Source: Antedon mediterranea (taxonomy: Eukaryota; Echinodermata; Crinoidea; Comatulida; Antedonidae). From it: 64,000 nucleotides of DNA. A program made the translations under genes and the position numbers. Where the stretch lies: positions 35,026,501 through 35,090,500 of the forward strand of contig NC_092672.1 in assembly GCF_964355755.1 (NCBI RefSeq), in the 5' to 3' direction. Shown piece by piece: positions 1 through 64,000 of the stretch. The notes beneath the pieces were generated by a model that ran no database searches, was not told the DNA's origin, and worked only from the letters and a program-made list of their open reading frames with translations. Every line of letters starts with the position of its first letter. The stretch's first letter is position 1.

Positions 1-137
1 ACACTGCAATGAAGAATTGAGATATTTTTCATTTAATAATCATAATATGGATTCATATAGCGCACATAGTGCTCAAGGCACGTAGATTACCAATATTAAT
101 TACAAAATGTGATGTTATGGTTTCAAATAAGACGTAC

Positions 138-1158
138 CATGGTTTCTTCATGGAGGATATGCCTTTGATATCCTTTTTCTAGCAACTCTCTTGTGTGCTG
201 CCAATACTTCATAAGATCATCTGGTGTTCCATTTGGATCATCTACTGGTGATTGTGAATATCCACATTCCTCCACTGCTTCATCCATTCTCTCCTTTAAC
301 ATCCTCTGGACATCCTGTTGAAGTCTCTTCTTCTTGTTAGCCTCCAAATTGGCCTAAAGTTGACGAGAATAAATACATCAAGCTCTGTCTACACTATCAA
401 ACTTTATGCGACAAAAAAAATGTGATGTGCTCATATATGGACATGATGATGTCATATCACTACCATATTTGGGTACATCACACTTTTTTTGTCAAACTAG
501 TTTGATAGTGTAGACAGAGCTTTACACAAGTTTTTTTGATATTTCAACTAACCACACATCATCAAATATAACAAATTACATTCCTAAAGCACTTACTAAC
601 AATCTTGGTTGAAATTCATATTTGTTGAAATATTCGGCAACAAATTTATGACCAAGAAGAATAAAGATCATCTGGCGACGTTCAGGATCGATCAGTTCTG
701 GTTTGAGCTGAGCGGCAAGACTCCTGCTTACCGAATCTCTCACCTAGAAAAATATTGCACACATTAATGTGGACTGGATTGCAATAAAAGTCTTAAACCT
801 AAAGCTCTGTCTACACTATCAAACTAGTTTGACAAAAAAGTGTGATGTGCCCATATACTGTATGGACATGATGATGTCATATCACTACCATATTTGGGCA
901 CATCACACTTTTTTTGTTAGTTTGATAGTGTAGACAGCCTCTGTCTGGGTCTTTGTATTATTCCAATCCAACTCTGGTGTACAACTGAATGATTACGGTA
1001 AATTGATAAATTAAATTCATAAAATTCATTATCCATTTTTTATGGTGAGTTAACAAATAAATTACCTGTATCCATGGCGATCCTGGTAACAACGTCTCTT
1101 GGAAGACAGAGTTCAGCCATTTTAAAGTGAAAGGTTGACACGTTAACAGAGAATCCAT
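138..1158 (-). CDS. Unrecognised gene, 5' part (three exons, 152 residues visible)
   Basis: Three exons join in phase 0: 1066-1158 (ATG, starts MDSLLTCQPF), 597-743 (starts VRDSVSRSLA) and 138-353 (starts ANLEANKKKR). Each is flanked by clear acceptors (ctag, ttag) and donors (gtaatt, gtaagt, gtacgt). The last donor shows the gene continues past the left edge. The visible protein is charged and mostly helical: a short hydrophobic stretch (MIFILLGHKF) around residues 56-65, then a Lys/Arg/Glu-rich segment resembling a short coiled coil. No signal peptide or obvious catalytic motif is visible. I do not recognise the family. The other ATG frame in exon 1 (starting MAELCLPRDV) fails to join exon 2 in frame, so the 1158 start is preferred. 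Two MITE copies sit in its introns. Confidence 0.6.
380..522. mobile_element. MITE family 1 copy (AAGCTCTGTCTACACTATC ends)
   Basis: Representative copy of the commonest repeat in the window. Near-palindromic, about 130-160 bp. Terminal inverted repeats read AAGCTCTGTCTACACTATC and the complement, followed by tttgtgaca-type or tagtttgacaaaaaa arms, gtgatgtgccca, and a centre with catgatgatgtcatatcac. There is no coding capacity. Several copies are flanked by TA, which suggests Tc1/mariner-type mobilisation. About 32 copies are listed below. Confidence 0.9.
802..938. mobile_element. MITE family 1 copy
   Basis: Intron 1 of the unrecognised left gene. Both arms are present; the right end is altered (tagacagcctctg). 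Confidence 0.85.
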
Positions 1159-2227
1159 AATAAATTAGTAAAATAAATATCTTCAAAATATTAGAAATTA
1201 TTCTCTGATTGAATAAAAACAAACCAACTCGTCATGTCAGAGTCAATTGATGCTTCCTTTTCGAGAAAGTCCTGTATTCTGTGCTTAATATTCCAAGACT
1301 GCATGCACAAAGTTATTTAATATTTCACGGTATAAACAAATATTTGTAACGAAGTTTTCTTTGAATCATTAATGTTCCGAATCATGCACCAAAATGAACA
1401 TCAGGTGAACACAAGGGCAACTTATCCTGTGTACTACCAAAAATAAAAATAACTATTGTTATTTTTGTACTAGTACAGTATTAAAATGATGGTACATTTC
1501 GGCATGCACTCAGTGTGAACATACGTTTATAACAAGTTCAAGCAGCAGACAATGCACTGTCTATATCATTTCTCAATGTCAAAGGCATAAATGTTTATAC
1601 TGTGTAAATACATATTAATTCCTTTGTATAAAATTCAATATTCCTTTGTGTAGACAATATTTGTTCTTGTTTATGTATTAAATTCCATGCAAAATAGTGT
1701 CACTATCAATAAAACACAGCAACAGGATTTTTTTACAAAAGTGTCTTGCTTTAATGCTTTAATCTTCTGTAACCTTAGAAAATACAAACAGAAATAAAAT
1801 TATTAAATCGTAATTAACTAATAACATCATTAATTATCAATTATCATTTAATACTGCATGTATGCTTTACAACATTTTGAATAACAATCTTTTGACATTT
1901 TTTTTTATTACAATAAAATAGAAATATCTAGATAATCGTAATAAAAACACAAACACTAAACAAAAACAACAAATGCACGTTCTGTACATTCAGATCACAT
2001 CACATGTCTTTAAAGGATATTATTGCACGTTTAGTAAGAGATCCAAAATAGATTGTAGTCACAAAGATATTAAGTAAAGATATTGTACTATAATCAATGC
2101 ACTTTTAGATACGAGTTGCATATTAAAAATACCTACATGAAAATCCAAAATAGGTTGTAGTCACATAAAGATAATAAGTAACGATATGTACATAACATTT
2201 GTACTATATCATAATCAATGCACCTTT

Positions 2228-2368
2228 AAGTTCTGTCTTCACTATCAAACTAGTGTGATGTCCTCATATATGGTAGTGATATGCCCAATTATGGTAGTGT
2301 TATGACATCATCATGTCCATATATGAGCACATCACATTTGTTTTGTCACATAAAGTTTGATAGAGCTT
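2228..2368. mobile_element. MITE family 1 copy
   Basis: Starts AAGTTCTGTCTTCAC and ends gatagagctt; the right arm has lost part of its terminal repeat. Confidence 0.8.
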
Positions 2369-2664
2369 TAGATACGAGTTGCATCACAAATACCCTCATG
2401 GATAAATAAACACATACAAGATTTCTTTAGAATTGAAAAATTAACACCTGAATTGGTGAAATAGATTCATCAATTGCTCCAATATACAATCGTATATTAT
2501 TATAAAATGGAAGTACAACAACACAGTAGAATAAATCTTAATAATCTAGTAAAATAAGAACATTCTACAATTTCGATCCTCTCGTCCAAACCTGAAGAAA
2601 AAGTCAAGGTTAGAATCTACTGCACTGACCTAAATACTGTACCAAATCAAAAAAGTTAACGCTA

Positions 2665-2924
2665 TACCATATTTATTCGAATAGACGCTCCGCTTTGAAT
2701 AAACGCACCCCACCCCCCTCCCTTCCCACCTCATTTTGAATATACGCCACCTCGAATAAATGAAATTGTGTTGTATTTTTTCATATCTAGGGGTATTGAC
2801 TTGATTATACATGTTACCATATTACGCACAAAAAAATAAATGCCTCTCCCGAATAAATGCCTCCCTCAAATAAATGCCCTCCTAAAATTAAGAACCCTCC
2901 TCGTTTATTCGAATAAATCTGGTA
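2665..2924. mobile_element. TTATTCGAATA-ended inverted-repeat element
   Basis: Ends read taccatatttattcgaa and ttcgaataaatctggta, flanked by TA. The inside repeats degenerate gaataaa(c/t)gcc units on both arms. A degenerate relative lies at about 7855-8020. Confidence 0.65.
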
Positions 2925-3199
2925 TATATAAACAACAATAACAAAGACACCCAAGACGATAATGATGCATCAGGAATAAATTATATAAAAACAAGGATGT
3001 AGGGTGCTTTTAGAGGAGATGAAAAGCTGATATTTTCACAATGGTTAGGAACCAACATTGTTGATGACCAGCCCACATCATTTCCCACAATCCTATGCTT
3101 ATTCATTCTTTGTATACAAAAATGTAAACAAAATTATAGATAATAACATCTCGTCAATATATATATACAAATTTAAATGATGGGTATAATTTAATTGAT

Positions 3200-3425
3200 T
3201 TAAAGATGTATTGTCCCCTGAAAAACTGTAATTTAAAGCAAAAAATACTCCAATTGGCTGCCAGCCAATGGGTTTTTGGTTGAATGTGACCATTTTGTCA
3301 TTTTATATGAGAAATCATTATTTTTTTACGGAAGGGATTAACTTGATTAAAACTACAAAATAAGCTACTCAAAGTCTGATTAAATTATTCTTCATTTTTT
3401 ATATTTTTGGGGGACAATACATCTT
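3200..3425. mobile_element. MITE family 2 copy (TTAAAGATGTATTGTCCCC ends)
   Basis: Terminal repeats ttaaagatgtattgtcccc and ggggacaatacatctt bracket a 226-bp AT-rich body that includes ccaattggctgccagccaatgg. Related copies are at 11492, 20688, 25996 and 37494. Confidence 0.8.
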
Positions 3426-3492
3426 TGTCCATGTATATTTTTTTATTTTACTTTATTACAAAACAGGTCGTTAAGTTAAGTATTTTAATTAC

Positions 3493-5901
3493 TCAGTTTG
3501 GTCCTTGCATTGATGGTTGATCGTCACCATAGCAATGTTTCATATCTGGGTCTCGGTAAGTATTTTCGTGTTGAACACTCTGGAAATAGAAAAAAAAAGT
3601 CCACAATAAACTGTCTAACTATTATTCTTCTAAAATAACCATCTTCTTATACTGTGTTTGGTAGTCTAGCTGTTGGCATTTCGCGCTTTACTTTTAATAA
3701 TTGTTTGACATAATAATGAATAAAATAACACAAAATGGTTACCTGGCTGGAAACAAGCCTCTGGACTTAAAGGGCCATCCCCTGCTTTCCATGCTTATTT
3801 TCTTGTCTAGTCTTGTATTTTTATATTTAATGTTTCTCTTTTTATTTCATTTACATTATACTGTTTTATATATTTGTACTGTATTTGGATAGCAATAAAT
3901 ATTACTTACTTACTAAGCCAAAAGTTGCTATACAAATAGATCATGTGGATATAAGTCAACTCAAAACCAAAAGTTCATAAGCATGGAGTTATACAGTACA
4001 ATGGTATACAAATTATGAGTGTATTGGTACAATTAATGGCATGATGTGAATGATGAAATATCAACGAGGCAAAGTCGAGTTAAAATATAACCTTTTACCA
4101 TTCACTGAATGCCATTATTTGTACCAATAAACAAATATAAAACATCACACTCAATCTTCGCGGCGGAAGTACAAAATAGGCGGCGCTGTTGTATTTCAAA
4201 AGTAATATTTAAAATATATATTTTCCAAATGCAAGGATTTTTTTTCGTACACAAAAAAATACTATTGAACGACCATTCAACAGTGCATACTATTGCATGC
4301 CATGTGACCCACAATCGTCAAATCAAATGACAGAAATTTATTTAGGTGTTATATAATTAGCTTTACTTACTAATGAAGATGTACGGCATTTAGTTAAGCA
4401 TAGTTCATAATGGTCGTATACAGATGAGAACAAGATTCCAAAGGCTTTGCCTGCTTTACCTAAAACACCCTGTAACACTATTTGCTGAAGAAAACAAAAA
4501 AACTAATTTTAGAATATGCACTACTTTTATAAATAACATATGTTACACAAACAGATATAAACACAGTCGCCTTATTCACCAATCACACTAAAGCTCCGTC
4601 TACACTATAAAATTAGTTTGACAAAAAAGTGTAATGTGCCTAAATATGGTAGTGATATGCTCAAATATGGTAGTGATATGCTCAAATATGGTAGTGATAT
4701 GCTCAAATATGGTAGTGATATGACATCATCATGCCCATATATGGGAACACTTTGGTCACATGAAGTTTGATAGTGTAGACAGAGCTTAAGAGAAATATCT
4801 CACTATTGTGAGATTGGTGAATACGGCCACATGTCTGTAAAATAATGGTTTATTTAGGTTTTAAAATGACTAACCTTATCTGGCCTTAAACAACAAGACA
4901 CACAATTTTCATAGACACTACAGCAGCCTTGATGGTTACAGGTTTCACACGTATACAGCAATGCATTCTCACGCTCTGGATTGCAACAACCATTTGCTAA
5001 AAGGTCTATACGTGGGCACACATAACCTGGAAAATAAGAAAAATAGAGTTTTTGGATTTAAATTACATAACCTAGAAAATAAGAAAAATAGAGTTTTTGG
5101 ATTTAAATTTGTAATAAACATTCTATTTGAATATAGGTCTAATAGAGAGAACACTAAATATTATTTAATTATCATATAAATTAAGAATTGTGTATTTTTA
5201 ACGAAGAAAATATAATTTAAAGGAGTTTAACGCATTGTTTTATTTTATATTTTAATAATATTTATATAAAAAAAATATAAATTTATGTAATATAATTATA
5301 GATAAGCTGTCGCATTGGCCAATCTTTGGAAATGAGTTCAATTTTTTATTGCGCGAATTTACGAGCGTGGGTTTTGATGGAAAATGATGCCAAAGACATT
5401 GATTAATTTATGCACCTTTTTCATCCACTACAACATTTCTCCCCTGTAATGAGTTTCGACATTTGCTTGTGTGGGTGTGGTTCTTGGGCTCAAACTCAAC
5501 TTTCCATTGGAAAGGTGGGCGTGATGGCGATATATTTGTATTTTCTTTTTTTACGAATGAAATTGGATTCTGAAAAAAAAAATTTCAATTTTTAGTCATT
5601 TATCACATATAGAAAATATTAAGTAAATATAGCTCCTAGGCCTTGCCGTTAGTAGGCCTATCTTATACTTAATATGCCTCTTGTTGTACAAGGTAGACCT
5701 GAGCCATATTTCTGCTTTACACAAGGAAACCTAGCCGTGTCGAGTGCCTTTTTCTCTGCTGACAAGAAGGCCAGACAGGGAGAGGGAGAGAGGCAGGAGG
5801 TGGCTTACCTGAGAAAATGTACTGCTCATAAAATACAGAAGTGACAAGAAGAATATAACACCTAAGAACCACCGTTTGCGTAGAATTCGAACAGAAAACA
5901 T
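3493..5901 (-). CDS. SPRING1: SREBF pathway regulator in Golgi (SPRING1, formerly C12orf49)
   Basis: Five exons: 5809-5901, 5416-5569, 4875-5026, 4371-4484 and 3493-3579, giving 199 residues (human about 205). The protein starts [11 protein letters not shown], with a signal-anchor helix at about residues 12-27 ([13 protein letters not shown]). A luminal segment contains PPFQWKVEF and KCRNSLQG, followed by a Cys-rich core ([20 protein letters not shown]). The tail has [14 protein letters not shown] and [11 protein letters not shown], which closely match the vertebrate protein. SPRING is a Golgi membrane glycoprotein needed for SREBP activation through S1P and SCAP. Exon phases are 0,1,0,0. The acceptor of exon 3 lies in a 45-bp tandem duplication (see 5021). 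It is divergently paired with RNFT. Assignment is from remembered family sequence, without a search. Confidence 0.95.
3701..3912 (+). repeat. Probable LINE 3'-tail fragment
   Basis: The stretch ends with gcaataaatattacttacttac, a short-repeat tail of the kind that terminates CR1/L2-like LINE copies, after a hydrophobic open frame with no other gene evidence. It lies in a SPRING1 intron. The call rests on the tail alone. Confidence 0.3.
4591..4787. mobile_element. MITE family 1 copy with expanded core
   Basis: Full terminal repeats (aagctccgtctacact, gtagacagagctt). The unit caaatatggtagtgatatgct is repeated four times in tandem, making this copy about 50 bp longer than normal. It lies in a SPRING1 intron. 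Confidence 0.9.
5021..5108 (-). repeat. 45-bp tandem duplication covering a SPRING1 splice acceptor
   Basis: Two near-identical 45-bp units begin at 5021 and 5066 (cataacctgg/cataacctag, then a shared aataagaaaaatagag). Read on the minus strand, the duplication copies the acceptor and first bases of SPRING1 exon 3. The upstream copy keeps a usable ctag acceptor but would read into an in-frame TAA after four codons, so only the inner acceptor gives the conserved protein. Confidence 0.8.
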
Positions 5902-6690
5902 GAGAAATGGTTAGTTTACTATCTGCTTTGTTATTTATTTTCAAAAAAATGCTTAAAAGTCGATTGCATCATGAAACATTTTCTTTTTTTGTGTGCGCGA
6001 CCATTTTTTTTGTTTTTTTTTTTATAACGATGACGTCATTGTTTGTAGCCTCTCTCTATGTATTTGTAAAATTATAATATTTTCCTAATATTTTTACATG
6101 AAACAAATTACATTAAAAAGCCATAATTAACAGTAGAATAAAAAATAATTTTTGTTTACAAAATATTAATATATAAATGTTATAAATGTATTTTATTTTC
6201 GTTAGTTTTATATAAACTAAAAAGAGCCAGAATGGGATTCCCCTATATTTTTCTAAAACTGTGACCTTGAAAATACAAAACAGAGACTGTTTTTTGGTGT
6301 CAAAATAAACTGACGTGTTATCAAATTACCCCCAAAACGAAACAGTTTACCACGTACGTATTTAATATTCGACAGTGGTAGACCAACTAATAGATAAGAG
6401 GTATATTTTAGATAAAAAATTAGTATTTGTTATAGTAAAAACAGACATTCTGTTTTCAGCACTATTTTTTTAGGTACAGTATTCACTGCGCTTCACTGAC
6501 TGCTGCTGCTATACAAAACAGAGAAAAGTTGTTGAGTTGGTTTTAGGGGGTGGGGGAGTATAATATAAGTATAACTTTTCAACTCAGCCCTTTGATTTAT
6601 ATCTAGTCTAGGCCTAGTTTGACATTCTATATACCATCCGTGTATAAGTTCTCTGATTTGATGTGATTTCTTTTGTCTACACAGGTCGAC
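5902..6690. promoter_or_regulatory. Divergent promoter region, SPRING1 / RNFT
   Basis: This holds 789 bp between the two start codons. A perfect palindromic CRE (TGACGTCA) lies at 6031-6038. The coding exon of RNFT is preceded by a good acceptor (tctacacag, exon from 6685), so RNFT has at least one upstream non-coding exon in this interval. From memory, the human SPRING1 and RNFT2 genes are also adjacent and head-to-head. Confidence 0.65.
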
Positions 6691-9600
6691 ATGGCTGGAT
6701 TGGGAGAAGGAGGAATCGGCGATAATCTAAATTCCATGCTTCGGGGAATAATTCCCGGATTAAACACGATGGACGCTCCTGTTCACCCGGCCCATACCAC
6801 CGATAACCAATCCAACACAGACTCAATCATAATTAACATTCCAACAGAGGGAGGAGGGGGAGATCAGGGGGAGGGTGATCCGAGCGGAAACAACGGTGGT
6901 GGAGCCGCATCCATACCAGAAATGAGAAACCTAAAAACATTATTAGATCGTACTTTGCTGTTTATATTTTTACTTTGTATTAAAATTCTCATAGATCACT
7001 GTTTAGGTAAATCTCTCACTTCAATTTTTTTATGATGTAAAGTTGTTTTTTTTTTTTAAATGAATGTATTTTGCTAACTAATATTGATATGAAATTTCAA
7101 ATAAAAGTTTTATAATAAAATGGATAATTACTTTAAGATTTAATGAAATAACATTTTACATTTATAGGTTTGTTTGTTATTATTGGTCTCATTGGGACAT
7201 TCATTCATCATAATGGGAACCTAAGGCAACAAGTAATCATGAAAGTAAATGTTATCTTTATTTTAATTTATAACAAGTGTAAATACCCTCTCAAATGTGG
7301 TTTTCCAGAGCAATTCCAGTCATTTTTATAAATGTGTGATGATGCATGCAAAAATGTGTATACGCTATACAGTAACAACAAATATACAAAACTCTCTCTT
7401 TTTATGGTATATAATTATAATTATTGTTAAGTAATAATAGTATTTCTTCTCAACATGGATTACACAAGTTAAGTGAGGAAATTGTAATGAAAAATATAGG
7501 ACATCAAGTTAACCTCAGCCCTTCATTTCATCATTTTTAAACCCTGTGCCTACTAAACATTAATATTTTTTCTACTTTCAGGCAAAAAGGAAGATGATGA
7601 AAATGATAACAATGCTGTTGTTTCTGCTTTTTAATATATTCTTTGTTTATTATATATTTAATGATCAACAACTTTACAGAAGGTAATACATTTTCAAAAG
7701 TTAAGATATGAAAAAATACAACACAATTATTATCGAGAAGTGATAAAATACAGTTAAAAATTCCATCAAAATGATTGGCAATTATTGTAGATCATATCAA
7801 TCAATGAATTCTACTACAAATAGAAATGTCTTGTACTGTATTACAATATGCATGTGGCGGGGTGTTTATTTGAGGAAACAAATAAGGAAATGCCCTAGGG
7901 CGTTTGTTCGAGGGGCAGGGGATGCGTTTATTCAAAATGATGTTCTATTGGAGGAGTTGACAAAAAATATCCCCTTAATATAGATAACGCACCCTAACGC
8001 TCTTTTATTTATGGTATTTTGTCCTTTTTTTCAGCTTGATTTTTCGTCAACCAACTTATGAAACGATGGACTTTTGGACTTTACTCTGGATTGTGGGAAT
8101 TACAGATTTCATGATAAAATACTTGACAATAGCAGTGAAAGGAGTTATAACTATGTTACCTCAACAAGTATTAACATTCAAAAAAAGGGTGAGACAATCC
8201 AAAACAATATATTTTCTTTTTGGTGTAGAGTAAAGTTAGTGGAGCTGTAGCTTGGTGGTTAACATGCTTGCCTTCCAATCCTGACGTAGTGCCAGGGTTG
8301 TAACTCACAACTCTTTCAACTCCAGTTAAGCCTCAAATGAGAAACATGATAAATTATAAAATAGTTTATCCATGGTTTATCCATCCTGTAATTGGCGAGT
8401 TTCCTGATGCGTATGAAATATAAAAAAAATTTTAAAAATACTAGTTTACTACATTTAATATTCTTGTGCTTGTACCTTCCTAAACATGGATATTTTTTAA
8501 CTTTCTCTATTACTTGCTTCTTTTTATACCAATAAAATTCCCTTGATGTGTTTAGCTTTTGGTAATCAGTGACTGGAATACCAATGCATTGTATTTTTTA
8601 TTTGATTTATTTCGCCTTTTCATCAATTATTGGATTATCTGGTCACACAAAGTTTCAACGCGATTATCACGCAAGTCAACCGAATCACAATACCCTATTT
8701 CATTTCATTTATTTCGTCAATAACAGTGACAGTGACAGAAAAGCAAACTGAATTGCTGTATAAATTTTCTCAGCCGTCACGGGTGACAAAAAGACAATAA
8801 AAATCATTAGTAATATAAATACTGTATATAAATACAAAGATATATGCAATAAAAAGATAAAAAAATATATAAATATTCAAATGTTAAAAAAAGATAAAAT
8901 TGCAACATATTCCCGTCCAATCTCTCAATCCAACCCCCTAAAGTGTAACAATTAAATTGATTATTTTTCAGGGTAAAATATACTTAATAGTAGAGCAGTT
9001 TTCACAGCTGTACAGGATGCTTACCCCCATCCCCCTCTGGATCCAATATTTGTCAACCTCCGAATCACACTGGTGTATCAACTACAGTTTAGTGTTACTT
9101 TATATCATATTTAAGGTATTTATTATTTCAAAATATTTACATGTTAAAGGCCAATTTACACAGCAGGCGGAAAACTGCGTAACTAGTCCCACATAGAATC
9201 TGTATCTATCCTAAGTGGACTCGCTCCGCGTTGTTTGTAAATGGTCATAAGGAATAAAATAGATTCTATCGCCTGTATTCTTAAACCGGACTTTAGTCGT
9301 AGTTCGAAGTTCGACTTGAAAAAGTCGTAGTTCGAGCTATTACTTCAAATTCGATTAAAAAACGAAGTAGTCGAAGTTTGCAGTTCGACTTAATGAAGTC
9401 GAGCGTTTAGTCGAGTTGCACACGTCTGGGTAACAAAGGCTATACATTGGCCAATGACAAGAGAGTATTTGAGGAGCAGACGAAATTTTGCGCATTCATA
9501 TCACTTTCCATTTTCTTACAACACTTTTTACGCATCAGGACTATACATGAAAAATAATTTTAATCGTTAATTATTAGAACAAGATCAGTATTAATTTAAC

Positions 9601-11121
9601 AGTGAAGTACTTTTGATTAACAACAAACAAAATCTTCAAAATATATTTAGGAACCATGGCGGTACGGTAACTTTTATATTTTCTAGGCCCCCAACAAAGT
9701 ATGATCGCGACGAACCACGCACTTCATAGCGTGACAAGAAAGCGCTAGGCCCCCTAAACATTCCATTGCGTGGTGAATTTCCGCATCTGCCATTGTCGCT
9801 ATGGCGTGACGTAGTTGAAGTCAGACTTGCGCGAAGAAAATTATGTAATTTGTATACAGTTGTAAATAAAGATGATTTTCATTATTATAACATATACCAA
9901 TGTATATTTAATTAAGCTAATATAAAAATAGATATTTCATTCTTCAATATCTGGACAATATAACAACTCAATGACTGTTACGTTTTTCATAAACATCGTT
10001 TAAAAACCATTTAGTCGACCATTTAGCCTGCCCCCTCCAGGACTAAAAAAATCGATCAAAATCCGTCTCGATTTAGTCGAGGTTGGCCTGAATTAGTCGG
10101 CGATTTAGTTGAAGTTCGGTTTATGAATTAAAATGACGTCATTTTTTTAGTTTTAGCTCGAACTACGACTAAAGTCCGGTTTAAGAATACGGGCGTCTAT
10201 ATCTTTATTACTGTTATCGCTCGTCTGTGTAAATTATCCTTTATACATAAAGCCGATTTTTCACTAGGCGAATTTGTTCGCACGATTCGCAGGCGTTAGC
10301 TAATACGCATGCATACAGAAGGATTTGGAAGATGTAAACATGAATACGCATGCGTATAAGCTGACGCTTTCGATTCGCACAAACGAATTCGCCTAGTGAA
10401 AAATCAGTTTAATATTGTTACGTTTTCTGGTTCTCTTAAATCAGGCAAATTGTGAATATAGTATTTGAAAACATTTTTAAAAATTTAATTACATCTTCAT
10501 CGTTTTGTTATAAAATAATAATGTATTTAATCTTTGACTCTCTAGGCAGGAACTCTCATTGATAAGATAAAAGAGGTTTCAGCAGCCACAAAGGGCTTTT
10601 GCTTTGACGTGGTAAGTAAATTATAAGTGGAGCTTTCTTGCTTTCCAATCCCAAGGTCCAGGGTTCAATCCGGACTAATTAATTTTTTTCGTGTTCTCCA
10701 CAGCAATACGGAGTCCACCTCGCAACAGGAGGGTCAACAACTGGTCAAGCTTGTCCGATTTGTCAAGATGAGTATACTGACCCTATTCAACTACAATGCA
10801 AAGTAAGCTTTATTGAATTTAAAAAAAATTGTATTCCTTTCTGCCAAGCATTCCAAAAATTAAACACAATGGAAATATTGTGTCTAGGATCAGAAGTAGA
10901 GATACCACTGGGGATGCCCTAATTACAATTTTTATGACAAAATTTCATATAATTTGAAATAACTCGATATTTCTGATATTTCTTTGCAGCACGTTTTCTG
11001 CGATGAGTGTGTTTCGTTATGGTTTGATCGTGAGCGTACTTGCCCGATGTGTCGTGCTAAGGTCGCTGAAGATCCTGCATGGAAAGACGGAAATACTACT
11101 TTATATATACAGCTATTTTAA
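6691..11121 (+). CDS. RNFT2: RING finger and transmembrane protein (RNFT1/RNFT2 type)
   Basis: Eight exons: 6691-7006, 7168-7244, 7582-7682, 8035-8188, 8972-9115, 10546-10611, 10704-10802 and 10990-11121, giving 362 residues. The N-terminal ~85 residues are Gly/Asn-rich and low complexity. Several hydrophobic helices follow: around 90-105, 107-120, 140-157, 177-195 and 252-263. The C-terminal C3HC4 RING has C303, C306, C318, H320, C323, C326, C337 and C340 (CPICQDE, HVFCDEC, CPMCRAK). The family is an ER-membrane E3 ubiquitin ligase; RNFT1 acts in ER-associated degradation. Naming it RNFT2 rests on adjacency to SPRING1; an invertebrate gene may be ancestral to both vertebrate copies. Introns carry a SINE and a nested transposon cluster. 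Confidence 0.92.
7855..8020. mobile_element. Degenerate relative of the TTATTCG-ended element
   Basis: Contains ggcggggtgtttatttgag, gggcgtttgttcgagg and gatgcgtttattcaa, matching the internal units of the 2665 element. It lies in RNFT intron 3. Confidence 0.4.
8238..8345 (+). mobile_element. SINE family 2 copy, tRNA-like head
   Basis: Starts ggagctgtagcttggtggttaa, a box-A-like head, then tgccttccaatcctgacg and gccagggttgtaact. A reverse-oriented partner is at 36562-36660. It lies in RNFT intron 4. Confidence 0.55.
9147..10241. mobile_element. MITE (AAGGCCAATTTACACAG ends) split by a larger transposon
   Basis: The left arm begins AAGGCCAATTTACACAG and the right arm ends CTGTGTAAATTATCCTT, both flanked by TA (9145-9146, 10242-10243). 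The 926-bp element at 9270-10195 sits inside, leaving a native element of about 160 bp. It lies in RNFT intron 5. Confidence 0.7.
9270..10195. mobile_element. 926-bp non-autonomous DNA transposon, copy 1
   Basis: Inverted ends of nearly 40 bp (cgcctgtattcttaaaccgg, ccggtttaagaatacgggcg) bracket a body with no open frame. Flanked by TCTAT on both sides (9265-9269, 10196-10200). Subterminal regions repeat the motif tagtcg/cgacta many times. A palindromic TGACGTCA lies at 10134-10141. A near-identical copy is at 29066. Confidence 0.9.
10250..10409. mobile_element. MITE family 3 copy, short form (ACTAGGCGAAT ends)
   Basis: Ends aagccgatttttcactaggc and gcctagtgaaaaatcagtt, flanked by TA (10248-10249, 10410-10411). 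A 160-bp deletion form of the 362-bp copies at 16197 and 32089. Confidence 0.85.
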
Positions 11122-11233
11122 ATCATTTTTTTTATATATATATTGAAATTTAAAAAGTTTGATCAAGAAAATATTAAATCTTTTGTAAAAGTAAACATGT
11201 TTAATAACAATAATACATCATATTTTAGTTGTT

Positions 11234-11372
11234 AAGCCTTTGTCTACACTATCAAACTTTATGTGACAAGAAAATGTTATGTGCCCATATATGGAGATGA
11301 TGATGTCATCACTTTCATATTTGGGCATATCACAATTTTTTTCAAACTAGTTTGATAGTTTAGACAGAGCTT
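11234..11372. mobile_element. MITE family 1 copy
   Basis: Both terminal repeats are present (aagcctttgtctacact, gtttagacagagctt), shortly after the RNFT stop codon. Confidence 0.85.
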
Positions 11373-11491
11373 TAGACATAAAAAAATAATTAAAAAAAAA
11401 ATATTATTTAGTGAAATAGTTTTGAAATATTTGTACAGTCCGCATTATTTTTACTATTCAATATTAAATGTTGTTAGGTAACATAAAAACT

Positions 11492-11728
11492 ATTAAAAGA
11501 TATATTGTCCTCCTGGAACAAATATTTTTTTTGTTGAATATGCCATTTAATGTCGCATAATAGTTATTCAATTTTACCAAAATTGGATCCAAAAAAAAAA
11601 AATATTTACCTGAAAATTTTAATTAAAAAAAATAGTCTAATTGACTGGAAGTCAATCATTTTTTTGGTTGACCTGCGAAATGGCCTTTTTAAAATTAATT
11701 TTCGTTTTTCAGAGGCAATACATCTTTA
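11492..11728. mobile_element. MITE family 2 copy
   Basis: Left end ttaaaagatatattgtcc and right end ggcaatacatctttaa. The body shows the attgactggaagtcaat palindrome comparable to the 3200 copy. Confidence 0.7.
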
Positions 11729-12486
11729 ATTTTTTTATTATTACATTAGTAATGTATTGTTATTTTTGTTTTATGTAATTAATGTGTCACTTATTAATTG
11801 ATTTGTATGATTACTAGGAAACTCTAATTGAGATTAGATTATTTTTTACATTGTGAAATAATATGTAAAATATGTTTATATAATTATTATTATGGTGAAA
11901 GTATTTTTTAGAAATTGGTTGTGGCAAAATATTTTGTGTATATATTTATTTTTTACTTTGTAAAAATGATAAGGTAATCTTTACTGTCTACTAAAAGCAT
12001 TATTTAGGTTCAATTTCAATATAATAAAAAAAACAAGATGACTTCAATGTGTTATTTGTTATTGTTAATAATTATTCTTACAACATGTTAATCTAATAGT
12101 TAAATCAAGTTAAGCGTGGTTTCCACTAGAACGCAACACGAAGTATCAACGCAAAGTGCTGTATTGTGTAATCAAAAGTGGAAACCGACGACGTAGGAAA
12201 TCAAATCAGTTTGACAGTACGTAGGTATGGTAGTGGCTTTTATTTTTGACGATAGAAATCTTGTTTCCGTATTCACATCTCAGACCAAGGGAAGCTCACT
12301 TAAAATTATAAGAATTTTCTCTTATTTAATTGAAAACCACTTAAGGGAAATCCTTAAATGTATGTTGAATTTGTGAAGTAGTTAGTATTAAATAAATAAA
12401 ATATATTCAATAAATATCTCACTTTCTCGTGATTGGTGAATATGGCCATCGGTAGGCATACTGTATGCAACCATGGACTATTCTAA

Positions 12487-12644
12487 AAGCTCTGTCTACA
12501 CTATCAAACTTTATGTGAAAACAAAGTTTGATGTGCCTATATATGGACTTGATGATGTCATATCACTACTATATTTGGCCATATCACCACCATATTTGGG
12601 CACATCACACTTTTTTTTGTCAAACTAGTTTGATAGTGTAGACA
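12487..12644. mobile_element. MITE family 1 copy
   Basis: Two tandem ccatattt(g) units in the right half; the right terminal repeat is cut short after gtgtagaca. Confidence 0.85.
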
Positions 12645-12845
12645 TTGACTACCATCAATACAAGATTTAATTTGAACCAAATATCTTAGTATTGACAATA
12701 ACTCTACAAGTACTACACACAAAAGTCATCATTAACATACATTCTTTATTCAAATGATGAATTCATTCACATTCTCGACCTATTTACAGTTTTATTTCTT
12801 TTCTATACAACTAAACATGTATCCCATACATACACTCATTTTCTA

Positions 12846-12974
12846 AAGCTCCGTCCACACTATCAAACTAGTTTAACAAAAAAGTGTGATGTGCAGTATA
12901 CCCAAATATGGTAGTGATGTGACATGTCCATATATGGGCACATCACAAAAAGTTTGATAGTGTAGACAGAGCTT
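12846..12974. mobile_element. MITE family 1 copy
   Basis: Terminal repeats aagctccgtccacact and gtgtagacagagctt, 129 bp. Confidence 0.88.
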
Positions 12975-13143
12975 AACAAATATAAACATCACTAGAAAAT
13001 GTTCAACTCCGTTTCTTTCACATCCCTTTTAATAACTTAAAATAAATAAGCTATATTAACAGTCCGCTTAGTTGGTACTTGCTTTACAAATTGAAATAAC
13101 ATGTAGGATATCTTAGTTACTGTACATGATTACTTTCCTTTAT

Positions 13144-13270
13144 AACGCTCTGTTTACACTATCAAACTTTATGTGATGTGCCCATATATGGACATGATGA
13201 TGTCATAGCATTACCATATTTGGGGATATCACTACCATATTTGGACACATACATAGTGTAGACAGAGCTT
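13144..13270. mobile_element. MITE family 1 copy
   Basis: Left end aacgctctgtttacact; the right arm lost the tttgtcaaactag segment. Confidence 0.8.
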
Positions 13271-13563
13271 TTGACCATATCAAAACAATTTAATTTATTA
13301 TAACAGAATCAATGATTACAGAAGTCATGAAGCTATAGCATACATACAGCAACAGAAAATCGTTTGTTATTTTAAAAATAAATATCCTTAAAAAGGCACG
13401 GGTCATTTGGCAAGATGTTATGCTTTTGAAACCACTAGTCTAATTTGTAGTATGCAGTCTAATCACCTGATTCATCACCTGATCAATCTTTCAAGAATTG
13501 CAGAACATACTAGACGCTTTCACCCACGAGGTGTGGACATTGCCATTGTCTATAAAATGACTT

Positions 13564-13718
13564 AAGCTCTGTCTACACTATCAAACTTTATATGACAAAA
13601 AAATGTGATGTGCCCATATATGGACATGATGTCATATCCCTACCATATTTGGATATATCACTGCCCTATTTGGGCACATCATACTTTATTTGGTCAAGTT
13701 TGATAGTGTAGACAGAGG
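13564..13718. mobile_element. MITE family 1 copy
   Basis: Left end aagctctgtctacact; right end gatagtgtagacagagg. Confidence 0.85.
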
Positions 13719-15305
13719 TGAATTGAACAAGACCATTTTCACAATTTTTTTTTTTTACAAATGTTGAATTTTTGAATTAATATCGTCCATAATTAATCAG
13801 CTCTATTCGAAGCTATATACAGTAACCATCAAACAAACTTTTTCAACTGGTTAAGGAAATTTGTGAAACTATATAGATATATATTTTGAATGCGATCTGA
13901 ACAAATTTAAGCAATTCTAAATCGCACAGTGATATACAGTAAATAGTTATACATTCAGAATGCAATATGAATCTAAGCTAACTTAACACAACTTTGGCAT
14001 GAACCAAGACTATGTCCAGGATTCCTGTATTTTGATTGGCTAGTAATCTTATGAGTAATTATATTATGAATTTACATTATAAAGTAAAAACCTGTTTTTT
14101 TGGAACATCCCTATATTAAGGGGACATTTGCAAAATTAATGAAGGGAATTAATACAAGAGTATTATATGGAAAACCCATATTCAAAACACATCCCTATTA
14201 AAGGGTGTCCCTTTAAGTGCAAATGGGGAATAACCTGTGAATTGCAGCCTACTGGGCTGAATTACACACAGGTGTGGATGACGCATACCACAACTCTCTT
14301 CTCCCCCAAAATGTCCCTTCATGTCGAGTGCTGCCACCAACAATAGTTCTACTGTTGTGAATTTAGGTAGTTGAACACAACTTTGATATAAACCATATTA
14401 ATTAATTATCATTTTTATCTTATTTACAAATCATATAAAGCTAGTTCATTGCCATCCTTACATTTTAATTTCATTATAAATAATATTTATATTAAACACA
14501 TGTTGCATGCAATGCAGTATACACTAGAACAATATCAAAAGTCTGTTTAATCATGGAAGACGAACCTTTTTTCAAAAACATAATTTTACAATTGGCAAAA
14601 TGAAACAGTCTTCCTTACAGAACAGTTCCATTAAATAAAAATATTCAAGGCACTTTTCTCAATAGTCAATACTGTTTAAAAAATTTAAATATCTATGGGT
14701 GGTGCTGTGGGGTTGGGAGAGATAACAAAAGTCATTTTATGGTTTATATGTATAGACACAAATCTTCTTGTGTGTTGTGTATATATAATTAGTAAATGTG
14801 TTATTACGATGTAAGCTGAGCTGTGATGCATAAAGTAATATGTTTACTACTAATGATCTCTAAAGTGTTCACTTCAAACAAACAAATTTATAACAAATAT
14901 TAACATGATGTATAATTTATAATTGAAAAATAACGATAAATTTTTAGTACTAAAAGTTTTGTGGCCAAAATAAAAAATTACAAATTTCATCATCATTAAC
15001 ACGGTGCGATATATACGATATATAGTCTAATTTGATCACACACATTATAAAGGAAAAAATTACACCAATTAAAGTTTAAACAAATTTTAACCTGAGATAT
15101 TAGCTACACTAAATGCAATTTAAATGATGATTGTTCTGTTTTTTTTTTTATTGTTCTTAATTCAATCATAGTTTATTAAGTCCAGTTTTTACTGTTTTAA
15201 CCTTCTTTTTTTTGTATGTATTTTTTATCGTGTTTTTTAACCTTGGAATACACATTTCAATTACTATGTAATTTGACAATAAATTTGATAAAGTTGATTT
15301 GTATT

Positions 15306-15363
15306 AAGCTCTGTCTACACTATAACATTTTATGTGACAAAAAAACGTATGTGCCCATATATA
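15306..15363. mobile_element. MITE family 1, left half only
   Basis: Reads from aagctctgtctacact to gtgcccatatata and is then broken by the 48-bp-core element at 15364. The right half is not recognisable beyond the duplicated gtgcccatatata. Confidence 0.7.
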
Positions 15364-15772
15364 AATCCAAAGGCAAATTACTGAAAAAAATGACAATGCT
15401 GTGGGTATCAGTGGCTGGATCTCAATGGAGATACAAAATAAAATAAGCACTGAAAAAATGACAATGTTGTGGGTATCAGAGGCTGGATCTCAATGGAGAT
15501 ACAAAATAAAATAAGCACTGAAAAAATGACAATGTTGTGGGTATCAGTGGCTGGATCTCAATGGAGATACAAAATAAAATAAGCACTGAAAAAATGACAA
15601 TGTTGTGGGTATCAGAGGCTGGATCTCAATGGAGATACAAAATAAAATAAGCACTGAAAAAATGACAATGCTGTGGGTATCAGCATGGAGGTATAAAAAT
15701 GGTATCAGTGGCTGGATCTCAATGGAGATACAAAATAGAAGCGAAAAGCTAAATCAAAACAAAAAGTAAAAA
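15364..15772 (-). mobile_element. 48-bp-core mobile element, copy A
   Basis: Begins aatccaaaggcaaattactg and ends gcgaaaagctaaatc then A-rich sequence. It is flanked by the 13-bp duplication gtgcccatatata (15351-15363, 15773-15785). It has about five cores (gctgtgggtatcagtggctg), here spaced by aaaataagcactgaaaaa so the period is near 70 bp. Orientation is set by the 49641 copy. Confidence 0.8.
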
Positions 15773-16196
15773 GTGCCCATATATATATAGGTTTTGAGTC
15801 GGTGGGTGTGCCAATAGATATCACATGGTGTTTAATGTCCAATCACAAATGAGATGAAGGGGCTGGTACATAATTGACACATGATCAATATTAGTTATTA
15901 ATTAATATTAAAATATGATAATATTGGATATATTTAAAAGTAAAAATAAAACACCTGTTGGTATAAAAACAAAAGCCTTAACACTCAATATACACAATAC
16001 ATAAGGCAAATGTTAGCAAATTCCATATTAAATATAACCACAACAAATAAGACTGTACTGTATATGTCTTTTCTATTTAAGCAAATATTTTGTCCTTGTT
16101 GTTGTGTCTAAAATATGTGTCTAGAGATGTATAGAGCAAAATCTGAGTTGTCTTGTGTACAATCTACTTAGTACTGCTGCAGATTGTACAATGCTA

Positions 16197-16558
16197 AAGC
16201 TGATTTTCTACTAGGCGAATCAAACGTTTCGAAGAGAAAAAAATCGCCTACTCTCTTTCCACTACATGAGCGAATAGCTGCAACGTTCATGTTCCTCGCA
16301 TGGTTGCTGAGCATTTCGATTCGCATGACTGCTCATGAAAGCGTCATAGCTCATTTCCTGAGCTCTGATTGGTTGCGCAATATTTCGCTTCGCAAAAAGT
16401 AGAAACAATTCAAACTAGTAAATTTCGATGCAGCGAAAAATCAAGGAACTAGAATTCGTCGCAGAAGGGAGTATGACAGACAGAAACTCGAATACGCATG
16501 CGCAGAGCATGACGCTTTCGATTCGCGCGAACAAATTCGCCTAGTGGAAAATCAGCTT
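16197..16558. mobile_element. MITE family 3 copy (ACTAGGCGAAT ends), full form
   Basis: 362 bp. Ends aagctgattttctactaggc and gcctagtggaaaatcagctt, flanked by TA (16195-16196, 16559-16560). No coding capacity is believable; the open frame across it is incidental. Confidence 0.88.
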
Positions 16559-16755
16559 TAGGATAAAAATCCTACTGTAGGCTTCTTCTTAAATCCTTTT
16601 TGTTGGCTTTTACTTGTTAATTTACAAACTGGTTAGACTGTCAAAGCTATGTCTACTATATTTAAGCTGAGGTGTTAAGCTTAGTGCTTATGCTAGTTAT
16701 AAAATGTACTATACAGGTGCAAAGCATGGCTTTTCTTCAGTTGATAACATTAAAG

Positions 16756-19700
16756 TCATTGCATGTCGTCTTCGTCTTTGTTAACGGCTTTTGCTGCTTG
16801 TTGCGGCATTTGTTCCGGGTTGGACAGGATGGATGTTGTCCTGCCAAGCAAGGTGAGTGATGATAGTACAGCTTTAAAAAAAATTAAATAGATATTATGA
16901 GAAAAACATTTATTAGGCTCTGTCTACACTATAAAACTTTATGTGACAAAAAATGATATGCCCATATATGGACATGATGATGTCATATCACTACCATATT
17001 TGGGCACATCACAATTCATTTGTCAAACTAGTTTAGACAGAGCCTTACTCTATTATATAAGATAGGCACAATAATTCTTATTAGCCTCAAGAGAGCCAAC
17101 AGCTCATTCGAAAAGGCATAGGGTATAAACATTAATAGAAATAATATTGTTCTTACTAGGCCTAAGGGCCAACAGTGAGCAGTGTTGATCAAGCCAGCTG
17201 AGCACAGTTCTCAAAAGCTCTTCCTTACTGGATGTTGACACTACAGTGTTGAAAGATTCAAATAATGGTCTAATGATAATGCTGAACTGTTTTATACAAG
17301 TTAAGGTACTAACTCTATAAAACCAGACACATGCAGGGTGGCAATGGCTGATCCAGGATTTTTTCTAAGGACCAAATTACTCCACTCCCAAAGACTTGTA
17401 ATAAGACTTTGTTTATGTAGAGCATCTTGTGTATATGTTTGTCTTGTGAACTTCTGAGGGTCACTAATGATCAGCAATAGCTGGATGGATCACCCTCATT
17501 AAATATGGTTAAGTTAAAAAAAAAAGGGGAAGGGCCTAAAAATGGTGAAATGAAGGGATGAGCTTAATTTGATGTTTTATCTTTTGCATTACAATTTGCT
17601 ACATTTACGGGGCAGGGGATCCGCCCCTGGGGTCGAGGTTCCTATTGGTGAGGAGTTTAATTAATAATTGTTTATGTTTCACAACGCCAGAGGCCTCAAG
17701 CATTGGATGGTCACTTAGGGTCACTAAACCAGGGGCCTTAGGCCACTGTGTTACGCCGCTGAATGTGGCTTCACCCATTAACTGGCCTAGCTAGCTATAA
17801 CTAAGATTGTCTTGAAAAGCAAACTTTCTTTATAATTTATAATTCTATTGTAAAGGATACAATCCAAAATTTCCAGTTTTGTTTCGTTCTTTCTCTAACA
17901 TAATCATCAAACATGTTCTGCATTTGATCAAATCTCTGCCTTGTAACTGGTACACCGCTTGCTGGTAACTGCGCTTGCGATTCACTAATTTACGGGGGAA
18001 AAAACAAATACAATGAATTACTAATCATAAGGATGGATCCAAATGATGCATGACATGTGATACATAATCAACCAATCAAATGGCAAGGCTAATTTTTTTA
18101 TTTCTTTATTTTGTAATCGATATTATAAATAAATTAAAAGATAGAAATAAAAGGTGGTTATACGCCAAGTTGCGGATAAGATAGAAATAAAACAACAACT
18201 AGTTATTCGCCAAGTTGCGATTAACTGATTTATACACATTAAGACAAATGACAACAAAAAAGTTAATAAATTATTTCCACTTATGTCCTATAACAATTGT
18301 AAATAAACAAAATTTAAATAGCAAATGTTATATTAAAATTATCACTTACTTGATTGAGATGTTGAGGGCGGCAATTTCTTGTCTAAGTAACTCTATTTCT
18401 TTTTCGTGCTGTATCCGCTCCTGCTTTAACTTCTTCGTATAATCCACGCCCTTTTGTAACATGGAAGCCTTACTAATCTTAGAACTTGGATTTTGATTAA
18501 TTGATGGTATTAACGAATGGAGCATATCAAAACCAGACTGGAAAATAATAAAGTTAAATGTTAAATCTTCTATTTTGGTCCTTAAGCTTAAGTGGAAACT
18601 GAGGAAATTCGGATTAGGCCCTCCATAGACCCTATCAGATCAGCACACCGGGAGACGATTCTGTACTCTTTAAATAGTGTACCAAGTTCTTTAACATGCA
18701 ATGCTAAGTACACGGGACCAACGGCTTTACATCCTATCCGAAGGATGATGCAATGAGAGTAAAGCATCTTGCCTAAGAATGCAATTAGTATGGTACAGAT
18801 AACCTTGTTTCAATAATAACAATTTATTCAGACTGCCTAAAGCAAAGTACAACAAAGAAACTATTGTTACAAAATCTGAACTCGGTTATAAAACTTCAAT
18901 ACATCAAAACCAGACTGCTATATAAAGATACTAATGGTAATAACATAATACTAGCTATTATTGTTCTCTTCAAACAGTTTCATTGTTTTTTTACTATCAA
19001 AAATGTTGGATGCACCCAAATATGTTAGTGATATGTCATTGTGTCCATATATGGGCACATCACATTTTTCTTGTCATATAAAGTGTGACTGATAGTGTAG
19101 ACAGAGCTCTACATGTACATAATATGATCAACAAACTGAATATAGACTATATTTAGGGACTTGCAGACAGTTTAAGTGACTCAAAGTCGTAGAGGTCATA
19201 TGATTTTAAAGAACTGAACTAACTACTATATTTACTCACTAACCTTGATATTAAAACGTCTTTTCTGTTCTGCTGATATGTGTGTACATGATTTCTTGAA
19301 ATCCTAAATAAAAAAGAAAATAAACATTAAAAAACAAATAAAACAAATATATTATATAAACTGATAAATAAATTCAAAGGCAAATTACTGAAAAAATGAT
19401 AATGCTGTGGGTATCAATGGAAAACAATAAAGTAAAATAACCAGAAAAATTTGCAGAGCTTTCATTCAACACAACATTAAAGCAAGTGAGAGTACTTAGA
19501 TCGAAATAAATAAATATTTGTGATAATACAAATTTAAAGTAAATCAAAACTATATTCAACCTACCTTATCATCATCATCCCTGCTACGATGACCCTGAAA
19601 AAACAACATGTATTTTTTTATTTAAAAATATATCATTAAAAACTCTAGCAATATCACAAAAACCAACTCTAAAGATATAGAAATATTTAGAATAAGAAAT

Positions 19701-22700
19701 AATGTTGTGATGTTACTACAAACACTTGTGACATCATCATGTCCATATATGGGCACATCAAATTATTTTGTCACATAACGTTTGATAGTGTAGACTGGGC
19801 TTTATTCAATCTACAATCAATTTAGAAATCTTATTCTTTTTACCTGTTTTAGATCCGTGGAGTCCGGCAAAATTGCGAGTGGGTTAATAGTTGTTGTTGA
19901 TATTGGACCTAGGACAAAATCAAATCATATGTTAAAAAATACAATCTAGGGTTGGTACACACCTTATAAATAAACAGGTGCAAGACCTGAATGAAAGAGT
20001 GAGGTGCACACAGAGTCGCCTAAAGAAACAAGCTCTTTCTACACTATCAAACTAGTTTAAAAAAAAGTGTAATGTACCCAAATATGGTAGTGATATGACA
20101 TCATCATGTCCATATATGGGCACATCACACTAGTATGATAGTGTAGACAGAGCCTTAGAATTCCTTTGTTCTTTTTACACCTTTTAAAGGAGTTTTAACA
20201 TCACAAAGGAGGATATAAATGACTAAAAGCACGACCATATGGCATACTATTGCGTTGATTTATAAGCTTGTTTATTGAATGCAGCTGAGGCTCTAAAAAG
20301 CATTTAAGTCAATAAAACATCACTAAAAACTGAAATGAAGTACATTTTTTGGCTACAAAAAGTGTTACACTTACAGTGGGTTTCTGGATGTAAATTGCCT
20401 TTACCCACTACAATTATATCCACAACTCGTCCAAGAGGTATCTCCATTTACATGAATGTACTGCAATAATAATTTAACTTATAAAATGAAAAGTAAAACT
20501 AACTTGTTGGAATTTTTGGTTTAGCTCCACTAGCAGCGTTGACCATATTTGATGTAGAAATTTTAAATATTGGCTAGAAAAGAAAAACAGTGTAAAGGTA
20601 AATGTTTATATAATTATATGTTTATATTAAATTGTACAAATGTTTATCTTTGCTACAGGGACTGTGAATATAATATGTATAAATATATTAAAAGATATAT
20701 TTTCCCCCTAAAAAAATTTTTTTTTAAACATTTTTTTGTGTTAAATATGCCATTTTAATTTTACATAATATAGTTATTCACTTTGACCAAAAACTTTTTC
20801 AAAAAATATGTAATTTGAATATGGTTTTTAGTTAAAATTAACCGTTTCTTTTGTCTTTTTATACGTGAAATATTTTTTTTTTTCTACAGAAGTGAATAAC
20901 TTTATTAAAACTGCAAAATGGCTTATTCAAAATCTGATTTTATTAATTTTTATTTTTCATGTTTTTGAGGATAATTCTTTACATTTTTTTTAAATACATC
21001 TTAATTAAATTACTCACTGTAGTACTTGTTATCACACAGGTTGAATTCATAGACAGTTCACTTTTCAAGATCGTTGGAACTAAAGATGTTGTAGAAGTTT
21101 TAACAACACCAGTTTTGGATGTTGTCTCTGAAAAATGAAATTCTGAAAATTGGTTATCGCAAATATTTTTACCTTCTCAAAACACCCCTAGTAACGAACA
21201 CCCCTAGTAACGGACACCCCTAGTAAAGGGACACCCTTAGTAATGGGAGGGGACACCCCTAGTAAAGCGACATCCCCAGTAGTAAGGGACACCCTGGTAA
21301 AACAAACAAGGGAACTCCCTATTTATGGGACATCCCAAGTAAGAAAACACTTTGTTGGATGCTGAAGGTATCCCTTTAACAAAGGATCTACTATAGTTTT
21401 CTCCCAATTTCAGAGTAATTTTCAATATATTCTTGTGTACCTACAAGCCCTAGATTACTTGCTACATACCCTTGTTGAGAAGCTGTGAAAGCAGAGCTGT
21501 AGTACTGTTACTACTACTAGAAGTAGAAGGACCTGGAGCAGGCGCTATCCGCCTAGTTGGCGGCTTACTCTTTGGCACCGTGAAAACATCTCTATGCACT
21601 ACTGTAGTGTGCGATACCGGCAACGGTAAGATAACCTGATGCGTAGACGCGGCAGGCAGAACTATTGAAGCGGTCGGTTGAGTAAATTGCACTTGTTGTG
21701 GCGCAGCCTGTTGTGGCTGCAGTACGGGAGCTTTCACAAAATGCGTGATCACAGGTTTCTGCTCCGCAGCCTGTGTCGCAGCCTGTTGTAATATTTGCAC
21801 GGCACTTTTTGTGAAAATTGTCTGTGGATTATGCATGGTTACTTGGGGTGCGGAGAATGTCGGTTGTGTTAAACTGACTAACGTTCTTTGAGGCGTAACG
21901 CCCTGAAGGATAGGTTGACCTTGTTGAATGGTCAACTGCGAGTCCACGATAGGATTTAACAAGGTGACATTTTGTTGTTGTTGCGTAAGCATTTGGGTGA
22001 CATCAACAATGTTCTGTCTTTGCTGGTCTAATTGTGCCTCATCTTGTCGGAATTGTTCTACCAGCGACGCCGTGAACTCATCTTTGGAGGTGTTGCCTAA
22101 AGCCTCTGTGATCTGTATTGGGTATGGTCCTTGGAATTGTCCTAAATCATTCACTTGTACTGTGTTATATAATGAAGCGTTATCGGACGTTGCAGAATTA
22201 TTACTCAAAATCTGAGAACTGTGACTTAAAATTTGCGAATTGCCACTTAAAATCTGAGACCTGCCCAATACTTGTGGACTACTATTCAACAATTGTGAGT
22301 TATTGCTCGACATTTGAGAGGTGTTACTCAACATTTGAGAGGCGTTCCTCAACATTTGAGTGGCGTTACTCAACATTTGAGCATTGTTACTTGACATTTG
22401 AGAGGGGTCACTCAACATTTGAGCATTGTTAGTTAACATTGGAGATTCATTACTCAACATTTGAGGGTCGTTGCTCAACATTTGTGTATTGAAATTGGAA
22501 CCCAAATTCTGGTCTGTTTCAAGTGATTGCATAGAATGGTCAGTAGATCCAACTGTACTAATAGGTAGAAGCAACGAGGGCTCATAACGTCTTTGTTGTA
22601 TTGATGGAAAATTCTAATAAAAAAAATGTAAAAACACATAAATACAGTAGAATCCCTCATTTATGACACCTCTATCAAGGTTTGAATGAACATCCCCGCA

Positions 22701-25700
22701 TTCCACTTCTCCCTCCTACTCTCTCTATTTTTTTAAAACTAAAGACTAGGCCTAGCAGAAGTTGTGATGGTAAATAGCCTAGACTTGCTCATGACGATTT
22801 AGTTTATGTAGAAAAACAAACCTGTGTCAAATTCCTTGAGCACTACAGGCTTAAGCCATCTCTACACTATCAAACTTTATGTGACAAAAAATGTGATGTG
22901 CCAATATATGGACATTATGATGTCATATCACTACCATATTTGAGCATATCTATCCATTTTTGGACACATCACACTTTTTTTGTCAAACTAGTTGATAGTG
23001 TAGACAGAGCTTTACTATCTACATTACTTTATCCATCAATTTACAAAAATAATAGTTGCAAGCATTTTACATTTGTCATTCATACGTTAATTTTAGCAAT
23101 CTAAAAATGATATTATGTCTACCTGCTGCTGAGATTCAGTTCCAGTAAAGACGAAAGTAGAGTTACTCTGAGCAAGAGATCGAGTCAAATCAGCTGGAAA
23201 TGAAACAAAGATCAAAAGAATCATAAATATACTACAATCATATAAACACATATAAGCACAGAATAAATTCTAAACCGCCCGGTGATTTATTAATTTAAAA
23301 CAATAAGAAAATCTGTCAGAATGAGAAAAAGTCGCCCCAACAAAACTCCGAACCTTCTGCTTGATTTGCATGTCCTAACCATTAGAGCACTGGGGTTTTC
23401 ATGGTATTGTTTGAACCAGATTGGATAGCGACTCTTTAAAATTCTCGGCATGGTACGGCGAAACAGCACTAGTCCCTTAATTGTACAGTACGCCAGAGAT
23501 CAAATTGATATACCCTCGTATTTTATTTATATATGTATAATTCCATGCTCCAGTATAATCCCTCCACCTAATTTTAATTCAGATAAAAGACCATTGTTAA
23601 TTCCACCCCATTAATTTTCCCCAAATGTCATACATGGGACATACCAGAGGATATACGATAATGAAAAAGTTTAGGTGATCAATTAGTCTTTGTAATACCT
23701 ATATTCTTAAATTATTGTCTGTTTTATTGTCATTCTTTTCTTTATATTTTTAAAACCTTGTCAAAACCATTCTACTGCAGTAACTATACTCTGTTTTAAA
23801 CCTTTTAAGAAATTATTCATTATGTTTGTCTAGATAATCATGCAAATTTTTATATTGACTGTCTGACAAACTAAAATCATCCTTTACTGCAGTAACAATG
23901 TAGTTACTGCAGTGGAATTATTTTGACATAGTCGTTTTGTTTGATAGAGTACCTTGAAATGGTTCCAACGTGTCCATAAAATCATCAAATGACGATTCCA
24001 ACGTTGGTTGTAACTGCACTAGCCCTGGTTGGATCATGTCAGCATTGTTCATATGTGCTAAAAAATATTGTAATAAAATTAAAATTGTAATAATAATAAT
24101 TAATTTTTATTTTTTAATATATTTATTCACTTCTAGATTCTAAAGCTCTGTCTACACTATCAAACTTTCTGTGACAAAACAAAATGTTATGTTCCCATAT
24201 ATGGACATGATGATGTCATATAAGTGGGCGTGCACTCTTTCAAGTGTGGTCTTTATAAAGGTGCGGTCTCCACACAATAATGAATTATAAAAGTTCATGT
24301 GTAAATAGGTTATAACACAAATTACTAAATGAGGCTTAAATCTGAGCTTTCATTTAATACAATAAATGATCCAATGTTAGTTCCATAAATGCTTTTACTA
24401 TACAAGTGTACATTTGCAGTCTTAATAGACATAAGCATTTGGGATTTAAGTCTGAATGAGCTGAAACTGAGCTGCAACTTAATAGACAGCCAATCAAAAC
24501 GGAGATCTTTAATCCTTATAAGGGAAAGATTAAGTTTAGAGCCAACAAAAAATTGATATGGGTATAACAACAAAGAAATGTGTGCCTTATTGTGTTCATG
24601 ATTTGGTAATGAGGTGTAATTGATTTATATTTGAATTGCTTATTTATATATGGTCAATAAAAGCTTACAAACAAAATACAAAGTTAGTGTAACCTGTAGG
24701 GAGTATGTATCATTACATTATTTTCAATGCCAAAAGTTCATGTGACGTTAATGCTTCAGGTTTGTAAAGCTCTGTCTACACTATCAACTAGTTTGACAAA
24801 AAAGTGTGATGTGCCCAAATATGGTATTGATATGACATCTTTATGTCCATATATGGGCACATCACATTGTTTTGTCACATAAAGTTTGACAATGTAGACT
24901 TTTGGCTTGGTTTTGAGTACAATGGGATACCAAAAGATTTCAGTATGTTAAAATTGGGCAAGGTTGGTGGAGGAAGTCTTCGAAAATGAGTGCTTCCAAA
25001 AATAGCATCCATAAGAAGTTGACTGATATTATTTTCAAATTCCTGACATCATCCTATATTTAGGTTTATACAGGTTAATAAATGTTCTACTTTTTCCAGT
25101 TATATCTAGCTCTTCGAGGAGAAAGGGCTATCATTGGTTTATCTCGGTAAGCTAAGCATAAAATAAACTGATATTTTAAATTATTTTTTATTCAATTTGG
25201 TAAATTTTCTGTTAAGAATATGTGCTATTGATCTAGAAGCTCAATGTTCAAATATAGTTCACTAATCCTTGTGTACCTTAACACAGTACTTAACCCTAGA
25301 GCCTTGAAATGTTGACCTCTAACAACTTCCACCTACTACATTGATGCTGCTATTATAAGAAAAACCACAAATTCATAATACTAGAATATATTATAAATCT
25401 GTCTGGTCTAACAAGCTTTCATATTTACTATATTATTCAGATTTATACTTAAAGCTTTGTCTACACTATCAAACTTTAAGTGACAAAAAAATTTGATGTG
25501 CCCATGTATGGACATGATGTCATATCAATACCATATTTGGGCACATTATACTTTTTTTTGTCAAACTAGTTTAATAGTGTAGACCTCATATAAAAAGTAC
25601 ACCAACAATAGCTGTCACATGCCATATTTTAAACCAGCTTTTATTCTGAGTTTGACCTTTAGATAATGTAAACTTTTAAATCAGCCAAATATAATACTTT

Positions 25701-28700
25701 AAAAAGAAAACAAACAAGCAAAATGTATGGTATTAAAAATGATTTATATGGAATATATTTTGTTATTATGTTATGTCATGATATACATCTTGTTTATCTT
25801 TTTTTAAGTTACACGTGAGCGGCTTACCTAATTCCTTTGGATTTGGAAACGCAAACGGCTGGTTGAGACTTGTGAACAGCGTGTCGTGGAAGTCCGCAAA
25901 GAAGGAATCCTCAAACACCATTGGTTCCTCATTATATATGTCAAACTTCATATTTTTTATCAACTCAGCATGCTGAAATAAGAACCAAAAAAGTGTTAAA
26001 GATGTATTTCTCAAAAACATAAAAAATGAAGATTAAATAAAGACTTTGAATATGCCATTTTGTAGTTTTGTCACTTTAAAAAAAAAACACATTTTTTCAA
26101 ATAATGTTTTCACTTATAAAGATACAAAATAAACAGTTAAATTCAACCAAAAACCCAATTAATGACTACTTGCTTTTTCAGGCAAATTTTTTTTTTCGAT
26201 CCAATTTTTTGGTAAAAGTGAACAAATAAACTAATAAAATGTGACACTGACAGTAAAATGGCATATTCAACAAAAACAGTTTAAACAAATTATTTTCTCA
26301 GGGGGACAATATATCTTTAACGGTTGTGTATTACTATAGTACAACCCCTCCCTTTGGACACCTCTATTTTGTTGACTCTCTCCAATAAAACAAACAAGTG
26401 GTAAAGCATCACTCGTCTATTCATTTCAATTCCAAGAAACCAGACTATATTGCACTTACTTTTTTATCTCTATTGCTCTTGGCACTTGAGTCAATTTTTT
26501 TCTGTTGCATCATAAATATTCTCCATTTATTGTACTCACTAACTACTGTGCTTGGTGTGCGTTTCCAGTATTTTCCTTCCAAAATGACTGCCTAGAAAAA
26601 CAAACAAAGCAGTATTAAATCAATGAGTATCTTAGAAAAAAAAAAGCTTTTTGAAACACTTTTGGTAATAATTGACTAAAATTTATCATTTACAGAAAAA
26701 ACCTGATTTTTAATTATAACAACTCCCAAGCTAATCAGCTGTAAATGAGGACTGGTTAAGAATATCCAAAAAATACATTACTAAGAAAAATATCTGTAAT
26801 TGTTGTCATCTATAATTTTCAATTCAATTCAAAAGACATTTATTTTCGTCCAAAATACAATAAGTAAAAAAAAAACAGTAAGGCCTAATGACAGATTGAG
26901 ATTATTAAAAAGGCAAAGGCAGAATCCTAAGATGATAAAATCTCGTGGTGAGATTGTCTTGACAAATTAATAATTATTTACAAAAATATAACCAAAAGAA
27001 AAATATTTAAAAAAAATTTTAAGAAATTGTAAACATTTTTTATTTTTTTATTTTAAAAATGGTTTGAAAGCCTTGAGAGCACAAGTTTTAGGACGGTTCA
27101 TTATAGTATGATTACAGTAAAAGTTTAAACAGACACTAACCTCCGGTGCACTGTGATTGGTCTCTGTGAGTGGAGAGGCAAACTGACACACGATAGGTGG
27201 TCGACCGCCACGAACTAAACAGACAAAAATGGGAAGGTAAAATGTACAGTAGGTTCATACAATAGTTAAAATACGAAAAGAAAAAACACAGAAAAATAGG
27301 AATTTTTGCCTTTGAAATAATACTATCATTCATAGGCATATACTAAGGTCCATAGTTTAATAGTTTGTGCTTTGTTAAGCTCTTTCTACAGTATAAAACT
27401 TTATGCAACAAAAAATGTGATGTTTCCATATATAGCGATGATGATGTCATATCACTACCATATTTGAGCATATCACTACCATATTTGAGCATATCACTAC
27501 CATATTTGAGCATATCACTACCATATTTTGGCACATAACACCTTTTTAGTCTGTTAGTGTAGACAGAGCTTCAGAATTTTTAGGCTATATAGGCATACAC
27601 TGAGGCCCATAGTTTTAATTCAATTCAATTATTTTATTTCGTCATGCACTCTGGCTTGCTTTTTACATAAAACATAAAAAATATGATAAAAATGGGTAAA
27701 ATACAAACAACACCAAGGGGTAAAATAAAAAAGCAAAACAAATACAAAAATGACATAAAAAGGTTAAAACTTGGCAGTAGTAAACCCCAAACTCTTTAAA
27801 GGCATAGAATGTCTGTATATTTAATCTTTAATATTATTTTACTCAAAAGGTTTCTTTTTATGTTGCTATAGTATAAAACATAACAACTTAGATGGAGAGT
27901 GTAAAAAATGTATCGGATGGGTCGTGAGGTAATTTCCCGATTGATCGTAATCAAAACGGTACTGGGTATGGTCTACTAGTTTTTCTGCTCCAAACCAGTA
28001 CATCCATTCATAGAAGCCTTGATGAAGTAAGCCTACCTGGTGGTGGCCATAGAACGGTCCCGAGATAATGATTATACTTCGGCTTTAGTCAAGTTCAATA
28101 TTGAATATCGAAACGTGGCAGGCTGAAGGCGCTTGACCTTTGACAAGATCGCCTAAATTTTTAATATATTAACTTTACAATACTTAGTGTTGTATATTCT
28201 GGTACAGCCGCTCCATAATCTCTTTGCTTTTCTTCCTTATATCTATATTTTTAATTTATACTAACAAATATCTTTTTATTAATATAATAATAATAATATA
28301 TCAAAAATTTATTAAATAATATTTATCGCATAATATGCAATCTACGATAATTTAATTAAGTGATATAACAAATTTATTAAATACATAACATCATTTGAAT
28401 AAAAAGAACAAATCACATATCTACACATAATCATAACATCGTATACTCTATCTCTAACAATTTATTCAATCTTCTATCGACTAAAGCCGAAGTATAGTCG
28501 TTATCTCGGGACCGTTCTATGGCCACCACCAGGTAGGCTTATTTCATCAAAGCTTCTATGAATGGATGTACTGGTTGGGAGCAGAAAAACTAGTAGACCA
28601 TACCCAGTACCGTTTTGATTACGATCAATCGGGAATTTACCTCACAACATACTGAAAAAGTTGTTTACACATACAGTAATATTGATATAACTATTCTACT

Positions 28701-31700
28701 TACACTGCATATGCCATTCTCTCCATATTGCGTTGTTTAATCGGATTTTGTCCTTGGTAGACAATTTTAAACCTCTAAACCACTTCCACTTTGGAGATAC
28801 AATCCTTCCTCTGCAAAAAAATTGTTTTAAAAATCATAAAATAGGCTATTAAAACTTCAAAAATCATTTTGCTTGCACAGTATACTGTTATTAGTTCACT
28901 ACTGTATACTATTACTATGTACAGTCAAATCTCCCAATGTGATGTGCCCAAATATGGTAGTGATATGCTTAAATATGGTAGTGATATGACATCGACATCA
29001 TGTCCATATTTGGGTACATCACATTTTTTTGTCACACAAAGTTTGATAGTGTAGAGAGAGCCTTACGCCCGTATTCTTAAACCGGACTTTAGTCGTAGTT
29101 CGAAGTTCGACTTGGAAAAGTCGTAGTTCGAGCTATTACTTCAAATTCGATTCAAAAACGAAGTAGTCGAAGTTTGCAGTTCGACTTAATGAAGTCGAGC
29201 TTTTAGTCGAGTTGCACACGTCTGGGTAACAAAGGCTATACATTGGCCAATGACAAGAGAGTATTTGAGGAGCAGACGAAATTTTGCGCATTGATATCAC
29301 TTTCCATTTCTTACAACACTTTTTACGCATCAGGACTATATACATGAAAAATAATTTTAATCGTTAATTATTAGAACAATATCAGTATTAATTTAACAGT
29401 GAAGTATATTTGATTAACAACAAATAAAATCTTAAAAATATATTTAGGAACCATGGCGGTACGGTAACTTTTATATTTTCTAGGCCCCCAACAAAGTATG
29501 ATCGCCACGAACCACGCACTTCATAGCGTGACAAGAAAGCGCTAGGCCCCCTAAACATTCCATCGCGTGGTGAATTGCCGCATCTCCCATTGTCGCTATG
29601 GCGTGACGTAGCTCAAGTCGGACTTGCGCGAAGAAAATAATGTAATTTGTATACAGTTGTAAATAAAGATGATTTTCATTATTATAATTTATACCAATGT
29701 ATATTTAATTAAGCTAATATAAATATAGATATTTCATTCTTCAATATCTGGTCAATATAACAACTCAATGACTGTTACGTTTTTTATAAACATCGTTTAA
29801 AAACCATTTAGTCGACCATTTAGTCTGCCTCCTCCAGGACTAAAAAAATCGATCAAAATCCGTCTCGATTTAGTCGAGGTTGGCCTGATTTAGTCGGTGA
29901 TTTAGTTGAAGTTCGGTTTATGAATTAAAATGACGTCATTTTTTTAGTTTTAGCTCGAACTATGACTAAAGTCCGGTTTAAGAATACGGGCGTTAAAATC
30001 ACATTTGGAATATCAAAATTACGAGACATATTAGGCCAATCCCAATCTTCAAACTGCTTCCGTCATTAAATATTCATTTTAAAAAATAGATTATTAAATA
30101 GCTGAAAAAATGTTTTAAATATCATAGAAAGAGTGCAAGCAGCAGGTGAACTATTTTCTCAAAGTCATTGAGAAGGTCAAACAACATAGACAGGATCCCG
30201 TTAATAATGTCAGATCAGCGGTTCCGCTTCAACAGTTTCATTTTAATAACAACGATATTAAACAAGAAAAATAAAATAAAAGCAAATTGGAAAACACTGC
30301 AGTATGGTATAAATTAAACGTTTAGTAGGAACTTATCAGCATTCAAAATTCAACTTAACAAATTAGGAAAATACAAATTAGGAATTTTTCCATAAATGCT
30401 AGTTGAAAATTTCAAAACTAGCTAATGTTTGCTGGTCGTAATCATTTAAAGACACCTTCCCTACGTTTTTTTTAGATTTCATTTAAGATCACAAACTATA
30501 TTTAATGTAAAAATAATACTATATGGTCCTATTTCGTCTTTAAATGGTTAAAAATTTGAAAAATAAGTTGATTCTAATAATTATAGCGGCCCGCTATAAA
30601 TCCCAAAATGCATTGCGCACGGATTGATATTTTTGTTTTTCTTCTGTAATTCACCCACTTTTAGATCGATCGTGAGGCCAAAACAAATGGAAGGCTCCTA
30701 ACTTTCCAGCGAAAATACCAGGTTTTCCCCAATTTGTATCAACATAGTCTGGCCAAAATAGAAAGACAATGCAGCAACTATACGTCAGGCTAGGTATGTA
30801 GCTAGCGTACGATGTTCGTACGTTACCGATGTTTACCAGCTAGGCCTACAAAACTAAGCCTAGCTAGGCTAGGCCTAAAGACCGTCCACGAGAGGTCATT
30901 GCCGCGAGCTACTTAGGTAGTGCATTGTTTCTCACTTTTTATCATAATTTACCATAAAACATACATTTTTAAGACAAGGAATGACCTGGTTTAATGTTTT
31001 TAAAGTAATATATATGTATTATTTTTACAAAACGTCACAAATTGTAGGGAAGGTGTCTTTAAATATTAGTTACTTTTTAGTCTAGCAAAGTTGATAGTTA
31101 TTAGTATGCAGCCTAGCAAAGGGCAGTGGCATACAGGAGTTTAGATGTTATATTTGCTGCACATTGTTAATTGGTCATTTTAAATGGTAGAATATACAAA
31201 AACAATGAATTATGAATTAATAATTAACAATAATATATAGGTGGATATTATTAAATGTTAAAGCTTGTTTAATGGCTAAAAGGTCAGTAAACAATGGGTC
31301 ATGGTCAGCAGAGGGTCATGGTCAACATAGATTATGAAATAAAAAACACAGGAAACTACAAAAGCTTAGATGTCTGCACTAGTTATACACTTGTCCAAGC
31401 CTACTTATGTATCCAAAGCAGGGAACATTTTCGCCAGTGTAGCGTAGCAAAAAGCTATACAAAACAACCTTATTGCTACACATTTTGAAAATTGTGTAGC
31501 AAAAAATACAATACAAAACTATGTTTCTGGACTTAAAAATCAGTTTGATTAGCAATATTGCTAAACAAAATTTTTAAATGAAAATTTTCCCTGCAAAGAG
31601 GTCACTAGCATGTCATAGTGGTTACAATATTCAGGATGTACATAGGTGATGCAACCAGCACTCCCCTTTATTTATACTTGCCACATTAAAAAACATTATT

Positions 31701-34324
31701 TGTAATCTTAAAATAGTTATGTTGTTGCATGTAGACTAATTTTAAAAATTATTCTTTTATTTTATAGTCCAATAATTTATCGGATAAATTACTGTCAAAA
31801 TGGAGTACCAAAAGTGTGCTGAACATTTTTTATCTGTGTGACTATATTTCCCCCAACCCACTCTATGCCTGACCCACCCTCCCAACACGAAATTAAACTC
31901 AAAACCTTTTTTACTTTACTTCCTCATATATTATTACTTAGATTAATCTATTCACCCCAACCTACTGTAGAATCTTCTGATAGCAATAATAATGTTAAAA
32001 TATTTATGAGGAAATCCTTTCCAAACAATGAAAATTGTATAAGGATCCAAAATGCGAGTTTTGTGAACAGATTTTAACAAACATGATTAAAGCTAATTTT
32101 CCACTAGGCGAATCCAACGTTTCGAAGAGAAATAAATCGCCTACTCTCTTTCCACTACATGAGCGAATAGCTGCGACGTTCATGTTCCTCGCGTGGTTGC
32201 TGAGCATTTCGATTCGCATGAGTGCTCATGAAAGTGTCATAGCTCATTTCCTGAGCTCTGATTGGTTCCGCAATGTTTCGCTTCGAAAAAGTAGAAACAA
32301 TTCGAACTAGTAAATTTCGCTGAAGCGAAAAATCAAAGGAACTAGAATTCGACGAAGAAGGCAGTATGACAGACAGAAACGCGAATACGCATGTGCATAG
32401 CATGACGCTTTCGATTCGCGCGAACAAATTCACCTAGTGGAAAATAGGCTTTAGCACCAGTCAGTGTTAAGCACAACAATGTTTACATTCATAACATTCA
32501 ATCTGTGAATTGCGACTGTAGAATAACTATCTCTACTCACAATATCATACAGTACTTTACAGTATGTGGAATGGTGATAGAATATTCACATGAGTGTGGG
32601 TTGTTGTTGTGATCTAATATTTTGGTAATTGTCTTTAGCTTAGGTGGATGTACAGCAGTAGTGCTACTGTAGTAGTAGTCACAATTTAATCCAGGGGGTA
32701 TGAGAAATAATCTAAGGCATGGAAAATAAGAAATAACAATCAGGTTGTACCACAAAAAAGCTGGGTTAATCTTGTATAACATTTTTACCTAAAAATTGTT
32801 TTTTTTTACGTTCTAGTTAGAATTGCCAAATAGCTCTATAAATATAGTCCGAGTCTTCAAGAGTTAAGCGCAATTAAATACACCAGAAAAAGAAATGAAT
32901 TAGAATTTATCTGCTCAAATTAATATTGATTATTATTGTTGAATTTTTTACTTTGTACGCTGTTTGCAGAATTATTCAGTCGTTGGCTGTCTTCTCTTTG
33001 TACTATTTATGTGTTTCTATGAATACCTACATATTATCGCAAATAGCTTGATTACGCGAAGAACGTCATTGCACAATGCATGATAGGAAGGGTTTGTATG
33101 CGTAAATACAAACAACAAATCATATCCATACGCATCATGACGCTTGCTCCCAATCGCTTCCCACTGATTCCCACCATGCATCATGCACACTATTTATTTG
33201 CCATAATCCTTATTGTATACAGTTATGTTGGCAAAAGATGATCGGGACCACGGAAGATCGGGCCCAAGACGATCGGGCCCAGAAAACGTAGTCCCGATCG
33301 TCTTCAGCGTTGGGCCCGATCGTCCAGTGTTTTCAGAACTACGTTGGGCCCGATCGTCTTACAAGTTGGTCCCGATCGTCTTAGCATTGGGCCCGATAGT
33401 CTTTTGTGTTATATAAAATAATTTCAATAATTTCCACATTTCATCATTTTTCATTCCTAGTGCTAATGTCAACGTGCTTTTCTTGTGTAAATTAAGATTT
33501 TAATTGAAAATATTATATCTGATTTTATCCTAATTTTCCCCTAATTAACACTACTGGTTTTAAGAATTTCTTTACCAATACTCTCGATTTATGAATAAAT
33601 GTGATTGATTTTGATTGTTATTATTGTGTTGTTTGTATTCGCGTATTTATTTGTAAACATTTTCTGAGAATGTTTTGGGCCGATCATCTGGGCCCGATCG
33701 TCTCTGGTCTCGATCGTCTCACGATTTGGGCCCGATCGTCTTGAAGTGAGCCCGATCGTCTGGGCCAGATCGCCTCTGGGCCTGATCGTCTTTCACAGTT
33801 GATGGGCCCGATCATGTCACGATTTGGGTCCGATCGTCTGGGCCCGATCGTCCGTGGTCCCGTGGTCGTCTAATAACCATGTTGGCCCTCTATTGTATAT
33901 CAGCCTTTTATAATAAATAGCACATAGGCCTATCATATTATTATATAATACTTCATAATAGCAATTAATATTTCGTATCTTACCCATTGTAGGCAAGACT
34001 CAGACATTCAAACAACTTTGAAAATGAAGACTCTATCTCGTTGGTAGAACAATTTTTATTCTCCCCAAACGAATAACTTGTTGATGGATCTTTATTAGCC
34101 GAAACAAAATCGAATCCAACTTTGTCTTTTTTCTTGCCTCGATGAGGGTCACTGACCATAAAATGCCCGGAGTGGATTTGCTCGTCGCAGCCAGGTTTTG
34201 GCCCTGAACTGCTTCTTGATCGCAATTTCATCCGTTCTTTTTCCTTATAGTTTTGATCTTCCTCTGACCCTTGCATAAGTTGCAGCTTGCCTTTGGCATT
34301 TAATACATCATCCCGAGCCATCAT
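16756..34324 (-). CDS. MLXIP: Mondo / MLX-interacting protein, glucose-sensing bHLH-Zip transcription factor
   Basis: Seventeen coding exons, 1003 residues. Exons: 33984-34324, 28704-28810, 27141-27214, 26460-26591, 25828-25972, 23953-24057, 23123-23193, 21470-22613, 21018-21127, 20504-20573, 19844-19908, 19565-19594, 19244-19303, 18350-18537, 17861-17984, 17157-17286 and 16756-16871. The N-terminal Mondo conserved regions are clear: QIHSGHFMVSDP (49-60), FSKLFECLSLAY (101-112, nuclear export type), RIVSPKWKWFRGLKL and KIRLNNAIWREW (about 116-147), and AVILEGKYWKR (175-185). A Gln/Asn/Ser-rich activation segment fills the 1.1-kb exon 8. The bHLH-Zip is at about 803-880 (HISAEQKRRFNIK basic region, split by an intron), then the dimerisation/cytoplasmic-retention domain (FDQMQNMFDDYV, NWKFWIFSIIIRPLFESF) to about 966. 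It binds DNA with MLX at paired E-boxes in response to hexose phosphates. Single-gene ancestor of MLXIP and MLXIPL is likely. Confidence 0.95.
16915..17045. mobile_element. MITE family 1 copy
   Basis: In the last Mondo intron, between exons 16 and 17. The right end is shortened to gtttagacagagcctt. Confidence 0.82.
17334..17516 (+). mobile_element. SINE family 2b body
   Basis: Shares a long segment (aaattactccactcccaaag, gtttatgtagagcatcttg, cagcaatagctggatggatc) with the reverse complement of 60089-60316. The tRNA-like head is missing. It lies in Mondo intron 15. Confidence 0.65.
18991..19109. mobile_element. MITE family 1 copy, left arm degenerate
   Basis: The core (cccaaatatgttagtgatatg, catatatgggcacatcacat) and right end (gtgtagacagagct) are clear. 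It lies in Mondo intron 13. Confidence 0.7.
19372..19480 (-). mobile_element. 48-bp-core mobile element, copy B (single degenerate core)
   Basis: Contains attcaaaggcaaattactg, one partial core (gctgtgggtatcaatgg), aataaccagaaaaatttgc and agagctttcattcaacac. It has both flanks of the family with barely one core. It lies in Mondo intron 12. Confidence 0.65.
19731..19802. mobile_element. MITE family 1, right half
   Basis: Runs from gacatcatcatgtccatata to gtgtagactgggctt only. It lies in Mondo intron 11. Confidence 0.7.
20030..20156. mobile_element. MITE family 1 copy
   Basis: Ends aagctctttctacact and gtgtagacagagcctt. It lies in Mondo intron 10. Confidence 0.85.
20375..20460 (-). other. Candidate alternative exon in a Mondo intron
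   Basis: Between coding exons 10 and 11, an 86-nt segment has a good acceptor (attattgcag) and a perfect donor (gtaagt). The best open frame reads EIPLGRVVDIIVVGKG. In the phase left by exon 10 it reaches a TAA within about 16 codons. If spliced in, it would truncate Mondo before its bHLH. It may simply be a chance exon. Confidence 0.3.
20688..21004. mobile_element. MITE family 2 copy, degenerate
   Basis: Left end ttaaaagatatattttccc; right part ends taaatacatcttaa with an insertion. It lies in Mondo intron 9. Confidence 0.5.
21180..21410. repeat. Array of ggacaccccTAGTAA units
   Basis: At least five nearby copies of (g)gacacccctagtaa and its complement occur in Mondo intron 8, with an inverted partner (ggtatccctttaacaaagg) at the right. 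Similar motifs near 14110-14215, 55340 and 56370-56690 suggest decayed transposon ends. Confidence 0.45.
22194..22484 (-). repeat. In-frame 21-bp coding repeat in Mondo exon 8 (QMLSNxx heptads)
   Basis: Fourteen consecutive units encode residues about 369-465 of Mondo. Twelve or so fit Q-(M/I/L)-L-S-N-x-x (for example QMLSNDP, QMLSNAT, QILSHSS). One unit is six residues (QVLGRS). Bases vary between units while the Gln-hydrophobic-Leu-Ser pattern is kept. Confidence 0.85.
22853..23012. mobile_element. MITE family 1 copy
   Basis: Ends aagccatctctacact and gtgtagacagagctt. It lies in Mondo intron 7. Confidence 0.85.
24143..24221. mobile_element. MITE family 1, left half
   Basis: Clear from aagctctgtctacact to gacatgatgatgtcata, then lost. 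It lies in Mondo intron 5. Confidence 0.75.
24767..24900. mobile_element. MITE family 1 copy
   Basis: Left end aagctctgtctacact; right terminal repeat decays after tttgacaatgtagac. It lies in Mondo intron 5. Confidence 0.83.
25452..25584. mobile_element. MITE family 1 copy
   Basis: Left end aagctttgtctacact; right end ttaatagtgtagac. It lies in Mondo intron 5. Confidence 0.82.
25996..26320. mobile_element. MITE family 2 copy
   Basis: Ends ttaaagatgtatttctc and ggggacaatatatctttaa, 325 bp. It lies in Mondo intron 4, just upstream of exon 5. Confidence 0.7.
26818..26960 (-). repeat. LINE-tail-like fragment
   Basis: The motif caattcaattcaaaagacatttattttcgtcc resembles the reverse complement of CR1/L2 3' ends. 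A similar block is at 27615-27760. The call rests only on this resemblance. Confidence 0.3.
27377..27571. mobile_element. MITE family 1 copy with expanded core
   Basis: The unit ccatatttgagcatatcacta is repeated about four times, as in the 4591 copy but on the opposite arm. It lies in Mondo intron 2. Confidence 0.88.
27921..28648. mobile_element. Foldback element with ~175-bp inverted arms
   Basis: The left arm (27921-28097) and right arm (28473-28648) are near-perfect reverse complements. Shared segments include gaggtaa, ttcccgattgatcgtaatc, tggtctactagtttttctgc, cctacctggtggtggccata and gaacggtcccgagataa. The centre is AT-rich with no open frame. A decayed single arm occurs at about 55095-55215. 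It lies in Mondo intron 2. Confidence 0.85.
28921..29062. mobile_element. MITE family 1 copy, left end lost
   Basis: The core carries two tandem aaatatggtagtgatatg units; the right end is tagtgtagagagagcc. The 927-bp element inserted directly next to it. It lies in Mondo intron 1. Confidence 0.78.
29066..29992. mobile_element. 927-bp non-autonomous DNA transposon, copy 2
   Basis: Nearly identical to 9270-10195 throughout, with matching ends (cgcccgtattcttaaaccgg, ccggtttaagaatacgggcg). Flanked by TTA on both sides (29063-29065, 29993-29995). The TGACGTCA palindrome is kept at about 29932-29939. It lies in Mondo intron 1. Confidence 0.9.
30448..31060. mobile_element. TIR element (AAAGACACCTTCCCTAC ends)
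   Basis: Ends aaagacaccttccctac and gtagggaaggtgtcttt, with TTTAAA-like flanks, 613 bp. The interior is less AT-rich than its surroundings and has nested ctaggcct palindromes near 30840-30880. No transposase frame. It lies in Mondo intron 1. Confidence 0.7.
32089..32451. mobile_element. MITE family 3 copy (ACTAGGCGAAT ends), full form
   Basis: 363 bp. Ends aagctaattttccactaggc and cctagtggaaaataggctt, flanked by TA (32087-32088, 32452-32453). Same structure as 16197. It lies in Mondo intron 1. Confidence 0.88.
33236..33886. mobile_element. Element built from GGGCCCGATCGTCT repeats
   Basis: About seventeen copies of gggcccgatcgtct and variants occur in two clusters (33238-33405, 33675-33872) around an AT-rich centre. 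The outer parts are roughly inverted (gatcgggaccacgg left, ccgtggtcccgtgg right), and atgttggc occurs at both outer edges. It resembles a transposon with subterminal repeats. It lies in Mondo intron 1. Confidence 0.6.
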
Positions 34325-34791
34325 TTGCACAATTAAGCTGATTTTCAATAGAAAAACAAATAGTTTAGCTATCCAAATCCAGTATCTAAATTCGCCATTT
34401 CAGCACCTACGAAGTGTTTTTCATCCACAGTCCACACATACAACACACGAATTGCAAAAACATGAAAACAAGATGATCGACTGATGATGACGTCACGTTG
34501 AACAACAGGGGGCGACAAACAACTTAATGAAGAGATCATAAAAAAGAGAATTTATTTTGGTGTTTTTTGTACAAGTATTCAAACTTCCCAAAAAAGGAAT
34601 TTTATTTTTATTTTAATGATAAAAAGGGATCAAAAGGCTCTATTCGACTTTATTTTCTATATTTCCCCCTTTATTAAATCATACAATTAATCTGTTTTTT
34701 CGTCGCGTCGACGATCGGATAGCGCGCGCGTGTGGAAAAAAAATTGTACGGAAATTAATTATAGAGGGCAGTTTTTACAAACGAAACAAAG
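34325..34791. promoter_or_regulatory. Divergent promoter region, Mondo / MED19
   Basis: 467 bp between the two start codons. A perfect CRE (TGACGTCA) sits at 34488-34495, followed by CGTTG. A CG-rich patch (cgtcgcgtcgacgatcgg, gcgcgcgcg) at about 34701-34730 is unusual for this AT-rich window. Both genes appear to start inside this short gap. Confidence 0.65.
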
Positions 34792-37036
34792 ATGTTGGCC
34801 GATATGATGATGGATGATGTTGACGATGGAAGACAAATGCAGTCTTCTTCTCTTATTTTTGATGACTTGCCGACAAAAAGCCCAGAATCTATAAATGCAA
34901 TATCTCCTACATCCATGTCATCAGTCGATAATGATAGATTGACGGAGAATCCATTCTATCTTATGAAGAAATTACCAGGTAGTTTTCCCTTTTGAGCTAG
35001 GCCAGTCGTCATTGACAAGATAGTGTAACTGCTATTTGTGTTCGCGGTCTAAATTGATTTATTCCCTGTGTCATTTGAACTTCCCATACACACTTTTTGG
35101 TCTAGGCCTAATATATAGTCTTAAATAGAAATTACCGAAACTAATGTTTTTAACAGTACTAGCCTTTGATAATTAGTACTTTATCTAGTTTTAATGCTTT
35201 TTTTTTTATAGAGAAGGCTGAGGTTACTGGCGAGACAAACCTTATCAACCACTACGCGCTTGACCGAACGTATCAGAAGTTTTCGAGTAAGAAAGTAAAA
35301 GAACAACTTAGCACTTTTCTACCATTGATACCTGGTAAGCTGAAGGTGTTGTAATGCATTTGATTATATATTCTTCTTTCTGATGACAACTACTGTTATG
35401 TGTTTGATTCTTTTCAGAATTATTTATATGAATATGATTTAATACCCTACATATTTTTTCTTTATTGTGATTGTTGAGTTATATATTTTTAAGACTGTTG
35501 CATGATACATAACCATAACATGTATTTTGTATTGCACTTGCAATATACTTGCACTGATGAAGAGCTAGTGTTGCCCGAAAGCTCTGCAAATTTGTCTGGT
35601 TGTTTTACTTTTATAAGGTTTATTGCAAATAGCGTGCGCGACACATGGTGGAAAGGATTTGGGAGCAAACGTCATGACACGCGTACATACAACAACAAAT
35701 CTTATTTTATTTTGTATCTCCATTAAGATCCAGCCACTGATACCCATGTCATTTTTTAGTAATTTGCCTTTGGATTTATATTTTGTTTATTTTAAGTATT
35801 TGAATGTTTTTTAGGAAATATTGATACGGTTGGTTCTCAAGACAACAGTAGCCTCCAACTGTTGGTTGACAAACCTCCAATTGGAGGCAAGGAAATTCTT
35901 CAACTAAGTGGTAGTGCATTAGCAAGTTTCAAGCTACATCCAGGATCGGTATGACATGTTTCTATTACTTCAGTTTACTTTACTCAGTCTTACTAACATA
36001 AACGCTGTCTACACTGTCAAGCTAGTTTGACAAAAAAAATAGAGCTGATTAATTATGAACGATATTAATTCAAATATTCAACATTTGTACAAAAAATATA
36101 AATAATAAATAAATTGTGAAAATGGTCTGGTTCAAACCACCTCTGTCTACTGTACACTATCAAACTTGTTTGACAAAAAAAGTGTGACATGCCCAAATAA
36201 GGTAGTGATATGCCCAAATATGGTAATGATATACCCATATTGTAGTGATATGACATCATCATGTCCATATACATATAGGCACATCACATTTGTTGTCACA
36301 TAATCTGTTGAAAATGAAATGAATTTGCTTTTGTTATTAGATACCAGATCAATACAAGTTATTACATCACCAAGCTCCAAAAAAACACAAGCATAGAAGA
36401 CACAAAAGAGAACATCAGCCCCTGGAAGCAGGACAGGGATTTACTCAAGGTAATGCACAACCCCCGGGAGAGGTTCATACGCATCAAACAGCGAGTACAA
36501 ACTCGCCAATTACAGGATGGATAAACTATTTTATAATTTATCATGCTTATAAACTAAGTATAATTTGAGGCTTAGGGAGTGGAGTTGAAAGTGTAATGAG
36601 TTACAACTCTGGCACTACGTCAGGATTGAACCCTAAACCTTTGAAGACGCAGGATTTTGATAATCAAATATTTATGTTTTAACCATTTGAATCGTAGGTG
36701 GTGAGGCACAAAGTGATGAACCAAAGAAAAAGAAAGTGAAGAAACACGAAGATCCAGACAGAAAGAAAAAGAAGAAAGATAAAAAGAAAAAAAAGGTAAG
36801 AACAATGTTAGGTAAATCATCTTTCTTACAAAAATTAAAATTATGCATACATTTCAGACATGACACAAGTGGGAAATTGCATTTTTATTTTTTAATTATT
36901 ATTTTAAATTATGTATACACAGTTCAAACATGACGCAAGTAAAATTGCATTTTTATTTTTTTAGAATAAACACAGTCCAGACCACACTGGTGGTGTAGCA
37001 CCTCCACATGAAGCTGTAGGACCTGGACGGCCATGA
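34792..37036 (+). CDS. MED19: Mediator complex subunit 19
   Basis: Six exons: 34792-34978, 35212-35334, 35815-35948, 36341-36449, 36698-36795 and 36965-37036, giving 240 residues (human 244). The Med19 core is plain: NPFYLMKKLP, GETNLINHYALDRTYQKF, KKVKEQLSTFLP, DNSSLQLLVDKPPI and LASFKLHPGS. The C-terminus is Lys-rich (PKKKKVKKHEDPDRKKKKK) and ends near NKHSPDHTGG, as in vertebrates. MED19 joins the head and middle of Mediator and links activators to RNA polymerase II. The acidic Met/Asp-rich first 50 residues replace the Pro/Ala-rich vertebrate N-terminus. Intron 2 holds a copy of the 48-bp-core element; later introns hold MITE remnants. Confidence 0.95.
35554..35776 (+). mobile_element. 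48-bp-core mobile element, copy C (single core)
   Basis: Starts ctgatgaagagctagtgttg and cgaaagctctgc, and ends with one core (gatccagccactgataccc) and ttttttagtaatttgccttt. An unrelated block (agcgtgcgcgacacatgg, catgacacgcgtacat) replaces part of the 5' flank. It lies in MED19 intron 2. Confidence 0.75.
36141..36302. mobile_element. MITE family 1 copy, right end lost
   Basis: Three tandem caaatatggtagtgatat-type units; a separate left terminal fragment (gctgtctacactgtcaagct) lies at about 36002-36040. It lies in MED19 intron 3. Confidence 0.72.
36562..36660 (-). mobile_element. SINE family 2 fragment
   Basis: Reverse complement of the 3' part of the 8238 copy (ggagttgaaag, gagttacaactctggc, actacgtcaggattg). 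It lies in MED19 intron 4. Confidence 0.5.
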
Positions 37037-37067
37037 CACTGCATCTAAAGTAATAATTACTTTTGTT

Positions 37068-37195
37068 AAGCTCTGTCTACACTTTATGTGACAAAAAAAT
37101 GTGATGTGGCCATATGATGACATCATATCACTACCATATTTAGGCATATCACACTTTTTTTTTATCAAACTAGTTTGATAGTTTAAACAGAGCTT
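37068..37195. mobile_element. MITE family 1 copy
   Basis: Starts 32 bp after the MED19 stop codon. Left end aagctctgtctacactttatg; right end gtttaaacagagctt. Confidence 0.85.
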
Positions 37196-37204
37196 TAGAG
37201 GTTA

Positions 37205-37342
37205 AAGCTCGGTCTACACCTATACTTGGTTGACAAAAAAGTGTGAGGTGTCCAAATATGGTAGTGATAAGCCTAAATATGGTAGTGATATGACATCATC
37301 ATGATTTAATCATCATCAAGTTTGATAGTGTAGACAGAGCTT
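37205..37342. mobile_element. MITE family 1 copy with TA on both sides
   Basis: Ends aagctcggtctacacc and gtgtagacagagctt, flanked by TA at 37203-37204 and 37343-37344. It sits 10 bp from the previous copy. Confidence 0.85.
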
Positions 37343-37493
37343 TATGGCATTTTGGAGCACACTCACTGCAACTGTATAACAAATTTTATAAAATGATGTG
37401 TACAGTACTAAAACAGTTGTACTGCCCTCTATATACACAATGGCATAAACAGGGTATCATTTACCATTCTGCAGATGTGGATTGGTTTTTACT

Positions 37494-37673
37494 TTAAAGA
37501 TGTATTGTCCCCCAAAAAACATGAATAGGTTATTTTGTAGTTTTAATAAAGTTAATCCCTTCCATAAAAAAAGTAATGATTTCTCATATAAAATGACAAA
37601 ATTCAACCAAAACCTGACAAAAAAAAAAAAAAAATTCAACAAATTATTTTTTCATGGGGACAATACATCTTTA
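37494..37673. mobile_element. MITE family 2 copy, short
   Basis: Ends ttaaagatgtattgtcccc and ggggacaatacatcttt, 180 bp. Confidence 0.8.
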
Positions 37674-38272
37674 ACCAGACTAAAGTTGACCCATACAAAT
37701 TAGCAGTCATTTGAATAGTAGAACGTGATTTGCATAGCCATATCATAACAATTGTTTGACTATATGAAATATTTTAAACAGCTGTATATTTTAAATTTAT
37801 ATTTTATTTCAAATTCATGTATAAATTATTCAAATTATCCATGTGACAAGTTGTCTTGGATATTATTTACTAGTTTTTGTCTTTTTAACATATAGATAAT
37901 AAATTATACCAAACTATATCATACGTTGATCCTGATTTTACTGGAAAAAAATTAGTATCACTTTAAGTACAGTAATATAAAATCACTAAAAAATGAAATA
38001 ATACAGTGAGAAAGTGGCACAGTGGATAGGGTTCCCGTCTCTGAACTGAAGTTCAAATCCCAAGTATTCCAAAAGATCATCATATTCATGAATTTCTATA
38101 GTATATCAAGCATTATTATTTCGTTAGCTCGGCCAATTTGTTGGATTTTCATTCTTTTTTGTGTAATATTTTGTATATATTTCTTGAAATAAATCAAATA
38201 TGACTATTAATATTGCTTTTTATTTTCATCCCCTTACAAATATGTTGTCAACATCATGATCACAATATATAT

Positions 38273-38848
38273 CCTACACACAATTATTAACACAAAGCAA
38301 TTTGTGTGTAATTCAGGATCCCTACACACAATTATTAATATAAAGCAATTTGTGTGTAATTCAGGATCCCTACACACAATTATTTATATAAAGCAATTTG
38401 TGTGTAATTCAGGATCCCTACACACAATTATTAATATAAAGCAATTTGTGTTTAATTCAGGATCCCTACACACAATTATTAATATAAAGCAATTTGTGTG
38501 TAATTCAGGATCCCTACACACAATTATTAATATAAAGCAATTTGTGTGTAATTCAGGATCCCTACACACAATTATTAATATAAAGCAATTTGTGTGTAAT
38601 TCAGGATCCCTACACACAATTATTAATATAAAGCAATTTGTGTGTAATTCAGGATCCCTACACACAATTATTAATATAAAGCAATTTGTGTGTAATTCAG
38701 GATCCCTACACACAATTATTAATATAAAGCAATTTGTGTGTAATTCAGGATCCCTACACACAATTATTAATATAAAGCAATTTGTGTGTAATTCAGGATC
38801 CCTACACACAATTATTAATATAAAGCAATTTGTGTGTAATTCAGGATC
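38273..38848. repeat. 48-bp tandem array, 12 units
   Basis: Units of 48 bp with the motifs cctacacacaattattaa, aaagcaatttgtgtgtaatt and caggatc are almost identical. Because 48 is divisible by three, frames stay open on both strands. The sequence is unrelated to the other 48-bp core. No spacer diversity, so not a CRISPR array. Confidence 0.92.
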
Positions 38849-39287
38849 AATTTGATAGACAGTAAACTATGAAATATTGATACAGCTAATATAGCAGATA
38901 TAACTTGCACGCACGATCAACCGTGCCTACAGCGTCAGATTCCCAGTGCTACTGTATCTCCACATACTATCACATATATATCACATGTGGTGCCTGTATC
39001 ATGTAAGGTTACTGCTAGATACATGTGAAACACATGTTGTATTACCAAATATTCCTATGATACTTCGGAAATAGATAGTAAATAGATACAGTACTGGGAA
39101 TCGGCTGCCTACAGAAAACGTTTACATACATGAACGGTTTTGACCATGCTGATTAAATCATCTTCCTACATTGGAATAAGCATTGGTTAAGGGGAATCCT
39201 GGTTAAGTACTAGAAAAGTTACATAAATATAACACTATCTGTTTTCCCCCCCCCCCAAGATGTCCAATTATACCCATTTGATAGACA

Positions 39288-42200
39288 TTATGTAACCGAA
39301 ACTTTATCATAAGGCATAAAGCCAGAGTTTCCTAGCATCCGAACGGAAACTCTACCGCTAGGACGAACGCAGACCCATGTGATACTGCCGTGGTTTAAAC
39401 TAAATCGTAACCAAGCTTCTGGAGGGAGTTGTAGAGCTCTGAAATGAAGAAAAAAAAATTGGTTAAACAGTTTTAAAAATAAGGTAAAATAATGTGTCCA
39501 GACTCTAAACTGCACATCACATGACAAAGGCGACAAACACAAATAGTGTGAGCAATGCATGATGGGATGGAATTGGGAGCAATAGCGCCACCACCAGTCT
39601 ATATAAATTTTTAATTATACTGGTGGCAGTATTGCTCCAAATTCCTTCCCATCATGCATCGCTCATGCTATTTGTGTTTGTGTTTGTCGCCAAACAATGT
39701 ACTATATCTACCTGCATACAAAGTAACGTATAACATTCGCATGGCATACTAAAAGCTCTACACTATCATTCATCTGTTCAGGACTTGCTCGATGAAAATA
39801 CTTGCAAAATGCAGCCTCAATCCGAGCACCATCTTGGAAGAACTGCTGAAAAATAAAAGACAACATTTCCAAAAAACAAAGGTTCTGGTTATCAGACGCT
39901 TTGAGCATCAGGCCCAGACAATCGTTGCCATAAAAAAAAAACTTTAATCGCTAAACAATCAATCTCCTAAATAATCAAATTAATCACAAAATAAACTAAA
40001 CTTAATAATCTCTTCCAATCAGCAAAATCACCTGTAAATAATCTAGAATCAAAGAAGAATATGTTCTTGTCAAGAGGGGCCAGAAGCATTAAATGAGAAT
40101 TAAATAAAATCCAGGCAGACTTTAAAAACACAGATCAACAAATCCTTGAACATTTATCATTTTTAAATCAAATATGTCATTATTAAATGAAGTTAAAAGG
40201 AGTGAAAACCAACCGATGCTTCAGGTCTCCAGTGTCCTGCAGGGGGTTCAGGGGGAATTGGCGCCCCTTCTCGTAGAAAGTCACATGATTTACGAGGCAA
40301 ATCAGGAAAATGCTTAGCAATTATATCAGCTGTTTCGATTGCTCTGGTCATTGTGGAATTGTGAATAAGGCTAATGTCCAGTTTCATGTCTTTCAAACGA
40401 AGACCCGTCAGATGTGCTTGTTCACGACCTGAAAGTAATCAAAAGTTCTCTAAATTTAAAAAAAGTAAAAATTAAATAAATAAAAATTGATGTATATATG
40501 TACTTACACTATAAAGTACTGTACATATATACATCAATTTATATATAAACCCAAAGGCAAAATATTGAAAAAATGACAATGCTGTGGGTATCAGTGGCTG
40601 GATCTCAATGGAGATACAAAATGACAATGCTGTGGGTATCAGTGGCTGGATCTCAATGGAGATACAAAATGACAATGCTGTGGGTATCAGTGGCTGGATC
40701 TCAATGGAGATACCAAATGACAATGCTGTGGGTATCAGTGGCTGGATCTCAATGGAGATACAAAATGACAATGCTGTGGGTATCAGTGGCTGGATCTCAA
40801 TGGAGATACAAAATGACAATGCTGTGGGTATCAGTGGCTGGATCTCAATGGAGATACAAAATGACAATGCTGTGGGTATCAGTGGCTGGATCTCAATGGA
40901 GATACAAAATGACAATGCTGTGGGTATCAGTGGCTGGATCTCAATGGAGATACAAAATGACAATGCTGTGGGTATCAGTGGCTGGATCTCAATGGAGATA
41001 CAAAATGACAAAGCTGTGGGTATCAGTGGCTGGATCTCAATGGAGATACAAAATGACAATGCTGTGGGTATCAGTGGCTGGATCTCAATGGAGATACAAA
41101 ATGACAATGCTGTGGGTATCAGTGGCTGGATCTCAATGGAGATACAAAATGACAATGCTGTGGGTATCAGTGGCTGGATCTCAATGGAGATACAAAAATG
41201 ACAATGCTGTGGGTATCAGTGGCTGGATCTCAATGGAGATACAAAAATGACAATGCTGTGGGTATCAGTGGCTGGATCTCAATGGAGATACAAAATGACA
41301 ATGCTGTGGGTATCAGTGGCTGGATCTCAATGGAGATACAAAATGACAATGCTGTGGGTATCAGTGGCTGGATCTCAATGGAGATACAAAAATGACAATG
41401 CTGTGGGTATCAGTGGCTGGATCTCAATGGAGATACAAAATGACAATGCTGTGGGTATCAGTGGCTGGATCTCAATGGAGATACAAAATGACAATGCTGT
41501 GGGTATCAGTGGCTGGATCTCAATGGAGATACAAAATGACAATGCTGTGGGTATCAGTGGCTGGATCTCAATGGAGATACAAAATGACAATGCTGTGGGT
41601 ATCAGTGGCTGGATCTCAATGGAGATACAAAATGACAATGCTGTGGGTATCAGTGGCTGGATCTCAATGGAGATACAAAATGACAATGCTGTGGGTATCA
41701 GTGGCTGGATCTCAATGGAGATACAAAATGACAATGCTGTGGGTATCAGTGGCTGGATCTCAATGGAGATACAAAGAAAAAAGCGAAAAGCTAAATCTAA
41801 ACGATAAATTAAAACAGCCAGAAAAGTTAGCAATTTATCAATTTATATATATACACTATAAATAAAGTAGCTAAGCTAATTTTTTATTTTCTTAAAAATA
41901 AAAAATGTTAATATTACTAAAAGATACCTAGAAGAGTCAACGTCCTATCTTTGTCATCTTCGCGACCTATATTGTATTGTCCATGACGAATTAGGATCAA
42001 ATGGCGTGTGGCTGTTGGCTTCGCTTCTGCTAGCTTCTGATTATATATTTCATTGTCGGTTTCTTTCTTTGGTGGTTTTACTGAACTTTTTGGATCCCTT
42101 CTAAAAAATAAAACAAACAAAAGAGAACATTATTAAATAAATTATTTAAATAATATAGGCCTAGGCCTATTTATTTTATATAAATTCTAATTAGCTATAA

Positions 42201-42501
42201 ATTATTTATTATTAATATTCATAATATAGGTAGTGAATACATTTAAAACACTGGATTAAAAAAAATGATTAAATCAAATTAATATTTAAGCTAGGCATAG
42301 GATTTACTCCAAAAAGACGCACTTGTCCCAGTTATTGTCCCACTTCACACTTGGCTCGAAGTTCGTGGTCCACGATGCGTTGGCTTGAGGAAGAAACCTT
42401 CTAAAATATTTATTTTCATCATTTGTCACACCGTGGAAATACACAGCACCAGCGATTCCAGCCGATATACCACATACAACTTTTAATGACCTAGAAAACA
42501 T
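39288..42501 (-). CDS. PGAM5: PGAM5, mitochondrial serine/threonine phosphatase
   Basis: Five exons: 42323-42501, 41928-42100, 40214-40428, 39712-39845 and 39288-39438, giving 283 residues (human 289). An N-terminal membrane helix ([15 protein letters not shown], about 8-22) anchors it in the inner mitochondrial membrane. The WDNNWD motif (54-59) matches the multimerisation motif of the family. Catalytic histidine-phosphatase features: LIRHGQYN with H99, [28 protein letters not shown] and CHANVIRY with H224. The C-terminus (GFMPYDK) is conserved. PGAM5 dephosphorylates proteins such as FUNDC1 and acts in mitophagy, mitochondrial dynamics and cell death. Intron 2 contains a 1.3-kb tandem-repeat element, and intron 4 a hairpin MITE. 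It is head-to-head with HGH1. Confidence 0.95.
39529..39691. mobile_element. Hairpin MITE in PGAM5 intron 4
   Basis: A 163-bp near-palindrome: arms ggcgacaaacacaaatag, gcaatgcatgatggga and gccaccaccagt face their complements across a ~20-bp AT-rich loop. Related partial sequence near 33085-33195 shares the gatgcatgatg motif context. Confidence 0.75.
40548..41837 (-). mobile_element. 48-bp-core mobile element, copy D, ~25 cores
   Basis: Left edge aacccaaaggcaaaatattg; cores from 40573 to 41776 repeat gacaatgctgtgggtatcag then tggctggatctcaatggag. Three units have one extra A. The right flank gcgaaaagctaaatctaaac and agccagaaaagttagc ends without the hammerhead-like part. Flanked by the 14-bp duplication tcaatttatatata (40534-40547, 41838-41851). 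It lies in PGAM5 intron 2. Confidence 0.9.
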
Positions 42502-43249
42502 GTTTAAATGCAGTTTTTTTAAAGAAAGTTTCGATCAAGTTCGTTTACAAGGAGGCAGCCATTTTATATATTTCAGGCATGTCCAAAGAAATGTTATTTT
42601 GAAATATTAAATGTATAATTTTTAATAAATCTAGATCACATAAAGTATTTAAATAAAATTACTGCTTAAAAATAGATTATTTTATTGTTGGAGATATTGT
42701 GTATAGTATTAATATGATGACTTAAAACTTTGAATTTTGAACTAGTAGCCGCCTCCTATCTGTTTTCTGCTAAATAAAAACCAAAATAAAGTTTCAACAC
42801 GTGAAAGATATTTCGGGGAACAACGTATCTGTATTTTTCGACGGACTCCTTTTTCGACAAGGTGCCGTAATTGCACAGTATTTACAAAATACACTTACGG
42901 AGAATAGTGTAAATTAATAATTTACATCAAATAAATATAAGGCTGGCTAGCTAGGCAGAAACATAGTTGTTTAGGACACACACGTCACGGTTGTTGCATA
43001 ATAATGTTAGTGTGTCGTAAAATGAATATATGCATAGGCGGCCTAGGTTAAAAATTATTATTATGAAAAGTGTTTTGTGTGTATAACTAGGCGTAGTGTA
43101 TTCTACCTGAGTTGTAGTTATCGTATGAAATTAATAAATAGGGTTTGGCTGTAGCAGGTATATAAACTAATATATAGTAATATGTATTCTAAGCAAATAT
43201 AATAAATTACACTTTTACTTACAGAAGAAGAAATTGACAACTGTTTGCC
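42502..43249. promoter_or_regulatory. Divergent promoter region, PGAM5 / HGH1
   Basis: 748 bp between the start codons. A palindromic E-box CACGTG lies at 42798-42803. The HGH1 coding exon is preceded by an acceptor (tttacttacag, exon from about 43224), so HGH1 has an upstream non-coding exon in this gap. No palindromic CRE is present here, unlike the other two divergent gaps. Confidence 0.55.
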
Positions 43250-45106
43250 ATGGAGACTGAGGAAATATTCCAATTTCTATCTCCATCTGCGAGAATTGAT
43301 GTGAAGGCATTTGCTTTGGATTACGTCCTTGGTTTAACCAGCACAACAGAGGGAAAGGCGCTATTGTCATCTGATAAACGATATATCGAATCAATATTCA
43401 GTTTAACAAAGGACTCCACATCATCGATTGTCAAAGATTCCTACATAGCGCTCATAGGCTTATCAGCAGATGATGCGTTTGCAAATACGATGATTACGGA
43501 CTATTGTATCGTTCCTTCGCTTCTGGAGTATATCGTTAATGAAGAAAGTGATCATGTTGATACAGTCTGCATGTTACTTGCAAATTTAAGTCGCAATTCA
43601 TTTTGCTGTCGGAAATTAATTGAGCTTATAGACTCGGAAGAGTGCTCTGTTAAACTATCGAAAATTGTTGAAGTTTTCTGTCAGAAAAAATTTAACAAGA
43701 AGGAGAATAATTTAGACCATCTTGGGCTGTTTTTGTCGAACATTACTCAGCTGAGAGAGGGACGAGTGTTTGTGTTGGATAGGACACAGTGCGTAGTTCA
43801 ACGTCTGTTACCGTATACTGAGTATGACGCATCAGAAATGAGAAAAGGTGGTGTAATTGGAGCCTTGCGGAATTGTTGTTTTGAAACTGGTGCGTAGTAT
43901 TGTTGTAGGACATTGGTCAGATCAAGAAAATTTAACAAGCTGAGCTCCGGAGGGTTTATGTGTGACTGCGACACAATCAGTTCCACACCCCTTAACAGAA
44001 ACTGCACGCCATGGATAATATGTACATAGTACAGTACTGTTGGTATTTGTCGCAGCCAGACATAAGATCAAAGGACTGTTACGAGTTCCTATTTTGGCAA
44101 GGCGAGCTCAGTGTCCAGTTGTTAGATTGCATTGGTCAGATGTATGAATGACTTGGGTCAAATCTGAATCAGAGAGATGACCATGATAGCAGTCACAATG
44201 CCCAAGAATCTTTGTACCTATGTAGATGATAATTAACTTTTAAAATATGGTTTCATTATTTGTAGATAATTTATTTTTGTTTACAGATGACCATGAGTGG
44301 CTGTTGAGTGATAAAGTCGAAATCCTTCCTCATCTCCTCCTGCCATTGGCTGGACCAGAAGAGCTGACCGAGGAAGACATGGAGGGTATGCCAGATGATC
44401 TTCAGTACCTCGGCGACGATAAAAAAAGAGAACCCAATCCAAATATCAGAAAGATGTTAATAGAATCAATATGCCAGGTATAATGTAATTTGTAGATTGA
44501 TTTTTTTCCCAACTTTTATTACCAAAGAAAAAGAGTGTTTTGGCATAATGGTATCATACTAGCATATGAGAGTGCCACATTGCTTATATCCATAAGCTCT
44601 GTCTACACTATCAAACTAGTTTGACAAAAAAAGTATGATGTGCCCAAGCCCAAATATGTTAGTGATATGCCCAAATATGTTAGTGATATGACATCATCAT
44701 GTCCTTATATGGCCACATCACATAAAATTTGATAGTGTGGACAGGGCTTCATTTTTAGGATTTGAACACAAAGATGTTGGTCCTGTGCCCGATAAAAAAC
44801 AATTTGGTATAAAAATACAGTATTTTAATAATTGTTAAAAACATTTTTTTTCCACAGCTATGTTCTACAAAAGAAGGAAGAAAGATTGTGAAAGACAAAA
44901 GAACATATGTAATAATAAGAGAGCTGCATAAAACAGAGAATGACAAGGAGGTGTGTGTTGCAATTGAACATTTGATACAGTTATTGATTGGAGATGAGCC
45001 AGAGAAAGGCATGGAAAACCTAAAGACGGTTGAAATACCGCCAGAAGTTGATGACAAGCTTAATAAAATTATGCTGCAACATGACAAATTAGAACATAAC
45101 AAATAA
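43250..45106 (+). CDS. HGH1: HGH1 homolog (FAM203), eEF2 folding factor
   Basis: Three exons: 43250-43889, 44287-44477 and 44858-45106, giving 359 residues. The protein is an all-helical Armadillo/HEAT-type repeat protein. Recognisable HGH1 segments are MLLANLSRNSFCCRKL, GLFLSNITQLREGRVFVLD and MRKGGVIGALRNCCFETG in exon 1. Exon 2 has ILPHLLLPLAGPEE, DDLQYLGDDKKREPNPNIRK and MLIESICQ. Exon 3 has LCSTKEGR, KRTYVIIRELHK and a conserved C-terminal region. HGH1 is a cytosolic co-chaperone that recruits TRiC and Hsp90 to newly made eEF2. The start codon at 43250 follows an acceptor at about 43224. A MITE copy sits in intron 2. Confidence 0.93.
44594..44749. mobile_element. MITE family 1 copy
   Basis: HGH1 intron 2. 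Two tandem caaatatgttagtgatatg units; right end gtgtggacagggctt. Confidence 0.85.
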
Positions 45107-45178
45107 CAACTTATAAAATTATTGTTTTTAAAATTAAAACCACCCGCCGTTGATATACTCAAACTTTTTTTAAGAATT

Positions 45179-45326
45179 AAGCTCTGTATACACTACCAAA
45201 CTAGTTTGACAACACAAAGTTTGATGTACTTTGCCCATATATGGACACGATGACATCATAGCACTACTATATTTGGGTACATCACCCTTTGTTTGCCAAA
45301 CTAGTTTGATAATGTAGACAGAGCTT
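45179..45326. mobile_element. MITE family 1 copy
   Basis: Starts about 70 bp after the HGH1 stop. Ends aagctctgtatacact and atgtagacagagctt. Confidence 0.85.
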
Positions 45327-45387
45327 ATGGATATAAGCCACTTCCAACTAGAAATATTTCTAGGTTTTGTTACGATTCAAGGCCGTT

Positions 45388-45690
45388 AGTGAGTGAGTGG
45401 CCGAGCGGTTAAGACAGTGGAACCGTAATCACGTAGCCATAACATCGGCAGGGGTTCGAGGCTCACTCACTCCATGGTTCTGGTGGTAGAACGAGTCTTC
45501 TCGGATAAGGACTATAAACCGTAGGTCCAGTGTACACAACTTGCTCGTGTGCACTTTAAAGAACCTAGTACATCTTTCGAGACGAGTAGGGGGTTACCCC
45601 GGTGTAGTAGTACATCACAGCCACTGATCACCAACTAGGCCCTCTGGGAGATCAGTCTTTGACTGAAGAGGTCACCCAGTATAAAGATAA
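45388..45690 (+). mobile_element. SINE family 1, full copy with Ser/Leu-type tRNA head
   Basis: The head reads gagtggccgagcggttaaga (A box) and ggggttcgaggctc (B box). The body includes ggactataaaccgtaggtcc, gtgtgcactttaaagaacct and gggggttaccccggtg. Partners at 60875-60975 and 62855-63062 share head and body. RNA polymerase III transcription is inferred from the boxes. Confidence 0.8.
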
Positions 45691-46148
45691 AACAAACAAA
45701 CTTAGCCAGCAAGAGGCAAAAAACGTTGTCATCGCTCATTTATACAGTACTGTACTGTTTTAATAATTATATTAAAAACATCTTTGCCTCGTCTGCTTTT
45801 AATCTTCTCTCGCTACGGCCCTGTAATTACTTTTAAAGTAAAGAGAGACATTCTGGTGAAAAACGGTAAACAAATTGAAAAAAACCAATCAAGACCAAAA
45901 CTAAACGAAACTGTTATTAATGTTGACTGTTAATTTTAATCAAGCGAAAAATGTTATTAATTACTATAAAAAATTATGTATATAAATGATGTTATAATAG
46001 GAAATTATAACAGGTGAAGGTACTATGGTATTTGCATATCTCACTTAATTGAAAAATATTTATAATTATAATAATACAATCATTTTCAGTTTTTTGCTAA
46101 AGCAAATTCATAATTAAAATGACATTCAAATACAAATACTTCTCTATT

Positions 46149-46303
46149 AAATTCTGTCTACACTATCAAACTTTATGCGACAACAAAAATGTGACATGCC
46201 CATATATGGACATGATGATGTCATACCACTACCATATTTGTACATATAACTACCATGTTTGGCCACACCACACTAGTTTGATATAATAGTGCAGACAGAG
46301 CTT
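46149..46303. mobile_element. MITE family 1 copy
   Basis: Ends aaattctgtctacact and gtgcagacagagctt. Confidence 0.83.
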
Positions 46304-46379
46304 TATATTGTTTTAAGTTTGATTTTAATAAATAACATATTCACACATCATCTATATTTTGTATTGCATTATTACTTTA

Positions 46380-46620
46380 CCTTGATTTACCTTGACCTTT
46401 AGACTATAAACCTGTTAAGGTTTGTGAGTCCCTCTTTGAACATCTTGGTTATATGGCTCAAACTTTAGGTTGTGGGTTTTCCAGTGTGTTTCAAGATGGG
46501 TTTTAAAATTATTTATAGAGGATGCATTTACTATATGATATGGCAAACTATTCCAATCATTTACTGCAGATATTGAAAAGAATTTCTGTCTGTGTTTCGA
46601 TTTACTATGAACTTTTTTAA
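46380..46620 (-). mobile_element. Non-LTR retrotransposon 3' fragment
   Basis: The minus strand encodes KFFSISAVNDWNSLPYHIV and INNFKTHLETHWK, the typical C-terminal end of LINE reverse transcriptase polyproteins, followed by a repetitive 3' tail (aaggtcaaggtaaatcaagg). The rest of the element is absent. Confidence 0.75.
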
Positions 46621-46745
46621 TTTAAAAATATATATATATTCTTCTTTTCGATTGTGTTAGCCTATTTTAATAAACAGCCAGTATTCCATGACGCAAGCCA
46701 TTCTCCTTGGTTTGGTTTCTACTTGCATTACAAAGAATTGATATA

Positions 46746-47211
46746 CTGTAAAACCTCGAAAAGAAGCCCATGGGCTTCTTCTTTTTTTAGTGCTCTTGGA
46801 TGGGCTTCTTTTCGAGATGGGCTTCTTTTCGAGAGTACTTTTGCAAACTGTAGAGGGGGGCTTCTTTTCGAAATGAATGCTGTAAATTTTGTCAATTTCT
46901 ACTACAATAATGTTACTTTTGAGACATTTTTTCAACCATGAAATTATGTTTAATATACCAATTAAAAAACAATATAAAAAGCAAAAAAAACAGTCCTATG
47001 ATTCACCATCAAATACAATAATTTCGTCATCATCTCTCAATACAGTATGAGTAGTCTGTCTCGAAATGAAGCCCATACTATCCGATATATATAATATTTC
47101 AAGATGGGATTCTTTTCGAGAGTACTTTTGCAAACTGTAGAGGGGGCTTCTTTTCGAGATGGGCTTCTTTTCGAGTATTAAGCCCATGGGCTTCTTTTCG
47201 AGGTTTTACGG
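46746..47211. mobile_element. 466-bp element with CTCGAAAAGAAGCCC ends
   Basis: Ends ctgtaaaacctcgaaaagaa and ttcttttcgaggttttacgg, flanked by TA (46744-46745, 47212-47213). Inside, gggcttcttttcgag recurs at least five times near both ends. No transposase frame; likely Tc1/mariner-like by target site. Confidence 0.8.
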
Positions 47212-47439
47212 TACGCATTCAACCGTTTGATTTATATAGCGCCATTCCAACAGTCATTGCTCATGGCGCTGCCAAAAATATCAGAAAATGTGTGCATTTA
47301 CAGAAAGGATATAAGCTTACGTTGACCAATAGGAAGACATGGATCTTTAAAACTGTCGCTTATGATTGGTCAAAACGCTTACGTTGTGTCGTTGTGAAGA
47401 CCCGTCTGTTATAACGGTAAGTGGAAAAACCACAAGATT

Positions 47440-47560
47440 CAAGATTCAAGAAATTTTATTTGTCCATAAAAATGGAAATTCACTTTGCTTGGTAGATTAA
47501 AACAACAATAAAAAACAAACATAAAAAATGTTGCAACAATTTAAAACGTGCAGTATATAA
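47440..47560 (-). repeat. LINE-tail-like fragment
   Basis: Reads cacaagattcaagattcaag and aattttatttgtccataaaa, similar to reverse-complemented CR1/L2 tails seen in other animals. Confidence 0.4.
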
Positions 47561-48446
47561 AAGATAAAATACAAGATAAAAAGTAGTATCAATGAAATTG
47601 ATATCAAACTCTGACATTTATATATCATAATACATCGACATAATTGAGGCACAAGACTTTATGAATCATTATCTCGATCTTTATTTAATTTAAGAGTTTT
47701 TGATATGCATATCTGATTTATATCGAACTTATTAGTGAGCCCTCTAGTTTACAGTTTCAAACGAATGATACACTACACAACAATTAAAATGTGCAGCACA
47801 CTACTTTTGATATTCATACACATTGAGACTGTGCCTCTGATATAAAACAGATATAATATAATAATATATTTGAAACATGCCAGAAACAACTGTCCCCTAC
47901 TTTCAATGCTATTCTGAATTTTGAGACTACATAATGGTGCAAAAACTAATATTAATTTAAAACAATAAAAATAGAAACATATATATACATATATCTAATT
48001 AGCATCATCATTTTTTATTTCAAAGACTATACCCAATATTCTTAAACCAAACTTTAGTAGTAGTTTGAGCTAAAATTTGTAATTGGTCTTATTGTACACA
48101 ATGAACAAAAATGCTGAGCTTTACTGAAAATGTGAAAAAAAAATGTCCTGCCACGATAATGCACTGTTGTTAAAAACCAAAATGGCTTTCAAGCCACAAT
48201 GAATATTAATGATCTAAGTGAAACAGTACTGTCTGATGATTGAATAAATATAAATATATATTTGTTTAATTCCTGAAGTACATGTTGGGAAGGAGTTTTT
48301 TTTAAATTAAAAAGTATGATTTATAGTATCATAATGACACACTCGGAATTTAGAGGCCACCCAACATATTGTTGGGTTTAATTTATATACACATACAGAT
48401 CTACACATCTTTATCTCTTAATTAAATCTACCTTTTGATCCTGTTA

Positions 48447-48800
48447 AACCATTGATTGGTTCGAAAACATTGATTAGTTCAAAACTATTGATTGGTTTGA
48501 AACCACTGACTGGTTCGAAACCACTGACTGGTTCGAAACCATTGATTAGTTCGAAACCATTGATTGGTCTGAAACCATTAATTAGTTTGAAACCATTGAT
48601 TGGTCTGAAACCATTGATTAGTTCGAAACCATTGATTGGTCTGAAACCATTGATTAGTCAAAAACCATTGATTGGTCTGAAACCATTGATTAGTCAAAAA
48701 CCATTGATTGGTCTGAAACCATTGATTAGTCAAAAACCATTGATTGGTTTGAAACCATTGATATAGTTTGAAAACTGGTGATTAGTTCGAAACCATTGAT
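48447..48800. repeat. 18-bp degenerate tandem array
   Basis: About eighteen units of aaaccattgattggtctg and variants (tagttcg, tagtcaa) occur just downstream of the SLC6 stop codon on the other strand. The open frame of alternating PLIG/PLIS is a by-product of the 18-bp period. Confidence 0.85.
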
Positions 48801-48907
48801 TTAGTCTATAATAGACAATTTGTTAAGATAAAAACATAAAAAGAAAAAAAAATCTTTTTTTTTCATCAATATTAAACACTTGATCTATATACAAAAATAA
48901 TAACAGT

Positions 48908-51900
48908 CTATATTTCATGTTTTTTGTAGTGCTCCATGAAAATATCTTCCCGGCTTCCTCTGTCAAAATATGCGCGGCGGTACGTTGACGAATCATCCTG
49001 GAATTGATATCCGTAAGTCGCCTCAGAGATCGGCGATTTGCAGATGAGAAATAAACGCTACAACAAGTAAAATATTATTAGTTATAATTAAACAGGTTAT
49101 AATGTAGATTTTGGAAGTTAGACGTTACTGTTACATTATTCATTATACAAAATTAAAAATGTACCTGCTAGTTCATAATTTAGAATTTGTTAATGTTAAC
49201 TACTAACAAAATTAAAATCAACGTTTGAAATATTCCAAGTAAAGCATAAATATAAATTAAGCTTAATAGTTCTAAGACAGTATTTGAAATTCGGCTAGAA
49301 GAAAAATAATTGAAAAATTCGAAAAAAAAAAATCCACAAATGTAATTCTTACTTCCATAAATGAACCCTCTGCAGTTGCAAACGCATAGACAATACCAAT
49401 TGGTATCCAAATCATTGAAAGTAAAGCTATAAACCAGCCTAGGAACTCGGCCCAGTCAGGATAGATATAGTCATCGTAGGTCACTACTTCATACTGTATA
49501 AAGCTGAACACAAAGATAGCCTAGAGAGCCAGAAAATAACAATAAGATTATCAGTCAATTCAATTTAAACTTTTTAAGGTTTATAAACCAAACTCATATA
49601 GCATTTAATATACAGTAGAATATACATATATATATTTAAACTGATGAAGGGCTAGTGCACTGATGAAGGGCTAGTGCACTGATGAAGGGCTAGTGCACTG
49701 ATGAAGAGCTAGTGTTGCCCGAAAGCTCTGCTAACTTTTCTGGCTGTTTACTTTATCGTTTTGATTTAGCTTTTCACTTTTTATTTTTGTATCTCCATTG
49801 AGATCCAGCCACTGATACCCACAACATTGTCATTTTTTCAGTGCTTATTTTATTTTGTATCACTATTGAGATCCAGCCACTGATACCCACAGCATTGTCA
49901 TTTTTTCAGTGCTTATTTTTTTTTGTATGTCCATTGAGATCCAGCCACTGATACCCACAACATTGTCATTTTGTATCTCCATTGAGATCCAGCCACTGAT
50001 ACCCACAACATTGTCATTTTGTATCTCCATTGAGATCCAGCCACTGATACCCACAACATTGTCATTTTGTATCTCCATTGAGATCCAGCCACTGATACCC
50101 ACAACATTGTCATTTTGTATCTCCATTGAGATCCAGCCACTGATACCCACAACATTGTCATTTTGTATCTCCATTGAGATCCAGCCACTGATACCCACAG
50201 CATTGTCATTTTGTATCTCCATTAAGATCCAGCCACTGATACCCACAGCATTGTCATTTTGTATCTCCATTGAGATCCAGCCACTGATACCCACAACATT
50301 GTCATTTTGTATCTCCATTGAGATCCAGCCACTGATACCCACAGCATTGTCATTTTGTATCACCATTGAGATCCAGCCACTGATACCCACAGCATTGTCA
50401 TTTTGTATCACCATTGAGATCCAGCCACTGATACCCACAGCATTGTCATTTTGTATCTCCATTGAGATCCAGCCACTGATACCCACAGCATTGTCATTTT
50501 GTATCACCATTGAGATCCAGCCACTGATACCCACAGCATTGTCATTTTGTATCACCATTGAGATCCAGCCACTGATACCCACAGCATTGTCATTTTGTAT
50601 CACCATTGAGATCCAGCCACTGATACCCACAGCATTGTCATTTTGTATCTCCATTGAGATCCAGCCACTGATACCCACAGCATTGTCATTTTGTATCTCC
50701 ATTGAGATCCAGCCACTGATACCCACAGCATTGTCATTTTGTATCACCATTGAGATCCAGCCACTGATACCCACAGCATTGTCATTTTGTATCACCATTG
50801 AGATCCAGCCACTGATACCCACAGCATTGTCATTTTGTATCACCATTGAGATCCAGCCACTGATACCCACAGCATTGTCATTTTGTATCTCCATTGAGAT
50901 CCAGCCACTGATACCCACAGCATTGTCATTTTGTATCTCCATTGAGATCCAGCCACTGATACCCATAGCATTGTCATTTTGTATCTCCATTGAGATCCAG
51001 CCTCTGATACCCACAACATTGTCATTTTGTATCTCCATTGAGATCCAGCCACTGATACCCACAGCATTGTCATTTTGTATCTCCATTGAGATCCAGCCAC
51101 TGATACCCACAGCATTGTCATTTTGTATCTCCATTGAGATCCAGCCACTGATACCCACAGCATTGTCATTTTTTTCAGTAATTTGCCTTTGGATTTATAT
51201 ATATTTAAACTTATATTTGTTTCATGTGAAAGTGTTCCTTTAATAAGGGGTGTCAAAAAGGATCCCAAAACCAAAACATGACAAATTCAAAGAGATTATC
51301 TCAATTTAGGCAAGCCACTCCCCCAAGGCCTCTTTGTTAGACTTCCAAGTAGAGTATTAAAGAGGATAACCACCAAGTACATACGGTCAACATGCTTTTT
51401 CCTTTCAAATCCCTCTTATTTGGAAGTTGTTACTATTTCTGTTCGCAATTAACCAAATCTACTTTCCTTTAAGTCGACTTAAAAACCTTTTTTCAGAATT
51501 TATATTGACCTTGCTCTATTCTCACACAGCACCTTTGATACATTTTTTAATTGATGCTATTTCTGTTTTTATTAATTTATTATTAAACAAATGTAAATAA
51601 TAAAATAAACTCCTGTCTACATTATCAAACTTTAAGTGACAAAAAAATGTTGATGTCATATCACTGCCATATTTGGCCATATCACTACCATATTTGTGCA
51701 CATCACACTTTTTTTGTCAAACTACTTTGATAGTGTAGACAGAGCTTAACACTTACAAATATGAGAATAGGAGAAATGACAAGCCAGCAGGATACAAAGT
51801 AGATGTTTGGAGTAGAAGTGGTCATTTCCTCAACATTCCTTCTTAGTCTTGTAGCACCTACAAAAGAAAGAGAAACTGAAATGCTAACTCTAGGGACTTT

Positions 51901-54900
51901 TAACCAGTCCAATTGGCCAATCCAATTGACCAGTCCTATTGGCCAATCCAATTGAGTCATCTCTACATACAGTATAAAACTTTGTCTACCCTATCAAACT
52001 TTATGTGACAAAATATGATGTGCCCAAATATGGACATGTTGATGTCATATCACTACTATATTTAATCATGCCACTACCATATATGGGCACATCACACTAT
52101 TTTTTGTCAAACTAGTTTGATAGTGTAGACAGAGCTTAACACAAAAACTGGTAGAGAAGAAGTCGATCTTATAAAAATCAATAAAATATTACACTGAAAT
52201 AAAATATTTACCATAGAGCCAGCAGACAGCAATGACTTCAGCTATAGCAATGAAGAAGATAGAAACAACAGCTACATACCAGTCAATGATTTGAAAGTAG
52301 TACATGCCACCCTGAAATAATTAACATTTACAGTATAGTGAATTAACATTGCAATTGTAGCTTGGTGGTCAACATATTTTCTTAAGATTGGTTCACAGTA
52401 GGAAGTAAGCACAATGCAAGCGAGTTTGCCATTAACAAGCCTACAGTTCAGATAATCCATTGCTTGTGATTCGTTTGCGTTGTGTTTGCGTTGCGTCCTA
52501 GTGGGAACCACGTTTTACAACCCTTATTAAGTGGTATTGGAATGTTCTGTTTTTAGTATAAAGATTTCAATTCAATTTAGATTCAATGCCCATATGATGA
52601 AACTTGATAAAACTTTATGTGACAACAAAATGTGATGTGCCCATATATGGACATAATGATATCACTACCATATTTGGGCATATCACTACCGTATTTGGGT
52701 ACATCACACTCTATTTGTCAAACTAGTTTGATAGTGTAGACAGAGTGTGGGTTCTCTGTATGAGCATAATATGTAGGAAGTAAGCAACATACCATGTTGA
52801 CTGTTTATATGGCGTATATAAGACCTATTTTAGAATATGCTGCCCCTGTTTGGCATGGCGCTATCACTAAGGACATGTCCAAGTCTATTGAAAAGGTACA
52901 AAAGAGAGCATTGCGTATCATGCTAGGTAACAACTATTTGTGCTATGATCATGCATTGTCTGTTACTGGTTTACCGACTCTTGTAGAGAGAAGAAACAAA
53001 CTTGTGTTGTCTTTCGGGGAAGGCTTACTTCCCCCTCTTCATAAGCCAGCTCGGTCTCTCAGAGTCAACCGCTTTCTAGAAGTACCTCATTGTAAAACCA
53101 GCAGACTTAGGTCGTCTCCAGTTCCCACCATGGTGGATATAATTAATAGGCACCACTAGCTCTTTTTTAGATATGTAATAAGTGAAGGTTTTAAGGTTTT
53201 TTATTCATGTATGTTTTTAATTGTATGGTACGATATCTAATTTTATTAAGATGTTTCTATTTTTATAGCAATTTTAACTAATTTTTAGTCATTTGTAATA
53301 CATTTCATTTCAGTCCTTGACTGTCGTTTTGTAATATATTTTTATATACCGAATAAATAAATAAATAAAAAAATGTACAAACAACACCAGAGTGAAATTA
53401 TTGGCCAGTACACAATTGTGTGTTATTGAATATGAAAGAGTCTACAAACCTGAAAAGTGCATGGAATACCACAGGCAAAGGTGAACAGACAAATGTACAA
53501 GACGAGGACCTCCTTACGGTTAAAATACAAAGGTTTCAGTTTGGGAAACCCGTCCATAAGAGTTGTTATGACAACTTCAACCATTGCAAACTAGAAAAGA
53601 AAGTTGAAATACAATATAATAACCTCTCCTTTTGGCCACACCCACTAATGGGAGACATTCCTACTGGAAAAACTATGACAAGAATCTGTATACAATATGA
53701 ATTCTAATCACTTTTTTGCTGTGGTTGATTTACCCTTTGTTTTTGTATGACTATTTCATGTTTAAATGTTTTTTTGTATAAATTGTATTTACTTAATGTA
53801 TTGATTTTCTATGTTAATGTTTTGGTGTTTTTGTGTAGTTTTTATACAGTTTTTATGTAAATGCAATACTTTCACCTTCTGCTGCTTTTTGTATCTATAT
53901 GTTTTTTTAAACCGAAAAAAAAAAATAAATATAGGTTTCTTAAAAAGTAGTTTCACATACAGTACATACAAAAAATGGTAATTATTACCTGGCTGTCAAT
54001 GCCTAAACAGATAAGCATTATGAAGAACAAGACGGACCATAACTGAGGCACAGGCATGGCAGAAAATGCTGCTGGATACACAGCAAACACAAGTCCTGGG
54101 CCTAGACGAAATATAAACAAAAGGAAACCATTTATTTATATTTTGAACACCTTATAAGGTCAATTTTGTAAATATGTATCACATTTTTTGTATAATCTTT
54201 ATGATAAGCATTTTTGGCTTTGTGAAGATTTCATCAGTCAGGAAACTCAGGAATGCAAACTTATTCCCATGATAAGATTTAGGTACAACCCAACAGGTAT
54301 ACAGGTATATATAATAATAATCCAAAATATGTGTGTCAATAGGGTCTGTATGGTACTTTTATTTAATTCATTTCATTTATTTTTCATAATATACAAAGTA
54401 AAACAAGATCAAAACTTTAAGATTAAAATGAAATAGTATAACTTGGAAGAATGTCTTTTTAGGACAAAATGTCACTTTAAAGGTCACCAGTGAAACAAAC
54501 AAAAGGCATTTGAATGGCTTTTAATAACAAATAAAAAGTACTTACCACTTGCAACAACGTTATCAACATCCTCGTTTTGGATAAACGCTAGATGACCTAT
54601 CACCGAGAAGATTGCGCATGAGGCAAAGAGACTTGTAAAAGCATTGATGCCCGATATCAGCATTGTATCTCTGTAAAAACAAACACAATTAATCATTACT
54701 ACGAAACATTTGTATGAACCATGGTGGACTTAGTTCAAACAAAAAATGACAAACTAAGCTTTTCAATATAGCTAATGGTTTACTGGGAAATAATGAGATA
54801 AAGCTATGGTTATGAACAAGAAACAAGATAAAAAATAAATTTCAGTTAAAATCAAAAGAAAATTGTTTAAAAAAAAAATGAACATAAAACAAAAAAAGAA

Positions 54901-57900
54901 GGGTGTAATTAGTTCTTGTTAAAGTTTAAACAAAAATTATTTGGTTACTCCTTGTTTATGTAAATTAAGTTATTTTACAGTTTTTAGAGCAAATTATTGA
55001 AGTAATATACTCTATTGTTTACAAACGCATTTGAAATGATAGCCTGGGGAAAAAGGTTGAAACATATGGTAACTCAAATTATAGAAACTAAGATTGTACT
55101 GGGTGTGGTCTAATAGAGTTTCTGCTCTCAACTAGCCATCCATTCATAGCACAACTTATAAAGAAAGTCAACCTCATGGCTGTAGAATGGAAGACTATAC
55201 CGACTTTGCCTTTATTGATAAAAAGCTTTGAGTGATAGTGTTACATTAAAAACCATTGCCATACTAGTATTTATGATTTTTTGTGTGGGTGTGGTTTTTG
55301 TTACAATGAAACACGTAGTTTTCTTTCAGTATATTCTTCTTTGGGACACCCCTATATAAGAGGACACATTCCCACAAAACAAACAAAAGGCAATATATAC
55401 TTGTTAGTAGCCAACCCTTAAAGTAAAACTGTTATTAAATGGATAAAAAGTGCCTTATTCTACTGTAAAATACCTTAATATTGATTTTCTATTTAATATG
55501 CATGATTATAAGCCAGAATACTGTATGGAAAAAAAAAAGGAACGCGTGTTCAAGAACGCACATTTGTTCCCAAAGTATAATTTTGCTTTTGAAATCATTC
55601 ATTTGAAAAAAAAAATGTAATGAAGCGGATTTAGACGGAATAATAATTTTGCTTTGAAATCATTCATTTGAAAAATTGGAGCAGATTTAGGTGGAATAGC
55701 CTCTTAAAACAAGCAGTAAGAAATTATGTTATTGTTGAATTTGACATGCATGATAAACTTTATTCTTTTTTTTCCCTCAAGCATGCAAACCAAGCATCAG
55801 TTGAATATGAATATTTAGTTAAAAACACATTTTCTGGATTAATATCTCTCACAGACAATATTTTATATATTTATAAATATTTTAATCAGTTGTTACTCTC
55901 TAATAACAATTATCTACAGTACTACTTTATCAAACTTTATGTGACTAAAATATGTGATGTCCCCATATATGGACATGATGATGTCATACCTCTACTATAT
56001 TTGGGTATATCACTACCATATTTGTTTGTCAAACTGGTTTGATAGTGTAGACAGAGCTTTACTCACTATCCTTTTCAAATGCGGAACACTAATGGACATG
56101 ATGATGTCATACCACTACTATATTTGGGTATATCACTACCATATTTAGGTATATCACTACCATATTTGGGTACATCACTACCATATTTGTTTGTCAAACT
56201 GGTTTGATAGTGTATCTTTTTCAAAATGTAGCACAACATACAAGATGCTATACTCTATATAGGATTTGAACAAGATCCTGGTAGCCGAGCATTACAAGAC
56301 CATGGCTTTTCATAATAGAAAATGAATGATTTTATACAACATCTGCATTTTAAAGATTAAATTCATTCATAAACACTTGGGACATTCCTATTCATAGCAC
56401 ACCCCTATTAACGAGAAACTTCACCATAAATAAAACAGGGGAAATATACGTTTTAACACTAAAGCCAACCCTATATATATTCAGTGGGAATCAATATTAG
56501 TGGATACTTTCCTGTTTAAAACAAACAAAGGAAATATGCTGTAACAAGACAAACCCATATTTAGCGGACTCTCCTTATACAGATACGTTTAATTTCCATT
56601 TATATTTGACAATAAATGTATCTGTATAAAGAGGACAGTTTTGTTGGGTCCCAAAGGTTCCCCCCAAATAGGGGCTCTATTGTAGTGTATATTGTGGTAT
56701 GAAAGACTAATTATATAACATTCAACCCATGCTAATATAATTGGAAACATTTAAAAAATGTTTTTTTCATGCAGAATATAAAAAAGATATTTGGGTTCAT
56801 AGAAAAATTATATCATGCATCATTGTAATATGGTAAATATATGATAGCATAACATTAGGAAAATGACATAAATGAATTTGTCTTTAACTTTAACAGCAGT
56901 ACCAATAAAGGATGAGATATACATGACAAGACAGGCAGGTCTAAAGGATAACGATTACGACAAATAGATAAATATGCATTTTTCATACATAAAACAAAAG
57001 AAATATAAACATTTTCAACCTAGAACTATAGGATAACAATCTATGCTTTCTTTGATGAAAATGATATTTTCACACGTCCTATCAAATGACGTCATGATTA
57101 GTAGGAGCAATTAAATATAGTGCAATTTTATTGGTTTTATCAAAGACATCATTTGATTGGATTTTTAAAAATATTATTTTACCAAATATAGCATAAATGG
57201 TTATCCTATAGTTATAGAACGAAAACCTTTCCAATTTCGTTGCTTATCTATTTATCGTCGTTGTTATCGTCCTAGTGTAATTTGCCTTAACAAACTCCTT
57301 CCACTAGCGTATTGCTCTCAATAATTTTACATTTTTCTCATCAAACCTTGCCATCTTTAAGATCCAATATGAGATTTCTTCATTGAAATTATATCACATT
57401 CTAGATGCATGTTGTACTTTTGATTAAAGGTTTTCCAGCATTAATGAGATTGACATTATGTTTAAAAATTATTCTATTTGAACAAGATTGATGATGAACA
57501 GTATGATTTCAAAATTGTAAACATTTATTTCTGGCTGGCGTAGCCTCAACTGATTACAAGATAGCTTACAAGTAATAAAGATTTGCCTGTATGTTAATGA
57601 TAAGTATGACCCCGTGGTAAATGATACATGGTACAGGAATGTGAATGATATCGAAAATTGCGTCACAGGACTAGTCATCCAACGATCCAAAACATTATAA
57701 TTCCCTATAGTTCTTTCTGTCTGACGTTCACCAGATTGCATCGCCTGATTACATCGTTGAATTTGGTGTATAATAACGATTTTGTATTATAAGAATCCAA
57801 CATTGACATCTTTACCATTAAGTACATGCTTAGATACCTATTATTCGGTTAGTTTACACATTTTATAAATAAAAAAAAAACATGTTTTTAAGAACAAGGA

Positions 57901-60900
57901 AATTGCTAAACAACAGGATCAAAACAAAACATGTCTGTCAATCAACAGAGTAGAGATTATGACATACCTTGTCGTCTGGCAAGAAATTTGAAGGGTTGAA
58001 ATTTAATTATGGATTACACTGTAAAAAAACTATTACGTAGAAGCACAGTTTAGTTGAAAAAAATATTATTATAATGTAATTAAATAAAACAAAATAACAT
58101 GCATTAAACTAATTAATTATTTGTTCTTCTTTGAACCAAATTAAAATAAAAGATAATTATGCTGTGAATAATCACTTTCTTGGTAAAGAAGAATTTGTTG
58201 AAAACATGAAATGAAATTAAACATTTATTTTAATTACATTGTAATTGATCTTCTGCAAAAAAATTTATTAGATTGTGAAGAATGAATGAAACAACAACAA
58301 AAATATACTTATAATACATTTTTAAAAATCACATAAAAATAACACACATATTGATATATTTTTGGAAATATTTTCTCACAAAAATTGTGTAAATAAAAAA
58401 GAATCACCTGACAAGCGTGTTACTATGAAACTCATTGTAGCTAGAGAGGGCGATCATCGAGCCGAATGCGATACCAATTGAATTAAAGTTTTGAGCAGCA
58501 GCAGCTACCCAAACCTATATTTGGAAAAAAAAAATGTTACTGCATGCAAATTTATTTTGGGAATGGGCAAAGGTCATAATTGAGCATATTTTAACAAGGA
58601 AGCGGAAAAAAACATAATGCATTAACAAGAGGAAGTATTTAATCCTTAAAAAAAAAATTAAATCTAAAAATAAGTACTCGCAATTAATACTGTAATTGAT
58701 ACTGTATTACAAAAGTGGTACAATATACTAACCTCTGCCTCCATTAACAGATCCCAATCTGGCTGAATAAAAAATCTAAGTCCCTCTCCTGCGCCCTCTA
58801 GTGACGCGCCCACTCCTACGAGAATCGCTAAAACCATGTACGGGAATGTAGCAGTTACGTAAACAACCTAAAATATATACATAATAATAATAAACAATAA
58901 CATTAATAATAATAAACAATAACATTAATAATAATAATAAACAATAACATTAATAATAATAATAAACAATAACATTAATAATAATAATAAACAATAATAA
59001 TCACATCAACAACAACAATAATAATAACAATAACAATAATAATAATGTATATACACACTATCAAAAACAGACTAGTAATGTTTATTTTCTTTTTTTGTGT
59101 GTGTGTGGCCTTGTCCCACTTTTATTTGCATTGCCTATTTTACAATACATATTCATTCAGCCGCATTCAAATACTTCCTGGTGCTGGCAAGAAATCAAGG
59201 GTCAGTTTATTTTAAGCAAAAGTACCATATTGGTTATTCACAGCTATAGCCTATAGCTATAACTTATAGGCTACAGTATGACCTATAGCTATATAAAGTT
59301 ATAGCTATAGCCTATAGCTATAACTTATAGGCTACAGTATGACCTATAGCTATATAAAGTTATAGCTATAGCCTATAGCTATAACTTATAGGCTACAGTA
59401 TGACCTATAGCTATATAAAGTTATAGCTATAGCCTATAGCTATAACTTATAGGCTACAGTATGACCTATAGCTATATAAAGTTATAGCTATAGCCTATAG
59501 CTATAACTTATAGGCTACAGTATGACCTATAGCTATATAAAGTTATAGCTATAGCCTATAGCTATAACTTATAGGCTACAGTATGACCTATAGCTATATA
59601 AAGTTATAGCTATAGCCTATAGCTATAACAAAAAGCATTGAGGCAAAACTTTTAATATTCACAGTGTAATGCAATATAAAAAAAAAAATATGTTACTGTA
59701 ACATATATTTTGTTTAACTTGCAAATTAAAGACAAATTAAGATACACTACCAGACAATTTGACACTTATGAGAAATAACATAGTCATGTCAAACTGCTTA
59801 CACAGCACAAATTTATATTTTGACATTTAACATTTTGTGAATATATCAAGGATTTACTTTTACTTTGTAAATGTATTCAAAGGAAAACCATTTTACCTTG
59901 CCAGAAGACTTAACCCCTTTGTGTAAGCATAAATAAACCAAAATCCAAGCTAACACCAAGAAACCAAATATCTCCCACCGCATTTCTCCAAAATCATCAA
60001 TGCCACCTGTGATATTGAGCACTCGACGACTTGATAGAAAGAAAGGGAAAACATATAATGAGGGAGGATGCTTTTTTTTTTTTTTAAACCATATTTAATG
60101 GGGGTGATCCATCCAGCTATTGCTGATTATTAGGGACCCTCAGAGCCCTCAAACATATACACAAGATGCTCTACATAAACAAAGTCTTATTACAAGTCTT
60201 TGGGAGTGGAGTAATTTGGCCCTTAGAAAAAATCCTGACATGTGACGGGACTTGAACCCAGGACCCTTGGAGTGGTAGACAAGCATCATAACCACCAAGC
60301 CACAACTCCACTCCAAAATAGCCCCTGTATAAGGGGGATGCTTTATGTATTGCTTGATGCGTTTTTATTCTTTATTCTTTATATAATAATAGGTCCAGAT
60401 GATGACAAATTGAAGTTGAAAAGAATTCGATTAAAGCTATGTCTACACTATCAAACTAGTTTAACAAAAAAAATTTGATGTGCCCAAATATGGTAGTGAT
60501 AGGCCTAAATATGGTAGTGATATGACATTATCATGTCCATGTATCTTCTTCTTACTTGAATCTTCGGGCTCTTGATTAAGGCAAATGCCTTTTAAACGCC
60601 CTCCATTTCTTCTGTATTTATCTAGAATTGGTAGCAAAATTTATCTCCCATTGCTCTGTCTTTGTATGTATGTATGGACACATCGCATTTTTTTTTGTCA
60701 CATTAAGCTTGATAGTGTAGATAGAACTTTAGGATTAAACTGTAATGAATAGCACAACACACATCAGAAAGGTTAATTCATTTGATATGCTAACTGAAAG
60801 AAACCGAGAAAAACATTGCGCTGTTAATGTCCAGAACTTGTCCGACCTTCTTCAAAGTTAGCTGATTCAATTTCTCAGATAAGGATTATAAACCGTAGGT

Positions 60901-62617
60901 CCAGTGTACACAGTTATACACCTGTGTGCACTTTTAAAGAATGCAGTAGGGGGTTACCCCGGTGAACAGGTTCCCAAAATAGCCCCTGTATAAGGGGATT
61001 ACTACCTATCTTAGTAATTCTTGCCTAAAAATAAAAATACACAAAAATAAAAATTTTTAAAAAACTATATAAAATTCATCAATGATTGATACTTACTTGA
61101 AATACTCTTCAGTAGACGACACAGAATCATTGGTCGTATTATACTCTTTATAGTTCTTGAGAGAAACACAGTTATCTGTATTCCAATAATTGCCGCAAGA
61201 ATCCCAAGGCAGCTCCGCGTTGAAGGACGCCACCAGATAGAAGAGCGCCCATGCCATAATAACATTGTAATATGTGGTTAAAAGAAAGGTAATCGCAACT
61301 GTAGCAACGCCAGTCCCTGCAAATTAACATTTTTGATACATTATCTGGGATGGAATTGCTATAAAACAGTCTTTTTAAGTGATGGTCTTAACTCCCCGAT
61401 TAAAGCTGGCTTTATCAGATACAAGATTGTCTTAATTACTAAAGCCACTCCTGTAATAGACCATTGCTGTAGAACAGTATTTGTTTTTTATTACGTATTT
61501 ACTATAGGCAAATTGCCAAGGATAACCATAAGAGAATTCATTCACTATTCTTCTTAAAGATGGCAATCCTGTTCACAAGACAAACATTACACAAGATGCT
61601 CTACATAAACCAAGTCTTATTACAATTCTTTGGCAAGTCTTAGCTAAGACTGCGTACAGTAACAAATTGAGGGCACACTTTACAAGTACTGTAGAATACC
61701 AAATAAGGTAATGTTCATCACTTTCTCAATTCACAATCATAACAGTACGTACATTATTATTTGATTTAACACATAAAACTCATTCAATATGTTGTCTTTC
61801 ACGATAAAAAATACGTATAAAGGAACATCACGTTGACAAAAGAGAGGTTTTAGACTGCTTTAAAATTCTTTCGAGTAGGCTTTAATTTTAAAGACTGCTT
61901 ACTTACAGAATAGACTGTGGTATAGAAGTGGTCTATAATATTGACTACTTGCTACAGCACAAATGAAAGCAGGCTAAACGCTAACACCGTTTATAGACCG
62001 CTTTATAGCAATCTTCCCTGAGGGAAACTACCTTGAAATATTACAGTACATTTTTGTATGGTGGCAAATTTATGTAATCAAGAATGTTCACAATAGCAAT
62101 AAATAAGCCATTTCTTTGTTAAGTATAAATGTAATTTTTTTTTCATTTCCTGAAGTTACATAGACAGGATTTGAAACCAGAAATTGCTAAGCGAGCATGT
62201 TAACGACCCCAAAGCTACAAATATGGGGTCATTAATTAAACATGAGAGATATAAATTTCAACATCTCTTTTTTTAAATAGATTTGTTTGTTTATCTCTAC
62301 TTTTTATAAATAACAATGCAAAAGATAGGACATTAAAAGTTCTATCTATCTAACAAGTTATGTTTTGCTACTTTGTTATATATTATAATCTTTAGGCCCT
62401 ATTTCAAAATTCTGGATCGACCACTGGCCAGCCATTCCTTCCTTTCCTATTACCATATAAAATCACTATAGCTGTACAGTACCTTGAAGTATAGGCGCCA
62501 ACATCTTGATGGCCTCCACTGGCCCATTCCTGGTATATTGGCCCACGGCTAGCTCCATTAGAAGAAGAGGTATCCCCGTGAAAAACAGCATAATGAAGTA
62601 TGGAATGAGGAACGCAC
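48908..62617 (-). CDS. Sodium/chloride-dependent neurotransmitter-type transporter (SLC6), 5' part missing
   Basis: Twelve exons: 62483-62617, 61097-61316, 59897-60029, 58733-58867, 58408-58514, 54546-54670, 53989-54101, 53450-53590, 52212-52311, 51757-51857, 49353-49520 and 48908-49057. They join in phase to 541 residues plus stop. The visible part starts in TM2 ([19 protein letters not shown]). It includes [15 protein letters not shown] in the TM3-TM4 loop with two Asn glycosylation-type sites, [30 protein letters not shown] (TM6), [11 protein letters not shown] (TM7), [21 protein letters not shown] (TM8) and [12 protein letters not shown]. It ends in a charged tail (MEHYKKHEI). TM1 and the N-terminus lie beyond 64000. 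The family moves amino acids, GABA, monoamines or osmolytes with Na+ and Cl-. The substrate cannot be told; TM6 AAAQNFNS differs from the usual AATQ(I/V)FFS. Confidence 0.92.
49641..51195 (+). mobile_element. 48-bp-core mobile element, copy E, longest, ~28 cores
   Basis: Starts with four 19-bp units ctgatgaagggctagtgca (the last altered to gagctagtgttgcccgaaag), then the flank ctgctaacttttctggctg. Cores (gagatccagccactgatacc) follow to about 51175, then ttttttcagtaatttgcct and ttggatt. Flanked by the 14-bp duplication TATATATATTTAAA (49627-49640, 51196-51209). It lies in the intron between the SLC6 exons at 49353 and 51757. Confidence 0.9.
51608..51747. mobile_element. MITE family 1 copy
   Basis: Ends 10 bp before SLC6 exon 51757-51857. 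Right end gtgtagacagagctt. Confidence 0.85.
51977..52137. mobile_element. MITE family 1 copy
   Basis: Left end aaactttgtctaccct; right end gtgtagacagagctt. SLC6 intron. Confidence 0.84.
52598..52745. mobile_element. MITE family 1 copy, left end decayed
   Basis: Left terminal repeat lost; core and right end (gtgtagacagag) intact. It abuts the LINE fragment that follows. Confidence 0.78.
52794..53372 (+). mobile_element. Non-LTR retrotransposon 3' end with reverse transcriptase remnant
   Basis: A 121-residue open frame (52794-53159) contains [14 protein letters not shown] and [14 protein letters not shown], the signature C-terminal region of CR1/Jockey-like LINE polymerases. It is followed by an AT-rich 3' region ending in a gaataaataaataaataaa tail at about 53350. 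The upstream polymerase and endonuclease are missing, so the copy is 5'-truncated. It lies in an SLC6 intron. Confidence 0.85.
54255..54470 (-). repeat. LINE-tail-like fragment
   Basis: ttatttaattcatttcatttatttttc resembles the reverse-oriented LINE tails elsewhere in the window. Weak evidence. Confidence 0.25.
55095..55215. mobile_element. Decayed arm of the foldback element family
   Basis: Shares tgggtgtggtctaatag, tttctgctct and atccattcatag with the arms of 27921-28648. SLC6 intron. Confidence 0.5.
55916..56059. mobile_element. MITE family 1 copy
   Basis: Left terminal repeat decayed; right end gtgtagacagagctt. SLC6 intron. Confidence 0.8.
56085..56215. mobile_element. MITE family 1 partial copy with expanded core
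   Basis: Right part only, with four ctaccatattt(g)gg-type units and no terminal gacagagctt. It lies next to the previous copy and may derive from it by duplication. Confidence 0.7.
58876..59045. repeat. AAT-rich imperfect microsatellite
   Basis: Repeated aataataataaacaataac blocks with a period near 25 bp inside an (aat)n stretch, just 5' of an SLC6 exon on the minus strand. Confidence 0.85.
59241..59634. repeat. 61-bp tandem array with palindromic units
   Basis: About six near-identical 61-bp units contain tatagctatagcctatagct, ataacttataggctacag and tatgacctatagctatat. Each unit can fold on itself through the tatagctata and taggctata segments. SLC6 intron. Confidence 0.9.
60089..60316 (-). 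mobile_element. SINE family 2b, full copy
   Basis: On the minus strand, the head reads gtggagttgtggcttggtgg and tcctgggttcaagtcccgtc (B-box-like), followed by the body shared with 17334-17516. A fragment of the same body in the same orientation lies at about 61560-61650. SLC6 intron. Confidence 0.7.
60433..60731. mobile_element. MITE family 1 copy interrupted by an insertion
   Basis: Left half 60433-60543 and right half from about 60672 are separated by about 130 bp of unrelated sequence (cttcttacttgaatcttcgg). The insert has no clear ends. Confidence 0.75.
60875..60975 (+). mobile_element. SINE family 1 body fragment
   Basis: ggattataaaccgtaggtcc, gtgtgcacttttaaagaa and gggggttaccccggtg match the body of the 45388 copy; the tRNA-like head is absent. 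Confidence 0.65.
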
Positions 62618-64000
62618 CTGTACCAGTGAATAAAAATACAATTAGTTATTAATATTTGTTTATAATTTTTTTATTTATACTGATTCTCTCCTTTAAAACA
62701 GAGACAAAGAAAGGTTTTTTTGTCTGGGCCTATCCTACTGTACCATTGCAATGTTTAGTCGTAATGTAATATTTTCTTTCACCATTTTTAATATCGATTG
62801 GGAGCCACTTTATCAAGCATTAATAATTCCATGTTTTAGCTTTATTATTCTGCACCAGTGAGAGAGGGGCCGAGCGGTTAAGACGGTGGAACCGTAACTA
62901 CGTAACCATAACATCAGCAAGGGTTGGACGCTCACTCGCTCCATGATTCTGGGTCTTCTTGAATAAGGACTATAAACCGTAGGTCAATTGTACACATATT
63001 GCTTGTGTGCACTTTAAAGAACCTAGTACATCTTTCAGGGAAGTACCCCGGTGTACTAGTTCACATACTGGGCCACTGTCATGGACAGACGTAATGGCGC
63101 CGTAATTGGCTGCCGGTGACATAATGGGACCATTAGGGGAGAAGAATGTTGTTGAAAAGGTGTAACAATAACATCCAGGTCCATAGCGCTCTGATCTTCA
63201 TGAGATAGAGATATATAAATGTCAGTATATAAAAACACAACAGGCACAGAAAATGAATTCTAAAACGCCCGGTAATATTATACTGAAATTTAAATATAAA
63301 ATATATTATACAATGGCTACCAGATATCTCTCTATGTAGATGGTTAAACCTGAACCAGTATTTATTATACAACTGTTTCAGACCATTAGAATTAAACACT
63401 ATTTTCCAACATAAAAACATTAATTTTTTATTTAAATATCTCTGCAAATTAAAACTATGAAAACACATATCACTGTACAAAACTATGTGATAAAGTCTAA
63501 TAATACATAAAACATTGTCATGTCATGATGACTCAGCGAATTTTGTTGATGACGCAGGCAATCATAAAATGAATATTGATTAAATATATTATATCACTTC
63601 AATGTACAAACTCTATTCAATTAGGATTATTAATTTATTCTTTTTGTAAAGGGCACACAGTAAAAAGAGAGTTCGTTCAAACTATATAAAGTTCCTCCAC
63701 CCTCCACCCCCAATCTGGTGTGCCTTCTGTTCAAAACAGAATGGAAATTAATATTTGTATCTTCTAATACAAATAATTCAAGATCTACTAACAAAATATA
63801 TTCGGGTTTTATTTGTTCTTTTTTTGTTTTTCTATGTTTGGTATATGGATGTACTATCCGAATAAAGGAAATGCTGCCAATGAAAAACCCCTATCCACTG
63901 ATTGTATCTTTCAACCTCTGACCATGAGTAAACTTTGACCATTTTATCCACGATCACAGTGAATGTGAAAGCACTTAAGTATATTACTTACTGATGTTTA
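62618..64000. other. SLC6 intron running off the right edge
   Basis: No exon of the missing N-terminal part could be recognised. It contains a SINE copy (62855-63062). A gtaagt donor-like site on the minus strand ends at 63991, but the few bases left of the edge do not encode the expected NGG before GAFL. Confidence 0.4.
62855..63062 (+). mobile_element. SINE family 1 copy
   Basis: The head aggggccgagcggttaagac and the body ggactataaaccgtaggtca, aaagaacctagtacatcttt and taccccggtgtact match the 45388 copy. The B box is decayed (gggttggacgctc). Confidence 0.72.

Follow-up and report, generated by a model that had tools for sequence, protein, structure and literature searches.

Minisatellite arrays in the terminal region of a Penelope-like element of the crinoid Antedon mediterranea

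Five copies of one element in the window

The sequence analysed here, called the window, is a 64-kb stretch (G000:C3:35026501-35090500) of a genome of 354 Mb in 18 contigs. A BLAST search of the window with a single-unit copy of the element recovered five copies and none besides, at the five places where an earlier note on this DNA had reported a shared element; the same query gave 0 matches in three shuffled windows. The copies and their parts, some named here in terms of a Penelope-like element (PLE), are as follows.

15351..15363 and 15773-15785, no strand: target duplication GTGCCCATATATA, 13 bp, flanking the copy at 15364 (read directly)
15364..15773 (or 15772), minus strand: copy with about five 68-bp units (BLAST, repeat analysis)
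19371..19472, minus strand: degenerate copy with one unit, a partial core (BLAST)
35547..35776, plus strand: one-unit copy starting at -167, at the hammerhead-like core (BLAST)
40534..40547 and 41838-41851, no strand: target duplication TCAATTTATATATA, 14 bp, flanking the copy at 40548 (read directly)
40548..41832, minus strand: another amplified copy, with 25 units of 48 bp and its 5' end at -129 (BLAST, repeat analysis)
49627..49640 and 51196..51209, no strand: target duplication TATATATATTTAAA, 14 bp, flanking the copy at 49641 (read directly)
49641..51195, plus strand: copy of the PLE terminal region (pseudo-LTR) with an amplified core of 28 units (repeat analysis, BLAST)
49641..49714, plus strand: about 3.9 tandem copies of a 19-bp unit, CTGATGAAGGGCTAGTGCA, at the 5' junction (repeat analysis)
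49698..49733, approximate, plus strand: hammerhead-like core CTGATGA-AGAGC..GCCC-GAAA, in the last 19-bp unit (sequence motif)
49779..51172, plus strand: minisatellite array, 68-bp units followed by 48-bp units (Tandem Repeats Finder, unit reading)
51173..51195, plus strand: conserved 3' end ..CAGTAATTTGCCTTTGGATT (read in the sequence; genome count)

In the output of Tandem Repeats Finder, the 48-bp arrays cover 40570-41775 and 49921-51172, and those of 68 bp cover 15380-15683 and 49779-49972. Read unit by unit, the cores number 5 (15364), 1 partial (19371), 1 (35547), 25 (40548) and 28 (49641), so that the approximate counts given in the note were correct. The first of the five 68-bp units at 15364 is rearranged, and the array at 49641 consists of two 68-bp units and then 26 units of 48 bp. 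Unrelated inserted sequence interrupts the copy at 35547..35776 between 35611 and 35705. The junction with the 19-bp repeat CTGATGAAGGGCTAGTGCA is private to the locus at 49641 and absent elsewhere in the genome.

The window also holds a second dispersed repeat, made up of 2-4-copy arrays of a 21-bp unit, GCCCAAATATGGTAGTGATAT, at a minimum of 13 places in the 64 kb (2251, 4642, 12559, 13205, 13634, 27448, 28939, 36184, 44648, 51657, 52659, 56109 and 60482). These arrays adjoin inverted repeats such as AAGCTCTGTCTACACTATCAAACTTT, and the repeat is probably a MITE-like element with a tandem core of its own. Three further minisatellites are unrelated to either family: 38273-38848 (48 bp x 12), 48446-48801 (36 bp x 10) and 59242-59629 (61 bp x 6.4, 100% match).

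Identity of the element and its target sites

The end shared by the copies, GCCTTTGGATT, is fixed, with small variants only. Its exact 26-bp form occurs 1,009 times in the genome, against 0 for the reversed pattern used as a control, which bears out the earlier claim of a constant 3' end. Longer copies run on upstream without a break into a reading frame ending ..VAEHFNSAGHSIANFRVIAIDHDVKWSDKTRKDKENHWELLLKTTKPFGLNIRNILPDR-stop, and this frame has a GIY-YIG match (Pfam PF01541, E 8.2e-5) above the curated cut-off. The endonuclease thus lies at the C-terminus of the frame, as in EN+ PLEs. This endonuclease end is present in at least 150 copies in the genome, with open frames of up to 650 aa, and at seven checked loci the end of the frame lies 391-407 bp upstream of the common 3' end on the same strand. 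This is the full-length Penelope-like partner that the note had suspected. Two further GIY-YIG frames (L095 and L096) were considered and set aside, as they lack the common 3' region and come from other families or from genes.

The layout of several loci is that of pseudo-LTRs and partial tandems: at L007/L091 the next PLE-like reading frame begins immediately behind the 3' end, and L054/L055 are two copies in one orientation. The RVT_1 Pfam match of the reverse transcriptase part is below threshold (E 0.067), so a reverse transcriptase is putative, suggested by motifs in the broken frames behind the 3' end at L091 that look like those of PLE reverse transcriptases; no solved relative was found for the frames of this part. 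Pseudo-LTR layouts are known from PLEs (PMC3846280; PMC11167929), and we conclude that what recurs here is the terminal region, or pseudo-LTR, of a PLE with an endonuclease. In the explanation we favor, the five window copies are very probably solo terminal regions of this GIY-YIG-bearing element. For one PLE, a hammerhead motif, cleavage of AT-rich DNA and initiation at an internal site have been described (PMC11167929). By analogy with that Anolis element, the PLE enzyme would nick TA-rich DNA and reverse transcription would start at an internal site, thereby fixing the 3' end GCCTTTGGATT.

Three copies in the window carry direct duplications of 13, 14 and 14 bp in TA-rich targets, as the note had stated. 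Among the genome loci sampled, targets are likewise TA-rich, duplications vary from about 8 to 15 bp where resolvable, and 5' truncation is present. Together with the fixed 3' end and the PLE partner, these features uphold the retrotransposition reading of the note. A cut-and-paste MITE with a tandem core would also be short, non-coding, numerous and found in TA-rich targets. However, the ends ACTTGCACTG.. and ..GCCTTTGGATT are not terminal inverted repeats, truncation varies on one side only, the duplications have no constant length, and the element is continuous with a retroelement reading frame. The MITE reading, which the note had already rejected on the grounds of its ends and duplications, can hardly be correct.

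The sequence at 15300-15363, to the left of the copy at 15364, resembles the MITE-like 21-bp-unit repeat (AAGCTCTGTCTACACTAT..GTGCCCATATAT). The PLE end therefore seems to have inserted into such a repeat, so that the empty target can be seen from one side. Flanks at L026, L029 and L020 contain another repeat, ending ..CACCGGGCGGTTTAGAATTAATGTTC(T/A)TTGCCTGATTTGTTTATATATA, that also adjoins (TA)n tracts and may represent another PLE, or a family of similar kind, with the same preference for targets.

The 5' ends and the hammerhead-like core

The note had described the other end of the element as variable. Truncation lengths do vary, but half of the copies sampled start in nearly the same place. 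Among 30 copies picked by their 3' end alone (L031-L060), or 26 once evident duplicates were merged, 13 start within -171..-155, a 17-nt window, while 4 are shorter and 9 longer. Compared with uniform truncation, clustering of this kind has a p of about 8e-15 (2e-10 for copies <250 bp only). The clustered starts lie at or just ahead of CTGATGAAGGGC..GCCCGAAA, a hammerhead-like core (CTGATGA...GAAA), and define a unit of ~165 bp. Several 5' junctions carry short repeats of the template end.

Read by eye, the core has CTGATGA, GAAA, GGGC/GCCC as a 4-bp helix II and UGCA/UGC(U) as a possible helix I. Hammerhead motifs of PLEs are minimal and have no helix III (PMC6155905), and it is these that the putative ribozyme core looks like. 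A search with the Rfam hammerhead models gave no match at gathering scores and chance matches alone at loose ones, and neither the core nor the 48-bp unit had an unusual fold energy; we therefore call the core hammerhead-like only. The predicted cleavage site was also considered as the exact 5' end, and one copy fits it (40548, at -129), with two at -134; we make no claim of such a correspondence.

About half of the copies thus end at the hammerhead-like core, ~165 bp upstream of the fixed 3' end. Instead of being merely a truncated PLE, the ~165-bp unit might be an element in its own right, SINE-like or retrozyme-like, with a promoter of its own and mobilised by the PLE, given that half of the copies have two fairly discrete ends, copies are many, and the hammerhead-like core lies at the 5' side. 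Against this, other copies continue into the 3' UTR and coding sequence of the PLE, and the unit lacks a separate head sequence, a tRNA-type promoter, a canonical type I hammerhead and the ~300-bp tandem monomers of metazoan retrozymes. We consider an independent element unlikely, and retain the reading of these copies as pieces of the PLE itself. A bolder proposal, suggested by the position of the starts and in our judgment slightly less likely still, is that short RNAs derived from the PLE truly begin where the starts cluster. The ribozyme region would then define, in vivo, a mobile unit of ~165 nt, in effect a natural mini-PLE. If true, this would give the still unexplained hammerhead of PLEs a role. 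The fixed 5' edge at the hammerhead-like core is also a testable hint about the function of PLE ribozymes in vivo.

Growth of the core, and comparison with known systems

In elements with one unit, two T-tracts, ATTTTTG and CATTTTTTC, flank the 48-bp stretch. The junction of the 48-bp arrays can be placed at five positions, which corresponds to a microhomology of 4 bp, or of 5 bp in the other subfamily. The 48-bp unit thus lay between short direct repeats in the ancestral single copy, as do the minisatellites that arise from short direct repeats within TEs (PMC6947457); a microhomology seed has been proposed for minisatellites generally (Haber and Louis, as cited in PMC6947457). The 68-bp unit is not so flanked. 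Its junction, CAGT|GCTTAT, is free of microhomology yet common to about 25 loci, and was therefore probably made once and spread by transposition, so that small duplications also travel with the element.

Eight array loci, three of them from the window, were read fully or nearly so, with 5, 25, 28, 40, 10, 17, at least 32 and 3 units. Most of the large arrays have unit variants or higher-order repeats of their own. The TATCACC variant (TATCACCATT) has 8 of its 9 exact genome matches in the array at 49641, where TATCACC and TATCTCC units alternate. Among the arrays read, CATTGATACC (26 units) is exclusive to C1:504k, which has the private variants CCATTGATACC and TATCTTC, and CAATGATACC (9 units) is exclusive to C1:3.79M, where CCAATGATACC is private and the units form a 5-unit higher-order repeat. 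Private variants are few in the array at 40548. Units diverge by 0.039 within arrays and 0.053 between them, a difference reached in 0/2000 permutations. Private variants and the lower divergence within arrays point to local unequal exchange or conversion, and not to a common pre-formed array. Two very long relatives lie elsewhere in the genome, one of 68-bp units (about 6 kb, G000:C8:3659457-3665512) and one of 48-bp units (3.2 kb, G000:C3:38785622-38788870).

Judging from these sequence variants, expansion of the core is best explained as mostly local and subsequent to insertion, while some arrays may have been long already on landing, the variation being that of one genome. The note had placed amplification after or during spread: the private variants make the large expansions look later than insertion, and it is the 68-bp duplication that spread with the element.

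The amplified loci probably lie nearer to chromosome ends than unselected copies do. With one entry per array locus, the median relative distance from the chromosome end was 0.35 for 48-bp arrays (n=38) and 0.19 for 68-bp arrays (n=25). Unselected 3' ends were uniform along chromosomes (median 0.46, n=24) and consensus single units were central (median 0.72). The arrays differ from the unselected set with p 0.004 and from the consensus single units with p 5e-8; since the lists were ascertained in different ways and age may confound them, the effect is likely but not established. Background tandem repeats are slightly denser near chromosome ends, as a trend only (p 0.11).

Growth could instead take place during insertion, with the PLE reverse transcriptase jumping back between the T-tracts so that the copy lands amplified. 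Small terminal duplications at 5' ends (CTGATGCACTGATG in L002 and L041, TGCACTGCACTG in L017, the 19-bp repeat at 49641) are what a polymerase re-engaging its template is expected to leave, and the 68-bp duplication was indeed carried along by the element. However, one series of jumps cannot yield interspersed variants and higher-order repeats such as those at 49641 and C1:3.79M, and template jumping does not predict arrays nearer to chromosome ends than unselected copies. We regard growth during insertion as quite improbable. Under the explanation of local growth after insertion, the 48-bp stretch would be duplicated by slippage or unequal exchange across the T-tract microhomology, and would then, by local enlargement and homogenisation, become a minisatellite, which would happen more often toward chromosome ends; the 68-bp duplication, with its different junction, would have arisen once and then been carried to many loci. 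We infer both the DNA-level mechanism of array growth and the reason why chromosome ends matter as parts of this best explanation.

Metazoan non-LTR retrozymes (PMC7229834) resemble the present family in small size, high copy number, a hammerhead-type core, larger target duplications and a possible dependence on PLEs. They are defined by a type I hammerhead inside tandem monomers of ~150-450 bp; here, the repeated monomer (48/68 bp) excludes the ribozyme-like core, and the Rfam search found no canonical type I hammerhead.

Also close are PLEs of the Penelope/Poseidon type, namely PAc of Anolis carolinensis (PMC11167929) and Penelope of A. vaga (PMC3846280). These share the C-terminal GIY-YIG domain, the pseudo-LTR with partial tandems, the core within it, hammerhead-like here by eye, solo pseudo-LTRs, AT-rich targets and short, variable target duplications. 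The present family differs in its more than a thousand exact-ended copies, in a 3' end that lies upstream of the next reading frame and not inside it, and in a pseudo-LTR that holds a core turning into a minisatellite.

The arrays are a clear new case of something already known, the birth of a minisatellite inside a TE, and not a new kind of element. As in the minisatellites born in Alu, B1, MaLR LTR and Ogre elements (PMC6947457), the 48-bp unit lies between short direct repeats, and duplication across microhomology, local growth and accumulation toward chromosome ends are probable. The host in this case is a PLE, which is absent from the list in that review; we found no earlier report of a PLE-derived minisatellite in the open-access literature, which does not prove that there is none. 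A further difference is that, within one family, the same unit grew in parallel at many loci. One family thus supplies many inserts of the same sequence, with boundaries dated by insertion, some of which kept one unit and others reached dozens. It can be read as a naturally replicated experiment on the way in which minisatellites originate and on the places where they do, one that separates sequence, the T-tract seed common to all copies, from location, the chromosome ends.
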